In this document: positions 1-64,000 of the stretch, one piece after another | Position numbering within the stretch: the first letter of the stretch is position 1 | Layout of the letters: each line of letters opens with the position of its first letter | Assembly (NCBI RefSeq): GCF_029351045.1 | Contig: NZ_JARKIN010000001.1 | Coordinates: forward strand, 2,858,001-2,922,000 | Direction: 5' to 3' | DNA: 64,000 bases | Source of the DNA: Streptomyces sp. WMMB303 | GTDB taxonomy: Bacteria; Actinomycetota; Actinomycetes; Streptomycetales; Streptomycetaceae | Program-made: the position numbers and the translations under genes | The notes under the pieces: model-generated | What the model was told of the DNA's origin: nothing | What the model saw: the letters and a program-made list of their open reading frames with translations, nothing else | The model's database searches: none

Positions 1-559
1 GATCGGGGGTGGTGAGGCCGGCCTCGACGGAGAACCCGTTGGTGGCGAGGAAGAGGACATCTGCCTTGATCTCGCCGTAGGTCCGCAGGGCCCACGCGTC
101 GACAGCGGCCCGGGTGCGGTGCCGCACCCTCCCGCCGACGATGTGGAGCTCGATCCCCGCGTGGTCGGCCAGGCGGGCCGCGGTGGGCAGGGCGTGGGTG
201 AGGACGGTCAGCGAGACGTCGGCGGGCATGTCCGAGGCGAGCCGGGCCGTGGTGCTGCCTGCGTCGAGTATCACGCTGCCGTTCCTGGGCAGGTGCGCGA
301 GGGCGGCCTGCGCGATGCGTCCCTTCTCCTCGGTGGCCGCCGACTCGCGAGCGGCCAGGTCGGGCTCGAAGTCGATGCGGCCTGCGGGGATGGCCCCGCC
401 GTGGACGCGTCGTACGAGTCCGGCACGGTCCAGGGCCTTGAGGTCACGGCGCACTGTCTCGGCGGTGACGTCGAACTCGGCGGCCAGGGACAGCACGTCC
501 ACCCGCCCCTGTTCTTCGGCGGTACGGAGGATGGCCTGCTGGCGCTCCGGTGCGTACAT
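1..559 (-). CDS. DeoR/GlpR-type transcriptional regulator (3' end cut by window edge)
   Basis: This is a DNA-binding repressor of the DeoR family, which usually senses a phosphorylated sugar. Starting from the ATG at 559, the first ~60 residues form the winged helix-turn-helix, with the family signature VTAETVRRDLKALDRAGL followed by a conserved VHGGA turn. The rest begins the DeoR sensor domain (ILDAGSTTARLA and LTHALPTAARLA segments, typical of the sugar-phosphate isomerase-like fold). About 186 of the usual ~250 residues are present; the C-terminus lies outside the window. The ligand cannot be told from what is visible, and the operon it controls would lie to the left. Confidence 0.9.
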   Translation of the reverse strand, partial: MYAPERQQAILRTAEEQGRVDVLSLAAEFDVTAETVRRDLKALDRAGLVRRVHGGAIPAGRIDFEPDLAARESAATEEKGRIAQAALAHLPRNGSVILDAGSTTARLASDMPADVSLTVLTHALPTAARLADHAGIELHIVGGRVRHRTRAAVDAWALRTYGEIKADVLFLATNGFSVEAGLTTPD

Positions 560-767
560 GTGGGTTCAGGTCCATTCCATGCCCGATCGTGTGACTTCTC
601 CGCGAGACTACGACCGGGAAACCAGAAAGTAAACACACTCGGGCATGCTCTCGGGCACGAACAGACCCAGGAATGGTGGAGGCGGCGGGAGGGCGGGGCG
701 GGGGCCGGGGGAGAGGAAAGGAGACAGACGCCAGAGGTGGGCAGAGGGGCCAAGGCCGGACAGCAAA

Positions 768-801
768 GAGCCCCGGTGCTCGGGGGAGGGCACCGGGGCT
801 C
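768..801 (-). terminator. Rho-independent terminator after hrdD
   Basis: A perfect 12-bp stem (GAGCCCCGGTGC pairing with GCACCGGGGCTC) with a 10-nt loop. On the minus strand it is followed by a short T-rich stretch. It lies 49 bp past the hrdD stop, so it probably ends the hrdD transcript. The remaining DNA between 560 and 849 shows no gene. Confidence 0.7.
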
Positions 802-849
802 GTCCTGGGGGGCGACGACGGAGGTGGGCCGGAGAGTCGGTCTGAGGGG

Positions 850-1866
850 CTACGCCGCCTCGTCGAAGCCCGTGTCATGGGCCATCTTCTTCAGTTCCAG
901 GAGGGCATGCTTCTCGATCTGGCGAATGCGCTCGCGCGTGAGGCCATGCTGCTTGCCGACCTCGGTCAGGGTGCGCTCGCGGCCGTCGACCATGCCGTAA
1001 CGGGCCTTGATGATGGAGGCCGTCCGGTCGTCGAGCCTGCCGATCAGGTCGTCCAGTTCCTCCCGGCGCAGCACGGTCAGTACGGACTGCTCGGGGGAGG
1101 CGGCCGAGGTGTCCTCCAGCAGGTCGCCGAACTGGGTCTCGCCCTCGTCGTCGACGGACATGTTCAGGCTGACGGGGTCGCGCGCCCAGTCGAGCACGTC
1201 GGTGACGCGCTCGGGCGTCGAGTTGAGTTCAGCGGCCACCTCCGCCGGCTCCGGGTCGCGGCCGTGTTCGCGGTTGAACTCGCGCTGGACCCGGCGGATG
1301 CGCCCCAGTTCCTCCACGAGGTGGACGGGGAGCCGAATCGTACGGGACTGGTCGGCGATGGAGCGGGTGATGGCCTGGCGGATCCACCATGTCGCGTAGG
1401 TGGAGAACTTGAAGCCCTTGGTGTAGTCGAACTTCTCCACCGCGCGCACGAGTCCGGCGTTGCCCTCCTGGATCAGGTCCAGCAGAGGCAGGCCACTGCG
1501 CGGGTAGCGGCGGGCCACAGCCACCACGAGGCGCAGGTTGGAACGGATGAAGACGTCCTTGGCCCGTTCGCCCTCGGCGACGATGGCCTCCAGGTCTTCA
1601 CGGCTCGAGGTGGCACTGGCCGAGTCGCTGGAGACCGGCTTCTCGAGTCCGTCCAGAATGCGCTGGGCGTAGACACCCGCCTCTATCGCGAGGGACAGAT
1701 CGACTTCCTTGGCGGCGTCCAGCAGCGGGGTGCGAGCGATCTCGTCGAGATACATGCCGACCAGGTCGCGGTCCGCGACTTCGCTGCCAGCGGTGCGAAC
1801 ACTGCTTGCCGTGTCGGAGACACCGGTCGTGTTCTCCTGACGACGGGCGACGGCACGGGTTGCCAT
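850..1866 (-). CDS. hrdD: RNA polymerase principal-type sigma factor, HrdD-like
   Basis: A group 2 sigma-70 factor that directs RNA polymerase core to promoters. The 338-residue product starts at the ATG at 1866, preceded by AAGGGAG; an in-frame ATG 20 codons upstream has no such site. Visible regions are 1.2 (DLVGMYLDEIARTPLL, ~33-50), 2 (SNLRLVVAVARRYPRSGLPL and FKFSTYATWWIRQAITRS, ~110-170), 3, and the region 4.2 helix-turn-helix near the end (GLTRERIRQIEKHALLELKK). It lacks the long N-terminal extension of the essential HrdB. The N-terminus MATRAVARR and the C-terminal KKMAHDTGFD match my memory of Streptomyces HrdD; HrdA is the main alternative. Confidence 0.92.
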   Translation of the reverse strand: MATRAVARRQENTTGVSDTASSVRTAGSEVADRDLVGMYLDEIARTPLLDAAKEVDLSLAIEAGVYAQRILDGLEKPVSSDSASATSSREDLEAIVAEGERAKDVFIRSNLRLVVAVARRYPRSGLPLLDLIQEGNAGLVRAVEKFDYTKGFKFSTYATWWIRQAITRSIADQSRTIRLPVHLVEELGRIRRVQREFNREHGRDPEPAEVAAELNSTPERVTDVLDWARDPVSLNMSVDDEGETQFGDLLEDTSAASPEQSVLTVLRREELDDLIGRLDDRTASIIKARYGMVDGRERTLTEVGKQHGLTRERIRQIEKHALLELKKMAHDTGFDEAA

Positions 1867-2352
1867 GCGTGCTCCCTTGCGAGTGATCTGAAACTTTGGC
1901 CTGGTGGCTGACTTCGGACACTTCACGGGTGCCCGCCTTGCGTAGATGTCAACGGCTGGAATCCGGACTAAATTCCCAACCTGCGCAACATTTTTCGGAT
2001 CATGCAGTAAACTGCGCCGCTACCCGTGCGGACAGCACGGTGACTGAGCGCACTCAGGCGCTGGTCGGAGCGGTATGGAGCTGCTCCTGACGGTCTCCCG
2101 AACCCGTTCCGCGGCTACCTGAAGGGCGTCGTCGTCGACGCCCTTCACCCGTGTAGACGGCTGATGTTCCGTGTTGGTTGCGTGCCCCTGCCCGCTGCCA
2201 CCCACGGCACACCTGCGGCATCCGGGCGACGGCCTCCGCGGGTCCGCCCCGGACGGCAGCCGGCGATACGAGCGGTCGCTCAGGGGCTCTGCCGCCCGGG
2301 GCAGCCCGGACAGCCGCCGGGCCCCCGGGGAGGAGCGGCCGGAACACGAGAG
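1867..2352. other. Intergenic region upstream of hrdD
   Basis: About 490 bp between the hrdD start and the terminator of the MFS gene. The part next to hrdD is clearly lower in GC (around 1960-2010) than the surroundings, as expected for its promoter, but I cannot assign -35/-10 boxes with confidence. No convincing gene is seen; open frames here are GC-rich shadows. Confidence 0.5.
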
Positions 2353-2386
2353 CGGCCCCCGTGTCCCATCGGAGACACGGGGGCCG
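2353..2386 (-). terminator. Terminator after the MFS efflux gene
   Basis: A perfect 13-bp hairpin stem (CGGCCCCCGTGTC with GACACGGGGGCCG) and an 8-nt loop, 43 bp beyond the stop of the MFS gene on the minus strand. There is no strong T-run, as is common for Streptomyces terminators. Confidence 0.65.
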
Positions 2387-2429
2387 TGGTAGCCCAGTGG
2401 CCGGCACCGTGACCGGCGGGGGGCTTTCG

Positions 2430-3986
2430 TCAGTGCATGGCCGCCAGCACCGGCTCCGGCTCGTCGCCCGGACGGTCACTGCCTGCCTCGCCGTCGAGCG
2501 TCTTTCCGGGGGCCGGGTTGCCTCCGCCCCGCGCGTTCACGAAGACCGTGACGATCGTGGCGGAGACGAGAAGGATGCCCACCGCCCACCAGATCGCCGA
2601 GGTGTAGCCGTGCACCATGGCCTCCAGCTTGAGCATCTGCTGGGCGGGCTTGGTGGTGGCCTCGGCGACGTGCGCGGTGACGTACGAGGTGGTGGCGCTC
2701 GCCGCGATGGTGTTCAGCAGCGCCGTACCGATGGCGCCGCCCACCTGCTGCGAGGTGTTGACCATCGCGGAGGCGACACCGGCGTCGCTCGGCCGTACAC
2801 CGTGCGTGGCCAGCGACATCGCGGGCATGAACGCCGTACCGAGACCGAGGCCCAGCAGCACCTCGGCCGGGAGGATCAGTGCCGGGTAGGAGCTGTCGAC
2901 CTCCAGCTGGGTCAGCAGGAGCATGCCCACCGCCGCGGTCAGGAAGCCCGGTGCCATCAGCAGGCGGGCCGGTACGCGGGTCATCAGCCGCGCCCCGATC
3001 TGGGTGGAGCCGGTGATCATGCCGGCCACCATCGGCAGGAAGGCCACACCGGTGCGCACCGGGGAGTAGTCCTTGACCACCTGCAGGTAGTACGTCAGGA
3101 ACAGGAAGAGGCCGAACATGGCGATGACCGCCAGGCCGAGCGACAGGTAGACCCCGCCACGGTTGCGGTCGGTGACCACGCGCAGCGGCAGCAGCGGCGC
3201 CCGGAGCCGCGACTCGACCAGCGCGAACGCGGCCAGCAGCACGACGGCGGCGATGAACATGCCGATGGTGCCGCCCTCGCTCCAGCCGTCCGTCTCCGCA
3301 CGGGTGAATCCGTACACGAGCGAGACGAGGCCGAGCGTGGAGAGGACCACGCCGGGGATGTCGAGTGCGGACCGGTTCCGGGTCCCGGACGGCTCATGGA
3401 TGACGCTGATCGCGCCGAGGGCGGCGATGGCCGCGAACGGGACGTTGACGTAGAAGGTCCAGCGCCAGTCCAGGTACTCGGTCAGTACACCGCCGAGGAT
3501 CAGCCCGATCGCGCCGCCGCCACCGGCGATGGCGCCGTAGATGCCGAACGCCTTGGCGCGCTCCTTGCCGTCGGTGAACATCACCGCCAGCAGAGACAGC
3601 GCAGCCGGTGCCAGCAGTGCGCCGAACGCGCCCTGCAGAGCACGCGCCGACAGCATCATGGCCTCTCCGGTCGCGGCTCCGCCGAGGGCGGACGCGAGCG
3701 CGAAGCCGATGAGTCCGGTCACGAAGGCGCGTTTGCGGCCCCACATGTCGGCGATTCGGCCGCCGAAGAGCAGCAGTCCGCCGAAGGCGAGGGCGTAGGC
3801 GGTGATGACCCACTGCCGGTTCGCGTCGGATATGCCCAGGTCGACCTGGGCGGAGGGAAGCGCGATGTTCACGATGGTCGCGTCGAGGACGACCATGAGC
3901 TGCGCGATGGCGATGAAGGCCAGCGCCTTCCATCGCCGGGGGTCGAGCCCGGCCTGCGCATCGGCCGGAGATGGCGTTTGTGGCAT
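2430..3986 (-). CDS. MFS drug efflux transporter, DHA2 (EmrB/QacA) family
   Basis: A proton-coupled multidrug exporter of the inner membrane. The 518-residue length and about 14 hydrophobic segments fit the DHA2 family. The N-terminal half has the antiporter motif C region and the typical ATIVNIALPSAQ segment in the first membrane helix, followed by a motif A-like GGRIADMWGRKR loop. The start at 3986 is preceded by GAGGTAGG. It lies downstream of a TetR gene on the same strand (237-bp gap), the usual arrangement of a drug pump with its repressor. The substrate is unknown. Confidence 0.92.
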   Translation of the reverse strand: MPQTPSPADAQAGLDPRRWKALAFIAIAQLMVVLDATIVNIALPSAQVDLGISDANRQWVITAYALAFGGLLLFGGRIADMWGRKRAFVTGLIGFALASALGGAATGEAMMLSARALQGAFGALLAPAALSLLAVMFTDGKERAKAFGIYGAIAGGGGAIGLILGGVLTEYLDWRWTFYVNVPFAAIAALGAISVIHEPSGTRNRSALDIPGVVLSTLGLVSLVYGFTRAETDGWSEGGTIGMFIAAVVLLAAFALVESRLRAPLLPLRVVTDRNRGGVYLSLGLAVIAMFGLFLFLTYYLQVVKDYSPVRTGVAFLPMVAGMITGSTQIGARLMTRVPARLLMAPGFLTAAVGMLLLTQLEVDSSYPALILPAEVLLGLGLGTAFMPAMSLATHGVRPSDAGVASAMVNTSQQVGGAIGTALLNTIAASATTSYVTAHVAEATTKPAQQMLKLEAMVHGYTSAIWWAVGILLVSATIVTVFVNARGGGNPAPGKTLDGEAGSDRPGDEPEPVLAAMH

Positions 3987-4222
3987 GGATGTGCCTACCT
4001 CACGGTGCGGAGTACGAAAAATGGGACGTCGGGGAGAGGCTGCTGAACTGAGCTCTCAGCTGGGCTCTCGTCTGGTGCGGGAGATGCGCCGCGGGGAGGT
4101 ACGAGCCCCCCGCGCTCGTACCTCCCCAGGTGTCGGGAGTACGGGGAGTGCTGGAGGTGTGGACTCGCCAGAGGAGGAAGAGTGAGCGGTGCGGCAACCG
4201 CTCGGCGCTGCGGCTACGGAGT

Positions 4223-4888
4223 TCAGTGGTCCTGTCGCAGTTCCTCCAGAGTCGCGGCGTGGCCGGGTAGTCGGGACTTGGCGGGGGCGCGCAGCCCGTC
4301 GAGGAAGAGCTGCACATGGCGTTCGACGAAGCGTTCGATGCGCTGGCAGCCGACGCCCGGCAGCGGCCGGGAGAGCTGGCTGAGCGCGACCATCACGTCG
4401 CCGACGTCGATGTCGGTGCGCACCTCGCCCGCCTGCTGGGCCCGCCGGATGAGCTCCTGGGTCAGTTGTTCGACCCGGGTGCGAGCAGCCAGTGACTGCG
4501 GCTCCGTGGGGTCGAAGCGGCCCGAGAGCATGGGGCAGAGCGCACCGATGCGCTCTTCCACCGCGGCGAAGACGAAGCGACGCAGCGCCTCGAAGGAATC
4601 CTCCTCCTCGGCGAGCGCCTTTTCCGCCCGTACCGCGATCCGCTCGGTCACGGCATGCATGACGCCGTGCACGAGCGAGTCCCGGTCGGGGAAGTGCCGG
4701 TAGAGGGTCGCATTTCCGACCCCGGCAGTGCGAGCGATTTCATCGAGGGAGGCGTCCGCCCCGTGGACGACGAATGCCTCACGGGCCGCGGTGAGGATGC
4801 GCTCGCGGTTGCGCGCCGCGTCGGCTCGGCCCTTGGGAGCCGCGCAGGCGACAGTGACGTGCTCGGTGGCATCGGTGGCGCTGCCCAT
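4223..4888 (-). CDS. TetR/AcrR family transcriptional repressor
   Basis: A 221-residue ligand-responsive repressor. The N-terminal TetR helix-turn-helix spans ~20-70 (RERILTAAREAFVVHGADAS, then ARTAGVGNATLYRHFPDRDS). The C-terminal half is the variable ligand/dimer domain. GGAG lies 8 bp before the ATG at 4888. It is transcribed in the same direction as the downstream MFS pump and probably controls it and itself. The palindromes at 5091-5145, upstream of this gene, are candidate operators. Confidence 0.9.
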   Translation of the reverse strand: MGSATDATEHVTVACAAPKGRADAARNRERILTAAREAFVVHGADASLDEIARTAGVGNATLYRHFPDRDSLVHGVMHAVTERIAVRAEKALAEEEDSFEALRRFVFAAVEERIGALCPMLSGRFDPTEPQSLAARTRVEQLTQELIRRAQQAGEVRTDIDVGDVMVALSQLSRPLPGVGCQRIERFVERHVQLFLDGLRAPAKSRLPGHAATLEELRQDH

Positions 4889-5090
4889 CTGTGACTCCTT
4901 CGCTCCCTCGGGGGCTGCTACGTCTGGTCTCGGTTGCTACTGGACATGGGATCGCGTGCGGTTGTGGATTTCGGTCGGCGTGTTGCCGCCGATGAGTGTG
5001 ACGTGCGGGCGTGGTGCTGTGCGTCGTACCAGGGTCGGCATGACAGCAGTGCTTTGGTGGCACTGGAGATGGTGCTGCGGTCCTCCATCC

Positions 5091-5145
5091 GGGGACCTGG
5101 TCCCCGTTTTGCGGAGACGGCTATGTAAACGGGGACGCGCTCCCC
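5091..5145. promoter_or_regulatory. Pair of GGGGA-TCCCC palindromes (candidate TetR operators)
   Basis: Two similar inverted repeats, GGGGACCTGGTCCCC (5091-5105) and GGGGACGCGCTCCCC (5131-5145), have centres exactly 40 bp apart, about four helical turns. They lie in the 534-bp region between the divergent TetR gene and wrbA (4889-5422), where I see no gene. Spacing and symmetry suggest cooperative binding of a dimeric regulator, most simply the adjacent TetR protein. This is inference from sequence only. Confidence 0.5.
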
Positions 5146-5422
5146 GGTTATTTCCCTGACTCCTGTGACTCACCTCACTCATGCAACAACCACCACAGCC
5201 ACCCCGCCCAACCGGGTACCCGGCACCGACTCGACTCCGGACCAGCCCAGTCCGAGCCCGACCCCGGTCCCGAACCACGGCAGCACCGGAGGACGAAGCC
5301 GCACGGCAGAACGGACAGCACAAAGGACGCAGTGAGACAAAGAGCCGCACAAGCGAAGTAACGGAACCGGTTCCCGCACAAGAGGCGCCGGAGAAGACGC
5401 CCTCACGAAAGAACGGAGCGCC

Positions 5423-6049
5423 ATGTCCAAGTCCACCCCGGTCAAGGTCGCGGTCATCTACTACTCCGCGACCGGCACCATCGCCTCCCTCGCCAAGGAG
5501 ATCGCCGGCGCGGCGCAGTCGGCGGGCGCGGAGGTCCGGCTGCGCCGCGTCCAGGAACTGGCGCCGCAGTCGGCCATCGACTCGAACCCCGCCTGGGCCG
5601 CCAACGCCCGCGACACCGCGGACATCCCCGAGGCCACCCCGGACGACATCGACTGGGCGGACGCGGCGATCCTCGGCACCCCCACCCGCTACGGGAACGT
5701 CACCTCGCAACTCAAGCAGTACCTCGACACCCTGGGCCCGCTGTGGGCCGAGGGACGGCTGGCCGACAAGGTCTACAGCGGCTTCACCTCGTCCTCGACC
5801 CTGCACGGCGGGCAGGAGAGCACGCTGCTCGCCCTCTACAACTCGGCCCACCACTTCGGCGGCATCATCGTCCCGCCGGGCTACACCGACCCCTCGAAGT
5901 TCGAGGACGGCAACCCTTACGGCACCTCGCACGTCGACGCGCAGGGCCAGAAGCCGGTCGACGGCACCGCACTGAAGGCGGCCCGCGTGCAGGCCGAGCG
6001 CGTGGTCCGGACCACGCGGGCGCTCAAGGCGGGGCTCGCGGAGGAGTAG
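5423..6049 (+). CDS. wrbA: WrbA-family flavodoxin-like NAD(P)H:quinone oxidoreductase
   Basis: A 208-residue FMN protein that reduces quinones by two electrons, limiting redox cycling in the cytoplasm. The flavodoxin phosphate loop is visible near the start (YYSATGTIASLAKEIA), then GTPTRYGNVTSQLKQYLD (~75-92), a WrbA feature, and FTSSSTLHGGQESTLL (~115-130). Length matches the family (~200). The ATG at 5423 follows GGAGCG. It is divergent from the TetR gene, so the efflux repressor might also control it. Confidence 0.92.
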   Translation: MSKSTPVKVAVIYYSATGTIASLAKEIAGAAQSAGAEVRLRRVQELAPQSAIDSNPAWAANARDTADIPEATPDDIDWADAAILGTPTRYGNVTSQLKQYLDTLGPLWAEGRLADKVYSGFTSSSTLHGGQESTLLALYNSAHHFGGIIVPPGYTDPSKFEDGNPYGTSHVDAQGQKPVDGTALKAARVQAERVVRTTRALKAGLAEE

Positions 6050-6220
6050 GCCGGGCGCCGGACGACCGACCGGGCCGGATGCCACTGGACTGGACCCAAG
6101 AAGTCCCGCGCGGCGTCTGGCCCGGGACGCCGCCGCGCTGGGACGATGCTGCTGCATCCAGCGGTGACCTGCACATGACCACGTGCTCCACCCACACATG
6201 CACAGGTGAGGAGCGTTCCG

Positions 6221-8092
6221 ATGCAACAGCCCACCTCTCGCAGACACCTCCTCGCCACCGCGGCCGGCACCGCCGCCGCGCTCGGCGCCACGACGTCGCC
6301 GGCTTCGGCCGCGGCGCGCGCAGCCGGCAGCGGAGAGCTCGCCGGCACCATGTCCGGCGCTCGGCCCGGCCGGTCGGCCCATGCCTCCTCGGCCGCCGTC
6401 CGCGCTCGCGCGGCGGCTCTGCTGCGCCGGATGAGCCTCGACGAGAAGATCGGCCAGCTCTTCGTCATCGAGGTCTACGGCGCGACCGCGGAAACGGAAC
6501 ACGACGGGAACCGCGAGCTGTACGGCGTGCCGACGCCCGCGGAAGTGGTCCGGAAGTACCGCCCCGGGGGCGTCATCTACTTCGACGCGCGCCGCGGGCC
6601 CGACAACGTCCAGGAACCGCGTCAGATCGCCCGCCTCTCCAACGGACTCCAGAGCGCCGCCAGGCGGGCCGGTGCACGCGTACCGCTGCTCATCTCCATC
6701 GACCAGGAGGGCGGCAGCGTCGTCTACCGGATGCTGGAGCCCGCCACCCAGCTCCCCGGCAACATGGCGCTGGCCGCTACCCGCTCCACCCGCGCCGTCC
6801 AGGACAGCGCCGACATCATCGGCACCGAACTGGCCGCCGTCGGCATCAACCAGAACTACGCACCGGTCGCCGACGTCAACATCAACCCCGCGAACCCCGT
6901 GATCGGCGTCCGCTCGTTCGGTTCGGACACCGCACTGTGCGCGGACTTCGTGGCCACGGCCGTACGCGGCTACCACCGAGGCGGCGTCGCCAGTGCGGCG
7001 AAACACTTCCCCGGACACGGCGACACGGATGTCGACAGTCACACCGGGCTGCCGGAGATCAAGCACACCCGGTCCGAACTGGACCGGATCGACCTGCCGC
7101 CGTTCCGCGCCGCCATCCGGCGCGGCGTCGACACGATCATGACAGCCCATATCGTCGTCCCGTCCCTGGATCCCTCCAGAGCGCCCGCGACGATGTCGCA
7201 CCGGATCGTGACCGGGCTGCTCCGGGAGGAACTCGGCTTCACCGGCCTGATCGCGACGGACGCCCTGGACATGCGCGGCGCCACCGCGGACTTCCCGCCC
7301 GATGTCGCACCCGTGCGCGCCCTCCGGGCGGGCTGCGATCAGCTCGTGCTGGCCCCGAAGCTGGACACCGCGTTCGGAGCCGTACGAGAGGCCGTGCGCT
7401 CCGGCGCCGTCCCCCAGGAGCGACTGGACGACTCGGTACAGCGGATCCTCGAGCACAAACTGCGGCGCAAGCTGTTCCCCGCGCCGTACGTGAACGAACG
7501 GCGCGCGGCCCGCACCGTCGGCAGCCGGCGGCACCGCTCCCGGGCCCGGCAGATCACCGAGCGGACGATCACGCTGGTACGGAACGAGAACGGCGCTCTC
7601 CCTCTCCCCCGCACCCTCGGCACCATCCTCGTCACCGGGTGGGGCACCGCACCCCTCGCCGCCCTCGCCCAGGCCCTCGACGCCCAGCGCGGCCGCCGGA
7701 CGACCACCATCGAGACCGGCACCCGACCGGACACCGCCAAGATCGCGGAGGTGACCGAGGCGGCCCGTACGCACGACGCCACGGTCGTCCTCGCCAACGC
7801 CGCCGCGGCAGGCAGCGAGGAAGGTGTCGCCCAGGCCCGACTGATCGACTCCCTCACCGCCACAGGCCGCCGCGTGATCGTGGCGGGCGTCCGCCTCCCG
7901 TACGACCTCCGCCGCTTTCCCGACGTCCCCGCCTACCTGGCCACCTACAGCTACGGCACCCCCTCCATGACCGCCCTCGCCCGCACCCTCTCCGGCGAAG
8001 TGGCCCCCCGCGGCACGCTCCCCGTCCCCATCCCGGCCCTCGACGACCCGAACCGTGACCTGTATCCCTTCGGCCACGGCCTGCACTACTGA
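6221..8092 (+). CDS. Secreted glycoside hydrolase family 3 protein (NagZ-like beta-N-acetylhexosaminidase)
   Basis: A 623-residue secreted hydrolase expected to remove terminal beta-linked sugars, probably N-acetylglucosamine. The ATG at 6221 follows GGTGAGGAGC; an in-frame GTG at 6206 overlaps that ribosome site and is less likely. Residues 1-~30 form a Tat signal (SRRHLLATAAGTAAALG). The catalytic TIM barrel shows IDQEGGSV and the NagZ loop KHFPGHGDTDVDSHTGLP, which carries the His/Asp acid-base pair. The probable nucleophile Asp is in IATDALDMRG. A C-terminal alpha/beta domain follows. It seems to be a single gene. Confidence 0.92.
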   Translation: MQQPTSRRHLLATAAGTAAALGATTSPASAAARAAGSGELAGTMSGARPGRSAHASSAAVRARAAALLRRMSLDEKIGQLFVIEVYGATAETEHDGNRELYGVPTPAEVVRKYRPGGVIYFDARRGPDNVQEPRQIARLSNGLQSAARRAGARVPLLISIDQEGGSVVYRMLEPATQLPGNMALAATRSTRAVQDSADIIGTELAAVGINQNYAPVADVNINPANPVIGVRSFGSDTALCADFVATAVRGYHRGGVASAAKHFPGHGDTDVDSHTGLPEIKHTRSELDRIDLPPFRAAIRRGVDTIMTAHIVVPSLDPSRAPATMSHRIVTGLLREELGFTGLIATDALDMRGATADFPPDVAPVRALRAGCDQLVLAPKLDTAFGAVREAVRSGAVPQERLDDSVQRILEHKLRRKLFPAPYVNERRAARTVGSRRHRSRARQITERTITLVRNENGALPLPRTLGTILVTGWGTAPLAALAQALDAQRGRRTTTIETGTRPDTAKIAEVTEAARTHDATVVLANAAAAGSEEGVAQARLIDSLTATGRRVIVAGVRLPYDLRRFPDVPAYLATYSYGTPSMTALARTLSGEVAPRGTLPVPIPALDDPNRDLYPFGHGLHY

Positions 8093-8149
8093 CAGCACCA
8101 CCACAGACACAACGACGTTGCCGACGCCGCTCCCCCATCCGCTAGGCTA

Positions 8150-8178
8150 GGCGCGCGGATCTCCCGGATCCGCGCGCC
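8150..8178 (+). other. Hairpin in the tRNA-Arg leader
   Basis: A perfect 12-bp stem (GGCGCGCGGATC with GATCCGCGCGCC) and 5-nt loop end at the first three bases of the mature tRNA. TAGGCT just upstream (8143-8148) could be the tRNA promoter -10 box. The hairpin may help 5' processing, or may compete with acceptor-stem folding. Confidence 0.5.
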
Positions 8179-8248
8179 TCCGTAGCTCAGGGGATAGAGC
8201 ACCGCTCTCCTAAAGCGGGTGTCGCAGGTTCGAATCCTGCCGGGGGCA
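8176..8248 (+). tRNA. tRNA-Arg (anticodon CCT)
   Basis: A 73-nt cloverleaf read directly. The acceptor stem GCCTCCG pairs with CGGGGGC, with discriminator A. The D stem is GCTC/GAGC. The anticodon stem CCGCT/AGCGG encloses loop CTCCTAA, giving anticodon CCT (reads AGG). The T stem GCAGG/CCTGC has loop TTCGAAT. No CCA is encoded. Its 3' half is the core of a 43-bp direct repeat, which marks this tRNA as an integration site. Confidence 0.95.
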
Positions 8249-8249
8249 C
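8207..8249 (+). repeat. 43-bp direct repeat, copy 1 (attL-like, inside tRNA-Arg)
   Basis: This segment, from the anticodon loop to one base past the tRNA 3' end, is repeated without mismatch at 11213-11255. A perfect copy of a tRNA 3' half a few kb away is the classic mark of tyrosine-integrase insertion: the intact tRNA is at one end and the displaced fragment at the other. The insert bounded by the two copies is about 3.0 kb and holds no integrase. Confidence 0.9.
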
Positions 8250-8266
8250 AGCGAAGCAGCAGGTCA

Positions 8267-8300
8267 GAGGCCCTGTCGCCCGAGAGGGCGGCAGGGCCTC
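8267..8300 (+). terminator. Terminator downstream of tRNA-Arg
   Basis: A 15-bp stem (GAGGCCCTGTCGCCC with GGGCGGCAGGGCCTC, one G-T pair) and 4-nt loop, 18 bp past the tRNA end. It probably terminates the tRNA transcript. If the 43-bp repeat is the crossover core, this hairpin belongs to the inserted element. Confidence 0.65.
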
Positions 8301-8361
8301 CGGCTTGCCGTACACATGTGGCACACCCCGACTGTGCCCTCCCTCTTGGGAGCCGTGCCCG

Positions 8362-8996
8362 ATGCCCAAGAAGGACGAGTTGTCCGAGCGCCGGTACCGC
8401 ACTCTCGTTGGTCGCCTTGAGGGCCTGATGGGAGCCGGGCTGAGCCCGAGTACGAGGGCTACTACGGACAACTGATCCTCAGCGGGGATGACCGCGCGGA
8501 GCTGGGCGAGCTGGATGACATTCGACGCGTGGCACGCGAGGCCGGCCGACGCCTCCGGGGAGGGGAGCCGACCACGAAGGTTGTAGGCGACCGGCTCTTC
8601 GTGGTCGACGAACGGGACGTCCCCGAGAAGATCTACGAGCGGGCAAGCCGAGACACCGCCGACCGCATGGACGAGCGCCGCCAGCCAGTGCCCGGGCCCG
8701 TCGACGAGGGCAGGTCAAGATGTCACCCGATCGTGCATCAGACCCATGGGCGGCTGCTCGTCCATGTTGCCCAGCGTGGCACCGCCAGAGAAGCCGACAC
8801 CACCCCTCTTGCAAGTCGAAGCATGCGATCCCGGCTTCCCTGGCATGCTGGACAACGCTGCCGGTGCAGCCCGGCTCACGCCCACCTGACGGGCAGAACC
8901 GGCCCTGTCGGCAAGTTCTCACACACAGATCACGCCGCCACCTTGATCATTAACGATGGCTTGCCACTCCAGCATGGGGCAGTCCGCCACCAGTAG
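8362..8996 (+). pseudogene. Frameshifted small hypothetical gene inside the tRNA-Arg insertion
   Basis: From the ATG at 8362 the frame reads MPKKDELSERRYRTLVGRLE and stops at 8475. A second frame takes over near 8430 (EYEGYYGQLILSGDDRAELG and later RLFVVDERDVPEKIYERA) with continuous protein-like sequence to about 8720. The two halves look like one charged ~115-residue protein split by a frameshift. The second frame stays open to 8996, but its tail overlaps the convergent gene and looks non-coding. I do not recognise the family. Confidence 0.5.
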
Positions 8997-9536
8997 TGTC
9001 TCCAGGCCGTCCGCCCCGCCGGCCGAGACGACCCGGGCAAAGGCTTCCTCCTGGACCGGGAAGTTGCCCTGCAGCGCGTCGCAATGACCGCAGCCATTGC
9101 TCAGTCTGCGTTCGCGTGCGGTCTTGCTGTATCGGCTCTTGACCGTGGCGGCCAGGTCCGACCGACCGTGCTCCTGGAGCAGTCGCTGGGCCAAGATCAT
9201 GGTCTGTTCGTTTTCGGTTGTGTGCAGTCCGACGTAGCCGCGAGCCGGCTGCTGAGGATAGAGCCCCACCAGGCAGATTGTGGGGTGTCCGCACTTCCAG
9301 CACTCCCGCGTCATGCCCAGCACTCGCAGGGCGAGTGCGTTCTTGCAGCCTGATGGCGGTGCGGTCGGCGGCTCGATCTCCTCGGGATCGAAGTCGTCCG
9401 ACTGCGCCAGCTCATCGAGACGGTGGCATTCCTCGCACTGCACCTGCCACCCGGTCTCCGCCTTGAGGAGAAAACCACCGCCCGCAAACACCCATACCGA
9501 GCACGTCGCACAACCGCCCGCAAACCGGTTCTTCAT
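8919..9536 (-). CDS. Hypothetical protein with four CxxC pairs
   Basis: A 205-residue protein of unknown function. The ATG at 9536 was chosen because a G-rich ribosome site precedes it and the coding signal starts there. It has four evenly spread CxxC pairs (CATC near residue 10, CEEC ~33, CWKC ~80, CGHC ~150), suggesting two structural zinc sites. There is no membrane segment. It lies inside the tRNA-Arg insertion, so it was probably acquired with it. A nucleic-acid-binding role is possible but not shown. Confidence 0.65.
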   Translation of the reverse strand: MKNRFAGGCATCSVWVFAGGGFLLKAETGWQVQCEECHRLDELAQSDDFDPEEIEPPTAPPSGCKNALALRVLGMTRECWKCGHPTICLVGLYPQQPARGYVGLHTTENEQTMILAQRLLQEHGRSDLAATVKSRYSKTARERRLSNGCGHCDALQGNFPVQEEAFARVVSAGGADGLETLLVADCPMLEWQAIVNDQGGGVICV

Positions 9537-9823
9537 GCCACCCCCTGCCACTCTCGCCCCACCCAGCTCTAAGTGCTGCCGGGCCCACCAGTCACCGTAT
9601 CCACGGGTCTCGCGCGGTGACGCGGAAGAAGAGCCGCTCATTGAACACGTCATGTGCAGCTCCAGCCCGGAGATCGATTCCGCCGACGGGTCTCGCGGGC
9701 GGCAAGGACGTATGTTTCGGCTGAAGTCCCTCGGTTGCTGAAGGGGCCGCATCGTTCACCAGCCCCTCCGCCGGGGAGGCTGGCGCCGTGGCTAGCCGGA
9801 TGTGTTTGCTTCACGTGATCCAT

Positions 9824-9842
9824 CACTGACTGTCTGTCAGTG
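9824..9842. promoter_or_regulatory. Perfect 7-bp inverted repeat upstream of the Mrr operon
   Basis: CACTGAC-TGTCT-GTCAGTG, 57 bp before the 73-residue gene. Symmetry and position suit an operator. No regulator gene is left in the insertion, so the partner is unknown. The rest of 9537-9898 holds no gene. Confidence 0.4.
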
Positions 9843-9898
9843 CCACGTGCTGTCATACGACATGCGGAATCCGGTGCGTTGAAGCGAGGGGGAGACTT

Positions 9899-10120
9899 AT
9901 GACCGTGCAGGTCAGGGCGCACGTACGAGGTGGCGCCCCAGTACGGGCACACACCCGATCCCATCCGGGCTCGGCGGGCCAACTCGCCGTGCTGGGCCTC
10001 ATCGCCATCCTGGTGTGGGGCGCTACGGAAGGCGGCATCAAGGTCAAGGGTGAGATGGAACCGCCGCCACCGCACCGGCCCGTCTCCAACGGCCCAGCCC
10101 AGCCCGGAGGAGCGCGGTGA
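9899..10120 (+). CDS. Small single-pass membrane protein coupled to the Mrr-like nuclease
   Basis: A 73-residue protein with a basic N-terminus and one hydrophobic segment at ~28-43 (LAVLGLIAILVWGA), then a proline-rich tail. A strong GAGGGGGAG lies just before the ATG at 9899. Its TGA overlaps the GTG of the nuclease gene by four bases, so the two are translationally coupled and may form a membrane-associated unit. I do not recognise a family. Confidence 0.65.
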   Translation: MTVQVRAHVRGGAPVRAHTRSHPGSAGQLAVLGLIAILVWGATEGGIKVKGEMEPPPPHRPVSNGPAQPGGAR

Positions 10121-10809
10121 GTCGGCGGCCCGTACGCCGCAGCAGGAGGCGTCGGCCCTCCCGACGGCAGAGGAGGCAGAACGAGCAGGCGGCATTCCTG
10201 GTAGCCGCCGTTATCGGTCTGCTGTGCGTGGTCGTCATTGTGCAGTGGCTACTGGAGCACTGGTGGGTCCTGCTAATCGCGGCCTTGGCCGCCGCTGGCG
10301 GAGGCGGCTTGTGGCTGCAGCAGGTCCGGCAGCGAGCGGCGTGGGAACGGGTACGCATGCAGGCGCTGCGGATACGAATAGCCGAGATCGATGCGCTGGA
10401 TCACCGAGCGTTCGAGTTCGCGGTGCGCGACTTGATGCGGCGGGACGGCTGCGAAGCGGAGCGGCTCGGTGGCGCCGGAGATGACGCGTGCGACGTGCGG
10501 GCGGTCGACCCAGCGGGGCGCGTCTGGGCGATTCAGTGCAAGCACAGACGCGATGGAGAGCGTGGCGCCGCCGTAGGGACCGGGGTGCTTCAACAGGTCA
10601 ACGGCACCGCTCGGCAGGTTCACAAGGCCGATATAGCCGTCGTCCTCACCAACGGACGCTTCTCCTCCAAGGCCATCCCATGGGGCAAGCAGCACGACAT
10701 CCAACTGGTTGACCGCCGCCTCCTCGGCGAGTGGGCGGCTGGCTCCCGACCGCTGTGGGAACTCCTGGGACGCATCCCTCCTCCACATCGACCGACCGCA
10801 CTGTCCTGA
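10117..10809 (+). CDS. Membrane-anchored Mrr-like restriction endonuclease
   Basis: A 230-residue protein. A very basic N-terminus (RRSRRRRPSRRQRRQ) is followed by two hydrophobic helices (~25-45 and ~50-67), then a soluble domain of the PD-(D/E)XK Mrr_cat type. That domain contains FEFAVRDLMRRDGCEAE, a candidate catalytic Asp in DDACDVRAVDPAGRVWAIQCKH, and the QxK motif as QCK. Proteins of this design occur in actinomycete genomic islands and are thought to cut foreign or modified DNA. The GTG start overlaps the stop of the upstream membrane gene. No methylase partner is present, as expected for type IV enzymes. Confidence 0.8.
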   Translation: MSRRPVRRSRRRRPSRRQRRQNEQAAFLVAAVIGLLCVVVIVQWLLEHWWVLLIAALAAAGGGGLWLQQVRQRAAWERVRMQALRIRIAEIDALDHRAFEFAVRDLMRRDGCEAERLGGAGDDACDVRAVDPAGRVWAIQCKHRRDGERGAAVGTGVLQQVNGTARQVHKADIAVVLTNGRFSSKAIPWGKQHDIQLVDRRLLGEWAAGSRPLWELLGRIPPPHRPTALS

Positions 10810-11212
10810 CCGCACGAAAGGCGAAGGCCGGAGATCCACGGGCTCAACCGGGTTTTGGTCGTGGCTGTCCGTCCCACGCTCACGGCCCAACAGGCCGACC
10901 CTGGCAGGGAAGACGCCAATACTCAGTTCGCTGCGCGGCCGAGCCGACCTCGACCTACACATGCTCCTCGAACGACGACATGGTGGAGGCGTACGCCCCG
11001 CTCTTCGAACCGGGCATGACCAGGTGTGCCAGGACCGAAGGTGCGGCTGCGCCGTCTGTTGTTGATGCCCTGGGTGGACGATCAGCAGGACGGATTTCGT
11101 ACACATGAGGACCGGAAGCCCTGCGAACACGTGACAACTACGGAGAGGAGTTTTTCCAGGCCAGGCTAGTGCGAGCCACGTTCCCGCAGGTCATCGCCTT
11201 GATCAGGGAAAA
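10810..11212. other. Gene-free right end of the tRNA-Arg insertion
   Basis: About 400 bp between the nuclease stop and the second 43-bp repeat. Codon bias is weak and no frame shows recognisable protein. It probably holds decayed element DNA; an integrase would be expected near an end, but none is seen. Confidence 0.5.
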
Positions 11213-11255
11213 CTCCTAAAGCGGGTGTCGCAGGTTCGAATCCTGCCGGGGGCAC
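11213..11255 (+). repeat. 43-bp direct repeat, copy 2 (attR-like tRNA-Arg fragment)
   Basis: Identical to 8207-8249: anticodon-loop 3' side, variable loop, T arm and acceptor 3' strand, without the 5' half of the tRNA. It is not a functional tRNA. With copy 1 it brackets a 3,006-bp unit. Confidence 0.9.
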
Positions 11256-11838
11256 CATGCTGCGACGCGCTGATTGTGCAGGTCAGGGCGCCGCAGCTGG
11301 AAGCGCTGGTACTTCTGAGGCTCAAGTGGGTTATGGCATGCCAGACGGCCCGTCCGTAGCGCATTCACCAAAACTCCAGCTCAGGGGCGTGTCGCAACAT
11401 CAGGTCAGGACCCACTCGTGGTCGCAGGCTCGAACCCTTCCTGGGCACACCTAAAAGGGAATCGTGTGCGTCAGCCATTCCAAGGGGTCTCAGTGTTCTC
11501 CTGCTCGCGTCGTTGCTCGACGATCCACAACAAGACATCACGCATCACCTCAGCCTGATGACGCGCGAGTACCTCGTCCTCCTCACCTTCCACAACCTCG
11601 ATCTCCCAGGTCACGTTGAGCCGTTTGCATTGGCCTCGTTCCGTGCTCACGGCGCGCCCTCACTCTCCAGCGTTGGCAGGGGTACTCGTCCGCGGCCGCA
11701 TCGCGGCCCGCACCGGCAACCCTCTGGCCGAAGCAAGATCGACCGGGGCCGGGCCGCGCCCCTTTCGATCAGGTTGCCGACCCGCGTCCACGGCTGACGC
11801 GATGGTAGTGCGGTGAACGGACGACCTGCGTGTCCCAC
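11256..11838. other. Gene-poor stretch with a degenerate third tRNA-end copy
   Basis: There is no convincing gene in this 583 bp between the attR-like repeat and arsC. At 11418-11450 a T-arm/acceptor-like piece reads GGTCGCAGGCTCGAAC, then CCTTCCTGGGCAC, resembling a mutated copy of the tRNA-Arg 3' end. That suggests an older attachment site from an earlier insertion, perhaps the left edge of the arsenic island. Confidence 0.4.
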
Positions 11839-12270
11839 TCACACGGTAGCCGTGGGGCCTGCCGCGTCGATCTCGGCGATGAGTGCCTCGATGCGGGTTT
11901 TGATCTCGTCGCGGATGGGGCGTACGGATTCCACGCCCTTGCCCGCGGGGTCTTTCAGTGCCCAGTCGAGGTACTTCTTGCCGGGGAAGACGGGGCAGGC
12001 ATCGCCGCAGCCCATGGTGATGACGTAGTCGGACGCCTGGACGGCCTCGGAGGTGAGCACCTTCGGCTTCTGGTCGGAGATGTCGATGCCGACCTCCCTC
12101 ATTGCCTCGATCGCCGCAGGGTTGACCTGGTCGCCGGGGATCGAGCCCGCGGAGCGGACCTCGACGCGGTCGCCCGCGAGGTGGGTGAGGAATCCGGCAG
12201 CCATCTGCGAGCGTCCGGCGTTGTGGACGCAGACGAACAGCACGGACGCGGCGGGGGTGGAGGAGGACAT
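11839..12270 (-). CDS. arsC: Arsenate reductase ArsC (low-molecular-weight phosphatase fold)
   Basis: Reduces arsenate to arsenite in the cytoplasm. The 143-residue product has the catalytic CX5R loop near the start (VCVHNAGRSQMAAGF), the YVITMGCGDACPVFPG segment with resolving-type cysteines at ~80-87, and the DW motif of the family. Fold and length fit ArsC of the LMW-PTP class, which uses thioredoxin or mycothiol for turnover. The ATG follows AAGGATG. It is downstream of a second arsC in the same direction (79-bp gap), divergent from arsR-acr3. Confidence 0.95.
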   Translation of the reverse strand: MSSSTPAASVLFVCVHNAGRSQMAAGFLTHLAGDRVEVRSAGSIPGDQVNPAAIEAMREVGIDISDQKPKVLTSEAVQASDYVITMGCGDACPVFPGKKYLDWALKDPAGKGVESVRPIRDEIKTRIEALIAEIDAAGPTATV

Positions 12271-12349
12271 CGGTTCATCCTTCGAGGGTTGGTTCAGCAG
12301 CTTCGCGGTTCGGTTCAGCAGGTGATGCGGGTGCGGGCGAGGGGAAGAG

Positions 12350-12985
12350 TCATGTGCGCGGGAGGGAGGCGAGCAGCTCGGTGATGTGGGTGTCGATCTG
12401 GTCGCGGATCGTTCTCACGGCATTGATCGGCGCGCCCTCGGGGTCGGCGACGGGCCAGTCGAGGTACCGGCGGCCGGGTACCACGGGGCAGGCGTCGCCG
12501 CAGCCCATGGTCACCACGATGTCGGCGGCCTGGATCACCTCGTCGGTCAGTGGTTTGGGGTACGCGTCGTGGAGCGCGACACCTGCCTCGACCAGTACCT
12601 GGGCCACCTCCGGCTCCACCTCGGCGGCCGGATCGGTCCCTGCGGAGGAGACGATGACACGCCCGCCCGCGCGGAGTCCCAGCAGGGCTGCGGCCATCTG
12701 GGAGCGGCCCGCGTTGTGGCTGCACACGAACAGCACCCGGGGCACCCCGGAGCCCGGGGCAGCGTGGGCGCGGGCGAGCGCGTCCAGGCGCTCGGCGGTC
12801 AGCCGCTCGGCGAGCACGACCAGGTGGGTGGGCACCTGCGCGGTTCGGGCCAGGCGCTGGTAGGAGTCGGCGAGCAGGTGCTGCACAGTCTCCGGTGAGA
12901 AGTGCCCGGCATGCCGGGTGGCCAGACGGGCCGCACCGGTCGCCAGGCGCTGGTCGGGCAGAGCAGGGGATGGGGATGCGGTCAT
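12350..12985 (-). CDS. arsC: Arsenate reductase with N-terminal three-helix domain
   Basis: A 211-residue second arsenate reductase. Residues ~1-75 form an extra helical domain (HFSPETVQHLLADSYQRLA, VLAERLTAERLDALA). It is followed by the LMW-PTP domain with CX5R (VCSHNAGRSQMAA) and the cysteine segment VVTMGCGDACPVVPG. This two-part form is known in actinobacteria, where I recall it being thioredoxin-coupled while the short form uses mycothiol; that assignment here is inference. GGAGGG lies just before the ATG. It is the first gene of the leftward ars unit. Confidence 0.93.
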   Translation of the reverse strand: MTASPSPALPDQRLATGAARLATRHAGHFSPETVQHLLADSYQRLARTAQVPTHLVVLAERLTAERLDALARAHAAPGSGVPRVLFVCSHNAGRSQMAAALLGLRAGGRVIVSSAGTDPAAEVEPEVAQVLVEAGVALHDAYPKPLTDEVIQAADIVVTMGCGDACPVVPGRRYLDWPVADPEGAPINAVRTIRDQIDTHITELLASLPRT

Positions 12986-13085
12986 GGGAACCCTCCATGG
13001 GCTTTCGGAGCTGCGGGCGGACGCCGACCGTCCCGGGTGGCGGCCAGGGGCCGGGCTGGCATCAGCTTCGAATGATGTGACAGTA

Positions 13086-13105
13086 TCAGCTCATGCTGAC
13101 GTCAG
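13086..13105. promoter_or_regulatory. Candidate ArsR operator overlapping the arsR start
   Basis: TCAGC-TCAT-GCTGA (13086-13099) spans the proposed arsR ATG and runs into CTGACGTCAG (13096-13105), another palindrome. The arsR gene has no clear ribosome site, so its mRNA may be leaderless, with the operator over the transcription start. The position also allows control of the divergent arsC pair. Confidence 0.45.
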
Positions 13106-13407
13106 TCGACACTGACCTGATCCGGGTGCTGGCCGACCCGCTCAGGATGAAGATCGTGAACCTGCTCGCCTGCGAGACCTTGTGCACCACGCACCTGGTC
13201 GAGGAGACCGGCGCGCGCCAGACCAACCTGTCCAACCATCTGCGGGTACTGCGCGAGTCCGGCGTGGTGGAGACCGAGCCGTGTGGCCGGTTCACCTACT
13301 ACCGCCTGCGGCCTGACCCCATCGCCACTTTGGCCGGGCAGTTCACCGAGCTGGCCGAGACCGCCCGTGCCACCGCCGCCGCCGACATCAAGAGGGCCTG
13401 CCCATGA
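13093..13407 (+). CDS. arsR: ArsR/SmtB family arsenite-responsive repressor
   Basis: A 104-residue winged-helix repressor that releases DNA on binding As(III). The recognition helix region is TGARQTNLSNHLRVLRESGV (~45-65). Two cysteines in LLACETLCTTHLVEE (CX3C, ~20-27) are the likely arsenite ligands, a variant of the usual ELCVCDL motif. The start is taken at the ATG at 13093; no Shine-Dalgarno is visible. Its stop overlaps the acr3 start by four bases, so both are cotranscribed. Confidence 0.93.
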   Translation: MLTSVDTDLIRVLADPLRMKIVNLLACETLCTTHLVEETGARQTNLSNHLRVLRESGVVETEPCGRFTYYRLRPDPIATLAGQFTELAETARATAAADIKRACP

Positions 13408-14504
13408 GCACCACCGAAGAGACCACCAGCCCACCCGCAGACCACGCCCCCGCCGCAGTCGGGGGTGTCGTCGGCAAACTCTCCATCCTCGACCGCTTTC
13501 TGGCCGTGTGGATCCTGGCCGCCATGGCCATCGGTCTGGGCCTGGGCCGGGCGATTCCAGGGTTGAATGACGCCCTGTCCAAGGTCGAGGTCGGCGGCAT
13601 CTCGCTGCCGATCGCCATCGGCCTGCTGATCATGATGTACCCGGTCCTGGCCAAGGTCCGCTATGACAAGCTGGATGCGGTCACGGGCGACAAGAAGCTG
13701 ATGATCTCTTCCCTGGCCATCAACTGGGTCCTCGGTCCGGCTGTGATGTTCGCCCTCGCGTGGCTGTTCCTGCCCGACCTGCCGGAGTACCGCACCGGCC
13801 TGATCATCGTTGGCCTGGCCCGCTGCATCGCCATGGTGATCATCTGGAACGATCTGGCCTGCGGCGACCGGGAAGCCGCCGCCGTGCTCGTCGCCCTCAA
13901 CTCCGTCTTCCAGGTCCTCGCCTTCGGCCTGCTCGGCTGGTTCTACCTCGACCTGCTGCCGCAGTGGCTGAACCTCGGCAACGGGCAGGGGCTGGACGTC
14001 TCCGTCTGGCACATCGCGCTGAACGTCGTCGTCTTCCTCGGCATCCCACTGCTGGCCGGATTCCTCACCCGCCGCCTCGGCGAGAAGAAGCTGGGCCGCG
14101 AACCCTACGAGCAGAAGTTCCTGCCGAAGATCGGACCGTGGGCGCTCTACGGGCTGCTCTTCACGATCGTGCTGCTCTTCGCCCTCCAGGGGAAGACGAT
14201 CACCTCGCAGCCCCTGGACGTGGCCCGCATCGCGCTGCCGCTCCTGGTGTACTTCGCGCTGATGTGGTTCGGCACCTTCGCACTCGGCAAGGCGATCGGC
14301 CTGGCCTACGACCGCACCGCCACCCTGGCCTTCACCGCCGCCGGCAACAACTTCGAGCTGGCCATCGCCGTCGCCATCGCCACCTTCGGCGTCACCTCCG
14401 GCCAGGCCCTCTCCGGCGTCGTCGGCCCGCTCATCGAGGTCCCGGTGCTGGTGGCGCTGGTCTACGTATCCCTGGCCTGGCGCAGGAAGTTCGCCGCGCG
14501 GTGA
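13404..14504 (+). CDS. acr3: Acr3-type arsenite efflux permease
   Basis: Exports arsenite across the membrane. 366 residues with about ten membrane helices. The conserved cysteine segment of Acr3 transporters is present (ARCIAMVIIWNDLACGD, ~133-150), as is the conserved glutamate helix GNNFELAIAVAIATFGV (~315-330). The ATGA overlap with arsR and the GTGA overlap with the flavoprotein gene downstream make a tight arsR-acr3-arsO operon. Confidence 0.96.
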   Translation: MSTTEETTSPPADHAPAAVGGVVGKLSILDRFLAVWILAAMAIGLGLGRAIPGLNDALSKVEVGGISLPIAIGLLIMMYPVLAKVRYDKLDAVTGDKKLMISSLAINWVLGPAVMFALAWLFLPDLPEYRTGLIIVGLARCIAMVIIWNDLACGDREAAAVLVALNSVFQVLAFGLLGWFYLDLLPQWLNLGNGQGLDVSVWHIALNVVVFLGIPLLAGFLTRRLGEKKLGREPYEQKFLPKIGPWALYGLLFTIVLLFALQGKTITSQPLDVARIALPLLVYFALMWFGTFALGKAIGLAYDRTATLAFTAAGNNFELAIAVAIATFGVTSGQALSGVVGPLIEVPVLVALVYVSLAWRRKFAAR

Positions 14505-15562
14505 CGCGGCAGGCCGACGTGGTGGTGGTCGGCGGTGGTCAGGCAGGGCTTGCCGCGGGTTTCTACCTTCGCCGGGCCGGGCTGGACTTCGTCATCCTCG
14601 ACGCCCAGCACCGGCCCGGCGGGGCCTGGCGCCACATGTGGGATTCCCTGCACCTGTTCTCACCCGCCGCGTACTCCTCCCTCCCCGGTCGCCCCATGCC
14701 GGTTCAGCCCGGCCACACCTACCCGGAGGCCGCGCACGCGGTGGATTACCTCGCCGCGTACGAGCAGCGCTACGAGATACCCGTACAGCGCCCCGTTCAG
14801 GTGCGTGAGGTCCGCTGCGAAGACGGTTTCTTGTGCGTCGAGGGAGACACCGTTACCTGGCAGGCGCGGGCGGTGATCTCCGCGACCGGCACCTGGTGGC
14901 GCCCCTTCGTCCCGGCCGTGCCAGGCCAGGACGTCTTCGCCGGACGGCAACTGCACACGGTCGACTATCGGGCGCCCAAGGAGTTCGCGGGCCAGCACGT
15001 GATCGTGGTGGGCGGCGGAAATTCTGGAGCGCAGATCGCCGCCGACCTCGCCGGGGTCGACGACGTCGGGCTGACCTGGGTCACCCGTCGCCCGCCGCGC
15101 TATCTGCCGGACGACATCGACGGCCGTGCCCTCTTCGACGCCGCCACGGCCCGCCGCCGCGCTCTGGAGGCTGGGCGACCGGACACCGGCGGGGTCGCCT
15201 CGCTAGGCGACATCGTCGCGGTGTCCCCGGTTCGCGCCGCCCGGGACGCCGGGCGGCTCATCCATCGGGCGATGTTCGACCATCTCACCGAGCACGGCTT
15301 CTCCTGGGCCGACGGCACTACGGCAGAAGCGGACACAGTCATCTGGTGCACCGGCTTCCGCCCCGCCCTGTCCCACCTCGCCCCGCTTGGACTGCGCAGC
15401 CCGCGCGGGCGGATCGCTACCGACGGCACCCGAGCCACCGACGAGCCGCGTCTGCATCTGCTCGGCTACGGCGACTGGACCGGCCCTGCCTCCGCCACCC
15501 TCATCGGAGTCGGCCGCCCGGCGCGGGAGGCAGTCAGTCAGATCAGCGACCTACTGCGCTGA
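14501..15562 (+). CDS. arsO: ArsO-like FAD/NAD(P)-binding monooxygenase-type flavoprotein
   Basis: 353 residues from the GTG at 14501, which overlaps the acr3 stop (GTGA). The N-terminal FAD Rossmann motif is VVVGGGQAGLAAGFYLRRAG. A central NAD(P) motif is VIVVGGGNSGAQIAADLA (~167-184). The late WCTGFRPALSHL segment is typical of flavin monooxygenase and thioredoxin-reductase-like proteins. Flavoproteins of this type (ArsO) are common in Streptomyces and staphylococcal ars operons; their reaction on arsenic compounds is not settled. A paralogue lies at 17341-18417. Confidence 0.88.
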   Translation: MTRQADVVVVGGGQAGLAAGFYLRRAGLDFVILDAQHRPGGAWRHMWDSLHLFSPAAYSSLPGRPMPVQPGHTYPEAAHAVDYLAAYEQRYEIPVQRPVQVREVRCEDGFLCVEGDTVTWQARAVISATGTWWRPFVPAVPGQDVFAGRQLHTVDYRAPKEFAGQHVIVVGGGNSGAQIAADLAGVDDVGLTWVTRRPPRYLPDDIDGRALFDAATARRRALEAGRPDTGGVASLGDIVAVSPVRAARDAGRLIHRAMFDHLTEHGFSWADGTTAEADTVIWCTGFRPALSHLAPLGLRSPRGRIATDGTRATDEPRLHLLGYGDWTGPASATLIGVGRPAREAVSQISDLLR

Positions 15563-15574
15563 GGGAGGCCGGTA

Positions 15575-16330
15575 TCAGCGGGAGACCTGTGCTTGTTCCA
15601 CCCAGCGAGCCAGCACGCTGAAGGCCGCCAGCTGCTCCAGCGCCTCATGCTCGGGCAGTTCCGGGAGGCCGTCTTCGTGGCTGTTGGGGTTGCGGATACC
15701 GGCGTAGCAACCCTCAGCGAAGGCCGCGGCGCCACGGTGGACGCTTTGGAACGTGTCGCTACCGTCGTCGGCCATCAGACGCAAGCGCGGTTGCCCGGGT
15801 TTGGGCGCGTCCTTGGTAAACACGTTCCGGAACAGAGCGGTCTCGCTTACATCTCTGCGGCCGACCTTGTTCTGCGTCTCGGCGTTGACCTTCCGGGCGG
15901 CGGCGGTGACCGCCTCCCGGAAGTGGCCGCTTCGCCACAGTGCCCGCGCCCCCTCCCATGCCCAGGGGTGCATCGTGCCCGCGCTGAGCGTTGGCGCGTC
16001 ATCGCCCAGGCGCTCGCTGATCTCGACGTCCCGCTGGAGGGCTGCGTCCGCGCGCTGGGCGGCCTCCCGGTGCTGGCACCACCGGTTGACGCTCTTGTTC
16101 CGCTCGGAAGGGACACTCGTCCGCCAACCGGGCAGAACCCGGTCGAGGATCTTCTCCACGACATGGGCGCTGGCGACGATGTCCGACTGCTGGCCACGGT
16201 TGGACAGTCGACTGCTGTAGACGGCCGTACCGGGAGGGTCCGGGGGCCGGTAGAGCTCGGTCAGGAGAAGGAACTGAGCCAGCTCCTGACGCGCCCAGGC
16301 TATGTCGATGCTCATCAGCCCATCATCCAC
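15575..16330 (-). CDS. TIGR02391 (Hypoth_Ymh)-type protein with HEPN-like motif
   Basis: A 251-residue protein resembling the TIGR02391/Hypoth_Ymh group by its C-terminal pattern: WEGARALWRSGHFREAVTAA (~125-145), a late FAEGCYAGIRNPNSHEDG, and a hydrophobic EALEQLAAFSVLARWVEQ end. RNPNSH fits the RX4-6H signature of HEPN ribonucleases, common in defence and toxin modules. It is convergent with arsO (12-bp gap), inside the arsenic island. A defence or stress role is inference; no antitoxin is adjacent. Confidence 0.72.
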   Translation of the reverse strand: MDDGLMSIDIAWARQELAQFLLLTELYRPPDPPGTAVYSSRLSNRGQQSDIVASAHVVEKILDRVLPGWRTSVPSERNKSVNRWCQHREAAQRADAALQRDVEISERLGDDAPTLSAGTMHPWAWEGARALWRSGHFREAVTAAARKVNAETQNKVGRRDVSETALFRNVFTKDAPKPGQPRLRLMADDGSDTFQSVHRGAAAFAEGCYAGIRNPNSHEDGLPELPEHEALEQLAAFSVLARWVEQAQVSR

Positions 16331-16369
16331 GCCCCAACCGACAGCCGACCCGGCTCTGTACGGCGCGGG

Positions 16370-16882
16370 TCAGACGATCGTCGGGCTGCGCCGCTCGATG
16401 AGGACGACATCGCGCCAGCGGCCGTGGTGGCGGCCGATGCGCTCCCGGGTGCCGAGGACGCAGAACCCGGCGCGCTGGTGGACAGCGAGACTGGCGGTGT
16501 TCTCCGGGAAGACGCCCGACTGGATGGTCCAGATCCCGGCCGCCTCCGTGGAGTCGATCAGTGCTTTGAGCAGCGCGGAGGCGATGCCCCGGCTGCGGGC
16601 GGCGGGGTGGACGTAGACGGAGTGCTCGACCACGCCGGCGTAGGCGCAGCGGTCGGAGACCTTGGTGGCCGCGATCCAGCCGAGCACAGCTCCGTCAGCG
16701 TCGAGGGCGGCGAAGCGGTGGTCGGGCAGCTTGGCCGCGTCGAAGGCGTCCCAGGTGGGGGCGGTGGTCTCGAAGGTGGCGTTGCCCTCGTCGATGCCCG
16801 CCTGGTAGATCGCCAATACCTCGTCGGCGTGCCGGCGGGTCAGCGGGAGGACGCGCGTGCTCGACGGGTGGTGGCGGCTCAT
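16370..16882 (-). CDS. arsN1: GNAT N-acetyltransferase of the ArsN1 / phosphinothricin acetyltransferase type
   Basis: Predicted to acetylate the amino group of glutamate-mimic toxins (arsinothricin, phosphinothricin). 170 residues from the ATG at 16882, two bases after the arsR stop. Family features are IYQAGIDEGNATFETTAPTW near the N-terminus, YAGVVEHSVYVHPAARSRG leading into the acetyl-CoA loop (RGIASALLKALI), and RAGFCVLGTRERIGRHHGRW at the C-terminal end. Phosphinothricin acetyltransferases share this pattern. The ars context favours ArsN1, known to detoxify the arsenic antibiotic arsinothricin. It is cotranscribed with the second arsR. Confidence 0.85.
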   Translation of the reverse strand: MSRHHPSSTRVLPLTRRHADEVLAIYQAGIDEGNATFETTAPTWDAFDAAKLPDHRFAALDADGAVLGWIAATKVSDRCAYAGVVEHSVYVHPAARSRGIASALLKALIDSTEAAGIWTIQSGVFPENTASLAVHQRAGFCVLGTRERIGRHHGRWRDVVLIERRSPTIV

Positions 16883-16884
16883 TG

Positions 16885-17241
16885 TCAGGCAGCCGCCGGG
16901 GCGGTCGTCAGGATCTGTCCCATCGCGGCGAGCACGGAGGGGGCGACGCTGTAGTAGACCCAGGTGCCGCGCCGCTCGGAGAGCAGCAGCCCGGCTTCCT
17001 TCAGCTTCTTCAGGTGGTGGGAGACGGTCGGCTGGGAGACGCCGACGTCGGAGATGTCGCATACGCACGCCTCACCACCCGCGTGGGAGGCGACCGCGGA
17101 GAACAGCCGCAGTCGCACCGGGTCGCTGAGCGCCTTGAACATCCGCGCGGCGGTCTCGGCTTCCTCCGCGGTCATGGGGCGCTCGGTCAGCGGCGGGCAG
17201 CACGGCACCACCTCAGCCAGCGGAAGGCTCGTCTTGGACAT
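16885..17241 (-). CDS. arsR: Second ArsR family repressor (CVCD-type arsenite sensor)
   Basis: 118 residues from the ATG at 17241; an upstream in-frame ATG at 17334 would run through the operator and is rejected. The winged-helix core is RMFKALSDPVRLRLFSAV, with recognition helix SQPTVSHHLKKLKEAGLL. The sensor motif EACVCDI matches the classical ECVCDL As(III) site. An extra CC pair lies near the N-terminus (VVPCCPP). It heads an arsR-arsN1 unit and differs in sensor type from the ArsR at 13093, so the island has two separate arsenic switches. Confidence 0.93.
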   Translation of the reverse strand: MSKTSLPLAEVVPCCPPLTERPMTAEEAETAARMFKALSDPVRLRLFSAVASHAGGEACVCDISDVGVSQPTVSHHLKKLKEAGLLLSERRGTWVYYSVAPSVLAAMGQILTTAPAAA

Positions 17242-17246
17242 AGCTC

Positions 17247-17268
17247 TATTTTGACACGGGTCGAAATA
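17247..17268. promoter_or_regulatory. ArsR-type operator upstream of arsR2
   Basis: An imperfect palindrome TATTTTGAC-ACGGG-TCGAAATA lies 5 bp upstream of the arsR2 start codon, in an AT-rich patch. It probably overlaps the arsR2 promoter and gives autoregulation of arsR2-arsN1. Confidence 0.6.
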
Positions 17269-17340
17269 GTAAGCCAGGGGTGCGGATCGCCACTGCTTTC
17301 CAGGTACTGGTGCCGCACCCCCGAACTCACGCAACCGTCG

Positions 17341-18417
17341 CTACAGGCCGACAGCGGCGGGGGCCTTGCGGACGTGGGCAACGAGCGGCCGGATCACGTG
17401 CTCTGCGTCCCGGGCCACGCCCCGCAGCGTGTTCGAAGCAAAGGAGCGCTGGAACTCCAGGCCGAGATAGACCAGCCCTGGGTGCGTCAGGGACAGGCCG
17501 TCACTGTGCAGCGGCATTCCCCTCTCATCCAGGGCGCCAAGGGGGCGCAGATAGGGCAGGTCGGGCAGGTACCCGGTGGCAAGCAGAACCGCATCAGTGC
17601 GCTCGCGTTCCCCGTCGGCCCAGACGACGTGTTCGCCCTCCAGGGCTGCGAACATCTCCCGCCGCTTGAGCAGGCCCTCCTCCAGGGCGCGGCGGTAGTC
17701 GCCGGTGTCCATGACGAGCGTGCCGGGGACGGCCTGGGCAAGCCAGGCGGGCGGCAACTGGTCGAAGCCGCTGGCGGTCGTCCAGTGGTGGATGTCCTTG
17801 CCGTCCCTGATCTGCGGCAGGAACCGGATCGGGGCGCGGGTGGCGAGCGTGACCTCGGCGATCTGGGCGAGCTCGTAGCCGACCTGGACGGCCGAGTTGC
17901 CACCGCCGACCACGACCACACGCTTGCCCGCATACGGCTTGGGCTCGCGGTAGTCGGCTACATGCAGCAACTCACCAGAGAAGCTTCCCTGGCCCGGAAG
18001 CTCGGGACGGTGCGGATTGCCGAACGAGCCGCTGGCCGCCACTACGCCGGCAGCGCGCAGTACATCGCCCTGCTCGGTGCGCACCAGGAAGCCCCCGGCA
18101 CCGCTCGCCGTGACGCTCTCCACGCGTGTGCCGAGCCGGATCTCCGCATCCAGACCGGCGGCCAGCCCCGTCAGGTAGTCGGTCACCTCGTCCCGGTGCG
18201 GGGAGTGATCTCCCTCCCCGGGGAACGGCGTGCCGGGTATCCCGCTGAAGCGGGCAGGCGAGAAGAGTGTGAGGCTGTCGTAGTACCGGGGCCAGGATCC
18301 GGCTGCCCGGTCGGATGCCTCCAGTACGAGAGGGCTGAGCCCCTCCGCGGTCAGCACCTGTGCTGCGACCAGCCCGGACTGGCCTCCGCCGATCACCGCA
18401 ACGTCTACGTGCTCCAT
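17341..18417 (-). CDS. Second ArsO-like FAD/NAD(P) oxidoreductase
   Basis: 358 residues. The FAD motif VAVIGGGQSGLVAAQVLTAE is at the N-terminus, the NAD(P) motif VVVVGGGNSAVQVGYELA lies at ~168-185, and LLATGYLPDLPYL near ~285. It is a clear paralogue of the flavoprotein at 14501, with the same two-nucleotide-domain layout. It is transcribed toward arsR2 and starts beside a large palindromic operator shared with the divergent genes on the right. A role in oxidising reduced or organic arsenicals is plausible from context only. Confidence 0.87.
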   Translation of the reverse strand: MEHVDVAVIGGGQSGLVAAQVLTAEGLSPLVLEASDRAAGSWPRYYDSLTLFSPARFSGIPGTPFPGEGDHSPHRDEVTDYLTGLAAGLDAEIRLGTRVESVTASGAGGFLVRTEQGDVLRAAGVVAASGSFGNPHRPELPGQGSFSGELLHVADYREPKPYAGKRVVVVGGGNSAVQVGYELAQIAEVTLATRAPIRFLPQIRDGKDIHHWTTASGFDQLPPAWLAQAVPGTLVMDTGDYRRALEEGLLKRREMFAALEGEHVVWADGERERTDAVLLATGYLPDLPYLRPLGALDERGMPLHSDGLSLTHPGLVYLGLEFQRSFASNTLRGVARDAEHVIRPLVAHVRKAPAAVGL

Positions 18418-18431
18418 GAACGAACCCCCTG

Positions 18432-18508
18432 TTTCGATGTACGTCTATGTTGACGCACATCGAATCAGGTGTCATGCTGGCAGCGCAAGCCATAGACGCA
18501 CATCGAAA
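18432..18508. promoter_or_regulatory. Divergent operator: near-perfect 18-bp inverted repeats plus an internal third copy
   Basis: TTTCGATGTACGTCTATG (18432-18449) and CATAGACGCACATCGAAA (18491-18508) are inverted repeats with one mismatch, symmetrically placed in the ~100 bp between two divergent genes. A third arm GACGCACATCGAA (18452-18464) pairs with the first arm over 13 bp with a 6-bp spacer. This looks like a multi-site binding region for a winged-helix repressor, probably one of the ArsR proteins, controlling both directions. Confidence 0.7.
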
Positions 18509-18520
18509 CAGGAGCCCGAC

Positions 18521-18697
18521 ATGTCCGCCGCACTGCGCACCGTCGTGACCGCCTACCGGGCTCGCAGGTGTGCCCGCCACTTGGCCGGAGTGGAGTTCTG
18601 CGACAGCTGCACGCAGGTGTGCGATGCCGCCTGCCGCGCCGAGGCCCGGCGCCGGAGCGCTCAGGCAGCTGTGCTGGCTCCGCTTCCCCTCCGCTGA
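18521..18697 (+). CDS. Small cysteine-rich protein in the ars island
   Basis: 58 residues from the ATG at 18521, preceded by GGAG and sitting right after the operator. The middle reads FCDSCTQVCDAACRAEARR, giving CxxC, then CxxxC spacing. An arginine-rich N-terminal half surrounds it. It could bind a metal or arsenite through the four cysteines. I do not recognise a named family. It is the first gene of a rightward unit with the flavoprotein at 18757 (59-bp gap). Confidence 0.7.
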   Translation: MSAALRTVVTAYRARRCARHLAGVEFCDSCTQVCDAACRAEARRRSAQAAVLAPLPLR

Positions 18698-18756
18698 CCT
18701 GCCAGCCGCCCGTCCCGCACCGCTTCCCCCGCCTACACCCAGGAGGAAATCCCGTC

Positions 18757-20151
18757 ATGGAGACTCAGCAGCTTCCCGTCGTGGTGATCGGAGCCGGTCC
18801 GGTCGGCCTGGCCGCCGCCGCGCACCTGATGCAGCAGGACATCGAGCCGCTCGTCCTGGAGACCGGCCCGGTCGCCGGGGCGGCCGTACGGGAGTGGTCC
18901 CACGTCAAGCTGTTCTCTCCCTGGGGCGAGGTGACCGACCCTGCGGCCGAGAAGCTGCTGGCTCCTACCGGCTGGGTCAAGCCGGACGCGGCCACGTACC
19001 CCTCGGGTGGCGACTGGGCGGAGCAGTACCTCCAGCCGCTCGCCGAGGCTCTCGGGGAGTGGGTCCGCTTCGGCGCCACGGTCACCGGTGTCTCCCGCGT
19101 CGGGCGCGACCGCGTCGTGGACGCCGACCGCGAGGCACAGCCCTACGTCGTCCACTTCCAGTACGCCGACGGACGTGAGGAGCGCGTCACCGCCCGTGCG
19201 GTGATCGACGCCTCCGGCACCTGGAGCGCTCCCAGCCCCGCGGGCGGCAGCGGTCTGCCCGCTCTCGGCGAGAAGACGGCGGCCGACCGCATCACTTACC
19301 GCGTTCCCAACCTCAAGGACCCTGCCGTACGGGCTCGTTACGCGGGCAAGCGCACCGCCGTCATCGGCTCGGGCGCCTCCGCCTTCACCGCCCTCGCCTA
19401 CCTGGCCGACCTCGCCAAGACGGACGAAGGGGCCGGTACGAAGGCGGTGTGGATCCTGCGCCGGGGCATCTCCGGCTCCACCTTCGGCGGCGGCGAAGCC
19501 GACGAACTCCCCGCCCGAGGCGCCCTCGGCCTCGCAGCCAAGGCCGCTGTGGACGGCGGTTATGCCGACGCGGTCACCGGGTTCCGCACCGACGCGATCG
19601 AGCAGGACACCGACGGTCGCCTGGTGTTGGTCTCCGAAAACGGGCGGCGTCTTGAGCCGGTGGACGAGGTGATCGTGCTCACCGGCTTCCGCCCGGACCT
19701 GTCCTTCCTCTCCGAGCTCCGCCTCGGCCTGGACGAGCGCCTCCAGGCACCGGTCGCACTCGCCCCGCTGATCGACCCCAACGTGCACTCCTGTGGCACC
19801 GTCTACCCGCACGGCCACCGTGAGCTGTCCCACCCGGAACAGGGCATCTATCTGGTCGGCATGAAGTCCTACGGCCGCGCGCCGACGTTCCTCGCGATGA
19901 CCGGTTACGAGCAGGTCCGCTCCGTGGCCGCCGCCATCGCCGGGGACATCGAGTCCGCCGACCGGGTCGAACTGACCCTGCCGGAAACCGGCGTATGCAG
20001 CGGGGCCGGCCTCTCGGAAATCCCCGAATCCGATCAGACCGCCGAGGGTGGGTGCTGCGCTCCGGCACCCGAGTTGGTCCGGCTCGGCGCCCCGGCTCCG
20101 TCACCGGCAGCCGTTGCGGAAGTACCGTCAGGCGGATGCTGCGGTTCGTGA
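18757..20151 (+). CDS. FAD-dependent oxidoreductase with C-terminal vicinal cysteine pairs
   Basis: 464 residues, start at the ATG at 18757 after a perfect AGGAGGA. The FAD motif is VVVIGAGPVGLAAAAHL (N-terminus), a second nucleotide motif is TAVIGSGASAFTALAYLADL (~200), and VLTGFRPDLSFLSEL lies near ~310. The last ~60 residues form a separate tail with cysteine pairs: EGGCCAPAPEL and a terminal GGCCGS. Vicinal cysteines bind As(III) tightly, as in ArsD. With its location beside ars genes this suggests an enzyme that senses or handles arsenite; the reaction is unknown. Confidence 0.88.
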   Translation: METQQLPVVVIGAGPVGLAAAAHLMQQDIEPLVLETGPVAGAAVREWSHVKLFSPWGEVTDPAAEKLLAPTGWVKPDAATYPSGGDWAEQYLQPLAEALGEWVRFGATVTGVSRVGRDRVVDADREAQPYVVHFQYADGREERVTARAVIDASGTWSAPSPAGGSGLPALGEKTAADRITYRVPNLKDPAVRARYAGKRTAVIGSGASAFTALAYLADLAKTDEGAGTKAVWILRRGISGSTFGGGEADELPARGALGLAAKAAVDGGYADAVTGFRTDAIEQDTDGRLVLVSENGRRLEPVDEVIVLTGFRPDLSFLSELRLGLDERLQAPVALAPLIDPNVHSCGTVYPHGHRELSHPEQGIYLVGMKSYGRAPTFLAMTGYEQVRSVAAAIAGDIESADRVELTLPETGVCSGAGLSEIPESDQTAEGGCCAPAPELVRLGAPAPSPAAVAEVPSGGCCGS

Positions 20152-20199
20152 CCGACGCAGGAACCCGTGGGGCCACGACCGGAGCCGGGGAGCGGCCGC

Positions 20200-20400
20200 G
20201 GCCCCACGCCGCCCTGCCTGACACAGATCACCAGCTGGGGCATCGCCTCCTACGCCTTCCCGGTACTGAACCCGCAGATCACCACGGAGACAGGCTGGCC
20301 GGCCGGCGCCACCACGGCAGCCTTCTCCCTCGCCCTGATCGTCTCCGCGCTCACGGGGATACGCGTCGGACGCATACTCGACCACCACGGACAGGTGCAC
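20200..20400 (+). pseudogene. N-terminal fragment of an MFS transporter
   Basis: From about 20218 one frame reads LTQITSWGIASYAFPVLNPQ, then ETGWPAGATTAAFSLALIVS and GIRVGRILDHHGQ, the first two helices and motif A-like loop of an MFS permease of the kind often found beside ars genes. After ~20400 the similarity ends abruptly and no other MFS helices follow. Only ~60 of ~400 residues remain, so this is a truncated remnant. A start codon is not evident. Confidence 0.7.
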
Positions 20401-20640
20401 CGTGATGACCTCCGGTCCGACCGCAGGCAGGGAGCCTCGTTCGGAAGGAGGAGATCCTCATGCCGACTCCAGAGGCCGGGAGCCATATTCGGGGCCGCGA
20501 GGCAGGCAATAGAGGCATCCGGCCTGTTGCTGGGCGAACAACCCAGATTGAGGCCCGGCGTCACGCGGTCCCATAGGTTGCCTCAATCACGGCAATTGCA
20601 CCGCCCCCGCGTAGGTCCACGCGTTTCCCATCTACGTCGT

Positions 20641-20697
20641 GCCCCGCCGGGGGCACCAGCGAAAAGGCCCCGGACCGATCATGGTCCGGGGCCTTTG
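20641..20697. terminator. tRNA-end-like palindrome followed by a strong terminator
   Basis: GCCGGGGGCACC at 20648-20659 matches the 3' end of the tRNA-Arg, within the palindrome GTGCCCCGCCGGGGGCAC (20641-20658). It is followed by a perfect 14-bp hairpin (AAAGGCCCCGGACC with GGTCCGGGGCCTTT, 20665-20697). A tRNA 3' end plus terminator next to an integrase 3' end is the usual shape of an attachment site; here it is short and degenerate. Confidence 0.5.
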
Positions 20698-20736
20698 GCA
20701 TCCACATCTGACATCAACGGCGACGTTCAGCCACGG

Positions 20737-21130
20737 TCAGGACTCCGTGCCGGGGCGCCTCTCGAGCAGCCGGTCCATGTGACTGATGGCCTCCCGCTGG
20801 GTGTCCTGCACCACGTGCGTATAGACGTCCATGGTGATGCTGATCTGACTGTGCCCCAGGATCTCCCTCACGACGCGGGGAGCCACCCCGGCAGCGACGA
20901 GCAGCGTGACGCAGCCGTGCCGGGCCGGGCATCCTGGACTGCGTCTACTGGCGGACGTACAGGACGCGGTTCTCCGGGGCCACGTCCGACCAGCGGAGCC
21001 GCCACGGTCTCGCCCCGCCGCAGCCCCACGGTGGCGGCCAGGACGACCGCCGCCTGGAGCGGATCCGTCCGGTGGGTGGCCAGGCCCTTCAGCATCGCGG
21101 TGGGGACAGTTGCCATGCTGGGCACCGAAC
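20737..21130 (-). pseudogene. Tyrosine site-specific recombinase (integrase) remnant
   Basis: The C-terminal part is intact in one frame: RHGCVTLLVAAGVAPRVV and REILGHSQISITMDVYTHVV, holding the R-H-x-x-C/R region, the LGHSQI box and the catalytic tyrosine in DVYTHV. The box I arginine region (LQAAVVLAATVGLRRGETVA) lies in another frame near 21050-21115, with most of the domain between them missing. So it is frameshifted and internally deleted. Its 3' end points at the tRNA-end-like sequence at 20648, as in Streptomyces integrative elements. Confidence 0.8.
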
Positions 21131-21443
21131 GGCAGCCGCCGCACTCCGAACGTGCAGTGCAAGCAGCGGAGACAGCGCCTGGCGGGTGGCGCAGCGCCGC
21201 CCCACCGCAGGTCAGCGGAACAACCGCCCCAAGACACCCAAGCTTCCCAAGCTGAGGCTCACCGCCGGCTTGACCTCGACACGAATTGATCGTGCGGGCC
21301 ACGGGAGCCGTCGCGTGTGGCCCGCCCTATGGTGCGCCGGAGCACACCCGTTGCCACTGCACGCGCCTTCCATGGCAGGCGGTCCGCGCTGGAACCTTGG
21401 CCCTTGCCGGAGCAGTCGGGTCGGGACAAGGGGGCGAGCGTTC

Positions 21444-21623
21444 GTGGCACGGACACAGTCCAAGTGCGGTGCACTGACGACCAAGGGCACACGCTGTCAG
21501 CGATTGGCCTTGATCGGTGCCTCGCGCTGCGAGATCCATTGCGGCTCCTGGTCGAGGGAAGCCGCGGGGTGGCGGAAGACGAAGCCGAGAAGCGGCAAGG
21601 GCCGCAAGCGCGGCAAGAGGTGA
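21444..21623 (+). CDS. Small basic protein with C-x7-C-x10-C-x2-H motif
   Basis: 59 residues from the GTG at 21444, with a G-rich ribosome site (AAGGGGG) upstream. The N-terminal half has KCGALTTKGTRCQRLALIG, then SRCEIHCG, a putative zinc knuckle seen in small phage and mobile-element proteins. The C-terminus is strongly basic (KTKPRSGKGRKRGKR). It lies just beyond the integrase remnant and is probably element cargo. The function is unknown. Confidence 0.6.
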   Translation: MARTQSKCGALTTKGTRCQRLALIGASRCEIHCGSWSREAAGWRKTKPRSGKGRKRGKR

Positions 21624-21782
21624 GGGCGGCACTCTGATCCTCAGCGGCGGGGGCCTTGCAGGGCCGGGCAGCCGGCCGGCATGCGCCGCACAGCATGCGA
21701 GGCGGGTCGCGGCCTCGGATGGAGGCCTGGCGCACCGCTCGTGGGCGACCGGCTGCTGGGTGCCGTTCTCGGGTGCGAGTGG

Positions 21783-22898
21783 TCAGGCCACGAGCAGGCG
21801 CAGGCCCAGCTCTGCCGCGTCGAGGGAGATGAGGTCCCGGTTGCGTTCGGTCCAGCGGCCCGAGGAGAGGTCGTCGCGGAGGCTGTCCACGGCCCGCTGC
21901 TCCGCCCGCGGTCCGACTCGGGTCCATACCGATACCGCGCGGCGCACCTGTTCGTCCAGATACGCCTCGGGGCGGCGCCAGTGGGCCTCGAAGAAGCCGT
22001 CAGCGCAGTCCCACGGGATGAGCACCGGTTCGGCGCGGCCCCCGATCGCGCGGGTCATGTCGGCCAGTGAGGGCCAGTCGGCGAGAAGGCCGGCGAACTC
22101 GGGCAGGTAGTCGCGGGTGAGCCAGAACCGCTGAAGCCAGCCGGTCGAGCTGGCGTCGTATGTGAACACCACGACACGTCGGGCCACTCGCCGCATCTCG
22201 CCCAGCCCGGCGACCGGGTCCGGCCAGTGGTGAACGGTGCTGACGGCCATTGCGGCGTCGAAGGACTGGTCGGCGAACGGCAGGCGTTCCGCGCCGGCGG
22301 CCACGCACGGCGCCGCGTCCGCGGGGCGCTGCGCTCGCATCACCGCCGACGGTTCCACCGCGATGACGTCGCGGTCGGGAGGTTCGTAGGAGCCGGTGCC
22401 GGCACCGACGTTCAGTACCGTACGGGCGTCCCCGAGCGCGTCCCAGATCCTTGCGGCGATCCGCTGCTCGGTGCGCCGGGTCGCCGGGTAGGCGGACCCG
22501 ATGGACTCGTACAATTGTGCGCCGAAAACTCTCAGTTGATTTTCCGGAGTCGTCCGGATCCCCATCGCTCGTGCCTCCAGTTCCTCGTCGATGGCCGTCA
22601 ACATGCCCGCCACGCGGTCGCGCTGTTCCTGGAGCAGGCCGCGCAGCCTGCGCAGGTGTGCGACGGCGTCGGTGGCAGGGTCATCCACCAGATCCGCGAT
22701 CTCGCGCAGGCCGAAGCCCAGCCGCCGGTAGCCGAGCACCTCCCGCAGCCGCTCGATGTCGCTCGGCGAGTAGGCCCGGTACCCGGCTGCGGTCCGTGCG
22801 GACGGTGGCACGAGGCCGATCCGGTCGTAGTGATGCAGCGTGCGGACGCTCACGCCGGCCAGTTCGGCCACGCGGCCCACAGTGAGGTGTTCCCGCAT
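21783..22898 (-). CDS. MerR-type regulator fused to a SAM-dependent methyltransferase
   Basis: 371 residues from the ATG at 22898. Residues ~5-75 are a MerR DNA-binding domain (VGRVAELAGVSVRTLHHYDR, YRAYSPSDIERLREVLGYRR), followed by a coiled-coil dimer helix (~80-125). Residues ~150-371 are a class I methyltransferase with motif I VLNVGAGTGSYEP, then AVEPSAVMRAQRP and FDAAMAVSTVHHWPDPV. There is no arsenic-methylase cysteine set, so ArsM is unlikely. The domains share one frame with no gap, a natural fusion. The substrate is unknown; SAM or a small molecule may be the effector. Confidence 0.88.
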   Translation of the reverse strand: MREHLTVGRVAELAGVSVRTLHHYDRIGLVPPSARTAAGYRAYSPSDIERLREVLGYRRLGFGLREIADLVDDPATDAVAHLRRLRGLLQEQRDRVAGMLTAIDEELEARAMGIRTTPENQLRVFGAQLYESIGSAYPATRRTEQRIAARIWDALGDARTVLNVGAGTGSYEPPDRDVIAVEPSAVMRAQRPADAAPCVAAGAERLPFADQSFDAAMAVSTVHHWPDPVAGLGEMRRVARRVVVFTYDASSTGWLQRFWLTRDYLPEFAGLLADWPSLADMTRAIGGRAEPVLIPWDCADGFFEAHWRRPEAYLDEQVRRAVSVWTRVGPRAEQRAVDSLRDDLSSGRWTERNRDLISLDAAELGLRLLVA

Positions 22899-23189
22899 GC
22901 CGCCGACGATGCGGCATGACGTCACGTGAGGGTCAAGCGGTCTACCGCAACCGACGACCGGCGACGCCGTGGTCAGCGTGCCGGGGAGGCGGTGCCGTCC
23001 CTCTCGTGGCCGCTGCGCAGGCGAACGGTCCGGCTGTCGGTCTTCGCCGGAAGCGTGGGCCGAACGCCCCGGCACCGCGGACACTCGGGCCGGGGCGGTT
23101 GCTGTATGCCCGGTGCGCACCGACGCTGTCGCGCTGCCCGCGGACGAGGGCCCGACGGGTGCGCCGCGGCGGCTTGTGCTTCGCCGGCG
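22899..23189. other. Intergenic DNA between the MerR fusion and the FtsX remnant
   Basis: About 290 bp of very GC-rich sequence without a gene or clear hairpin. The part next to 22898 should hold the MerR-type promoter, but I see no clean 19-20-bp-spaced operator. Confidence 0.4.
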
Positions 23190-23724
23190 CTACTCGGTGC
23201 GCAGCGCCGTGGCCGTGCGTGCCCTGGCAGCCCAGCCGGCCGGGATCAGCGCGCCCAGCACAGCGATCGCGATCCCGCCCGACCCCAGCAGGGCCAGTTG
23301 CCACGGCTCGTACACGTCGATGACCGGTGCGGGCATGCTGGTGCCCGCGGCGCGTCCCATCAGGGGCATGACGAGGCCGTGCAGCGCGTACCCGGTCGGC
23401 ACGCCGATCAGCCCGCCGAGTACCCCGATCACGGTCACCGAGGCCAGCACGGAGTCGGGGTTGCCGCGGTCTTCCCCGCGGGAGGAGGCGGAGGGGCTGC
23501 GAGGGTGTTCAGCCTGGTGGTCGTGACCGTGACCGCCGCGCGGCTCTCGGGGTCCTGTGAGGTGCCGACCGCGGTCAGCGACGAGGTCAGCCCCACCGCG
23601 AAGGTGGCCGCGACCGTGCCGAACGCCACCGCGAGCAGCATCGCGAGGCTTCGGACCGGGTGGGTGAAGGGGGTGGCGAGACCGTAGGTCACAGGTCGCG
23701 GAACGGCAGCAGCCGCATCATCCG
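23190..23724 (-). pseudogene. FtsX-like ABC transporter permease remnant
   Basis: Two pieces in different frames. The upstream piece (about 23724-23480) reads VTYGLATPFTHPVRSLAMLL and AVAFGTVAATFAVGLTSSL. The downstream piece (23450-23190) reads LASVTVIGVLGGLIGVPTGY and the end segment WQLALLGSGGIAIAVLGALI with PAGWAARARTATALRTE. Both match the C-terminal membrane part of actinobacterial FtsX-family permeases. The N-terminal half and the partner ATPase are absent, and the pieces are joined by a deletion/frameshift near 23450-23480. Confidence 0.75.
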
Positions 23725-23763
23725 GTGCCCGGCGGCTGGGGCCGGGACGGCGGGTCCGTGGGC

Positions 23764-24210
23764 TCAGGTGAGGGCGGTGACCAGCAGGGCGAAGGCGGCG
23801 ATGATGTCGGCGAGGCGAACGTAGTGCCAGCGCCCCCAGCGGTTCAGCTGCTGCTTCCAGTCGGCGGGCCGGTTGTCGGGCGTCCAGGTCTTGTTCCGGT
23901 TGTTGATCGGAACGAGCAGCAGGATCGACATGGCCACGCTCAGGGCCAGTAGCGCGCCGGCGGTGACGACGAGGCCGGTGCCGTGGTGGTGCCACCCGGC
24001 GGCCGCCCAGACGGCGACGAGGACGAGCGAGCCGATGTACCAGACGGGCATCACGGCGCCGAGCAGTCGGCCCCCGTGGGCGTGGCCGAGTTGGCTGCTG
24101 TCCTCCGGGAGGGCGTTGAGGATCCGGTTCATGATGAAAGCGACGGAGAACTCCACCCCCACCATCAGTCCGACGATCACGGTGGTGACGACCTCGAGTG
24201 CGTTGACCAT
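23764..24210 (-). CDS. DUF1772 membrane protein
   Basis: 148 residues, with about four membrane helices (~8-28, 52-72, 80-100, 128-146). The family signature GVEFSVAFIMNRILNALPED near the N-terminus and a WGRWHYVRLADIIAAFALL helix at the end fit DUF1772, some members of which are anthrone oxygenases. It is divergent from a TetR gene with paired palindromes between them, so it is probably the target of that repressor. The biochemical role is unclear. Confidence 0.85.
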   Translation of the reverse strand: MVNALEVVTTVIVGLMVGVEFSVAFIMNRILNALPEDSSQLGHAHGGRLLGAVMPVWYIGSLVLVAVWAAAGWHHHGTGLVVTAGALLALSVAMSILLLVPINNRNKTWTPDNRPADWKQQLNRWGRWHYVRLADIIAAFALLVTALT

Positions 24211-24226
24211 GATGAACCCCTGATAT

Positions 24227-24290
24227 CTAGTGCTGCTAGCTGATGAATCAACGCTAGTCCTTCTATTGCTCGATTGTCTAGCGCTGCTAG
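24227..24290. promoter_or_regulatory. Two CTAG-x-GCTG-CTAG operators between DUF1772 and TetR genes
   Basis: CTAGTGCTGCTAG (24227-24239) and CTAGCGCTGCTAG (24278-24290) differ at one base and are 51 bp apart. One lies just upstream of each divergent start codon (10 bp before the TetR ATG). CTAG is rare in Streptomyces DNA, which makes the pair stand out. The likely binder is the adjacent TetR protein. Confidence 0.7.
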
Positions 24291-24299
24291 GATCGAATC

Positions 24300-24878
24300 A
24301 TGTCGGTACAGGAACGCAAGGAACGGGAGCGGGCGGAGCGCGAGCGCCTCATCGTGGCGACGGCCCGCGAACTCGCCGAGGACCAGGGCTGGGACGCGGT
24401 CACCACCCGCCGGCTCGCCGAGCGCATCGAGTACAGCCAGCCAGTCCTCTACAGCCACTTCCGCGGCAAGCGGGAAATCATCGGCGCCGTCGCCCTCCAG
24501 GGCTCCACCGAGATGGCCGCGGCGGTGCGAGCTGCGACCGCCGTCGCGGACGGCCCGCGCGCCCGGGTGTACGCGCTGGCCCGCGCCTATCTCGACTTCG
24601 CCGAACGCAACCCGGCGGTCTACGACGCCATCTTCCAGCTCGACGGCGGCCTCGCGTACGCGCGGGAGGACACCCCGGAACCCCTCAAGGACGCCTTCGC
24701 CGCGCTGCTGGAGTGCCTCGGCGAGGTCGCCGGAGACGGCGTCGCGCCGGGTCTGTTCACCGAGGTGTTCTGGGCGTCCCTGCACGGGGTGGCGACCCTG
24801 ACGCGGTCCGGGCGGCTGCCTCCGGAGGACACCGAGTCGAGAGTGGCGCTGCTGGTGGACCGGCTCCCCGTGGACTGA
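24300..24878 (+). CDS. TetR/AcrR family regulator
   Basis: 192 residues. The N-terminal helix-turn-helix is at ~15-60 (RLIVATARELAEDQGWDAVT, then RLAERIEYSQPVLYSHFRGK). The C-terminal domain matches the TetR_C_13-like group with a WASLHGVATLTRSGRLP helix near the end. It is divergent from the DUF1772 gene and followed by a strong palindromic terminator. The ribosome site is weak; the operator nearly touches the start codon, so transcription may start at or near the ATG. Confidence 0.9.
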   Translation: MSVQERKERERAERERLIVATARELAEDQGWDAVTTRRLAERIEYSQPVLYSHFRGKREIIGAVALQGSTEMAAAVRAATAVADGPRARVYALARAYLDFAERNPAVYDAIFQLDGGLAYAREDTPEPLKDAFAALLECLGEVAGDGVAPGLFTEVFWASLHGVATLTRSGRLPPEDTESRVALLVDRLPVD

Positions 24879-24894
24879 CACAGCAGCACGGCAG

Positions 24895-24936
24895 GCAGGC
24901 AGGCGGCGGGGCCCGCGGGCCCCGCCGCCTGCCTGC
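24895..24936. terminator. Perfect 42-bp palindromic terminator between convergent genes
   Basis: A 20-bp perfectly self-complementary arm (from GCAGGCAGGCGGCGGGGCCC) forms an uninterrupted palindrome with almost no loop, 16 bp past the TetR stop. The convergent Hsp18-type regulator gene ends at 25010, so it can serve both strands. The very small loop means the top few pairs probably open. Confidence 0.75.
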
Positions 24937-25009
24937 GGTCCTCTCGACGCTGCCGCGGAGTACCGGGCTCCCTACCCGGACGCACACCCGCCCCGGGCCG
25001 GGCAGGGGG

Positions 25010-25645
25010 TCAGGGAGGAGTGAGGGTGTCGAGTTGGGCGGCGAGGTCGGGGTGGGTGGCGGTCAGGTGGGGGCGGGCGGCGGCCAGGGGGGTGATGAGT
25101 TCCGTGGGGTCGTTGTGGGCGAGGGCCGCATGGAGTTCGTCGAGCGGGTGGCGGGCGGCTGCGGGCAGGTCGGTGAGGGCGGTGATCTGACCTGCGAGGC
25201 GACGCAGGCCGGCGGCGTTGTGGCGGGCCCACGCGGTGGTGCTGCGCTGGGCGGCGCGGGCCTGCCGGGTGGCGGTGATGCGCTGTTCGCCGGTGCTTCC
25301 GGCGGGGCCGGGGCGACCGCGCAGGTAGCGGCGTTCAGCGGCCTGGCGACTGGTCACACCGAGGGGTTGGGCGAGGTCGGCCCAGCTGGCGCCCGCGTCG
25401 CGGGCGGTTTCGATCAGGCCGGTCTCCCATCCGGCGAGCTGTTCGCGCACCTGCCGGAGCAGCAGCAGTGAGGCCAGGGCCTGCTCGGGGTCCGGCCCGG
25501 CGCCGGGGCTGGGGCCGTCAGGGGTCTCGTGCTGGGCGGTGTGCAGGGCGTCGTCTATGGCGTTGAGGGCCGCTGCGGCAGCGAGGAACGACGCCGGGCT
25601 GGGGGCGTCGGAGCTGGTTGCGGGCGGCTGGTCTGCTGTGGTCAC
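25010..25645 (-). CDS. Hsp18-type heat-shock transcriptional regulator family protein
   Basis: 211 residues. An internal HTH-like segment (LIETARDAGASWADLAQPLG, then VTSRQAAERRYLRG, ~83-115) resembles the Streptomyces 'HSP18 transcriptional regulator' proteins, which are usually encoded divergently from an hsp20 gene, exactly as here. The N-terminus is Ala/Pro-rich and the C-terminus helical (LAAQLDTLTPP). It probably represses hsp20 through the GATGAC palindromes between the genes. Confidence 0.78.
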   Translation of the reverse strand: MTTADQPPATSSDAPSPASFLAAAAALNAIDDALHTAQHETPDGPSPGAGPDPEQALASLLLLRQVREQLAGWETGLIETARDAGASWADLAQPLGVTSRQAAERRYLRGRPGPAGSTGEQRITATRQARAAQRSTTAWARHNAAGLRRLAGQITALTDLPAAARHPLDELHAALAHNDPTELITPLAAARPHLTATHPDLAAQLDTLTPP

Positions 25646-25663
25646 GGGCCACCTCCCTCGGGA

Positions 25664-25706
25664 GTCATCTAGTCGTTGACATCCTGCTTGTCATCTACTG
25701 GATGAC
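25664..25706. promoter_or_regulatory. GTCATC/GATGAC operator of the hsp20 divergent promoter
   Basis: A perfect inverted repeat GTCATC-TACTG-GATGAC (25690-25706) and an extra half-site GTCATC at 25664 lie between the two divergent genes. TTGACA at 25676-25681 is a candidate -35 box. This is a likely binding region for the adjacent Hsp18-type regulator. Confidence 0.6.
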
Positions 25707-25772
25707 ATGCTACAACAATGGCTGTGCGGCGCATTGGCAGCAACTGCCCGACCTTCTGGAGGTGTTTTCACG

Positions 25773-26204
25773 ATGTTGATGCGCACTGACCCCTTCCGCG
25801 AGCTGGACCGGCTGGCACAGCACCTGGTGGGACCGGGGACCTGGTCCCGGCCGTCCCCGATGCCGATGGACGCCTACCGCGAGGGCGACGAGTACGTCGT
25901 GGCCTTCGACGTCCCCGGTGTCAGCGCGGACGCGATCGACATCGACGTCGAGCGCAACATGCTGACCGTCAAGGCCGAGCGCCGGCCCGTGGCGAAGCCC
26001 GACGACGTGCAGATGGAACTCTCGGAACGCCCGCTGGGCGTCTTCTCCCGGCAGATCACGCTCGCCGACACCCTCGACACCGAGCGCATCCAGGCCGACT
26101 ACGACGCGGGCGTGCTCACCCTGCGCATCCCGATCGCCGAGCGCGCCAAGCCCCGCAAGATCTCCGTCGGCGTCGGATCCGGCCGCAAGGAGATCTCCGG
26201 CTGA
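25773..26204 (+). CDS. hsp20: Hsp20/alpha-crystallin small heat-shock protein
   Basis: A 143-residue ATP-independent chaperone that holds unfolding proteins. It starts at the ATG at 25773, 10 bp after GGAGG; an in-frame upstream start at 25707 would sit in the operator. The order is N-terminal MRTDPFRELDRL, the alpha-crystallin domain (~40-130) with YVVAFDVPGVSADAIDIDVE and the C-terminal A-x-x-n-G-V-L-x-L-x-I-P pattern seen as YDAGVLTLRIPIAERAKPRK. Length and motifs match Streptomyces Hsp18. Confidence 0.95.
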   Translation: MLMRTDPFRELDRLAQHLVGPGTWSRPSPMPMDAYREGDEYVVAFDVPGVSADAIDIDVERNMLTVKAERRPVAKPDDVQMELSERPLGVFSRQITLADTLDTERIQADYDAGVLTLRIPIAERAKPRKISVGVGSGRKEISG

Positions 26205-26217
26205 CACCGGCCGGACC

Positions 26218-26264
26218 GGTGCGGAGGACGGGCGACCTCCCCCAGTACCCCCGCCCTCCGCACC
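26218..26264 (+). terminator. Terminator-like hairpin after hsp20
   Basis: GGTGCGGAGG-AC-GGGCG pairs with CGCCCTCCGCACC around a ~17-nt loop, 14 bp past the hsp20 stop. A smaller hairpin CACCGG/CCGGTG lies directly on the stop side. The remaining DNA to 26621, before the response regulator 3' end, contains no recognisable gene. Confidence 0.55.
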
Positions 26265-26621
26265 CCGTGAGCAGCCCGACAAGAAGAGGAACGGCGGCCG
26301 ACGGCTCTGCGGCAGCCGTTCCTCGCCGCTGCGGGAGAGCGCGGCGCGCTGGGGCCGGGCGGGAAGCGGAGTCGGCGACCGCGTCGGCCTCGCTCCTCGG
26401 GGCGCGCTGGGTAAGCGACCTCCGCCCCGGCCCGCGTGCCGTCTGCCCGTTCGGCCGGCCACAGAGCATCGAGCCGCTTCCCCGATCGGCTCGTCCGCCG
26501 GACCGGGGCCCGGATCGAAGCCACCACCGAGGGACCGCGACCCGGCGCCGGCGCCGCCCTCCCCACAGCCGCCGACACCACCGGCACCGCCGAAAATCAT
26601 GTGATGAGCAGGTACGGCACG

Positions 26622-27308
26622 TCACGCTCCCCACCGGCTGCTGCCCACGAGCCCGGTCTCGTAGGCGACGATCACGAGTTGGGCGCGGTCGCGGGCATGC
26701 AGTTTGGCGCGTAGGCGACCGATGTGGGTCTTGACCGTGGCCAGGCTCAGGTGGAGGTGTTCCGCGATCTCCGTGTTGGACAGGCCGCGGGCGATCAGGC
26801 CGAGCACCTCCAGTTCGCGACGGGTGATCGCGTCCAGCGAGTTGCCCGGTGGTCGCACCGGCTCGGGACGGCGGGCGAACTCCGCGATCAGGCGACGGGT
26901 GACCGAGGGGGCGAGCAGTGCCTCACCGGCGGCGACCACGCCGATGGCCGCGAGGACCTCGGTCGGCGGGGTGTCCTTCAGCAGAAAGCCCGCAGCTCCC
27001 GCGCGCAGGGCGGCGTACACGTATGCGTCGAGGTCGAAAGTGGTGAGGATGAGAACGCGGACGCCGGACAGGGAAGGATCGGAACAGAGCTGCCGGGTGG
27101 CCTCGATGCCGTCCAGTTCGGGCATGCGTACATCCATCAGCACGACATCCGGCCGCTCACGGCGGGCGAGCTCCACGGCCTCCGCTCCGTCGGCTGCCTC
27201 ACCCACGGCGGTCATGCCGGGCGTGTGGTCGACGAGGACGCGAAAGCTGCCGCGCACCATCGCCTGGTCGTCCGCTATCAGTACCCGAAGCGGGAACTCG
27301 TCGGTCAT
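26622..27308 (-). CDS. NarL/FixJ-type response regulator
   Basis: A 228-residue partner of the histidine kinase just upstream. The receiver domain (1-~125) has IADDQAMVRGSFR, the phospho-accepting Asp in VVLMDVRMPELDG, and Lys in FLLKDTPP. The LuxR helix-turn-helix at the C-terminus is TRRELEVLGLIARGLSNTEI, then LSLATVKTHIGRLRAKL. Its ATG overlaps the kinase stop (ATGA), so kinase and regulator are translationally coupled. Confidence 0.95.
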   Translation of the reverse strand: MTDEFPLRVLIADDQAMVRGSFRVLVDHTPGMTAVGEAADGAEAVELARRERPDVVLMDVRMPELDGIEATRQLCSDPSLSGVRVLILTTFDLDAYVYAALRAGAAGFLLKDTPPTEVLAAIGVVAAGEALLAPSVTRRLIAEFARRPEPVRPPGNSLDAITRRELEVLGLIARGLSNTEIAEHLHLSLATVKTHIGRLRAKLHARDRAQLVIVAYETGLVGSSRWGA

Positions 27309-28492
27309 GCGTGGTGCTTCCCTTCGGCGGGCAGCCGGACGGACACCGCGAAGCCGCCCTCGGGCCGGGGCCCCGCCTCGAAGCTGCCGCCGTACATCAT
27401 CGCCCGCTCCCGCATCCCCAGGAGGCCGTGGCCACCGCGGAGTTCACGATCGGCCGACGGACGCCGGGACGGAGGCCCCTCGTCCGCTATGTCGATGCGG
27501 ATATCGTGCGCATCGGCCTCGACCATGATGCGGCAGCGGGTCGGGGCAGCGTGCCGGACGGTGTTGGTGAGGGCCTCCTGAACGATGCGGTAAATGGTCA
27601 ATCGCACGCTCCCGGCCAGATCCTGCGTACCGCGCAGTGTCATGTCGACGTCCACTCCGGCCCGACCCGCCTCCGCGGCGAGGGACGCGAGGCCATCGCG
27701 GTCCGGTATCGGGCCCAGCGGCGTACCTTCGGTGCGCAGCAGTCCGAGAGTGCGCCGCATCTCGGCCAGCGCGGAACGGCTCGCCTCCTCGACGGCCTTG
27801 AGCGCGGCACGCGTCTCCTGCGGGTCGGCTTCCGCCACGTGGCCTGCGACGCCCGCTCTGACCGCAATCATGCTGAGGCTGTGCGAGACGATGTCGTGCA
27901 GTTCACGGGCGATCCGCAGGCGCTCGTCGTCCAGCGCGCGTTCGGAGCGACGCCGCTCTTCCCGCTCCGCCTCTGCTCGGCGCCGACGCACGGTGTATCC
28001 CACGCTCCAGGCTCCGCCGATCACCACGAGCACCAGCCCGGCCACTCCTGCGGCACCACGCCAGTCCTCGGCGGGAGTGACCACCCCCTCGCCGAAGTAG
28101 ACAGCGCCGCAGGCCACCGGCAGTGTCACCACGACCGCGGGCACGGAGCGCCGGGCCGGCTCGGCGGCCGCGACCGAGTAGGCCGCCAGGCCGGCAGCGA
28201 TGAACGGCTCGCGCGGGATGTCGAGGAGCGTCGCCGTGACGAGGGCCGCGAGCACCGTCCCCAGGACACCGAGCGGTCGGCGACGGCGCACGGCGATCGG
28301 CAGGCCGACCGCGGCGGCGAGCAGACAGCCGAACCAGAACGGCCCGGTGAACGCGGGTTGGCCGTCGTCGCCGTTGAGCCCGGCGAAACCGATGTAGGCG
28401 GTGGTCAGGGCCAGAGCCGCGGCGAGGTCGAGGACGTGGAGATGCTGCTGCCCCCTGGGCGTCATGGCCCGACCATATCCAACAGTGCGCAT
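27305..28492 (-). CDS. NarL-type sensor histidine kinase
   Basis: 395 residues with several N-terminal membrane helices (~18-170). Then follow the HisKA_3 dimer/phosphoacceptor region with His in RIARELHDIVSHSLSMIAVR and an ATPase domain ending in GGHGLLGMRERAMMYGGSF. It is encoded immediately after a membrane protein gene (the stop TGA touches the ATG) and overlaps the response regulator. An alternative start at 28465 would shorten the N-terminus by nine residues. The signal is unknown. Confidence 0.93.
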   Translation of the reverse strand: MRTVGYGRAMTPRGQQHLHVLDLAAALALTTAYIGFAGLNGDDGQPAFTGPFWFGCLLAAAVGLPIAVRRRRPLGVLGTVLAALVTATLLDIPREPFIAAGLAAYSVAAAEPARRSVPAVVVTLPVACGAVYFGEGVVTPAEDWRGAAGVAGLVLVVIGGAWSVGYTVRRRRAEAEREERRRSERALDDERLRIARELHDIVSHSLSMIAVRAGVAGHVAEADPQETRAALKAVEEASRSALAEMRRTLGLLRTEGTPLGPIPDRDGLASLAAEAGRAGVDVDMTLRGTQDLAGSVRLTIYRIVQEALTNTVRHAAPTRCRIMVEADAHDIRIDIADEGPPSRRPSADRELRGGHGLLGMRERAMMYGGSFEAGPRPEGGFAVSVRLPAEGKHHA

Positions 28493-29269
28493 TCAGCCTG
28501 CCTGTCCGAGCAGCACCATCAGGCAGAGCGTCACCATGACCAGAGTCACCCAGCGCAGCGCCGACGTCCGGCGGGGACGGGTACCTTCGCGCAGCAGCGC
28601 CAGGCCCGTCGGGAGCAGCCCGGCACACAGTCCGGCCAAGGCGACCAACGAGAGAGGGGTGGTCCCCTTGAGCACTCCGACGGGCAGTGCCGCCGTGAGG
28701 CCGAGTGCGGCAGCGCGGACCGGGCCGAGCACCCGGGTGCGCCAGGCTCCGAGGGCGAGGACGATCCATCCCGCGAGGATGGCGAGATTCAGCGCGGCGA
28801 AGACGTGGAAGGCACCGTAACCGGCGGACACCGCCTCGGTGGCTTCCTCGACTCCCTGGGAACGCACCAGTTGAAAGGCCAGATGGTCCACTCCGGCATG
28901 AAAGGCACGGGTGAACAGCCCGAACATGGCCAGCGCACCACCCCATAGCCCCCACCCGACGCTCCGGGCCCCGATCCGTGCGGCCAGCACCGCCACCGCG
29001 GGCCAGAGCAGCAGGTTGCCGGCCGCGAAGAGACCGTAAGCCGTGGCCATCAGGAGGGGGTGCCGTTCGTACGCGGCGAGCTGGTCAGGAAAGAAGAAGG
29101 GGAAGCGGGCCCGCAGCGACGCGCCGGCCAGCATCAGCAGCGGGCCGAGCACCATGGCCGCCCCTCCCACCCAACGTCCCGGGAAACCCGTGCCCTCCAA
29201 ACGCTCCACAGGCAGCACGTCATGCAGTCGGGCACCGAGCGTCGCGGCCGAGGCACCCGTGGATCTCAT
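28493..29269 (-). CDS. Multi-pass membrane protein in the two-component operon
   Basis: About 258 residues with six or seven hydrophobic helices (e.g. WVGGAAMVLGPLLMLAGASL near 35-55). I chose the ATG at 29269 because GAGG lies ~11 bases upstream; the GTG and ATG at 29281/29278 overlap that site. I do not recognise a named family. It is the first gene of a three-gene unit with the kinase and response regulator, so it may help sense the signal or be the regulated function. Confidence 0.8.
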   Translation of the reverse strand: MRSTGASAATLGARLHDVLPVERLEGTGFPGRWVGGAAMVLGPLLMLAGASLRARFPFFFPDQLAAYERHPLLMATAYGLFAAGNLLLWPAVAVLAARIGARSVGWGLWGGALAMFGLFTRAFHAGVDHLAFQLVRSQGVEEATEAVSAGYGAFHVFAALNLAILAGWIVLALGAWRTRVLGPVRAAALGLTAALPVGVLKGTTPLSLVALAGLCAGLLPTGLALLREGTRPRRTSALRWVTLVMVTLCLMVLLGQAG

Positions 29270-29440
29270 CGGTTTCATCACCTCGCTGACGATGCCCTCG
29301 ACCGCTCCTGCGGGGCGTCGGACTGAGAGGTGATCTGCGGAGTCAGACCTGGGTACGACCGTCCAGTGACCCCGCTGCCGTCACGCACCGGCATCATCCG
29401 CCGACGGTGCGACATCCCCGAACGTGGCGCATAACTGAAC

Positions 29441-29464
29441 GATATACAGATGGATATACAGATG
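29441..29464. repeat. Tandem 12-bp perfect repeat upstream of the lipoprotein gene
   Basis: GATATACAGATG occurs twice head to tail in an AT-rich patch about 100 bp before the lipoprotein start. It is in the divergent region 29270-29561, otherwise without genes, and may be part of a promoter or a regulator site. Confidence 0.6.
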
Positions 29465-29561
29465 GTCTCGGTGTGCATCCCCGCGCCCGAGGCACTGGTC
29501 TCGTCCTGTGGAGCTCTGCGCCGCACATGAGCACAGAGCGTTGAGTACAGGGAGATGCACA

Positions 29562-30359
29562 GTGCGAGTCGCTATTCGTCGTACGGTCCTGACCGCTTCC
29601 GCGGTCTCCTTCGCGCTTCTGGCCACTGCCTGCGGTGGTGGCGAGAGCAGCGACGAGGACAAGAAGGCGAAGGGCGGGGCGTCCGAGAAGCCGCCGGCGA
29701 AGGCGCTGTCCGCCGACAAGCTGGAGAAGCTCGTGGTCACCAAGGATGATCTCAAGGACCACGAGGTCAAGAAGCCGGGCAAGGACGAGGCGTTCGAGCC
29801 GGGCTCCGTCTCCGTCGAGAAGGCCGAGTGCAAGCCCGTCGCGCAGGCGCTGTCGGCCCTGCCCGCGGGCGACCCGGCGGCGACCGCGCAGCGGCTCGTC
29901 GTCCACAAGACCAAGGCCGCCGAGAAGGGCATGCCCTCGGTGGAGGAGCTCGGCAAGATGACGGAGAAGGAGGCCGAGGAAGCGACGCTCGACTCGCTCG
30001 ACATCACCAAGACGCTGACCTCCCTGTGGTCCTACGACGCCGACGGGGCCGAGCAGGCGCTCGCCACGCTGCGGAAGGCCGGCAAGAAGTGCGCCGGAGG
30101 CTTCACTATGACCGCCGACGGCGAGAAGCAGCAGGTCACCAAGGTCACCGAGGAGAAGGTCTCGGTCGGCGAGGACGCGGTCGCCTGGACGGTCGGCACC
30201 GAGCAGGACGGCTCCGCCGCCGACACCAAGGTCGTCGTCTTCCGGCAGGGCACCACGCTCGCCGGGTTCTCGTCCTTCAACATCGCATCGGTCAGCCGGG
30301 GCGAGGACTACAAGCAGCCGACTGCCGTCATCGACGCGCAGGAGGCGAAGCTCGGCTGA
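29562..30359 (+). CDS. Secreted lipoprotein of unknown function
   Basis: 265 residues from the GTG at 29562, with AGGGAG upstream. A signal peptide with lipobox LLATAC (Cys at ~24) is followed by a charged linker (ESSDEDKKAKGG) and a lysine/glutamate-rich domain with segments such as LEKLVVTKDDLKDHEVKKPG. It is expected to be anchored on the outer face of the membrane. The type is common in Streptomyces and lacks a known activity. It is divergent from the two-component operon. Confidence 0.88.
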   Translation: MRVAIRRTVLTASAVSFALLATACGGGESSDEDKKAKGGASEKPPAKALSADKLEKLVVTKDDLKDHEVKKPGKDEAFEPGSVSVEKAECKPVAQALSALPAGDPAATAQRLVVHKTKAAEKGMPSVEELGKMTEKEAEEATLDSLDITKTLTSLWSYDADGAEQALATLRKAGKKCAGGFTMTADGEKQQVTKVTEEKVSVGEDAVAWTVGTEQDGSAADTKVVVFRQGTTLAGFSSFNIASVSRGEDYKQPTAVIDAQEAKLG

Positions 30360-30492
30360 TCCCGCGCCCGCTCCCGGACCTGATCGGGTACGCGAGGACG
30401 CCCGGGGCGGTGCGCGGGAACGCCCGGGGCGGTGTGCGGGGGGGGCGCACGGGGCGTCCACCGGCCGGAACGGCGGTCGGGACGCCGCGGTT

Positions 30493-30933
30493 TCAGCGCC
30501 GCTCTCGCGCAGGCGCGGCCTGCCGGGACGGGGTGGGACCGGGCCGGGGGCCGAGGGCCTGGGTGATGGTGGCGTGCAGGGCGGCGTGCAGGGCTGCCGT
30601 CGACGTCAGGGAACCGGCGGGGGTGCAGGGAACGGCCCAGTGCGGCCCGGGCGGCTGCAGGCGGCTGCTGGGCGGCACCGTCACCCAGCTCGCCTCGCCC
30701 AGTACCTGCACGGCGGCGAACTCGCAGAAGGACCACTCCTGGGCGCTCTCCGGCTCGACGAGCCAGTACAGCCTGCTGCCGTAGGGGTCGCGGATGACCG
30801 CACCGGAGGCGGAACCGAGCCGGGTCAGTACCCCCTCCCCCAGGTAGGCGGGGACGCGCACCGCGTCCCACCACTCCCCGGCGGGTAACAGCACGGCATC
30901 CAGGCCCTTCGGCAGTGGCCACCACACGGTCAC
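30493..30933 (-). CDS. Hypothetical protein
   Basis: A 146-residue soluble protein, start at the ATG at 30933. Segments WWPLPKGLDAVLLPAGEWWD, VIRDPYGSRLYWLVEP and PPGPHWAVPCTPAG give a pattern found in small Streptomyces proteins and reminiscent of the N-terminal part of primase-polymerase proteins, but no catalytic motif is visible. It is convergent with the lipoprotein gene. The palindrome at 31098 lies upstream of its start. Confidence 0.65.
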   Translation of the reverse strand: MTVWWPLPKGLDAVLLPAGEWWDAVRVPAYLGEGVLTRLGSASGAVIRDPYGSRLYWLVEPESAQEWSFCEFAAVQVLGEASWVTVPPSSRLQPPGPHWAVPCTPAGSLTSTAALHAALHATITQALGPRPGPTPSRQAAPARERR

Positions 30934-31097
30934 GGCTTCTCCTGTGCGTCTTCAGCGGCTTCGGCCTCTTCGGCGCCACCCACGGCGTGGCGTTGGTCGT
31001 CCCCGCGCTGTCGGGCGCGTTCCACGTTCCTCACGCTCTTCGCATGTCTCTACGTGTGGGGACGCGCCCCACTTTGCCGACAGCGCAGACCGGAAAG

Positions 31098-31115
31098 TGT
31101 CACCAATGTGTGACA
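31098..31115. promoter_or_regulatory. Perfect palindrome TGTCAC-N6-GTGACA
   Basis: TGTCACCAATGTGTGACA sits between the hypothetical gene and the 3' end of the XRE regulator. A related element (GTCACA-G-TGTGAC) flanks the other side of the XRE gene at 32525. It could be the XRE protein's site or a CRP/FNR-type site. Confidence 0.5.
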
Positions 31116-31161
31116 CTCCCGTCGCACACCGTGGTCATGAACACGCCTGCTTGGCGGGCCG

Positions 31162-32415
31162 TCACAGGCAGAGCCACGCGGCCATGTTGTCCAGCGAATC
31201 GGGTGTACGACGGCGCTGGGCCACCAGGCCGTTGATGGTCTCGCGCGCTCCGGGGTGGTATCGGGTCTGCTCCGGCGCCAGCTTGCGCGCTGTCACCACG
31301 GACTCCAGTGCCGCGTCGCAGTGGCCCGTCTCCATCTCGGCACGCGCGCGGTCCACGTAGAAGTGTGCCCTGCGCGACATCGGCCAGCCGTGCGGAAGAC
31401 GGACGTCGCGGGACTTCTCCAACGCCTTCCCGTAGCGCCGCAATTCGACCTGTGCGGACACCTCGTGCACAGCCACGTTCGCCGGCCCGAAACTCAGCCA
31501 GTGCACTCGTCCGGCCTCTCCGGTGCGCTCGGCGTAGGAGGCCGCCTCGCGCAGATGGCTCTCCACGGCGTCGCCGTCGTGTGCGCGAGCCGCGATGACG
31601 CCGGCCCCCAGGTGCAACTGACCGCGTACGACGAGGGTGTCGCGGGCCTCCGGGGCTGCGCTGCCCGCGCCGCCGACCCCGGAGAGGACTCTGTGCCCCG
31701 CCTCGATCAGCCGCAGGCCGATGGTGTGTTCGCCCTCGCGGAAGTAGGAGAGCGCCCGCATGTACTGGCGCACGGCGGCCAGCAGGGGGTCCGAGCCGCG
31801 CTCCGCGGCCCAGCCCAGCCGGTCGAGCGCGATGGTGGCCAGATCGTAGAAGCCGAGCTTGGTGGCGATGTCGTGCGCCGTGCGGTATGCGGAACCGAGC
31901 GTCTGCCACCGCACTGTGCTGCGCTCCCGGTGAGCCGCCGCGGTGGCCTCCGCGATGAACGGCGGCAGGGCGTGCGCCGCCTTGCTCAGCTGCGTGGCAC
32001 GCACCATGCGGCACAGGTCGTCGGCCCGGGCGGCGAGTTCGGCCGACGGCAGCACCCCGGCGCGTTCGCTCTGCCCGCTCGCGCCCCGCAGTTCATGCGC
32101 GGGGGTGAGGTCGTCCACGTCGTGCAGGTCGTACAGGTCGAGCGCCTCGCGGATCGGACGGATGAGGGCTGCGAGGCGGTCCTGCTGGAGCTCGGTGACA
32201 TAGGGCTGGCCCGTCAGCACCGTCACGTCGATGCGCAGCACCCGCGCCACCGCCGAGACCAGGTCGGGCGAGGCGTTCTTGCGGCCTTCCTCGACCTGCC
32301 GTAACAGGCTGTAGGAGTAGGGGAGCCGCGCGGCGAGCCCGCGCTGCGTCAGCCCGGCCAGCTTGCGCTGGTGGGCGATACGGACGCCCGCGTGTTCTTC
32401 CTGCTGCCCGCGCAT
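31162..32415 (-). CDS. XRE-family regulator with long TPR-like C-terminal domain
   Basis: 417 residues, start at the ATG at 32415; the upstream open frame to 32679 lacks coding character. The N-terminal Cro/CI helix-turn-helix (~10-70) reads RKLAGLTQRGLAARLPYSYS and LLRQVEEGRKNASPDLVSAV. The following ~300 residues are helical repeats (AHDIATKLGFYDLATIALDR, VRQYMRALSYFREGEHTIGL), the usual design of Streptomyces XRE/TPR regulators that bind a small ligand or partner. It is divergent from a flavoprotein gene. Confidence 0.88.
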   Translation of the reverse strand: MRGQQEEHAGVRIAHQRKLAGLTQRGLAARLPYSYSLLRQVEEGRKNASPDLVSAVARVLRIDVTVLTGQPYVTELQQDRLAALIRPIREALDLYDLHDVDDLTPAHELRGASGQSERAGVLPSAELAARADDLCRMVRATQLSKAAHALPPFIAEATAAAHRERSTVRWQTLGSAYRTAHDIATKLGFYDLATIALDRLGWAAERGSDPLLAAVRQYMRALSYFREGEHTIGLRLIEAGHRVLSGVGGAGSAAPEARDTLVVRGQLHLGAGVIAARAHDGDAVESHLREAASYAERTGEAGRVHWLSFGPANVAVHEVSAQVELRRYGKALEKSRDVRLPHGWPMSRRAHFYVDRARAEMETGHCDAALESVVTARKLAPEQTRYHPGARETINGLVAQRRRTPDSLDNMAAWLCL

Positions 32416-32524
32416 CCGCGACTCCGTTCCTCGATGGCCCCGGAACCGTACGCACGGTGAGCGGCAGCGGTGGATTTCAGCCGCGATCACCACTCGATCG
32501 GGTGCAGTCGAGTTGCACGAGCGC

Positions 32525-32537
32525 GTCACAGTGTGAC
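32525..32537. promoter_or_regulatory. Palindrome GTCACA-G-TGTGAC in the XRE/flavoprotein promoter
   Basis: A perfect 6+1+6 inverted repeat about midway between the divergent starts at 32415 and 32637. It shares its half-site with the palindrome at 31098, making it a candidate operator for the XRE regulator. Confidence 0.5.
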
Positions 32538-32636
32538 AGGCGCGCTGCGACGCACGGGCGTCGCAGGTGCCGTCGACGCCGGGGTAGTTGCGGGCTGCGC
32601 GGCCGCACGGCCGCAGGCTTCGTGGTGAAATGCGGC

Positions 32637-33263
32637 ATGGCTTCACGCGTCCTGTATCTGCTCGGCTGCGCGGCGCCACCTGTGCTGCGGATCGCCGACG
32701 CCGTCCGCAGCGCCCAACGGACCGGCTGGGACGTGTGCCTGGGGCTCACCCCCACCGCGGCGCACTGGCTGGCGGAAGACCTCCCGGAGCTGGAGCGCCG
32801 GACGGGACATCCGGTGCGCTCCCGCTACAAGATGCCCGGTGGGGCCGACGTCTGGCCGCCCGCGACGGCCGCCGTGGTGGCACCCGCGACCTTCAACACG
32901 GTCAACCAGTGGGCTCTCGGACTCACGGACAAGTTCGTCGTCGGGTTCGCCGCCGAGGCGATCGGCAAGGGCATCCCTCTGGTGACGATGCCGTGCGTGA
33001 ACGCGGCCTACGCCCGGCACCCGCAGTTCGCGCCCTCCCTCGAGATCCTGAGCCGCGCCGGAGTACGGGTGCTGTACGGGGCGGAGGGCTTCACCCCGAA
33101 CGCGCCCGGCGAAGGCCGCCCCGACGCGTTTCCCTGGGAGTGCGCGCTGAGGTCCGCGGCCGAGGCGGTGGCGGCAGCCGCGTCCGGCCCCCGAGAAGAA
33201 GCGGCCCCGAGGGCGACGGGAGCGGTGCCTCCGGCGGAGAACGGCGGAGTGGACCGCTCCTGA
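32637..33263 (+). CDS. Flavoprotein of the HFCD / phosphopantothenoylcysteine decarboxylase type
   Basis: 208 residues from the ATG at 32637. It matches the PF02441 flavoprotein fold: VLYLLGCAAPPVLRIADAVR at the N-terminus, a conserved Pro-Ala-Thr-x-Asn segment (VVAPATFNTVNQWALGLTD), and VTMPCVNAAYARHPQF in the active-site region. It lacks a CoaB synthetase domain, so it is not the housekeeping CoaBC. In Streptomyces such single-domain proteins are often paired with XRE regulators, as here. The substrate is unknown. Confidence 0.85.
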   Translation: MASRVLYLLGCAAPPVLRIADAVRSAQRTGWDVCLGLTPTAAHWLAEDLPELERRTGHPVRSRYKMPGGADVWPPATAAVVAPATFNTVNQWALGLTDKFVVGFAAEAIGKGIPLVTMPCVNAAYARHPQFAPSLEILSRAGVRVLYGAEGFTPNAPGEGRPDAFPWECALRSAAEAVAAAASGPREEAAPRATGAVPPAENGGVDRS

Positions 33264-33482
33264 TCACACGGGGCCGCCCCGGCTCCCCACGCCTCGCCTT
33301 CCGCGCCGGCCCGGCGAGCTTCCGGCGACTCCGCGAAGAATCTTCTCCGGCTGCGATGAGTTCTGCCGTCGCGCGCCGTCCAACCTGTGTAGCGCCTTCC
33401 ACCCGCCGCGGGAGGAGGGACGGAACCGAGAGGCGTCGCCGAGTGACGCCCGAGAGCGCGCAGCGCAGAGAAGAGGCACTCC

Positions 33483-33887
33483 ATGTCCCGGAAGATCTTC
33501 GTCAACCTGCCGGTGAAGGACCTGGACCGCAGCGTCGAGTTCTTCACCGCGTGCGGCTTCTCCTTCAACCCGCAGTTCACGGACGAGAACGCCACCTGCA
33601 TGGTGGTGAGCGACGACATCTTCGTGATGCTGCTGGTGGAGCCGTTCTTCATGTCCTTCTCGCAGCGGGAGATCCCCGACACCGCGCGGACCAGCGAGGT
33701 GCTGGTGGCCCTGTCGGCCGACAGCCGCGCGGAGGTCGACACGCTGGTGGATTCCGCTCTGGGGGCCGGGGCGGCGGCGCACGGCGAACCGATCGAGCAG
33801 GGCCCGATGTACGGGCGCTCCTTCACCGACCCGGACGGCCACATCTGGGAGGTCATGTGGATGGACCCGGCCGCCTTCCAGGGCTGA
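33483..33887 (+). CDS. VOC family (glyoxalase-like) protein
   Basis: 134 residues with the two beta-alpha-beta-beta-beta modules of the vicinal oxygen chelate fold. The start is IFVNLPVKDLDRSVEFFTAC, the middle has SEVLVALSADSRAEVD, and the end is FTDPDGHIWEVMWMDPAAF, where DPDGHxWE is the conserved VOC tail. It may be a small-molecule resistance or isomerase-type enzyme; the specific reaction cannot be told. Confidence 0.9.
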   Translation: MSRKIFVNLPVKDLDRSVEFFTACGFSFNPQFTDENATCMVVSDDIFVMLLVEPFFMSFSQREIPDTARTSEVLVALSADSRAEVDTLVDSALGAGAAAHGEPIEQGPMYGRSFTDPDGHIWEVMWMDPAAFQG

Positions 33888-34019
33888 CCGGTCGGCTCGC
33901 CGGTGTCCGTGCGGGCAGCGGCGAGCACGGGCGCCTCCCGCACTCCCCCGCCGCGGAGCGAAACCTGCCCCGCCTCCGCCCCGGGCGCGGCGCGCCCGGG
34001 GCGGAGGCGGTGGTGCGCT

Positions 34020-34871
34020 TCAGCGGAAGTCCTCCACATGGTCGCGGGCCCACTGCGCGAAGCTGCGTCCGGGGCTGCCGGTGAGCTGCTCGACGCCCGG
34101 TGACACCTCCGCGGGCACGTCGACCGAGTGCGCGGCGAGTTGGAGCAGGACGTCGGCGAACTCGCCCGGCGTGCCGGCGGCGACCATGTCCGCGCGTGCC
34201 TCCGCGTGCGGAATCTCCTCGAACCGCAGACTCCGCCCGGTCGCCTCCGCGAGGAGCCGGAGCTGATCCTCCTGGGTCAGCGACTCGGGGCCGGTCAGCA
34301 CCGGGGTGGGGCCGTCGCCCGGCAACTCTCCGGTGAGCGCGAGGGCGGCGACAGCGGCGATGTCGTCCTCGTGGATGGGAGCCGCGTGCGCACCGGCGTA
34401 GGCGGCGCGCAGGACGCCGTCCCGTCGCAGGGAATCCGCCCACGCGAGCGTGTTGGTGGCGAACATGCCGGGCCGCAGGTGGGTCCACGCCATACCGGCG
34501 GCTGCCGCGGCCTCCTCCACCTGGGCCTCCATCGTCCGGTGGTGCGCGGCGATGGGGTTGTCCAGCTCCAGCGGCATGGCGGACGGCACGACCGAGGACG
34601 AGGAGAGGGTCACCACCCGCTGGACCCCGCGTTCGGCCGCCCGCCGCAGCAGTTCGCCGGTACCGTGCCAGAACGCCGCGGGGTTCAGGAAGAGGGCACT
34701 GACGCCGTCCAGTGCGGCGTCCAGGTCGTCGGCCCCGACCGGTACGGCGCCGTCGGGCAGCCGGGCGCGGTCCGGGGACCTCGTCAGACCGCGGACCTTG
34801 TGTCCTGCGGCGGTGAGGCGCTCGACGAGCGGTCGGCCGACGTTCCCGGTCGCTCCGGTCACCAGAATCAT
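34020..34871 (-). CDS. NmrA-like NAD(P)-binding protein (atypical SDR)
   Basis: 283 residues. The N-terminal Rossmann motif MILVTGATGNVGRPLVERL is followed by GLTRSPDRARLPDG, typical of NmrA/QOR2-like atypical short-chain dehydrogenases that bind NAD(P) and act as quinone oxidoreductases or redox sensors. It lacks the YxxxK catalytic pair of classical SDRs. It is divergent from a TetR gene with clear paired operators between them. Confidence 0.9.
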   Translation of the reverse strand: MILVTGATGNVGRPLVERLTAAGHKVRGLTRSPDRARLPDGAVPVGADDLDAALDGVSALFLNPAAFWHGTGELLRRAAERGVQRVVTLSSSSVVPSAMPLELDNPIAAHHRTMEAQVEEAAAAAGMAWTHLRPGMFATNTLAWADSLRRDGVLRAAYAGAHAAPIHEDDIAAVAALALTGELPGDGPTPVLTGPESLTQEDQLRLLAEATGRSLRFEEIPHAEARADMVAAGTPGEFADVLLQLAAHSVDVPAEVSPGVEQLTGSPGRSFAQWARDHVEDFR

Positions 34872-34995
34872 GCTGCTCCCCCTTGCTGTGACGGCTCGTA
34901 CGGCGCTGCCGACACCTCGGCGGCCGTACGGCGTCGGCTTGTGGCGTGGGGCGCCTGCGGTGCCTGCCGCAGCGGGACGCCCCGCCCCGCATCAT

Positions 34996-35033
34996 TCAAC
35001 CAACTGGATGAAGACGTCAACCATATAGATGAA
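34996..35033. promoter_or_regulatory. Tandem TetR operators, 21-bp spacing
   Basis: TCAACCAACTGGATGAA (34996-35012) and TCAACCATATAGATGAA (35017-35033) share 7+6 bases around a variable 4-bp centre. Each is an imperfect palindrome (TTCAxCC-N4-GGxTGAA type). The 21-bp period puts them on one face of the helix, consistent with two TetR dimers controlling the divergent NmrA-like gene and the TetR gene. Confidence 0.7.
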
Positions 35034-35063
35034 CCGGATGGGACTGCCGCTACGCTGGTCCCT

Positions 35064-35756
35064 GTGAGCGACGAATCCGCACCCCCGCCCGGCTCCCGCA
35101 GCCCGCGCCGCGCGCCACGCGCCGAGGAGCGCAGACTCGACCCGGCACGCTCCTGCCGACGGCTGCTGGACGCGGCGATGGACGAGTTCGCCGCCAAGGG
35201 GTACGCCGGGGCCCGGGTCCAGGACATCGCCGACCGGGCCGGACTCAACAAGCAGTTGATCGCCTACCACTTCGGCGGCAAGGAAGGGCTGTGGAACGCC
35301 CTGAACCGGCGCTGGGCCCGGCGCGAGGAGACATTCAACCGCCCGGAGGTACCGCTGGACGAGGTGATGGCGCACTATCTGCACCAGGCCCTCGACGACC
35401 CCCGCGGCCCCAGGCTGTCCGCCTGGACGGGGCTGACGGGCGCGGAGCCGGAGGCCGAACGCGAGGACCTGACGGGCATGGAGCGCCGCAAGCAGGCGGG
35501 CGAGATCGCGGAGGAGCTGGATCCCGGCGCCGTCCTGCTGCTGATGATGGGCGCCGTCGCCACCCCCGCGGTGACCCCGCAGACGGTCCGCTCGGTACTC
35601 GGCATGGACCCGTCGTCGTCGGAGTTCCGGGAGTTCTACACCGAACAGCTGCGCCGGATCATCCGCCGGCTGGCCGAAGGCGGATGCCCGGACGGACCCG
35701 GGAACGAGAACGAGCGCGGGACGGGACACAGCGGAGCGGACGCGGACGCGGACTGA
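35064..35756 (+). CDS. TetR family regulator
   Basis: 230 residues from the GTG at 35064, the first plausible start after the operators. After a Pro/Arg-rich leader, the helix-turn-helix is at ~30-80 (RRLLDAAMDEFAAKGYAGAR, IADRAGLNKQLIAYHFGGKE). The C-terminal domain includes LLMMGAVATPAVTPQTVRSV. The acidic tail is unusually rich in Asp and Gly. It is expected to repress its own gene and the divergent NmrA-like gene. Confidence 0.9.
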   Translation: MSDESAPPPGSRSPRRAPRAEERRLDPARSCRRLLDAAMDEFAAKGYAGARVQDIADRAGLNKQLIAYHFGGKEGLWNALNRRWARREETFNRPEVPLDEVMAHYLHQALDDPRGPRLSAWTGLTGAEPEAEREDLTGMERRKQAGEIAEELDPGAVLLLMMGAVATPAVTPQTVRSVLGMDPSSSEFREFYTEQLRRIIRRLAEGGCPDGPGNENERGTGHSGADADAD

Positions 35757-35892
35757 GCCTGCGGTCCTACGACCAAGGTCCGGGGCGGATCCCGGCATTC
35801 CGGCACCGGAACCGGAGTTGTACCGGGCAAGCGGCCTGTCGGGGCGCCGGACACCGGGCCTCGGCCCACACTCGATCCAGGAGGAACACCGG

Positions 35893-36276
35893 ATGCCGGT
35901 CCAGCTCAACCACACGATCGTGTACGCCAGCGACAAGCAGCGGTCCGCGCAGTTCCTCGCCGGTCTGCTGGGCTTGGAGGTGCGGCCCCGGTTCGGCCCG
36001 TTCCTGCCGGTGGTCACCGCGAACGACGTGGCGCTCGACTTCGCCGACGCGGGGGAGAATCCGATCGCGCCGCAGCACTACGCCTTCCTCGTCTCCGAGG
36101 AGGAGTTCGACCTCGTCTTCGGCCGGATCGAGGAGGCCGGGCTCACCTACTACGCCGACCCGAGGCGCACCCGCCCCGGTGAGATCAACCGCAACGACGG
36201 GGGCCGCGGCCTCTACTGGCTCGACCCGGACGGACATGTCCTGGAGATCATCACCCGGCACTACGGCGGCGAATGA
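35893..36276 (+). CDS. VOC family (glyoxalase/bleomycin-resistance-like) protein
   Basis: 127 residues from the ATG at 35893, with a perfect AGGAGGA 7 bp upstream. N-terminal LNHTIVYASDKQRSAQFLAG, middle PQHYAFLVSEEEFDLVFGRI, and the end WLDPDGHVLEIITRHYGG have the DPDGHxLE VOC tail that carries the metal-binding glutamate. It is cotranscribed after, or independent of, the TetR gene 136 bp upstream. The substrate is unknown. Confidence 0.9.
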   Translation: MPVQLNHTIVYASDKQRSAQFLAGLLGLEVRPRFGPFLPVVTANDVALDFADAGENPIAPQHYAFLVSEEEFDLVFGRIEEAGLTYYADPRRTRPGEINRNDGGRGLYWLDPDGHVLEIITRHYGGE

Positions 36277-36351
36277 CGGCCCGGGACGCCGCCTCCGCCG
36301 CCTCCGCCGACTTCCCGCACCGGTACACGCCTCGGTGCGGCTCAGTACAGC

Positions 36352-38517
36352 TCAGTCGTCGGAGTCACCGCCGTCCTCGTTCCCGGGGCACGGTGTACCG
36401 CGCGGCAGCTTGTAGGGGGCCGCGATCCGGTAGACCCCCGGGCGCGGCGCGTCCAGCACCGTCCAGGTGTCCAGGACGGGCTTGTCCCTCCCCTCCGGGG
36501 GCGGGCCGCCGAACGTGGGCTCGGCCTTGCGCAGACAGCCGTTGAGGTTCTCGCCGTCGTGGGAGGGCGGCGCCACCCGGTCGCCGTCCGCGTCGACGAG
36601 TCCGAGCCACGGGGAGTAGGGAACCCGCACGAGCACGCGCCCGCTCTCCCGCACGCGCACGGTCACGCTCTCCGCGTCGGCACGCTCCACCGACGCGGAG
36701 GCGTCGACCAGCGGCACCGGATCCTTGACCCGGAAGAGCCGCCAACTGTCGTCGGACCAGATCTCCTTCAGGTACGGCTGGCCCTCCCCCACCAGCTTGG
36801 CCTCGGCGACACCCCCGGCGATGTCGGGCGGGTCGGCGGGGAGGACGACGTAGTGCACGGCCCAGCGGCGCAGCCAGGCGTGGTAGCGCTCGGGGCTGAG
36901 GTCCTCCTCGTAGAAGAGCGGGTTGCGCTCCAGGTCCGCCTGCCGGTTCCAGCCGCGGGCCAGGTTGACGTACGGCGCGAGGGCCGACGCCTCCCGATGG
37001 CTGTTGACCGGCACGACCTCGACCCGTGCCCGGTCCGCGTCCGCCTTCCTGAGCTGGGTGAGCAACGGTTTCAGCTCGCGGGACCAGTCGGTGTCCGGCG
37101 TGGTGTGCAGCACGTCCCAGGTGGGCTTGCCGATCTGCCAGCCGAACGTCACCAGCAGCGCCAGCGCCATGGCCAGCCCGCGGCGGGACTTCCACGGCTG
37201 CCATCCGCGCCCCACCACGATCGGCACGGCCGCCAGCAGCGCCACGCCGCCGAACAGCAGTCCCAACCGTTCCACATTGGAGCCGACCTGCGAGGGGATC
37301 GCCCAGGTCAGCACGATGCCCAGGGTGTAGATGGCGCCCCCGACCCGCACCGCCGTCCACGTTCTGGGGACCAGCAGGACGACGGCGACGGCGCCCAGGA
37401 CGGGGAAGATCAGCGACACGAACGGCATCGGCTGCACACCGGTGAACGGGAAGAGCAGCGCCGAGCAGGCCACGACCGCCGGGGGCGGGAGGGCGACCGC
37501 GAACATCGCGGCGGGCCGGCGGGCCAGCAGCAGCGAGGCCGCCACCACCTCCAGGAACAGTCCGGCGACCGGGCTGGCCGCCGTCGCCAGGGCGGCCAGC
37601 AGCACCGCGAGTGCCGCCCGCGTGTACCGTGCGAGCCGGCTCGCACGCCCGCCGCGCCAGCGTGCCGGCCAGGTCCACACAACCGCCACGGCCCCGAGCC
37701 CGAACAGCACACCGAGCGCGAAGGTGACCCGTCCCGAGGCGGCGTTGCACGCGAAGGCGAAGGCGCCCCACAGCGAGGGCACCAGCGGCCGGGGCACCGT
37801 GCGGGCGAGCAGCAGCGAGAGCAGGCCCGCCGACAGCACGCCGGAGACCATCAGCGTGGTGCGGACCCCGATGACGGCCATCAGATACGGCGAGATGACG
37901 CTGTAGGAGAAGGGGTGCAGCCCGCCGTACCAGGCGAGGTTGTAGGCGGAGCCCGGATGCTCGCCCGCGAACTCGGCCCAGGCGTCCTGCGCGGCCAGGT
38001 CGCCGCCGCCGCTGGCGAGGAACCACAGCCAGAGCAGATGGAGGACCACCGCGACGGCCAGCGTGATGCCGACGACGGGGAGCGGCCGGGTGACGGCTTC
38101 GCGGCGGCGCTTCCGGCCACTGCTCGACCCCGCGGCATCCGTGCCGCTCCGGGGAGCCTCCACGCCGGCGCCGGTCCGGGAGGATTCGCCCCCGGCCCAC
38201 GCGCCCGACCCGGTCCCGGTCCCGGGTTCCGTGCCGTCGGCCCCCGCCTCGGACCCGGAGGTCTCGCCCATGCCGGTCCCGGAGGATTTGTCCGTCTCGT
38301 CGCCGGAGGTGTCCGGGGCGGTTGCGGACCGGTCCGTGTCCGCGGCGTCCCCTTCCGTCTCGCCCTCCGGCACCGACCGCTTCCGCTCCGGGCGCTGCCC
38401 GGGAACGGGCGTGCGAACGGTGCCCGTGGCGTCGTCCACGCCCGGACTCCCGGCTATCTCACCGGCGCCGGGGTCAGGCTCCGACTCCGGCGTCCGCGGT
38501 GGGTGCACAGTGGCCAC
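36352..38517 (-). CDS. Large multi-pass membrane protein with acidic disordered N-terminus
   Basis: 721 residues. Positions 1-~140 are disordered and rich in Gly, Asp, Ser and Thr (SGTGMGETSGSEAGADGTEP). Then come ~11 hydrophobic helices (~145-480), starting with VVGITLAVAVVLHLLWLWFL, followed by an extracytoplasmic C-terminal domain (WSRELKPLLTQLRKADADRA, WAVHYVVLPADPPD). This resembles actinobacterial conserved membrane proteins of glycosyltransferase-C-like shape, but I see no defined catalytic motif. It is upstream-oriented with no obvious operon partner; the carboxypeptidase gene is 192 bp upstream. Confidence 0.82.
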   Translation of the reverse strand: MATVHPPRTPESEPDPGAGEIAGSPGVDDATGTVRTPVPGQRPERKRSVPEGETEGDAADTDRSATAPDTSGDETDKSSGTGMGETSGSEAGADGTEPGTGTGSGAWAGGESSRTGAGVEAPRSGTDAAGSSSGRKRRREAVTRPLPVVGITLAVAVVLHLLWLWFLASGGGDLAAQDAWAEFAGEHPGSAYNLAWYGGLHPFSYSVISPYLMAVIGVRTTLMVSGVLSAGLLSLLLARTVPRPLVPSLWGAFAFACNAASGRVTFALGVLFGLGAVAVVWTWPARWRGGRASRLARYTRAALAVLLAALATAASPVAGLFLEVVAASLLLARRPAAMFAVALPPPAVVACSALLFPFTGVQPMPFVSLIFPVLGAVAVVLLVPRTWTAVRVGGAIYTLGIVLTWAIPSQVGSNVERLGLLFGGVALLAAVPIVVGRGWQPWKSRRGLAMALALLVTFGWQIGKPTWDVLHTTPDTDWSRELKPLLTQLRKADADRARVEVVPVNSHREASALAPYVNLARGWNRQADLERNPLFYEEDLSPERYHAWLRRWAVHYVVLPADPPDIAGGVAEAKLVGEGQPYLKEIWSDDSWRLFRVKDPVPLVDASASVERADAESVTVRVRESGRVLVRVPYSPWLGLVDADGDRVAPPSHDGENLNGCLRKAEPTFGGPPPEGRDKPVLDTWTVLDAPRPGVYRIAAPYKLPRGTPCPGNEDGGDSDD

Positions 38518-38708
38518 TGCGCTCTCTCCCAGTCCTCCCCGTACGGATGTGCGGCTCAGATCCGCACGACGTTACCGGACGACACCCCCGCGCTCGCCCC
38601 TGCCCCCGCGCGCTGCGGCGCGTACGCCGCGGTCGCGTGGGGGCACGGGCGAAGCCGTGAGCCGGACATGCCGACCGGAACGGGGGACGCAGTGCGGCAC
38701 GGAATGGT

Positions 38709-41504
38709 TCAGCCGACGCGGGCCAGCTTGTCCCCGAACCCGGGCTCCGTCAGGTCCTCCTGCAGCGCGACGGGCACCTTGACCTGGCCCGGACCGTCCC
38801 CGGCGGTGAGGCTGCCGACCTTGGCGCCCGGCTCGGCCGCGTGCGGGATCGTCTTCCCGCTGTCGGTCAGTGCGAGCTTCACCTTGAGGCCCGGCCAGCC
38901 CACGGCGGTCACGTCCTTGGTGGCCACCACGGGGGTCCGGTTCCCCAACTGGTCGTCCACATAGCCGACGACCTGGCCCTTCTCGACCACCTTCCGCGCG
39001 GTGAGCGCGTCCTGCCCGGCGTCGATCAGCTTCTTGCTGGCGGCGAGCACGGTGTCCAGGATCGAGGGCTTGTACTGGCCCAGCACCGCGCCGATGATCA
39101 ATTGCCTGGTGCCTCCGATCTCCTTCTCCGCCGCGAACAGCAGATTGCCGCCCGCCTTGGTGGTCGTGCCCGTCTTGATGCCCACGACACCGTCCACCGG
39201 AACCAGCCTGTTCCAGTTGGACTGGTTCTTGCCGTTGGTGTCCTGGTAGGAGGGCTGCCGCACCACCTCTCGGAACAGCGGGCTCTCCATCACCTTCTTG
39301 CCCAGCTTGACCTGGTCGGCGGCGGTGCTCACCGTCGAGGCGGTCAGTCCGCTGGGGTCGGTGTAGTGGGAGTTGGTCATGCCCAGGTCCTCGGCGGCAG
39401 CGTTCATCTTCTTCACGAACGCCTTCTCCGACCCCGCGTCCCAGCGGGCCAGCAGCCGCGCCACGTTGTTCGCGGAGGCGATCATGATGGCGTCCAGCGC
39501 CTCGCGCTGCGTGATCTTCGTGCCGGCCCGGACCTTGACGGTCGACTCGTTCTGCGCGCTCAGCCCCGCCTCGTCCTCGGCCTTCTGGTCGACAGGGATC
39601 ATCTCGCCCTTCGACCCCTTCTTGACCGGATGGTCGCGAAGTATGACGTAGGCGGTCATCACCTTCGCGACGCTCGCGATCGGCACCGGCTTCTGCTCGC
39701 CGTGGCTGCCGAACGAGCCGAGACCGTCCACGTCGATCACCGCCTGCCCCTCCGAGGGCCAGGGCATCTCGGGCTCGGAGCCCTTGAACGTGAACGTCTC
39801 GGAAGCCGTCATCGACAGCTCCGGATCCGGCAGCGGACGCACCGCCTGCACCACGACGAAGATCACCGCCAGGAGCAGCACCAGCGGTGTCCAGATCTTC
39901 ACCCGGCGGGTGAAGGTGCGGATCGGCGTCTCGGGCGGCGGCGGGCTGTTGGTGAGCTGCGCCAGCAGGTCCAGCGGCTGCGGCTGACCGCCGCCGCTCC
40001 CCGCCGCCTCCGGGCTGCCCGGCATCGGCTGCTGCCGGGTGCGCTCCGGCTCGCTCTCCGCGGGGCTCGACGCCGGTGCCTGCGTGCCGGACGTGCCCGC
40101 AGCGGGCGGCGCGGCCGGGGCCGCCGCCCACGGGTTCGCCGTGGTGGAGGCGGGAGGCGCCGGAGGCGACACCGGGCTGCCCGGCGCGGGCGCGCCGGCT
40201 CCCGCCTCCGGCGGGGCCGACGCGGTGGCGGTACGGGGCTCGTCCGTGGACCGGAGCGGGACGAACTGGCTGGTCCGCTCGGCGTCGGACTCCGCGGCGC
40301 CGGTCCCGCCCGCGGCGGAACCCTCCCGCCGGGCCTTCCCGCCGTCCTTGCCGTCCTTGCCGTCCTTGCCGGCTGTGTCGGCCCGGCGGTCCTTGCCGTC
40401 CTGGCTGTCCCGGCCGGCTTCGTCGGCCTTGTCGCTCTCGCCGCTCCATGCGCGAGGGTCGGGAGCGCCCGCGGGTGCAGCCGAACCCTTTCCTCGGGGC
40501 TGCTCCGCTCGGCCCGGCTTCCCCTGCTTCCCGGGCTCGGCGGCCTCGCCGTCGGCGCCGCCGGAGCCCTCGCCCGGCTTCGTTCCCGGTGCGCGGAAGA
40601 TCGCGGTCGGCTGATCGACGGACTTCGCACGGCCGCCGTTCTCGGAGGCCCCGTCGGTCGTGCCGGACCTGTCGCCCGCTCCGGTGTCCGCGGCTTCTCC
40701 GGCGTCCGCTGCGTCCTCGGCCCCCTTGGAGGCCCCGAAGAACGCCGATGTCAGCCTCTCGGCGCGGTCGGCGGCAGTGGCGTCGTCCCTCTTGTCCGCA
40801 GCCTCGCCCCCGCGCCGGAGGACGCCGAACATGGCGGTCGGCGCGTCACCCTGCGGGGCCGCGGGGGCGGCGTCGGCGCCGTTGTCCGCGTCCGTTCCCG
40901 CGGCCACGGCGGACCCGCCCTCCGGCTTCGGCCGGTAGGGCAGATCGGTGGCGGGAGCGCCGTCGCCGGCCTCCCCGGCCCGCCCGGCGGCGCCGCGGTC
41001 ACCGTCGCCCGAGGTACCGCCCGGGGCGTCGTCTGCTCCGTCCGAGGCGCTGTCCGACGACCGTTCCGGAGCGCTGTCGCCCGACACCCAGGCGGCCACG
41101 GCGGACTTCAGCCGCTCGTCCTTGGCATCGCCCTGCGCCGAGCCGTCGTCCTGCGGGGAAACCTCGCCGTCGTCCGCGCCGCGGTCCGCTCCGTCGGCGC
41201 TCCCGTCCGACTCTGCGGGCTCGTCCGCCCCGCTCGGCTCGTCCGCTCCTGTCGTGCTGTCCGGTTCCCCGGCGGGGGGCGCTGGGGAGGGAATCACCGA
41301 GGGTGTGGCGTCCTGGGTCGTCGTGGTACCCGCACCGTTCTGCCCTGCGGAGCCCGGCGACGGTTTCTTTTCAGCCGTCTCGTCGGGTCGCGCAACCGAC
41401 CCGCCGCTCCCTGTCGTCTCCCCCGACGACCTCTCCCGCTCCGACCTGTCGGGGGATTCGCCCGCCACCGATGCCTCCTGATGCTGCTGCTCGCCGCTCG
41501 CCAT
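38709..41504 (-). CDS. dacA: D-alanyl-D-alanine carboxypeptidase with ~560-residue disordered N-terminus
   Basis: A penicillin-binding-type enzyme that trims the peptidoglycan pentapeptide. The C-terminal ~350 residues contain SxxK (IASVAKVMTAYVIL), SxN (IASANNVARLLARW) and KTG (VGIKTGTTTKAGG), the full active-site set. One membrane helix (VLLLAVIFVVVQAVRP) precedes it, so the catalytic domain is outside. The cytoplasmic N-terminal ~560 residues are low-complexity, rich in Asp, Glu, Gly, Ala and Ser, with a KDGKDGKDGGK repeat. The start at 41504 is uncertain; a GTG at 41540 is also open. Confidence 0.92.
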   Translation of the reverse strand: MASGEQQHQEASVAGESPDRSERERSSGETTGSGGSVARPDETAEKKPSPGSAGQNGAGTTTTQDATPSVIPSPAPPAGEPDSTTGADEPSGADEPAESDGSADGADRGADDGEVSPQDDGSAQGDAKDERLKSAVAAWVSGDSAPERSSDSASDGADDAPGGTSGDGDRGAAGRAGEAGDGAPATDLPYRPKPEGGSAVAAGTDADNGADAAPAAPQGDAPTAMFGVLRRGGEAADKRDDATAADRAERLTSAFFGASKGAEDAADAGEAADTGAGDRSGTTDGASENGGRAKSVDQPTAIFRAPGTKPGEGSGGADGEAAEPGKQGKPGRAEQPRGKGSAAPAGAPDPRAWSGESDKADEAGRDSQDGKDRRADTAGKDGKDGKDGGKARREGSAAGGTGAAESDAERTSQFVPLRSTDEPRTATASAPPEAGAGAPAPGSPVSPPAPPASTTANPWAAAPAAPPAAGTSGTQAPASSPAESEPERTRQQPMPGSPEAAGSGGGQPQPLDLLAQLTNSPPPPETPIRTFTRRVKIWTPLVLLLAVIFVVVQAVRPLPDPELSMTASETFTFKGSEPEMPWPSEGQAVIDVDGLGSFGSHGEQKPVPIASVAKVMTAYVILRDHPVKKGSKGEMIPVDQKAEDEAGLSAQNESTVKVRAGTKITQREALDAIMIASANNVARLLARWDAGSEKAFVKKMNAAAEDLGMTNSHYTDPSGLTASTVSTAADQVKLGKKVMESPLFREVVRQPSYQDTNGKNQSNWNRLVPVDGVVGIKTGTTTKAGGNLLFAAEKEIGGTRQLIIGAVLGQYKPSILDTVLAASKKLIDAGQDALTARKVVEKGQVVGYVDDQLGNRTPVVATKDVTAVGWPGLKVKLALTDSGKTIPHAAEPGAKVGSLTAGDGPGQVKVPVALQEDLTEPGFGDKLARVG

Positions 41505-41699
41505 ACCAGTTAACAGTGTCCTATGCACCGAGGGCGTCACCGGCGTGACGGCTCTCCCCCGGAGGGCGGCCGTCGGGGCCTCCCTCTGCAGCAGACGAGA
41601 ACGACATACCTACTGGTTCCCTCCCATAAGGTCCGCGCACTCTCGACAGACCATTGTGAGAGGGGTCACCCTGTCATTCATCCACGCGGGGAGGCATGG

Positions 41700-42482
41700 A
41701 TGGGCAGGAGCCGCAGAACAATTCCCGAGGAGTTGCTGCTGCTCGCCCTGGACCCGGCCACGGGTACCACGGCGCAGCCGCAGTCGCTCGACCTCGGCCT
41801 GGCCGGAGCACAGCTAGTAGAGCTGGCTCTGGCCGGACGGATAGCCCCTGATGGGGATCGTATCGCCGTGGTGCTGCCACGGCCGACCGGAGATCCGACG
41901 CTGGACTCGGCGCTGGAACTGCTGCGCAGACGCGGCAGCCCGGTGCGCGCGGTCCACTGGATCGGCGGGCCCCGGTTGGGGCTGCGCCAAACCTATCTCA
42001 CACATCTGGAACGGTGTGGCATGGTGCACGCCGTTTCCGGCCAGATGTGCGGAGTACTGCCGACGACGCGCTACCAGGCGACGGAGACGGCCATCAGCCG
42101 GGAGATCAGGGCCCGGCTCGACACCGCGATCCGCACCGGGGTCCCACCGGACCCACGGACAGCGGCGCTCGCCGCGCTGGCCCACGCGGTCGGACTCGGC
42201 AAGCACCTCTACCCCGGCAACGAAGGACGGTCCTGCCGATCCCGGCTGCGGGACCTGATCAGGCACGACCCGATGGGCGGCCTCGTCGCGCACGCCGTGA
42301 TGGACGTCCAGAACGGTGTCGGGGCACAGCCGCGGCGCGCTCAGGCGAGCGCGGCGAGCGGTCCCTCGTCGGCGCGCCCGGCCGCGCGGGCGACGGCGTC
42401 CGCCGCGGCGGGTCCGGCCCGGCATCTGCCGGAGCAGTCCCGGCACATGGCGGGCGGCATGGTCCGAGCGGGAGCACGCTGA
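41700..42482 (+). CDS. GOLPH3/GPP34 family phospholipid-binding protein
   Basis: 260 residues from the ATG at 41700, after GGGGAGG. The GPP34 pattern is visible: IPEELLLLALDPATGTT at the start, LDLGLAGAQLVELALAGRIA, LERCGMVHAVSGQMCGVLPT and RTAALAALAHAVGLGKHLYP. The family binds phosphoinositides in eukaryotes; in actinobacteria its function is unknown. The last ~50 residues form an Ala/Ser-rich tail. It is divergent from dacA. Confidence 0.88.
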   Translation: MGRSRRTIPEELLLLALDPATGTTAQPQSLDLGLAGAQLVELALAGRIAPDGDRIAVVLPRPTGDPTLDSALELLRRRGSPVRAVHWIGGPRLGLRQTYLTHLERCGMVHAVSGQMCGVLPTTRYQATETAISREIRARLDTAIRTGVPPDPRTAALAALAHAVGLGKHLYPGNEGRSCRSRLRDLIRHDPMGGLVAHAVMDVQNGVGAQPRRAQASAASGPSSARPAARATASAAAGPARHLPEQSRHMAGGMVRAGAR

Positions 42483-42840
42483 CCCGTCGCCCCCGCTGTC
42501 CGGGCCGTCCCGTACGGGCGGGAGGCACGGAACCAGCCGGGGGCACGGCACCCTCCGGGGCACGCGCAGCAGTACGAGCACGCAGCACAGCACCACCAGC
42601 AACCGCGCCGACCGTCGGGGCGCCCTCGGAGCGGTGCGGGTACCAGGACGCATGCGCGGGCTCGCGGTCCGGCCGTCCCACAGCGACGGCCGGATCCGCG
42701 TCGCCGCGCCGGCGTTTTCGTCCCCGCCTGCGCCCACTGCTGTACTCGAATCCGCACTCTCTGTTGTCATTTTCCAGCGCGAGCGCCCATGTTGGTGGCA
42801 ATCTGCTGGAGTAGTCGTACTTACACGGAGGTGCGGTCCC
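42483..42840. other. Intergenic region before the XRE gene
   Basis: About 358 bp. The first part is GC-rich with no gene. The 100 bp before 42841 is lower in GC, with GGAGG at 42825, and must hold the XRE promoter. No operator could be assigned. Confidence 0.4.
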
Positions 42841-43701
42841 GTGGCGTCGAACGTCAACCCCACAGTCCGGCGTCGCCGACTCGGTCAGGAACTGCGCCGT
42901 CTGCGCGAGCAGCGGGGCATGACGGCGGAGGAGGTCGCGGACCGGCTGCTGGTCTCCCAGTCGAAGATCAGCAGGCTGGAGAACGGCCGCCGCAGCATCA
43001 GCCAGCGGGACGTGCGCGATCTGTGCGGCGTCTACGAGGTCGAGGACCGGCGGATAGTCGACTCGCTGATGCAGATGGCGAAGGAGTCGCGCCAGCAGGG
43101 CTGGTGGCACGCGTTCGGGGACATCCCCTACAGCGTCTACATCGGTCTGGAGACGGACGCCGCCTCGCTGCGCGTCTACGAGCCGCAGGTCGTGCCGGGT
43201 CTGCTGCAGACGCGCCCGTACGCGGAAGCGGTGGTCGCCGGTGCCCTGCCGGAGGCCGGTGCCGCGGACATCGAGCGCCGGGTGCAGGTCCGGATGCGCC
43301 GTCAGGACCGCATCCGGGAGGACCGCACCCCGCTGCGGCTGTGGGCGGTGCTGGACGAGTCGGTGCTGCGCCGCGAGGTGGGCGGCAGGCACACGATGGC
43401 CGAACAGCTCGAGTACCTCAATGAGATGTCGCAGCAGCCCCATGTGACGCTTCAGGTCATGCCCTTCTCGATGGGCGCGCATCCGGGGGTGAACGGGCAG
43501 TACGCCATCCTGGAGTTCCCGGAGGCGTCGGACTCGACCGTCATCTACTTGGAGGGCGTCACCAGTGACCTCTACCTGGAGAAGGCGAACGACGTGCAGA
43601 ACTACAGCGTCATGTACGAGCACCTGCGGGCGCAGGCGCTGAACCCGGACCAGACGCGCGAGTTCATCGAGGACGTGGCCAAGGAATACGCGCGGGGCTG
43701 A
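42841..43701 (+). CDS. XRE-family regulator with DUF5753 domain
   Basis: 286 residues from the GTG at 42841. The helix-turn-helix (~10-65) reads LGQELRRLREQRGMTAEEVA, then LLVSQSKISRLENGRRSISQ. The DUF5753 domain (~100-280) contains VYEPQVVPGLLQTRPYAEAV and LQVMPFSMGAHPGVNGQYAI. These regulators come paired with DUF397 small proteins in Streptomyces, often influencing development (as with BldB-like or WhiJ systems). A DUF397 gene follows 277 bp downstream. Confidence 0.93.
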   Translation: MASNVNPTVRRRRLGQELRRLREQRGMTAEEVADRLLVSQSKISRLENGRRSISQRDVRDLCGVYEVEDRRIVDSLMQMAKESRQQGWWHAFGDIPYSVYIGLETDAASLRVYEPQVVPGLLQTRPYAEAVVAGALPEAGAADIERRVQVRMRRQDRIREDRTPLRLWAVLDESVLRREVGGRHTMAEQLEYLNEMSQQPHVTLQVMPFSMGAHPGVNGQYAILEFPEASDSTVIYLEGVTSDLYLEKANDVQNYSVMYEHLRAQALNPDQTREFIEDVAKEYARG

Positions 43702-43978
43702 GCGTCGAGCGCGAGCCCCGCACACGGGAGGAACGCGGGGAGGAACGGGGAGCACGGTTTCGCGGAACGGACGGCCCGGCGGCTGGAGCTGCCGGGCTGT
43801 CCGGCATGTGCCGGGCGGAAGTGCAGGAAAAAGCGGGGAGGCTACACCGCACCGCACCGCGATGTGAAGAGCAGCTTGGAATATGCCATCCGGTTGAGTG
43901 AACGACAACGTCGCGCGCCCGAATCGCCGCGTAATGTCGTTCGCACGTCAGGAACATCCCGGAAGAACCGGAGCAGAC

Positions 43979-44194
43979 ATGCCGATTCAGCAAGGAACCA
44001 CCCATGCCTGGACCAAGTCCAGCTACTCCACGGGCAACGGGGCCTGCGTGGAGGTGAAGTCGCCGTCCGTGCGCACGGTGGCGGTACGGGATTCCAAGGA
44101 GCCGCAGGGGCCCGCGCTCAGCTTCCTGCCGGAGGCGTGGGACGCGTTCGTGGCCCGCGTGAACTCCGGGGGCCCCGCGACCGGCCGGGCCTGA
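43979..44194 (+). CDS. DUF397 small protein (partner of the XRE regulator)
   Basis: 71 residues from the ATG at 43979. The DUF397 signature is complete: WTKSSYSTGNGACVEVK, then VAVRDSKEPQGPALSFLPEA and WDAFVARVNSG. The family acts with XRE/DUF5753 proteins, in some cases as an antitoxin-like or modulating partner. An open frame extends 27 codons upstream but without coding character. Confidence 0.93.
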   Translation: MPIQQGTTHAWTKSSYSTGNGACVEVKSPSVRTVAVRDSKEPQGPALSFLPEAWDAFVARVNSGGPATGRA

Positions 44195-44636
44195 GACCGG
44201 CAGCAGCAGTCCGTACAGCGCCCGCCGCAGGTCCGCCCCGTGCCGGACCGTGCCGCACCCGCGGCACCGGAGCCCTCTCGACTGGCCCGCCGTCCCGGCC
44301 GAGGGGGCTCGGCACTGCCGACCCGGCGCCGGATCGGCGCAGCCGGTCCCCTCGGGTGTCCGTCCCCGGGATCGTCGGGGCGAAGGGCGCGACCGACCGT
44401 TCCGCCTCCCCCGCGCCCGCGGCGGCTTCGTCCGGATCCGCGCATCATGCCTCCCAGCGTCCCGCGGATCCTCCGGGAGCAACCGGAGCCGGGTCGGCCG
44501 GGTGTCGAACACCGCGACCGGCTGTGTCTTCGACACCGGCCCCGGTACGGATGGCCGTGCCGAGCCGGAGGGCTGCCTCGCCTCGGCACGGGCCCGCTGG
44601 AGCACCGGCCCGTGTCCACCGGGGAACGCGGCGCAC
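44195..44636. other. Gene-free convergent intergenic region
   Basis: 442 bp between the DUF397 gene and the LysR gene 3' end. Frames here are long only because of GC content and show no recognisable protein. No clear hairpin terminator was found. Confidence 0.45.
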
Positions 44637-45575
44637 TCATCCGGTGATCCGGCCGGGCGCTTCGGTGCCGACGACGGGGTCCGCGTCCTCGCCCTGGAAG
44701 TGCCGCACGATCTGGGCGGCGACGGCGTGCGCCGCGCGGGAGAGCCGACGGCGCCGGGCACGTGCGAGGTGGACGGAGATGTGCGGGAGTGAGGGGCCGG
44801 GCACCTCGGCGAGACGGCCGTCGCGCAGCGCCGCGGCGACGTTGGCACGCGGCAGGACGGTGAGCCCGAGCCCGGCGGCCACGCAGGAGCGTGCGGCTTC
44901 GATGCTGCCGAACCGTGTCAGCCGCGGTGGGGTACCGGCGACCGCCTCAAGACGCGCGGCCAGTTGGTCGCTGTAGGAGCAGCCCTGCTCGTGGAGGAAG
45001 AAGCTCTCCCGTGCCAACTCCTGCCAGGTCGCCGTCCGCTCGCGGCCGGCCAGCGGATGCTCCGGTGCGCAGAGCAGGACCAGGGGCTGTTCGGCGACGC
45101 GTTCGGCGGTGACGCCGGGCTGGTCGACCACGTCCTCCAGCAGCAGGGCGCAGTCCAGTCTGCCCGCGCGCAGCGCCGCCACGGCGTCCGCGGTGCCGTG
45201 CGGCTCCAGGTGCACTTCCACCCGCGGGTGGCGGCGGCGCAGCGCGACGATCACTGCGGGCAGGTGGGCCGAGCACAGCGTCTCGCCCGCACCGACCACC
45301 ACGGTGCCGCTGACCGGGCCGTCCTCGGTGGCGGCCGTCAGCAGCCGCGACTCGGCCTCCAGGACCTCCTCGGCGAGGACGAGCAGCCGCCGTCCGGCGT
45401 CGTTGAGAAGTGCTCCCCGGGCGACCCGGTCGAAGAGCCGGGTGCCCAGCGTCTTCTCCAGGGATCTGATCTGCACCGTGACCGTGGACTGGGCGAGCCG
45501 CAGTTCGGCGGCGGCACCGGTGAAGCTCTCGGTTCTGGCGAGCGCGGCGAAGGTTTCCAGCAGCCGGGTGTCCAT
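44637..45575 (-). CDS. LysR-type transcriptional regulator
   Basis: 312 residues. The N-terminal winged helix-turn-helix is LETFAALARTESFTGAAAEL, then RLAQSTVTVQIRSLEKTLGT. The effector-binding domain starts at ~90 (VVVGAGETLCSAHLPAVIVA). The start is taken at the ATG at 45575. It is divergent from the PhzF-like gene with a 92-bp AT-rich intergenic region, so that gene is its likely target. Confidence 0.93.
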   Translation of the reverse strand: MDTRLLETFAALARTESFTGAAAELRLAQSTVTVQIRSLEKTLGTRLFDRVARGALLNDAGRRLLVLAEEVLEAESRLLTAATEDGPVSGTVVVGAGETLCSAHLPAVIVALRRRHPRVEVHLEPHGTADAVAALRAGRLDCALLLEDVVDQPGVTAERVAEQPLVLLCAPEHPLAGRERTATWQELARESFFLHEQGCSYSDQLAARLEAVAGTPPRLTRFGSIEAARSCVAAGLGLTVLPRANVAAALRDGRLAEVPGPSLPHISVHLARARRRRLSRAAHAVAAQIVRHFQGEDADPVVGTEAPGRITG

Positions 45576-45667
45576 CCTCGGACCCTAGCAATGCCATCGA
45601 GATATACGATCGCTCTCATGCATAACTATCGTTGGTAATAATGCCGCGCGGGTGCAACAGTTCAGAC
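45576..45667. promoter_or_regulatory. Divergent LysR/PhzF promoter region
   Basis: Unusually AT-rich for this genome. It contains ACGAT (45606-45610) and ATCGT (45628-45632) as separated inverted half-sites around ATGCAT, compatible with a LysR-type binding region. Exact promoter boxes are not clear. Confidence 0.4.
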
Positions 45668-46576
45668 ATGACTTCCTCAACGGCTTCCGCGCCCTCAGCA
45701 GTCTCGACAACCTCCGCAGCCACAGCCGGTACGGATGTCCTCCGCTACTCGGCGTTCACCTCCACTCCCGACGGCGGGAACCCGGCCGGTGTCGTCCTCG
45801 ACGCCGCGCACCTCGATGCGCGGCAGATGCTGGCGATCGCCGCCGAGGTGGGGTATTCCGAGACGGCGTTCATCACGGCCCGCGACGACGAGCGACGCCG
45901 CTTCATACTCCGCTACTTCAGCCCGCTCGCCGAGGTCGCGTTCTGCGGGCACGCCACCGTCGCCGTCTCGGTGGCCCTCGCCGGGCTGCTCGGCCCCGGT
46001 GAGCTGGTCTTCGAGACCCCAGCGGGCGAGATCCGGGTGGCGACCGCGACCGACGACCGCGGTGCCGTGCGGGCGGCCCTCACCAGCGTCCCCACCAGGT
46101 CGCGTCCCGCGGAGGACGCCGAGGTGGACGCGACGCTCGCGGCGCTGGGCTGGGACCGGGCCGACCTGGATCCGGCGCTGCCCCCGCACGTGGCCTTCGG
46201 CGGCAACGAACACCTGGTGCTCGCCGCCGCCTCCCGGGCCCGGCTGGCCGATCTGGACTACGACTTCGACGCGCTCACCGGCGTCATGCGGCAGCACGGC
46301 TGGACGACGGTGCACCTGGTCTGGCGCGAGAGCGACGAGCGCTTCCACGCCCGGGACCCGTTCCCCGTCGGCGGGGTCGTCGAGGACCCGGCGACCGGCG
46401 CCGCGGCGGCCGCTTTCGGCGGCTATCTGCGCACCCTCGGGCTGCTGCCCGCCTCGGGTGAGGTCGCCGTGCGGCAGGGCGAGGACATGGGGCGGCCGAG
46501 CGATCTGACCGTCCGCGTCGCACCGGACGACGCTCAGGTGCGGGTCAGCGGCCATGCCGTGCCGATCGACGGGTGA
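45668..46576 (+). CDS. PhzF family isomerase/epimerase-like protein
   Basis: 302 residues from the ATG at 45668. It has the PhzF two-lobed pattern: YSAFTSTPDGGNPAGVVLDA, GYSETAFI with the conserved glutamate, FSPLAEVAFCGHATVAVSVA (the GHAT motif) and EDPATGAAAAAFGGYL near the C-terminus. The family includes an isomerase of phenazine synthesis, but most members act on unknown substrates. No other phenazine genes are present, so a phenazine role is not supported. An upstream start at 45632 is possible. Confidence 0.9.
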   Translation: MTSSTASAPSAVSTTSAATAGTDVLRYSAFTSTPDGGNPAGVVLDAAHLDARQMLAIAAEVGYSETAFITARDDERRRFILRYFSPLAEVAFCGHATVAVSVALAGLLGPGELVFETPAGEIRVATATDDRGAVRAALTSVPTRSRPAEDAEVDATLAALGWDRADLDPALPPHVAFGGNEHLVLAAASRARLADLDYDFDALTGVMRQHGWTTVHLVWRESDERFHARDPFPVGGVVEDPATGAAAAAFGGYLRTLGLLPASGEVAVRQGEDMGRPSDLTVRVAPDDAQVRVSGHAVPIDG

Positions 46577-46730
46577 CTCCGGCCGGACCGCGCAGCACGC
46601 GGCGGTGCTCCGGGCGGCCGGCGCGCCCGGCGGCCGGCCGCCACAGGACCCGGGGGGGCTCGCGGGGCGGCCGGGGCCCCGCGAGGCGGTCGCCGGATGG
46701 CGGGCGCGCCCCGCTGATCCGGCCGAAGGG

Positions 46731-47864
46731 CTACGCGCGCGGGTAGCGGGCCAGCCACCCCGGGGACGCGGTGCCGGGCTCGTGCAGCGCGGGACCCTGC
46801 GTCATCTCCATGGCGAAGTCGTCGGCCAGCTCCAGGATCGTCGCGCGGCCCTCGATCTCGGCCACCCAGCCCGGCGGAAGTGACGTTTCTCCATGCATCG
46901 CGCCCAGCAGGTTCCCGCAGACGGAACCGGTGGAGTCGCTGTCCCCGCCGTGATTGACGGCCAGCAGCAGACCGTGCCGGACATTCTCGGCCACCAGCGC
47001 GCAGTAGACCCCGATGGACAGCGCCTCCTCAGCCGTCCAGCCCTCCCCCAGCGCCGCCACCCGTTCCGGCGAGGGCATGCCCTGGCGGACGGCGCCCAGT
47101 GCGCGCTTGAGCGCGTCGGTCGTCTCCTGGTGCCCGGGACGGGCCGCCAGCTGCACCAGAGCGCGCTGGACGGCGGTGTCCAGGTCCTCGCCCCGGGCGA
47201 GGGCGTGGACAATCGCGGCGAAGGCCCCGGCGGCCAGGCAGCCGGTGGGGTGCCCGTGCGTCTGCGCGGCGCACTCCACCGCGAGTTGGAAGACCAGTCC
47301 CGGCTCCCAGCCGACCAGCAGCCCGAACGGCGCCGAGCGCATGACCGTGCCGCAGCCCTTGGATTCCGGGTTCTTCGGCTGCTCCAGGGTGCCCATGCGG
47401 GTGTCCGCCAGCCCGCTGAGGCAGGCGTTGCCCGGTGCCCGGCGGGCGTAGAGCCACTCCTCGCGGGCGAGCCAGCCGTCGTCCGCGCGGCGTTCGTCCG
47501 GGCCCCAGTCGCGCTGGGTGGCGGCCCAGCGGCGGTAGGCGGCGTGCACATCGGTCGGCGGATGCCACGCTCCGGTGTCCCGGCGCACATGGGCGCGGAT
47601 GAGGCCGTCGACGGTGAACAGCGTCATCTGGGTGTCGTCGGTGACCGCTCCTCTGCGCCCGTACGCGGGCACATAGTCGGTGACGCCCTCCTGGCCGCAC
47701 TTGTCGCGGATGGCGGCCAGCGAGTCGAACTCGACCCCGGCGCCGAGCGCGTCGCCCAGCGCCCCGCCCAGCAGGCAGCCGCGCACCCGGCTGCGGAAGT
47801 CCTGCTGCTCGGACCGGCCCCATATGGCCGTCACGCCACCGTCCCCGCCGCCCGCGCCTGTCAC
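46731..47864 (-). CDS. ADP-ribosylglycohydrolase (DraG-like) family protein
   Basis: About 377 residues from the GTG at 47864; a GTG at 47834 is an alternative and an ATG at 47912 is less likely. The first domain has the family start CLLGGALGDALGAGVEFDSL, the metal-binding segment VTDDTQMTLFTVDGLI, and the second acidic site HGGDSDSTGSVCGNLLGAMH near residue ~310. These bind two Mg ions that remove ADP-ribose from arginine or related groups. It is convergent to neither neighbour; fbiC lies upstream on the same strand. Confidence 0.92.
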   Translation of the reverse strand: MTGAGGGDGGVTAIWGRSEQQDFRSRVRGCLLGGALGDALGAGVEFDSLAAIRDKCGQEGVTDYVPAYGRRGAVTDDTQMTLFTVDGLIRAHVRRDTGAWHPPTDVHAAYRRWAATQRDWGPDERRADDGWLAREEWLYARRAPGNACLSGLADTRMGTLEQPKNPESKGCGTVMRSAPFGLLVGWEPGLVFQLAVECAAQTHGHPTGCLAAGAFAAIVHALARGEDLDTAVQRALVQLAARPGHQETTDALKRALGAVRQGMPSPERVAALGEGWTAEEALSIGVYCALVAENVRHGLLLAVNHGGDSDSTGSVCGNLLGAMHGETSLPPGWVAEIEGRATILELADDFAMEMTQGPALHEPGTASPGWLARYPRA

Positions 47865-47944
47865 GATCCGCCGCCCCCTCCTCCGTTCGCGTGGCCCCCG
47901 CACTCTAGTCAAGGATCCGGCCGGACGGAGAGGGGCCGCGGGAG

Positions 47945-47986
47945 CCGCCCGGTCCGCTCCCGGAGTTCCGGGACCGGACCGGGCGG
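47945..47986 (-). terminator. Terminator after fbiC
   Basis: A long hairpin, CCGCCCGGTCCG with CGGACCGGGCGG, carrying an inner stem TCCCGG/CCGGGA, 8 bp beyond the fbiC stop on the minus strand. It should end the fbiC transcript before the downstream gene. Confidence 0.7.
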
Positions 47987-47993
47987 AGCGGCG

Positions 47994-50582
47994 TCACACC
48001 AGCGGCAGCAGCTCCGGCAGCCGGCCGTCCGAGGCGTGTGCGGCCGCGACGCGTTCGGCCGGGACCTCGCCGTAGCCGGTGGTGCGCGGACGCGCCGGCC
48101 GGCCCGCGGCGTCCGCGATGGCGACCAGGTCCTTGATGGACCGGTAGGAGCCGTAGGAGGAGCCCGCCATCCGGGAGATGGTCTCCTCCATAAGGGTGCC
48201 GCCCAGGTCGTTGGCGCCGGAGCGGAGCATCTCGGCGGCGCCCTCGGTGCCGAGTTTGACCCAGCTCGTCTGGATGTTGGGGATCCACGGGTGCAGCAGC
48301 AGCCGGGCCATGGCGGTGACCGCGCGGTTCTCCCGTGCCGTGGGGCCGGGGCGGGCGATACCGGCGAGGTAGACGGGCGCGTTGGTGTGGATGAAGGGCA
48401 GCGTCACGAACTCGCTGAAGCCGGCCAGCCCCTTCTCCCGCGCGGACTGCTGGGTGCGGGCCAGCAGCCGCAGATGCCCCAGCCAGTGCCGGGGCTGGTC
48501 CACGTGGCCGTACATCATCGTGGACGTCGAGCCCAGGCCCACCTCGTGCGCCGTGGTGACGACGTCGAGCCAGGTCGCGGTCGGCAGCTTGCCCTTGGTG
48601 AGGATCCAGCGGACCTCGTCGTCCAGGATCTCCGCGGCCGTGCCCGGGATGGAGTCCAGCCCGGCCTCCTTGGCGGCCGTCAGCCACTCGCGGACGGACA
48701 TGCCGGTGCGGGAGGCGCCGTTGACCACCTCCATCGGGGAGAAGGCGTGCACGTGGATGCCCGGGACGCGCTCCTTGACCGCGCGGACGATGTCGAAGTA
48801 GGCGGTGCCCGGCAGGTCCGGGTGGATACCGCCCTGCATGCACACCTCGACGGCGCCCACGTCCCACGCCTGCTGGGCGCGGTCGGCGACCTGCTCCAGG
48901 GAGAGGGTGAAGGCGTCGGCGTCGGTGCGGCGCTGCGCGAACGCGCAGAAGCGGCAGCCGGTGTAGCAGACGTTGGTGAAGTTGATGTTGCGGGTGACCA
49001 CGTACGTCACGTCGTCGCCGACCGCGTCGCGGCGTACGTCGTCCGCCGTGCGGCAGAGCGCGTCCAGCGCCGGTCCGTCGGCGTGCAGCAGGGCGAGGGC
49101 CTGCTCGTCGGTGAGCCGCGTGGGGTCCTCGGCGGCCCGGCCGAGCGCCTCGCGCACATCCGCGTCGACCCGCTCGGGCGCCATGCCGGGCGCCGCGCGC
49201 TCGCGCAGCTCCTCCCAGTCGCCGTACACCTCGTCGAAGTCGTCCCGGCGGTCGGCGGTGCGGCCCTCGGTGTCGATGCTGCGGTGCAGATCGGTGCGGC
49301 CCATCGGGGTGAAGCCCTCGTCCGGCTCCTGCCAGGGCAGCCCCTGGGGGCGCACCTCGGCGCGTGCCAGCCCCGTCTCCGGGTCGGCCAGCGCCCGTAC
49401 GTGCGGCAGCACCCGCGGGTCCAGCCACGGCTCGCCGCGCCGGACGAACTCCGGGTAGACGGCCAGCCGCTCACGCAGCTCGAACCCCGCGGTGCGGCTG
49501 CGCTCCGCCAGCTCGTCGATGTGCGGCCAGGGGCGCTCGGGGTTGACGTGGTCGGGGGTGAGCGGGGAGACGCCGCCCCAGTCGTCGATGCCCGCCTCGA
49601 TCAGCCGCGCGTACTCGGCGTCCACCAGGTTGGGCGGGGCCTGGAGGCAGCCGGAGGGGCCCAGCAGCAGTCGCGCCACGGCGACGGTGGCGACCAGGTC
49701 GTCCAGTTCCGCGTCCGGCATGCCGCGCATCGCGGTGTCCGGCTTGGCGCGGAAGTTCTGGATGATCAGCTCCTGGACGCCGTGGTAGGCCCGCTGCACC
49801 CGGCGCAGCGCGAACAGCGACTCGGCGCGCTCCTCGTACGTCTCGCCGATACCGATGAGCAGTCCGCTGGTGAACGGGACGTTCGAGCGGCCGGCGTCCT
49901 CCAGCACCCGCAGCCGCACCGCCGGCTCCTTGTCGGGTGAGCCGTAGTGCGGGGCTCCCGGTTCGCTCCACAGTCGTTCGGCGGTGGTCTCCAGCATCAT
50001 GCCCATGGAGGGCGCCACCGGCTTGAGCCGCTGGAAGTCCGTCCAGGACAGCACCCCGGGGTTGAGGTGCGGCAGCAGGCCGGTCTCCTCCAGGATGCGG
50101 ATGGCGACCGCTCGGACGTAGGCGAGCGTGTCGTCGTATCCTTCGGCCTCCAGCCAGGCGCGCGCCTCGGGCCAGCGGTCCTCGGGCTTGTCGCCGAGGG
50201 TGATCAGCGCTTCCTTGCAGCCCAGTTCGGCGCCGCGGCGGGCGATGTCGAGGACCTCATCCATCGACATGTACATTCCATGCCCCTCGCGGCGCAGCTT
50301 GCCGGGCACGGTGACGAAGGTGCAGTAGTGGCACTTGTCGCGGCACAGCCTGGTGAGGGGCAGGAAGACGCTCTTGGAGTACGTGATGACACCGGGCCGG
50401 CCGGCCGCCTCCAGACCGGCGTCCCGCACGCGGGCCGCCGACGCGGTGAGGTCCGCGAGGTCGTCGCCTCGCGCCTGGAGGAGCACCGCGGCTTCCGTCC
50501 CGTCGAGCGCGACCCCGTCCCGCGCCCGCTTCAGGGCCCGCCGCATCGCGTTGGCCGTCGGCGTCTGTCCGTGTGAGGTCAT
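47994..50582 (-). CDS. fbiC: Bifunctional FO synthase (coenzyme F420 biosynthesis)
   Basis: Makes 7,8-didemethyl-8-hydroxy-5-deazariboflavin from tyrosine and a ribityl-pyrimidine, the chromophore of F420. 862 residues from the ATG at 50582. It has two radical-SAM halves: a CofG-like half with the CX3CX2C cluster as CRDKCHYC (residues 80-87) and a CofH-like half with [10 protein letters not shown] (~ residue 540). The fused form is typical of actinobacteria. It is apparently monocistronic. Confidence 0.97.
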
Positions 50583-50711
50583 CCTCCGAGCGTAGCCCGC
50601 GGCGCGGACGGCCGGGAGCGGGGTGACCTGCGGACTCCGGCGGTGCACCGGAGCCGGAGCACCGGGGCGCGCCCCGCGCGCTCCGGACCGCGGCCGGCGG
50701 GCCCGGGCGGC

Positions 50712-51569
50712 TCAGCGCACGAGCGCGGCCGTCTCCTCCGGCCGGCCCGCGAGCCGGCGCAGTGCGGCTTCCGAGGGGGAGCCGGGCTCGACGGTGTAGG
50801 TGCACAGCGTCTGGCGGGGGTCGACGGTGGCCTGGAACGTCTCGTAGGCCACCTCCAGCTCGCCCTCCCGCGGGTGGCGGATGCGCTTGCTGCCCGCGAA
50901 CTTCTCGCGCACCTGCTGGTCCTCCCACAGGGCGCGGAACGCGGGGCTCCCGGTGAGCAGCTCCGTGAGGACCGCCTTGACCCGCGGATGGCACGGGTAG
51001 CGCGCGCAGTCGGCGCGCAGGGCGGCCACCGTCTCGGCGGCCACGGCCTCCCGGTCGGGGTGCAGGTCGCGGCTTTCGGGGTGGCCGAAGACCAGCAGCG
51101 GAGCGTTGCGCTGCGGCGGCGGCAGCGCGTCCAGGTCGAAGGCGATACGGGCGCCCAGCGTGTTCCAGGCCAGGTAGTCGAGGCCCGGTCCGTAGACGAA
51201 GCCCGGCACGAAGGGGCCCATCGCGTCCAGCAGCCGCCGGATCTCGGGGCTGACGACGAGAGCGGGCTGCGGTCCGTCGGCGAACCGGGGGTCGGCGAGG
51301 TTGCGCAGATAGGTGTGCTCGTCGTCGGTCAGCCGCAGGGCGCGGGCCAGCGCTTTCAGTACCGGGGCCGAGATGCTCCGGGCGCGTCCCTGCTCGATAC
51401 GGATGTAGTAGTCCACGCTGATGCCCGCGAGTTGGGCGACCTCCTCGCGGCGGAGGCCCGGGACACGGCGCCGGTTGTGGACCGGCGGCAGCCCCGGCTC
51501 CTCCGGGGCGAGCCCTGCCCTGCGGGACTTCAGGAAGGCACCGATCTCCAGCGTCTCCTTGTTCTCCGT
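50712..51569 (-). pseudogene. HTH regulator (MmyB-like) missing its start codon at a deletion junction
   Basis: 285 codons of a regulator: the N-terminal helix-turn-helix [20 protein letters not shown], then [10 protein letters not shown], and the ligand-binding MmyB-like domain ([32 protein letters not shown]). The first codons read [12 protein letters not shown], as expected right after Met, but the codon before is GTC and the sequence upstream is the antisense of an aldo/keto reductase. The frame stays open upstream, so a fused, extended protein from an ATG near 51627 is possible. No normal promoter remains. Confidence 0.75.
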
Positions 51570-52310
51570 GACCGCTGGCTGACCCGGGCGCTGGACGAGA
51601 GCCTGCGCCGGCTCGGCACCGACCATGTGGACCTCTACCAGTTGCACCGCCCCGACCCGCTCACCGACATCGACGAGACGCTCGGCGCGCTCTCCGACTT
51701 CGTCCGCGCGGGCAAGGTGCGCGCGGTGGGAACCTCCACCTTTCCCGCGGAGCTGCAGGTGGAGGCCCAGTGGGCGGCGCAGCGGGGCGGCCATGTGCGG
51801 CCGGGCACCGAACAGCCGCCGTACTCGGTCCTGGCACGCGGCGCCGAGGCCGCGCTGCTGCCCACCGCGCAGCGCTACGGGCACGGTGTGCTGGTGTGGG
51901 GCCCGCTGTCCGGCGGCTGGCTCTCGGGGCGTATCCGCTCGGCCGAGGACATCGACCTGAGTGCGGGCCGCGCGGCCGTCGAGCGGCACAAGTTCGATGT
52001 GGGGCTGCCCGGCAACGCGCGCAAACTGGCGGCGGTGCGCGCGCTGACCGAGCCGGCGGGGGAGGCCGGGATCGCACTGCGGCACCTGGCCACCGCCTTC
52101 GTCCGCACCCACCCGGCGGTCACCTCGGTGCTGCTGGGCCCGCGCACGGGGGAGCAGTTGGAGACGCTGCTGGCGGGTACCGAGGTCACACTGAGCGCGG
52201 ACGTGCTGGACCGGATCGACGAGATCGTCCCGCCGGGCACGAACCTGAACCCGGACGACTTCTACTACACCCCGCCGGCGCTCGCGGACGCGGCGCTGCG
52301 GCGACGCTGA
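51570..52310 (+). pseudogene. Aldo/keto reductase, N-terminal ~100 residues deleted
   Basis: 246 codons of a reductase, joined directly to the truncated HTH gene. The retained part starts [20 protein letters not shown] and [20 protein letters not shown], from the middle of the barrel, and runs to the natural end [17 protein letters not shown]. The catalytic Asp/Tyr/Lys region and the first strands are missing, so it should be inactive. Family length is ~330 residues. It and the HTH gene were probably divergent neighbours before a deletion. Confidence 0.85.
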
Positions 52311-52840
52311 AGAGCGGTGCCCGGTTGCGGGAACCCACAACCGGGTGCTGACGGTCTCCGTGTCGCGGCCGGACGGGGAAGGGGCGCGTCGCACCCGTGA
52401 AGGAAAGGTGAAGAGTCGATCACCGACACCGGGAGGACTTGCGAAGTCTTCCTGGCGGAATCCGGCGCATTGCCACCTGCGCAAGGGCTGACGTTCCACA
52501 CGCGAAGGGGGAACGGGTGGTGCGGGGCTGGTTCCCCCTCCCGGGCGGACGACCCGGGGCATCCGGCACGTGTCGCGACATGACGCTACGTCAGGCAGCG
52601 GACTGCGCACCGGCTTCCGGGAATCCACCCGACGGACCAGGTGCCTGAGAATCGCTCAAGGGTGCTAGCCTCAGCGCCGCGTGGCGTGTTTGCGCCCGGC
52701 AATCAGGAGTACTGATTCCGCATCTGGCTGCGCGCGCTACGCCACTGAGGGAACATGGCACGACTGCTGTTCACTGATCAGTTCGCGAGCAGTCCGCGGA
52801 CTGGCCGCCCGCACGACAATCCAATCGCTCAAGGACGCCG
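52311..52840. other. Upstream region of the conservon operon
   Basis: About 530 bp without a recognisable gene. It should hold the promoter of the cvn operon. GC drops around 52700-52790. I see no clear operator or hairpin. Long open frames here lack protein-like composition. Confidence 0.45.
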
Positions 52841-54439
52841 ATGACCGAGATACCGGTGGCGCTGACCGTCATCCTGTCCGTGGGGACGGCGGCGGCCGTG
52901 GCACTCGCCCTCCTGCTGGCGCGTTCGGCGCGGGAGGCGAAGCGGCTGCGGCAGCGCTCCGCCACCGCCGAGAAGGATCTGCAGGACGCGCTGCGCCAGC
53001 AGGCGGCCCTCGCCGGGCGGGCGCAGGCGACCGAGGCGGAGGTCCGGCACCTTGCGGCCGCCCGCGTCCCGGACCTCACCGCCGCGCTCGCCCATCCCAA
53101 CGTCCCCGTACGGGGCCTGCTCGACCCGGGCTTCCAGGGTACCGAGCTGGACCGTGGGCTGACCGCGGTACTGGAGCAGGTCAGCAACGCGGTCACCAAG
53201 GAGCGGCTGCGCGTGGACGGAGCGGCGCAGGCCTCCATGCGGGGCGCGACGACGACCATCCAGGCGCTGCTCTACCAGTTGCAGACGCGGCTGCAGACGA
53301 TGCAGGAGCGTTACGACGACCCGTTCGTGGCCGAGGACCTGCTCGCCGCCGACTTCCTCAACGAACAGGCGCTGCGCCGCATCCAGTCCACCGCGATCGT
53401 CTGCGGCGCCTGGCCCGGGCTGACCCGGCAGAACTCGCATCTGGGCGACATCGTCGTCGGCGCGATGTCCCGGCTCAGCGGCTACGAGCGCGTCCAGGTC
53501 ACCAACCAGCTTCGGGACCCGGTGGGTGTGGTGGCACGGGCCGTGGAGCCCGGCGCCGTGGTCCTCACCGAGCTGCTCGCCAACGCGCTCCACTACTCGC
53601 ACCCCGAGCTCCCCGTGGCAGTGACGATTCAGCAGGGCAACCGCGGGGCCTCGGTGATCATCGATGATGCCGGCGTCGGCATGCACGCCGAGGAGATGGA
53701 ACGTGCCCAGCGCATGATGTCGGGCCAGGAGACCACGCTCCTGACCGAGCTGGGCGACCCGCCCAAGACCGGTTTCGCCGCGGTGGGGCAGCTCGCCCGG
53801 CAGTACGGCTTCACGGCGTCCGCGGAGCCGTCCCCGTACGGCGGTGTACGCGCCATCGTCCACATTCCCGGCGACCCGCTGCTGACGCTGCTCGACGAGG
53901 AGGAGCAGCCGATGTCCCCCATGGCCCCGGTGCCGCGCAGCAACGCGAGCGCCGCCCCACCGGTCCCCTCCGCGCTGCCCGGGCACGCGGTGCCGCAGCG
54001 TCCGCCCCAGGGCGAACCCGCGGCCGGCACCACCGCCTCGGCGTACGCGCAGCCCGGGCCGGACGCCGGGCAGCAGGCTCCCTCGTCCGAGGAGCACCTG
54101 CCGCGCCGCAGGCGCCGCCAGCCGGTGCCCGACGCCACCCTGGGGGGCCCGTCGGGCGCCTCGGGCCAGGTACCGGCCGAGGAAGCGCCGCAGCCCACCG
54201 GGCGGCACGCGCAGCAGCCGCAGGCGTCGCAGCAGCCGCAGGCGTCGCCGGAGCAGACCGCGGAACGCTGGGCGGCCTTCCAGCGCGGCACCAACTCGGG
54301 TCGCGCGGCGGTCGACGAGGGCACCGAGGCGGGTGGCGCGGGCCCGGCGTCCGCAGCACCGTCCCCCCAACACGGCTCAGCGGTCGCCGACGACCCCTAC
54401 GCCGATCCCCGTTCCGCTGAAGGGAATCCGCAGGAATGA
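52841..54439 (+). CDS. cvnA: Conservon sensor-like ATPase CvnA
   Basis: 532 residues. An N-terminal membrane helix (VALTVILSVGTAAAVALALL) is followed by a coiled coil (~30-75). Then comes an ATPase domain of histidine-kinase type with N-box VVLTELLANALHYSHPELPV (~245) and the G1 box IIDDAGVGMHAEEM. A long Pro/Gln-rich tail (~370-532) has repeats such as QQPQASQQPQAS. It starts a conservon operon (cvnA-D plus P450s), a Streptomyces signalling set described as resembling G-protein-coupled complexes. Its stop overlaps cvnB. Confidence 0.93.
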   Translation: MTEIPVALTVILSVGTAAAVALALLLARSAREAKRLRQRSATAEKDLQDALRQQAALAGRAQATEAEVRHLAAARVPDLTAALAHPNVPVRGLLDPGFQGTELDRGLTAVLEQVSNAVTKERLRVDGAAQASMRGATTTIQALLYQLQTRLQTMQERYDDPFVAEDLLAADFLNEQALRRIQSTAIVCGAWPGLTRQNSHLGDIVVGAMSRLSGYERVQVTNQLRDPVGVVARAVEPGAVVLTELLANALHYSHPELPVAVTIQQGNRGASVIIDDAGVGMHAEEMERAQRMMSGQETTLLTELGDPPKTGFAAVGQLARQYGFTASAEPSPYGGVRAIVHIPGDPLLTLLDEEEQPMSPMAPVPRSNASAAPPVPSALPGHAVPQRPPQGEPAAGTTASAYAQPGPDAGQQAPSSEEHLPRRRRRQPVPDATLGGPSGASGQVPAEEAPQPTGRHAQQPQASQQPQASPEQTAERWAAFQRGTNSGRAAVDEGTEAGGAGPASAAPSPQHGSAVADDPYADPRSAEGNPQE

Positions 54440-54861
54440 CAATCCCCGCACGCAGGGCACTCCGGGACGACACCTCATGGGTGCTGGGCCCGTTGCTGGA
54501 GCTGCCGCACGTCATCCACGCGGCCGTCATCTCCGGCGACGGCCTCATCGAGGGACGCTCGCCGCACCTGGAGCGGGACGCCGCGGAGGGTGTGGCCGCG
54601 ATGCTCTCGGCTCTCCAGGGCGCGGCCCGGACGACGACGGCGGCGTTCGCCGGGTCGTTCGAGGCGCGGCTGCGCCAGACCGTGGTGGAGTCCGATCACG
54701 GCTGGGTCTTCGCCATCCCCGCGGGTGAGAACACCACGCTGGCCGTCTTCGCCGGCCCCGATGTGAACATGGGCGTGGTCACTCACCAGATGCAGGTACA
54801 GGTCGCGTCGCTGGGTGCGAAGACCATGAGCAGCCCGGCGAGGAACGACACGACCACATGA
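54436..54861 (+). CDS. cvnB: Conservon roadblock/LC7 protein CvnB
   Basis: 141 residues of the roadblock/LC7 fold, which acts as a GTPase-regulating platform. Segments are WVLGPLLELPHVIHAAVISG, then DGLIEGRSPHLERDAAEGVA and GWVFAIPAGENTTLAVFAGP. It overlaps cvnA by four bases and cvnC by four bases (ATGA style), so the genes are cotranslated. The expected partner is CvnD. Confidence 0.93.
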   Translation: MTIPARRALRDDTSWVLGPLLELPHVIHAAVISGDGLIEGRSPHLERDAAEGVAAMLSALQGAARTTTAAFAGSFEARLRQTVVESDHGWVFAIPAGENTTLAVFAGPDVNMGVVTHQMQVQVASLGAKTMSSPARNDTTT

Positions 54862-55226
54862 CTCCGCCGCCCCGTGACGGCAGGCGCCTGGTGCCTGCGT
54901 ATCTGGCGACGACCGGACGAGCCCGGCCCAGCCGCAACACTCTCGACCGCCTCACCGTGCTGCACGGCGCGGCGGACCCCGCGACGGTCTCCGGGCTCCG
55001 CCCGGAGGAGATCCGGCTGCTGGAGTTGCTGCGCGGCGGTGCGCTGTCGCTCGCCGAGGCCGCCGCGCATCTGCGGCTCCCGGTCAGTGTGGTCAAGGTC
55101 CTGGTGGCCGACCTGGTGGACGCGGGCCGGCTGATGGCCCGCGCCCCGATTCCCGACGCCGAACTGCCGGAGCGGCAGATTCTGGAGAAAGTTCTCAATG
55201 GACTCCGCACTCTCAAGTCCTCCTAG
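54858..55226 (+). CDS. cvnC: Conservon DUF742 protein CvnC
   Basis: 122 residues of the DUF742 family. RRLVPAYLATTGRARPSRNT at the N-terminus, and a winged-helix-like part IRLLELLRGGALSLAEAAAH with LPVSVVKVLVADLVDAGRLM. A scaffold role in the conservon membrane complex is assumed from other cvn operons. It overlaps cvnB by 4 bp and cvnD by 29 bp. Confidence 0.93.
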   Translation: MTPPPRDGRRLVPAYLATTGRARPSRNTLDRLTVLHGAADPATVSGLRPEEIRLLELLRGGALSLAEAAAHLRLPVSVVKVLVADLVDAGRLMARAPIPDAELPERQILEKVLNGLRTLKSS

Positions 55227-55869
55227 TCCGGAGACCCCGTCGGGCTCCGCGGCGCCGACAGGCTCCATATACCTGGACGACAAGCCGCAGACGCTGGTGA
55301 AGCTGCTGGTCGCGGGTCCGTTCGGGGTGGGCAAGACCACCTTCATCCGGTCGCTGTCCGAGACCCAGCCGCTGCACACCGAGGAGGTGATGACCCGCAC
55401 CGGCGCGCTGGTCGACGACCTGGCCGGGGTGCGGGACAAGACCACCACCACGGTCGCCATCGACTTCGGGCGGCTGACCCTGCCCGGGGATCTGGTGCTG
55501 TACATGTTCGGCACTCCGGGGCAGCGCCGGTTCCGCCCGCTGTGGCAGGACATCGCCCGCGGCGCGCTGGGCGCGCTGGTGCTCGCCGACACCCGTCGCC
55601 TCGCGGACTCCTTCGAGGTGATGGACATGATCGAGGAGGCGGGGCTGCGGTACGCGGTGGCCGTCAATTCCTTCCCCGACTCCCCGCAGCACCAGGCCGA
55701 GACCCTGCGCGACCACCTCGACCTGCACCCGGACACCCCGCTGGTGGTGTGCGACGCGCGCGACCGGAGCCAGTCGGCGGACGCGCTGATCGCGCTCGTC
55801 AGCCATGTCCTGGAAGCCCTCGACCAGCAACAGCAAGACCAGCCGCAGCCGTCCCAGGAGCCTTCTTGA
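55198..55869 (+). CDS. cvnD: Conservon Ras-like GTPase CvnD
   Basis: 223 residues. P-loop GPFGVGKTTFIRSLSE (~37-52), switch II/G3 as MFGTPGQRRFRPLWQD (~100), and a G4-like ALVLADTRRLADSF with VNSFPD. The family is small bacterial GTPases whose state is set by CvnB. The ATG at 55198, with GGAGAAAG upstream, lies inside the end of cvnC. A Gln-rich tail (QQQQDQPQPSQ) ends the protein. Confidence 0.93.
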   Translation: MDSALSSPPSPETPSGSAAPTGSIYLDDKPQTLVKLLVAGPFGVGKTTFIRSLSETQPLHTEEVMTRTGALVDDLAGVRDKTTTTVAIDFGRLTLPGDLVLYMFGTPGQRRFRPLWQDIARGALGALVLADTRRLADSFEVMDMIEEAGLRYAVAVNSFPDSPQHQAETLRDHLDLHPDTPLVVCDARDRSQSADALIALVSHVLEALDQQQQDQPQPSQEPS

Positions 55870-57148
55870 GCACCGTCCCAGCGCCGGGGCACCCGTCCTC
55901 CGGCCAGATGCCGCCGCCGCTGTCCCGGCCCAACCACCAGGTCACCCAGCTGTACGGGGAGGAGTTCGCGGCGGACCCGTACGCCGTCTACGACCGGCTG
56001 CGCAAGTACGGCGCCCTCGCGCCCGTGGAGATCGCCCCCGGCGTGGGCGCCATGCTGGTGATCGACTACCGGGCCGCACTGGACCTGCTGCACGACCCGG
56101 CCACCTGGTCGAAGGACTCCAGTATCTGGCTGAACAGTGTGCCGGAGGACTCGGCCGTGATGCCGATGCTGCGCGGCAGGCCCAACGCGCTGTTCACCGA
56201 CGGTGAGACACATGCCCGCTACCGGAAGGTGATCGCCGACAGCTTCGGGCGGCAGGAACCGCACGAGATGCGGAAGAACGTCCAGGAGGTCGCCGACTCC
56301 CTGATCGCGAGCTTCGCCGCGGACGGCGAGGCGGACCTGATCGGCCAGTTCGCCCGCGTGCTGCCGCTGCTCTACTTCAACCGGGCGTTCGGCCTGCCCG
56401 ACGAGGAGAGCGAGCTGCTGATCCGGGGCATCATGGGGATGTTCGACGGCAAGACGCCCGAGGAGGCGGCTGCCGCCGAAGCCGCCTACATGAGCTACGT
56501 CACCGAACTGACGCAGCTCAAGCAGCGGGAGCCCGGCCAGGACCTGACGTCCTGGTTCATGCAGCACCCCGCCATGCTGAGCGCCGAGGAGATCATCCAC
56601 CAGATCGTGCTGACGCTGGGCGCCAGCTACGAGCCGCTCTCCAACCTCATCGGCAACGCGCTCAGCCGGATGCTGGTCGACGACCGCTACTACGGCAACC
56701 TCTCCGGCGGTGCGCTGACGGCTCGCGACGCACTTCACGACGTGCTGCGCAACGAGCCACCGATGGCCAACTACTCGGCGCACTACCCGCGCCGCGACGT
56801 GTACTTCCACGGGGTGTGGCTGCGGGCTGGCCAGCTCGTGCTGGTCTCCTACGCGGCGGCCTCCACGCAGAGCGGGCGGTCCGCACCGGGCGAGAGCACC
56901 GGCGCCGCCGGGTCCGGCGGCGGCGCGCACCTGGCCTGGGCCGCCGGTCCGCACGCCTGCCCGGCGCAGCAGCCCGCGCTGCTCATCGCCACGACGGCCA
57001 TCGAGCGGCTCACCGCCTGGCTGTCGGACATCGAACTGACGGTGCCCTACGACCAGCTGGCCTGGCGGCCGGGCCCGTTCCAGCGCGGGCTCGTCGCGCT
57101 GCCCGCACGGTTCAGCCCCGTCAGTCCCGACTCCGCAGGAGGAAAGCC

Positions 57149-58390
<1,242 letters not shown>

Positions 58391-58643
58391 GCCCCGAAGG
58401 GGGTTCCGAGCCGGCGTCGGCGGGAGCGGACGGCACGGCGGGACCGGGCCGGCAGCCTTCCCCCGGCTCGGCGCACGCGGCGGCCGGCGCCGGCGAGGAG
58501 GACACCTTCCGCGACGGCTCGTTTCCCCTCCGAATTCGAAGGGTTCGTAGAGAGCCCGGCACTCAGCTGACGGAATTGCCGAGAACAAGGCAGACTGACC
58601 CGTGCGGGGAACGGAGGAGTGCGGATTCGCAGGGGGCACACCA

Positions 58644-61589
58644 ATGGGCGCCGGGGACCAGGAACAGGTCGGAACGGAGCGTCAGGGGAACAGGCTTCAC
58701 TTCACTGTGCTCGGTCCAGTCCGCGCCTGGCGCGGGGACCAGCAGCTGCCCATGGGCTCACCCCAGCAGAAGGCGCTGCTGGCGGCGCTGCTGCTGCCCG
58801 GAGGCCGCACCTCCACAGCCGAGGAGCTCATCGACGCCATCTGGGGCGAGGACCCGCCTGAGCGGGCCAAGGCCGCGCTGCGCACCTACGCGTCGCGCAT
58901 CCGCAAGGCACTCGGCTCCGCCGCCGGGATCCTGGTCAGCGAGTCCGGGGGCTACGCCGTCCGCACCGGACCCGAGGCCACGCTGGACGCGGAGGAGGCG
59001 CACGAACTCGCCGTACGCGCCGAGAAAGCGGCCTCGGCGGGCGACCGCGAAGCGGCCCGTGAGCTGTACCACTCCGCGCTCGCCCAGTGGGCCGGCGAGC
59101 CGCTCGCCCACGTCCCGGGCCCCTACGCCGAACACCAGCGCGTCCGCTTGGGCGAGTGGCGGCTCGGCCTGCTGGAGCTGCGGCTCGACCTCGACCTCCA
59201 GGTCGGCGGGCACGCCGAGGCAGTCAGTGAACTGACCGCGCTCACCGCCGCGCACCCGCTCCGGGAGCGGCTGCGGGAGCTGCTGATGCTCGCCCTCTAC
59301 CGCAGCGGACGGCAGGCCGAGGCGCTGGCTGTCTACGCCGACACCCGGAAGCTGCTCGCCGACGAACTCGGCGTCGACCCGCGCACCGAACTGTCCGAAC
59401 TCCAGCAGCGCATCCTGGAGGCGGACGACGAGCTGGCCTACCAGTCGGCCGAGGACGCGTCCGCGCCCGGCGCCGAGACCACCCGGCCGGCCCAGCTCCC
59501 GGCGACCGTGGCCGACTTCACCGGCCGGGCCTCCGTGGTGGCCGAACTCGGCGACGAACTGGCGCAGACCGACGGGACGGTGATGGCGGTCTCCGCCGTC
59601 GCGGGCATCGGCGGCGTCGGCAAGACGACCCTCGCCATCCATGTGGCGCACGCCGCCGCCGACCGGTTCCCCGACGGCCAGCTCTACGTCGACCTTCAGG
59701 GCGCCGGGGCCGCCCCGGTCGACCCCGAGACCGTGCTCGGTTCGTTCCTGCGCGCCCTGGGCGTCGCCGACTCGGCCATCCCCGGCGGCACCGAGGAGCG
59801 CTCCGCGCTCTTCCGCTCGCTGCTGGCCGGACGCCGGGTGCTGGCCCTGCTCGACAATGCCCGGGACGCCGCCCAGGTACGGCCCCTGCTGCCCGGCACC
59901 TCCGGGTGCGCGGCCCTGGTGACCAGCCGGGCACGGATGGTCGACCTGGCCGGTGCCCACCTGGTGGACCTGGATGTGATGAACCCCGAGGAGGCCCTCG
60001 CCCTCTTCACCCGGATCGTCGGCGCGGAGCGGGTGCTCCCCGAGCGCGAGGCCGCCATGGACGTGGTGGCGGCCTGCGGGTTCCTGCCGCTGGCGATCCG
60101 GATCGCCGCGGCCCGGCTGTCGGCCCGCCGCACCTGGACCGTCTCCGCGCTCGCCGCCAAGCTCGGCGACGAGCGCCGCCGGCTGGACGAACTCCAGGTC
60201 GGGGACCAGGCCGTGAAGGCCACCTTCGAACTCGGCTACGGCCAGCTCGACCGCGAACAGGCCCGCGCCTTCCGGCTGCTGGGCCTCGCCGAGGGGCCGG
60301 ACATCTCCCTGGACGCCGCGGCGGCCCTCCTGGACCGCGCCCCGGAGGAGAGCGAGGACCTGCTGGAATCTCTGGTGGACACCTCCCTGCTGGAGTCCGC
60401 AGCGCCGGGCCGCTACCGCTTCCACGACCTGGTGCGCCTCTTCGCCCGGGCGTGTGCTGAGCGGGACGAGCAGCCCACCGGCGAGTGCGAGGCGGCGCGG
60501 GCCCGGCTGCTGGACTTCTACCTGGCCACGGCGAGACATGTGTTCGCCTGGGACCACCCCCGCGACCGGACCGTCGACCACCTCGGCCCGCCGGTGGGCG
60601 AAGGGCTTCAGTTCCCCGGCCAGGAGAGCGCCCTGGAGTGGCTCTTCACCGAAGGGGAGTGCCTGATGGCGGCGATCGGGCAGGCAGCCTCCCGCGGGGC
60701 CCTCCGTCCGGCCGCCGATCTGCTCGTGGCCACCAAGGATCTCGCGGACTCCGGCGTCCACTCGCTCCGCTACGAGCGGGCGGCGGCAGTGGTACGGGAG
60801 GCGGCGGAGCGGGCACACGAGGCCCTCCCGGGAGCGCGCGCGGGCATCATGCTGACCCACGCCCACGCACTGGGCGGGCGGTTCCCGCAGGCCGAGAAGG
60901 AGGCGGTGCGCGCCCTGGAACTGGGCCGCTCCGCGGACGACCCGCTCTCCTGCTCCTACGCGCCGAACGACCTCGGCATCCTCGCCACCTACCTCGGCCG
61001 GCACGAGGAGGCGGAGAGTCACCTGGAAGCGGCCATCCTGGCCTTCCGCGCCGACGAGAACCGGCCCTCGGAAGCGAGCGCGCTGTGCAACCTCTCGCGG
61101 GTGCACACCGCGCTGGCGCGGCACGACAGCGCGGTCGAGCTGGCCATGCAGGGCGTGACGATCTACGAGGAGATGGACAGCACGCTGCGGATGGCCAACG
61201 CCCTCTACACGCTGGGCTCCGCGCTGTCGGCCGCAGGGCGGGTGGCGGAGGGGCTGCGGCATCTCACGGAAGCGCGCGAGATCTTCCACGTCAGCCGCCA
61301 GTCGCGCTGGGAGGGCGTCACCCACTTCCGGATCGCCGAGGCGCACCTGCTGTCCGGGGACGCGGCCCGGGCCGCCGAACACGCCGAGCAGGCGATCGCG
61401 CTGCGCGTCATCGGCGGCGAGTGGCGGAAGGCGACGGTGCTCGTCGTCCTGGGCAAGGCGCTGGCCCAGCTGGGCCAGTCCCGCCGTGCACGGGCCTGCC
61501 TGGAAGAGGCGCTGGCCATCTTCGAGCCGCTCGGTTCGCCCGAAAGTGCCGAGGTCAGAGAGGTGCTGGCGCGGGTCGCGGAGCGCTGA
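58644..61589 (+). CDS. afsR: AfsR-type global regulator (SARP + NB-ARC + TPR)
   Basis: A transcriptional activator of secondary metabolism, in S. coelicolor phosphorylated by AfsK. 981 residues from the ATG at 58644; a GTG at 58602 would give 995. The OmpR-like DNA-binding part (~20-110) has FTVLGPVRAWRGDQQL and LRTYASRIRKALG. The BTAD domain (~115-265) includes RLRELLMLALYRSGRQAEAL. The NB-ARC ATPase has the P-loop GIGGVGKTTLAIHVAHAAAD (~320) and FHDLVRLFARACAE at its end. The TPR region (~650-970) includes LGILATYLGRHEEAESHLEA. The afsS-like gene follows. Confidence 0.92.
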   Translation: MGAGDQEQVGTERQGNRLHFTVLGPVRAWRGDQQLPMGSPQQKALLAALLLPGGRTSTAEELIDAIWGEDPPERAKAALRTYASRIRKALGSAAGILVSESGGYAVRTGPEATLDAEEAHELAVRAEKAASAGDREAARELYHSALAQWAGEPLAHVPGPYAEHQRVRLGEWRLGLLELRLDLDLQVGGHAEAVSELTALTAAHPLRERLRELLMLALYRSGRQAEALAVYADTRKLLADELGVDPRTELSELQQRILEADDELAYQSAEDASAPGAETTRPAQLPATVADFTGRASVVAELGDELAQTDGTVMAVSAVAGIGGVGKTTLAIHVAHAAADRFPDGQLYVDLQGAGAAPVDPETVLGSFLRALGVADSAIPGGTEERSALFRSLLAGRRVLALLDNARDAAQVRPLLPGTSGCAALVTSRARMVDLAGAHLVDLDVMNPEEALALFTRIVGAERVLPEREAAMDVVAACGFLPLAIRIAAARLSARRTWTVSALAAKLGDERRRLDELQVGDQAVKATFELGYGQLDREQARAFRLLGLAEGPDISLDAAAALLDRAPEESEDLLESLVDTSLLESAAPGRYRFHDLVRLFARACAERDEQPTGECEAARARLLDFYLATARHVFAWDHPRDRTVDHLGPPVGEGLQFPGQESALEWLFTEGECLMAAIGQAASRGALRPAADLLVATKDLADSGVHSLRYERAAAVVREAAERAHEALPGARAGIMLTHAHALGGRFPQAEKEAVRALELGRSADDPLSCSYAPNDLGILATYLGRHEEAESHLEAAILAFRADENRPSEASALCNLSRVHTALARHDSAVELAMQGVTIYEEMDSTLRMANALYTLGSALSAAGRVAEGLRHLTEAREIFHVSRQSRWEGVTHFRIAEAHLLSGDAARAAEHAEQAIALRVIGGEWRKATVLVVLGKALAQLGQSRRARACLEEALAIFEPLGSPESAEVREVLARVAER

Positions 61590-61607
61590 ACGCCGCCTCG
61601 CGGCCTC

Positions 61608-61636
61608 GATTATCGGGCGTTCATCAATCGTTTATC
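61608..61636 (+). promoter_or_regulatory. Three 7-bp direct repeats (11-bp period) upstream of afsS
   Basis: GATTATC (61608), GTTCATC (61619) and GTTTATC (61630) are direct repeats separated by 4-bp spacers. The last lies about 8-9 bp before a possible -10 hexamer (GATGCT at 61646-61651). This is the known layout of SARP binding sites and also of Pho boxes; at afsS in S. coelicolor AfsR and PhoP compete for such repeats. Confidence 0.75.
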
Positions 61637-61815
61637 GCCCTCGGCGATGCTTTTACCCAACGATCCGCCGCGTCGGGGGGCAGGCGGGTCAGGGGGGAAG
61701 CCGCTGGCCCCGGTACGGTGAGCGGCCGCGACAGACCCGTCCGGCGGTCCTCGGGGGAGCTGCCGGGCGGGTTTCCACCAGGGACGCAACGCCCTAGATC
61801 GAGGAGCTAGCCACC

Positions 61816-62055
61816 ATGGCCACTCACGAGCAGACCGTGGACGAGCAGGAAGAGTCCACAACGGGGACCGAGGACAACCACGACACCAGTGCGCCCAGCA
61901 CGGAGAACAACCACGGCACCAGCACGCCGATGGTCGCCCAGAACAACCACGGCACCATCCTTCCTGAGGCGTCGCAGGAGCCCGGGGCGTCCGACGAGGC
62001 CCGGATATCCGAGGAGTCCGGGGAGCCCGAGCAGGCCGAAGTCGGCGCCCGGTAG
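61816..62055 (+). CDS. afsS: AfsS-type small regulatory protein with three NNH-type repeats
   Basis: 79 residues from the ATG at 61816 after GAGGAG. It is acidic, without cysteine or membrane segment. Three copies of a short motif are visible, TEDNHDT (~19-25), TENNHGT (~30-36) and AQNNHGT (~42-48), spaced 11-12 codons. AfsS of S. coelicolor, as I recall it, is a 63-residue protein with repeated T-x-DNH-type sequences directly downstream of afsR and activated by it. The position, 227 bp after afsR and behind SARP-type repeats, supports this. It acts on secondary metabolism by an unknown mechanism. The call rests on motif and position rather than length. Confidence 0.82.
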   Translation: MATHEQTVDEQEESTTGTEDNHDTSAPSTENNHGTSTPMVAQNNHGTILPEASQEPGASDEARISEESGEPEQAEVGAR

Positions 62056-62078
62056 CGAGACCATCACCGCAGGGGGAA

Positions 62079-62138
62079 GAAGCGCGGGTCGCCATCGACG
62101 GCGTAGAGGGGGAGTCGTCGATGGCAACCCGCGCCTTC
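62079..62138 (+). terminator. Long imperfect hairpin after afsS
   Basis: GAAGCGCGGGTCGCCATCGAC (62079-62099) pairs with the segment at 62117-62138 over about 20 bp, with one bulge and one G-T pair, loop ~17 nt, 24 bp past the afsS stop. It probably terminates the afsS transcript, so the next small gene would need its own promoter. Confidence 0.65.
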
Positions 62139-62314
62139 GCCGCCAGGGTGCGGGCCTGCGGGCCCGGACCCGCACCCGGTGGCCAGGCCCACCGGCGACC
62201 GGTCCGCACGGGACCGGTGCGGACCGGTCGCCGGTTCTCCGGGCAGAACGCCCGGAGTTGGGTACTCAACAGTCAAGGCACAAGCATTCGATCCCGAATC
62301 GACCTGGAGTCACC

Positions 62315-62473
62315 GTGAGTCGTGTAAGAAGCGTTCTTGCCGCAACGGCGCTCGCCTTCGGCCTCGTCGGCCTGCTGGCAGGGCCCTCCCTCGCCGCCAC
62401 CGCCGACCAGCCGTCCGTGGAGCACCACCTGACCGCCGGTGCCGCCCACACGGAGAACAACCACTCCACCTGA
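62315..62473 (+). CDS. 52-residue secreted peptide ending in the AfsS-like TENNHST motif
   Basis: From the GTG at 62315 (GGAG at 62305) the protein has a clean Sec signal: basic SRVRSV, hydrophobic LAATALAFGLVGLLAG, then PSLAATA as the likely cleavage site. The mature part is ~24 residues and ends TAGAAHTENNHST at its very C-terminus. TENNHST is nearly the AfsS repeat TENNHGT. I know no described family. Its layout (signal peptide, short mature part, motif at the end) resembles secreted signalling-peptide precursors. The degenerate repeat after the stop suggests the C-terminus has been expanding or shrinking. Confidence 0.7.
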   Translation: MSRVRSVLAATALAFGLVGLLAGPSLAATADQPSVEHHLTAGAAHTENNHST

Positions 62474-62511
62474 GCGCCGGTGCCGCCCACGCGGCGGAAC
62501 GACCGCTCCCC
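62430..62511 (+). repeat. Degenerate tandem repeat across the peptide gene's stop codon
   Basis: The segment encoding the C-terminal motif (62430-62470) is followed by a diverged copy (62471-62511). The first 20 bases differ at one position (TGACCGCCGGTGCCGCCCAC versus TGAGCGCCGGTGCCGCCCAC); the second halves align with a one-base shift. The TGA stop falls exactly at the junction of the two copies. In frame after the stop, the second copy reads RRNDRSP where the first reads TENNHST. Confidence 0.7.
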
Positions 62512-62662
62512 CCGCGCCGGGGCCGCACCGTCGGCCCCGGCGCGGATCTGTCACCGGCTCCGGCGCACGTCCCGTCTGGGCGGCCGCAGTTGCCGAAGTG
62601 ATGTCCCGGGGACGGTCCCGGGAGCGGCCCCGGAGGAGCGGTCGCCTGCGGGGCCGATCGCT

Positions 62663-63208
62663 TCAGAAGACCGAGGTGACCTCGCATTCGCGGACCTTGC
62701 GCAGCCGGTCGGGGTGGTCCATCGGCACTTGGACCGTCTTGCTGCGGCCGGGGCGCACCACGGCGATGGCCGAACCCGTGTCGACGGTCTCGCTGTTGCC
62801 GTCGAGGAAGGCCACCTCTACGTCGAAGGTGCCGCTGCTCCCACCGGAGTTGCGGACCCGCACGGTGGCACCGGGCTCGTCCCGGTTCTTCAGGTTCTTG
62901 CCCTTGGCCGCGGCGCACTCGGTGACGGTGCCCGAGCCGTCGGCCTGGTTCTGGCGCGAACTGCTGGAGTTGCCGGAGGTGGTGGTTCCGTAGCTGTCGT
63001 CGTAGTCGTTGTCGTAGTCCCGGCTGGAGCTGTGGCTGCTGGACTTCTTGCTGCTGCAACCGCCGCCGCCGTGTCCGCTGCGGCTCTTGCTGTGGCTCTT
63101 GCTGCCGCCACCGCGGCCGCCCGAGGACCGGGCCGGGCTGAAGCCGCTCAGCGCCACCAGCACGAGCGTGACGGCGGCGATCAGTTTGAGATGGCGCATC
63201 CGCTTCAT
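62663..63208 (-). CDS. Secreted Ser/Asp-rich protein
   Basis: 181 residues from the ATG at 63208, after GGGGGAG. An N-terminal signal or anchor (LKLIAAVTLVLVALSGFSPA) is followed by a low-complexity part rich in Ser, Gly, Lys and Asp (SSRDYDNDYDDSYGTTTSG). The C-terminal beta domain ATVRVRNSGGSSGTFDVEVA resembles an Ig-like/FxLYD-type fold. It is convergent with the small peptide gene. The function is unknown; it is probably a cell-surface protein. Confidence 0.8.
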   Translation of the reverse strand: MKRMRHLKLIAAVTLVLVALSGFSPARSSGGRGGGSKSHSKSRSGHGGGGCSSKKSSSHSSSRDYDNDYDDSYGTTTSGNSSSSRQNQADGSGTVTECAAAKGKNLKNRDEPGATVRVRNSGGSSGTFDVEVAFLDGNSETVDTGSAIAVVRPGRSKTVQVPMDHPDRLRKVRECEVTSVF

Positions 63209-63437
63209 TGGGACTCCCCCGAGACGTCGTTTGCGACTGTTCCGCGACTTCGGTGCGCGCTGCGCGCCCCCGGCACCCGGGGCAGGACGCCCCGGCGACA
63301 GTTGTCGCGTGCAGTACAACTCCTATCATCGGCTCAGGACGCGCGCAGTGGCGAGGGGGTTCCCGGCGGCGTAGCGTCGAATGCGGATCACGCACCCGTG
63401 CGGCGCCGGGAGCGGCGCCGGAAAGCGAGGCGAGACC

Positions 63438-64000
63438 ATGATCCGGAACCTTCTCGGGTCCCTGCTCGCCCTCATCGGAGCGGCGGCCGCCGTATACAGC
63501 CCCTTCCGACCGTGGTACGACGGCCGCCTCGGGCGTGATTTCCGCATCGACGACCTCTTCACGGGGACCGGAGTCACCAGCGCCGATGCGGCCCTGTTCA
63601 CCGGGCTGTTCGTGCTGATGCTGGTCGTGGCGGTGATCGCCGTGCTCGGGGTGCTGCTGCGCTCGCGGCTGACCGTGACGCTGGCGGGCGTACTGGGCCT
63701 GGGAGTCACCGTCCTGTGGATGGTGCGGCAGGGGCAGGCCGCCGGAAGCCTCACCGCCGGCAACACCGGCGGGCTCGCCTCCGGAGCCGGGCTCGCCCTG
63801 GGCGGCGCGTTGCTGCTGCTGCTCGCCGGGGCCCTGATGACGGGCCGCCGCACCGCGGCCCGGCGGCGGCACGCGGCGGAACCGGCAGCCGCCGCGCCGC
63901 CCTTCCGGGGAGCACCGGACCGCACCGAGGACACCCTGGAGCAGCCGTTCGTGGGCCCCCCGCCGCCGGAGCGGCCCTATGCCGATCCCCGGTGGCAGCA
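63438..64000 (+). CDS. Membrane protein (3' end cut by window edge)
   Basis: From the ATG at 63438 it starts IRNLLGSLLALIGAAAAVYS and has about four hydrophobic helices (~5-20, 55-75, 80-97, 110-132), then a Pro/Ala-rich cytoplasmic tail (PFVGPPPPERPYADPRWQ) running out of the window. About 187 residues are visible. No named family is recognised. It would sit between afsS and the next locus (afsK in S. coelicolor, from memory). Confidence 0.8.
   Translation, partial: MIRNLLGSLLALIGAAAAVYSPFRPWYDGRLGRDFRIDDLFTGTGVTSADAALFTGLFVLMLVVAVIAVLGVLLRSRLTVTLAGVLGLGVTVLWMVRQGQAAGSLTAGNTGGLASGAGLALGGALLLLLAGALMTGRRTAARRRHAAEPAAAAPPFRGAPDRTEDTLEQPFVGPPPPERPYADPRWQ

Follow-up and report, generated by a model that had tools for sequence, protein, structure and literature searches.

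A secreted-type peptide gene beside afsR-afsS in Streptomyces repeats the species-specific AfsS motif and may belong to an AfsR receptor-ligand module

INTRODUCTION

In the RRNPP(A) systems of Bacillota, a secreted small propeptide is encoded beside a TPR-containing intracellular regulator, and the ligand is matched to its receptor. Members include Rap-Phr, PlcR-PapR, Rgg-SHP, and AimR-AimP, and their receptors are of the HTH-TPR or Rap phosphatase-TPR type. According to excerpts of the literature, some RRNPP(A) propeptides hold several putative pheromones (PMC11343458), and the signals of Actinomycetota are typically enzyme-made small molecules (PMC10075063).

The AfsK-AfsR-AfsS cascade of Streptomyces, in which AfsR activates afsS, involves the same genes as the locus described here. 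Excerpts of the published accounts state that the three short repeats of AfsS are thought to be crucial (PMC2267785), that its mode of action is still unknown (PMC10972967), as are its targets and mechanism (PMC13011467), and that no inducer of the AfsR sensor has been identified (PMC10936776). As far as these excerpts go, the published cascade differs from what we propose in having no ligand role for the AfsS repeats and no secreted twin of their motif. Our literature search, which covered titles and abstracts, for the most part of open-access journal papers, found no secreted peptide beside afsS and no proposal of the AfsS repeats as AfsR ligand.

Among regulators of the SARP type, NosP is not known to have a large NOD-TPR part. 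Like the AfsR proposed here, it is reported, in an excerpt of PMC10972967, to respond to peptidyl ligands, in this case from the nosiheptide precursor; unlike AfsR, it answers the precursor peptide of its own cluster.

Here we analyze a small gene next to afsS in the window, the whole 64,000-nucleotide stretch of Streptomyces DNA under study. A sequence-only reading had singled it out as encoding a secreted peptide tied to AfsR and AfsS by a shared motif. We compare it with its counterparts across the genus.

RESULTS AND DISCUSSION

The afsR-afsS locus of the window

The product of the proposed receptor gene (Table 1) scored 1534 bits against the NCBIfam model NF053617 'AfsR' (cut-off, 1430) over its full length, showed the Pfam domains BTAD, NB-ARC, and TPR with their order kept, and matched the AfsR chains 8k60/8jke in a sequence search of PDB. 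Directly downstream lies a gene with the features of AfsS (AfsR2): it encodes a small protein with three short repeats and is preceded by afs-box-like repeats. Neither this protein nor the 52-aa peptide matched a Pfam or NCBIfam model (threshold for AfsS, E ≤ 1). The afs-box-like repeats agree with CGTT(T/C)ATCGNN, the consensus as quoted in an excerpt of PMC10972967, and the pattern TTCA-N7-TTTA precedes afsS in 111 of 120 loci. No afs-box pattern was found upstream of the peptide genes (0 of 32 regions of 160 nt); words enriched there resemble ribosome-binding sites and the afsS 3' hairpin.

Table 1. Features of the afsR-afsS-peptide locus in the window
Feature	Coordinates	Strand	Basis
afsR, SARP (BTAD) - NOD (NB-ARC) - arm - TPR regulator; proposed receptor	58602..61589	+	NCBIfam, Pfam, and PDB matches
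AfsR TPR sensor region, residues 778-991	60933..61574	+	columns co-vary with the AfsS motif; TPR-like helix pairs in a single-sequence model
Notable AfsR residues: 783, 790, 796, 797, 863, 898, 906, 942 (TPR) and 712 (preceding arm)			
afs-box-like pair, 11-bp direct repeats, upstream of afsS	61618..61639	+	read from sequence
afsS-like gene, 79 aa, TEDNHDT / TENNHGT / AQNNHGT; proposed cytoplasmic ligand	61816..62055	+	
Hairpin following afsS, loop containing GAGGGGGAG; recurs in the genus	62082..62134	+	
Peptide gene, 52 aa, Sec-type signal; product ends in a copy of the AfsS motif (TENNHST)	62315..62473	+	
14-bp perfect GC inverted repeat, terminator-like, after the peptide gene	arms 62512-62525 and 62532-62545	+	

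In 69 of 120 loci, the exact loop sequence of that hairpin, GAGGGGGAG, is present 350 to 1500 nt downstream of afsR; at 1500 to 3000 nt it occurs in 3 of 120, and its reverse complement was likewise found in 3 of 120. A stem of at least 8 surrounds the loop in 65 of the 69 loci, and across 68 distinct sequences with this loop the pairing of the stem is kept, in some with changes on both sides. An Rfam scan of the window returned no plausible family; the hairpin is possibly a structured 3' element or an sRNA of afsS. A second strong inverted repeat (62182-62244; 31-nt arms, 84% complementary, 1-nt gap) lies between afsS and the peptide gene. On the minus strand, a Ser/Gly-rich, signal-bearing ORF (62663-63319) runs convergent to the peptide gene; its C-terminal FxLYD-like match is weak and below the cut-off.

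The 52-residue peptide gene

All particulars that the sequence-only reading gave for the gene were found: 52 codons from a GTG start, a GGAG (which ends 5 bases upstream of the start), a signal-like N-terminus, and the end TENNHST, followed by the stop codon TGA. The AfsS-like neighbor with its three named repeats is also present, its stop separated from the peptide gene by 259 bp. The span originally given, 62315-62511, has the right start and overshoots at its end; positions 62474-62511 are noncoding and lead into the GC inverted repeat. The N-terminus of the peptide combines an Arg-rich start, a hydrophobic core (best 11-residue mean Kyte-Doolittle value, 2.4), and, at the end, A-x-A; this is also the rule by which we called signal peptides in general, and it is one of our own making rather than a dedicated predictor. 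The peptide is atypical in having a single clear motif copy, located C-terminally.

The DNA behind ENNH is not due to chance. The window holds 8 occurrences of GAGAACAACCAC at up to 2 mismatches where 2.27 are expected; none of 100 shuffles reached 8, and the four matches with 0 or 1 mismatch are the four motif copies of AfsS and the peptide. When we searched 150 genomes of the genus with the peptide, 12 had a match at E ≤ 0.01; the only strong ones were the window's own and that in genome G137 (94% identical, E 1e-26), the other ten ranging from E 7e-4 to 6e-3. Further searches with the exact peptide likewise gave G137 plus weak matches, in one of them at E 6e-4 or worse. A contig scan with the 52-aa sequence gave one match (locus L050, E 4e-7), which covers only residues 1-28 and looks irrelevant. 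The DNA pattern for ENNHxT followed by a stop was present in 2 of 392 sampled genomes. The literal C-terminus is confined to these two genomes, but lack of conservation in close relatives, which would have refuted the sequence-only reading, does not do so once the motif is allowed to co-vary with AfsS.

Compared with its counterpart in G137, the ORF of the window differs in 7 codons, 5 synonymously and 2 nonsynonymously (dN 0.018, dS 0.122). Identity to G137 is 0.95 at 62456-62495, 0.70 at 62496-62533, and 0.47 to 0.55 further on. The DNA upstream of the ORF is also well conserved (mostly 0.93 to 1.0), and the comparison therefore gives modest support for coding on its own.

Secreted-type peptides downstream of afsR across the genus

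We screened the 3 kb downstream of afsR in 120 genomes (three of these stretches are shorter, at contig ends) with a motif-blind filter that kept any ORF of 35 to 140 aa preceded by a ribosome-binding site and having a signal-like N-terminus; its settings were picked after an earlier, motif-based look. The filter returned 30 secreted-type ORFs in 29 of the 120 loci, starting about 0.6 to 1.7 kb past the afsR stop (0.7 kb in the window), and all 30, as judged by eye, carry AfsS-type motifs in the mature part. For most loci the filter returned nothing. With a profile search, intact genes came to light in G018 and G048, and apparent remnants in G020, G021, and G090; of the 120 loci, 31 thus have an intact gene and 3 a remnant. 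Because the peptide gene is absent from most loci, a secreted arm would be dispensable or optional.

Over whole genomes, 24 of 26 profile matches with E < 1e-7 lay at an afsR or afsS locus, the exceptions being G096:C408 and G081:C468. A match at E ≤ 0.001 was present in 65 of 150 genomes; the weaker matches are mostly off-locus and resemble other signal peptides. In a family-wide search, 19 of 297 genomes had a match at E ≤ 1e-8, all within the genus of the window (1 of 17 genera). We also looked, with little result, for further motif genes in the window's genome (G000) and G137 and, using one pattern that is the motif of only some of them, in six genomes: the 10 off-locus matches in G000 fall in unrelated proteins or short frames, and the extra matches in G030 fall in a repeat stretch without a peptide-like ORF.

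The off-locus exception in G096 (G096:C408:5613-5771, L260) encodes a signal/motif peptide away from the main afsR locus, in which the motif copies are followed by a larger C-terminal part. In G051 (L089), two different secreted motif peptides lie behind afsS, one of them with five DDHST copies.

The AfsS motif differs between species and is mirrored by the peptide

The core 5-mer of the AfsS repeats takes 59 forms among the AfsS proteins of 114 genomes; AfsS was not identified by rule in 5 of the 120 loci. Repeats within a single AfsS are mostly near-identical, and between species they differ. Motif registers were set by rule and then by hand for G044, G093, G128, G049, and G117. Where a peptide gene is present, its motif resembles that of AfsS in the same genome, as in the AfsS/peptide pairs DSNRP/DNNRP (G036 and G048), DNGMP/DNSMP (G108), EGHTP/EGHAP (G055 and G095), DSHMPAPP/DSHIPAPP (G092), NLHVT/NMHVT (G076), ERHQT/ERHQS (G073), NRHTT/NRHST (G516), LEDSHIT/LEDGHIT (G368), and DNGMP/DNPMP (second afsR locus of G127). 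In the G092 genome, the DNA pattern for DSHMPAPP/DSHIPAPP occurs four times, three in afsS and one in the peptide gene; in G081 the pattern occurs four times as well, two in afsS and two in the peptide gene.

Among 33 genomes, the mismatch between the peptide motif and that of its own AfsS was 0.347, against 0.610 when pairs were permuted (p = 2e-4, the test floor). This set includes the disrupted genes of G021 and G090, both of which mismatch at position 5, and excludes the remnant of G020; peptide copies were hand-set, not blind, for G108, G144, and G031. Two divergent subsets gave the same result, 0.341 against 0.585 for 12 genomes and 0.369 against 0.614 for 10 genomes (both p = 2e-4, the test floor). 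Twenty further pairs, comprising a first 14 plus G516, G389, G413, G546, G149, and the second G127 locus, gave 0.297 against 0.581 (p = 5e-5, the test floor); these were retrieved mostly with a profile of the known peptides, and their motif copies were set by hand and not blind. Without three near-repeats the values were 0.288 and 0.574, and for the first 14 alone 0.299 and 0.533. The off-locus peptides of G096:C408 and G081:C468 are outside these pair counts. Ranked by similarity among 115 AfsS proteins, the own AfsS fell on average in the top 14% (32 peptides). The tie between peptide and AfsS through a shared motif, proposed earlier from the window alone, gains support from both sets, and at the level of sequence the matching is well supported.

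Some forms depart from the common pattern. A clade represented by G389, G413, and G546 (L330, L329, and L332) has AfsS repeats of the type DSTRPIQPM, without histidine, and its peptides mix DSHRP, DSTMP, and DSHTP. In G119 (L370), the AfsS-like repeat is GDNYGT, with tyrosine in place of histidine; its AfsR has Y797/R942.

The AfsR TPR region co-varies with the AfsS motif

We compared distances between AfsS motifs with distances between AfsR domains in 108 of 110 AfsR proteins, G085 and G008 being without an assigned AfsS. With the other AfsR domains controlled for, the TPR region (about residues 778-991) correlated with the motif at a partial r of 0.615 (108 genomes, 499 permutations, p 0.002, the floor), as against 0.014 for SARP, −0.153 for NOD, and −0.007 for the arm; the raw values were 0.614, 0.126, 0.136, and 0.325, respectively. 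The TPR region, with 194 of the 685 variable columns, supplies 40 of the 50 AfsR columns that follow the motif most strongly; the arm supplies 8 and NOD 2.

Single residues follow the motif closely. All 17 proteins with K863 are paired with N at motif position 1 (N1), as are 9 of 91 with R863. Of the 108 genomes, 34 have P at position 5: Y797 goes with T, S, or G there in 72 of 72 cases and its absence with P in 34 of 36, and R942 goes with a residue other than P in 73 of 76 cases and its absence with P in 31 of 32. The AfsR chain of PDB 8k60 (S. coelicolor, PMC10936776), as read from an alignment, has H at 797 and M at 942, from which a repeat ending in P would be predicted for the AfsS of that species. 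In a new set of 25 genomes, 21 with an AfsS motif and 4 without (G241, with the repeat DHHSP, was registered by hand), R942 went with T or S in 17 of 17 cases and non-R942 with P in 4 of 4; all 16 AfsR proteins with Y797 were paired with a motif not ending in P, and 4 of the 5 without Y797 with one ending in P, the exception being G504. Both N1 forms among the 21 occur with R863.

Competing explanations

AfsS could be the AfsR ligand, in a feedback loop, and the secreted peptide no signal at all, its gene being an afsS-derived motif stretch behind a signal peptide that is kept similar by repeated copying or by a use before export, for example, disposal of ligand by secretion. The patchiness of the secreted gene, with its remnants in three genomes, is in keeping with this explanation, as is the drift of several peptides from their AfsS (own-AfsS ranks of 0.43 in G043, 0.47 in G123 and G070, 0.52 in G139, and 0.79 in G040). 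The correlation between peptide motif and TPR region, moreover, was not significant with AfsS controlled (r 0.10, p 0.10); the suggestion of the sequence-only reading that the AfsR TPR domain binds the peptide is accordingly favored by sequence co-variation for the AfsS motif and not separately for the peptide. Yet divergent species retain the signal peptide and the gene position as the motif shifts along with AfsS. Of 16 aligned peptides, all but the window's own have the motif beginning no more than one residue from the A-x-A site (read from the alignment). Simple gene conversion is insufficient, and we rejected it in its plain form, since the peptide copies are similar to AfsS without identity (DNNRP versus DSNRP). 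We consider this explanation unlikely.

It is improbable that some other protein with the same motif preference, such as a transporter-binding protein, protease, or kinase, reads the secreted motif in the envelope or extracellularly, and that AfsR is not the target of the peptide. The peptide has a signal peptide and AfsR, a transcription factor, works inside the cell, as this explanation would have it, but the peptide motif co-varies with the TPR region of AfsR (partial r 0.275, p 5e-4) and hardly with SARP (0.03), NOD (−0.115), or the arm (0.103, p 0.09).

Linkage is a serious rival because afsS sits directly behind the TPR-coding end of afsR: the afsR 3' end, afsS, and the peptide gene could travel together by recombination, so that their alleles match without contact. 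Scored as P versus any other residue, motif position 5 takes 17 changes on a SARP+NOD tree and 5 on a TPR tree minus the top columns; therefore, exchange of the module seems to occur, and the association at position 5 is partly joint inheritance. Linkage accounts for part of this association and perhaps for position 1. At fourfold-degenerate sites of the TPR stretch, by contrast, motif distance was not tracked (partial r 0.07, against 0.60 for the amino acids given those sites), a test that excludes only recent exchange because the sites are near saturation (mean difference, 0.54).

As the whole explanation, linkage is quite improbable in view of changes that coincide on the arm+TPR tree itself. 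In a scan of 566 columns, run separately for motif positions 1, 2, 4, and 5, position 2 changed on the same branches as AfsR 790 (16 of the 27 changes at that residue, p = 6e-9), 712 (13/22, 3e-7), and 783 (12/22, 4e-6), position 4 with 796 (13/29, 4e-6), and position 5 with 898 (6/15, 1.5e-5). These five columns survive correction for 566 × 4 tests; the best SARP background column reaches 6e-5 (position 4). No column passes for position 1, whose two best lie in NOD and SARP, and when any motif change was scored, only 796, 712, and 758 passed correction. Across 39 independent close pairs, changes at motif position 2 go with changes at AfsR 790/712 (p 0.002), to a degree that none of 300 matched column sets equaled; position 4 was not significant (p 0.10, with 46% of matched control sets doing as well), and positions 1 and 5 gave no informative signal in these pairs. 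In a split-half test, the columns picked on one half had a mean partial r of 0.478 in the genomes held out, after control for SARP+NOD and the rest of the TPR columns. Because unselected TPR columns still reached 0.581 given SARP+NOD, the co-variation is spread over the TPR region rather than confined to a few sites. The top columns of the tree-change and close-pair tests were chosen on the same genomes; the split-half test and the 566-column scan are free of this.

We regard it as highly improbable that the two proteins each have the D-x-H motif for chemistry of their own, as a metal site or as a protease or phosphorylation tag. Most forms read D/N-x-H-x-T/S and are compatible with metal or kinase chemistry, but the histidine is lost in NNAMP, DNAMP, DNPMP, DNGMP, NNSMP, ENPMP, DSNRP, and DSTRP, nearly a third of the genomes have P at position 5, as noted above, and the peptides that are present follow histidine-loss and P changes in part or in whole. 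Where the histidine is lost, the peptide keeps following AfsS (DSNRP/DNNRP, DNGMP/DNSMP, and DNGMP/DNPMP), and on these grounds the metal-site reading was rejected.

A functionless chance ORF, which the rarity of the literal C-terminus might suggest, was rejected as next to negligible given the recurrence of the family at the same locus with motif matching, and the mostly synonymous changes relative to G137.

A candidate receptor-ligand module

Since the motif of AfsS and the peptide evolves with the AfsR sensor, the two look like the long-missing signals of AfsR. The reading we prefer is that afsR, afsS, and the secreted peptide gene form a receptor-ligand module, and we consider it evenly poised between right and wrong. 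The arm/TPR sensor of AfsR would have the AfsS repeats as its ligand in the cytoplasm; this species-specific ligand would have a second carrier in the secreted peptide, which would present it outside. In the peptide, one to about seven copies of the motif come after the signal peptide, mostly starting at the predicted signal-peptidase site. After secretion, the peptide would most likely be cut outside the cell, re-imported by an oligopeptide transporter, and read by the TPR groove of AfsR, where it would add to or compete with AfsS in determining how active AfsR is; as a signal it would probably serve kin-specific self-recognition. Processing, uptake, and the sign of the effect are conjectures on our part, whereas binding of the motif to AfsR, and secretion and signaling of the peptide, are what we infer from the pattern of matching. 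Multicopy afsS is reportedly active without afsR, and so AfsS acting through AfsR only is a poor fit.

Structural comparison is consistent with a peptide-binding sensor. A single-sequence model of the arm-TPR part (mean pLDDT 68; C-terminal blocks mostly >80) shows TPR-like helix pairs, with residues 783, 790, 796, and 797 on one helix. Columns above r 0.25 number 15 of 86 in helix A and 7 of 93 in helix B; these helix positions, taken from the model, tie the co-varying columns to the TPR groove to a modest degree. The best 50 of 1520 fold matches were led by LGN/Pins and kinesin light chain TPR entries, many of them complexes with partner peptides, and LGN/Pins was also the best sequence match in PDB after AfsR and EmbR. 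Partner peptides of LGN/Pins and kinesin light chain occupy the TPR groove. By their titles, the matched entries include complexes with Inscuteable, NuMA, Frmpd, and cargo peptides; unlike AfsR these proteins are eukaryotic, and the likeness, which is one of TPR superhelices, has no bearing on shared ligands.

The proposed module would work like RRNPP peptide-TPR signaling. A candidate propeptide is encoded beside the receptor in 29 of 120 loci, none being found in most loci. Its receptor, however, is a SARP-NOD-TPR (STAND) activator, and no RRNPP receptor appeared among 14 sequence matches or the best 50 of 1520 fold matches; because the receptor is of another type, the module is not a member of that family. 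It differs as well in its second, nonsecreted motif carrier (AfsS), in its host phylum, Actinomycetota, and in the conjectured state of export, processing, and uptake.

If the AfsS repeats are the ligand of the sensor, they offer a candidate answer both to what AfsR senses and to how AfsS acts. The residue pairs to which this reading points are motif position 2 with AfsR 790/712/783, position 4 with 796, and position 5 with 797/898/942. If true, it would bring peptide signals of a kind that our literature search did not turn up for Streptomyces and a short synthetic peptide as a handle to switch on silent gene clusters. Possible rather than probable is the wider reading of a genus-wide Streptomyces peptide pherotype system, in which AfsR would be a STAND-type peptide receptor with a TPR groove tuned to a fast-diversifying five-residue code, AfsS its cytoplasmic multivalent carrier, and the secreted peptide its extracellular, often multi-copy carrier, so that antibiotic production would be gated by recognition of self or clone-mates.

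In 12 genomes with more than one AfsR, 16 of 18 AfsR loci are without a downstream ORF carrying a repeat motif (filter: exact 5-mer repeats, low Arg), and at several of these extra loci (L367 and L372-L384) residues at 797, 863, or 942 are altered. The extra AfsR proteins may be orphan receptors or readers of other peptides.
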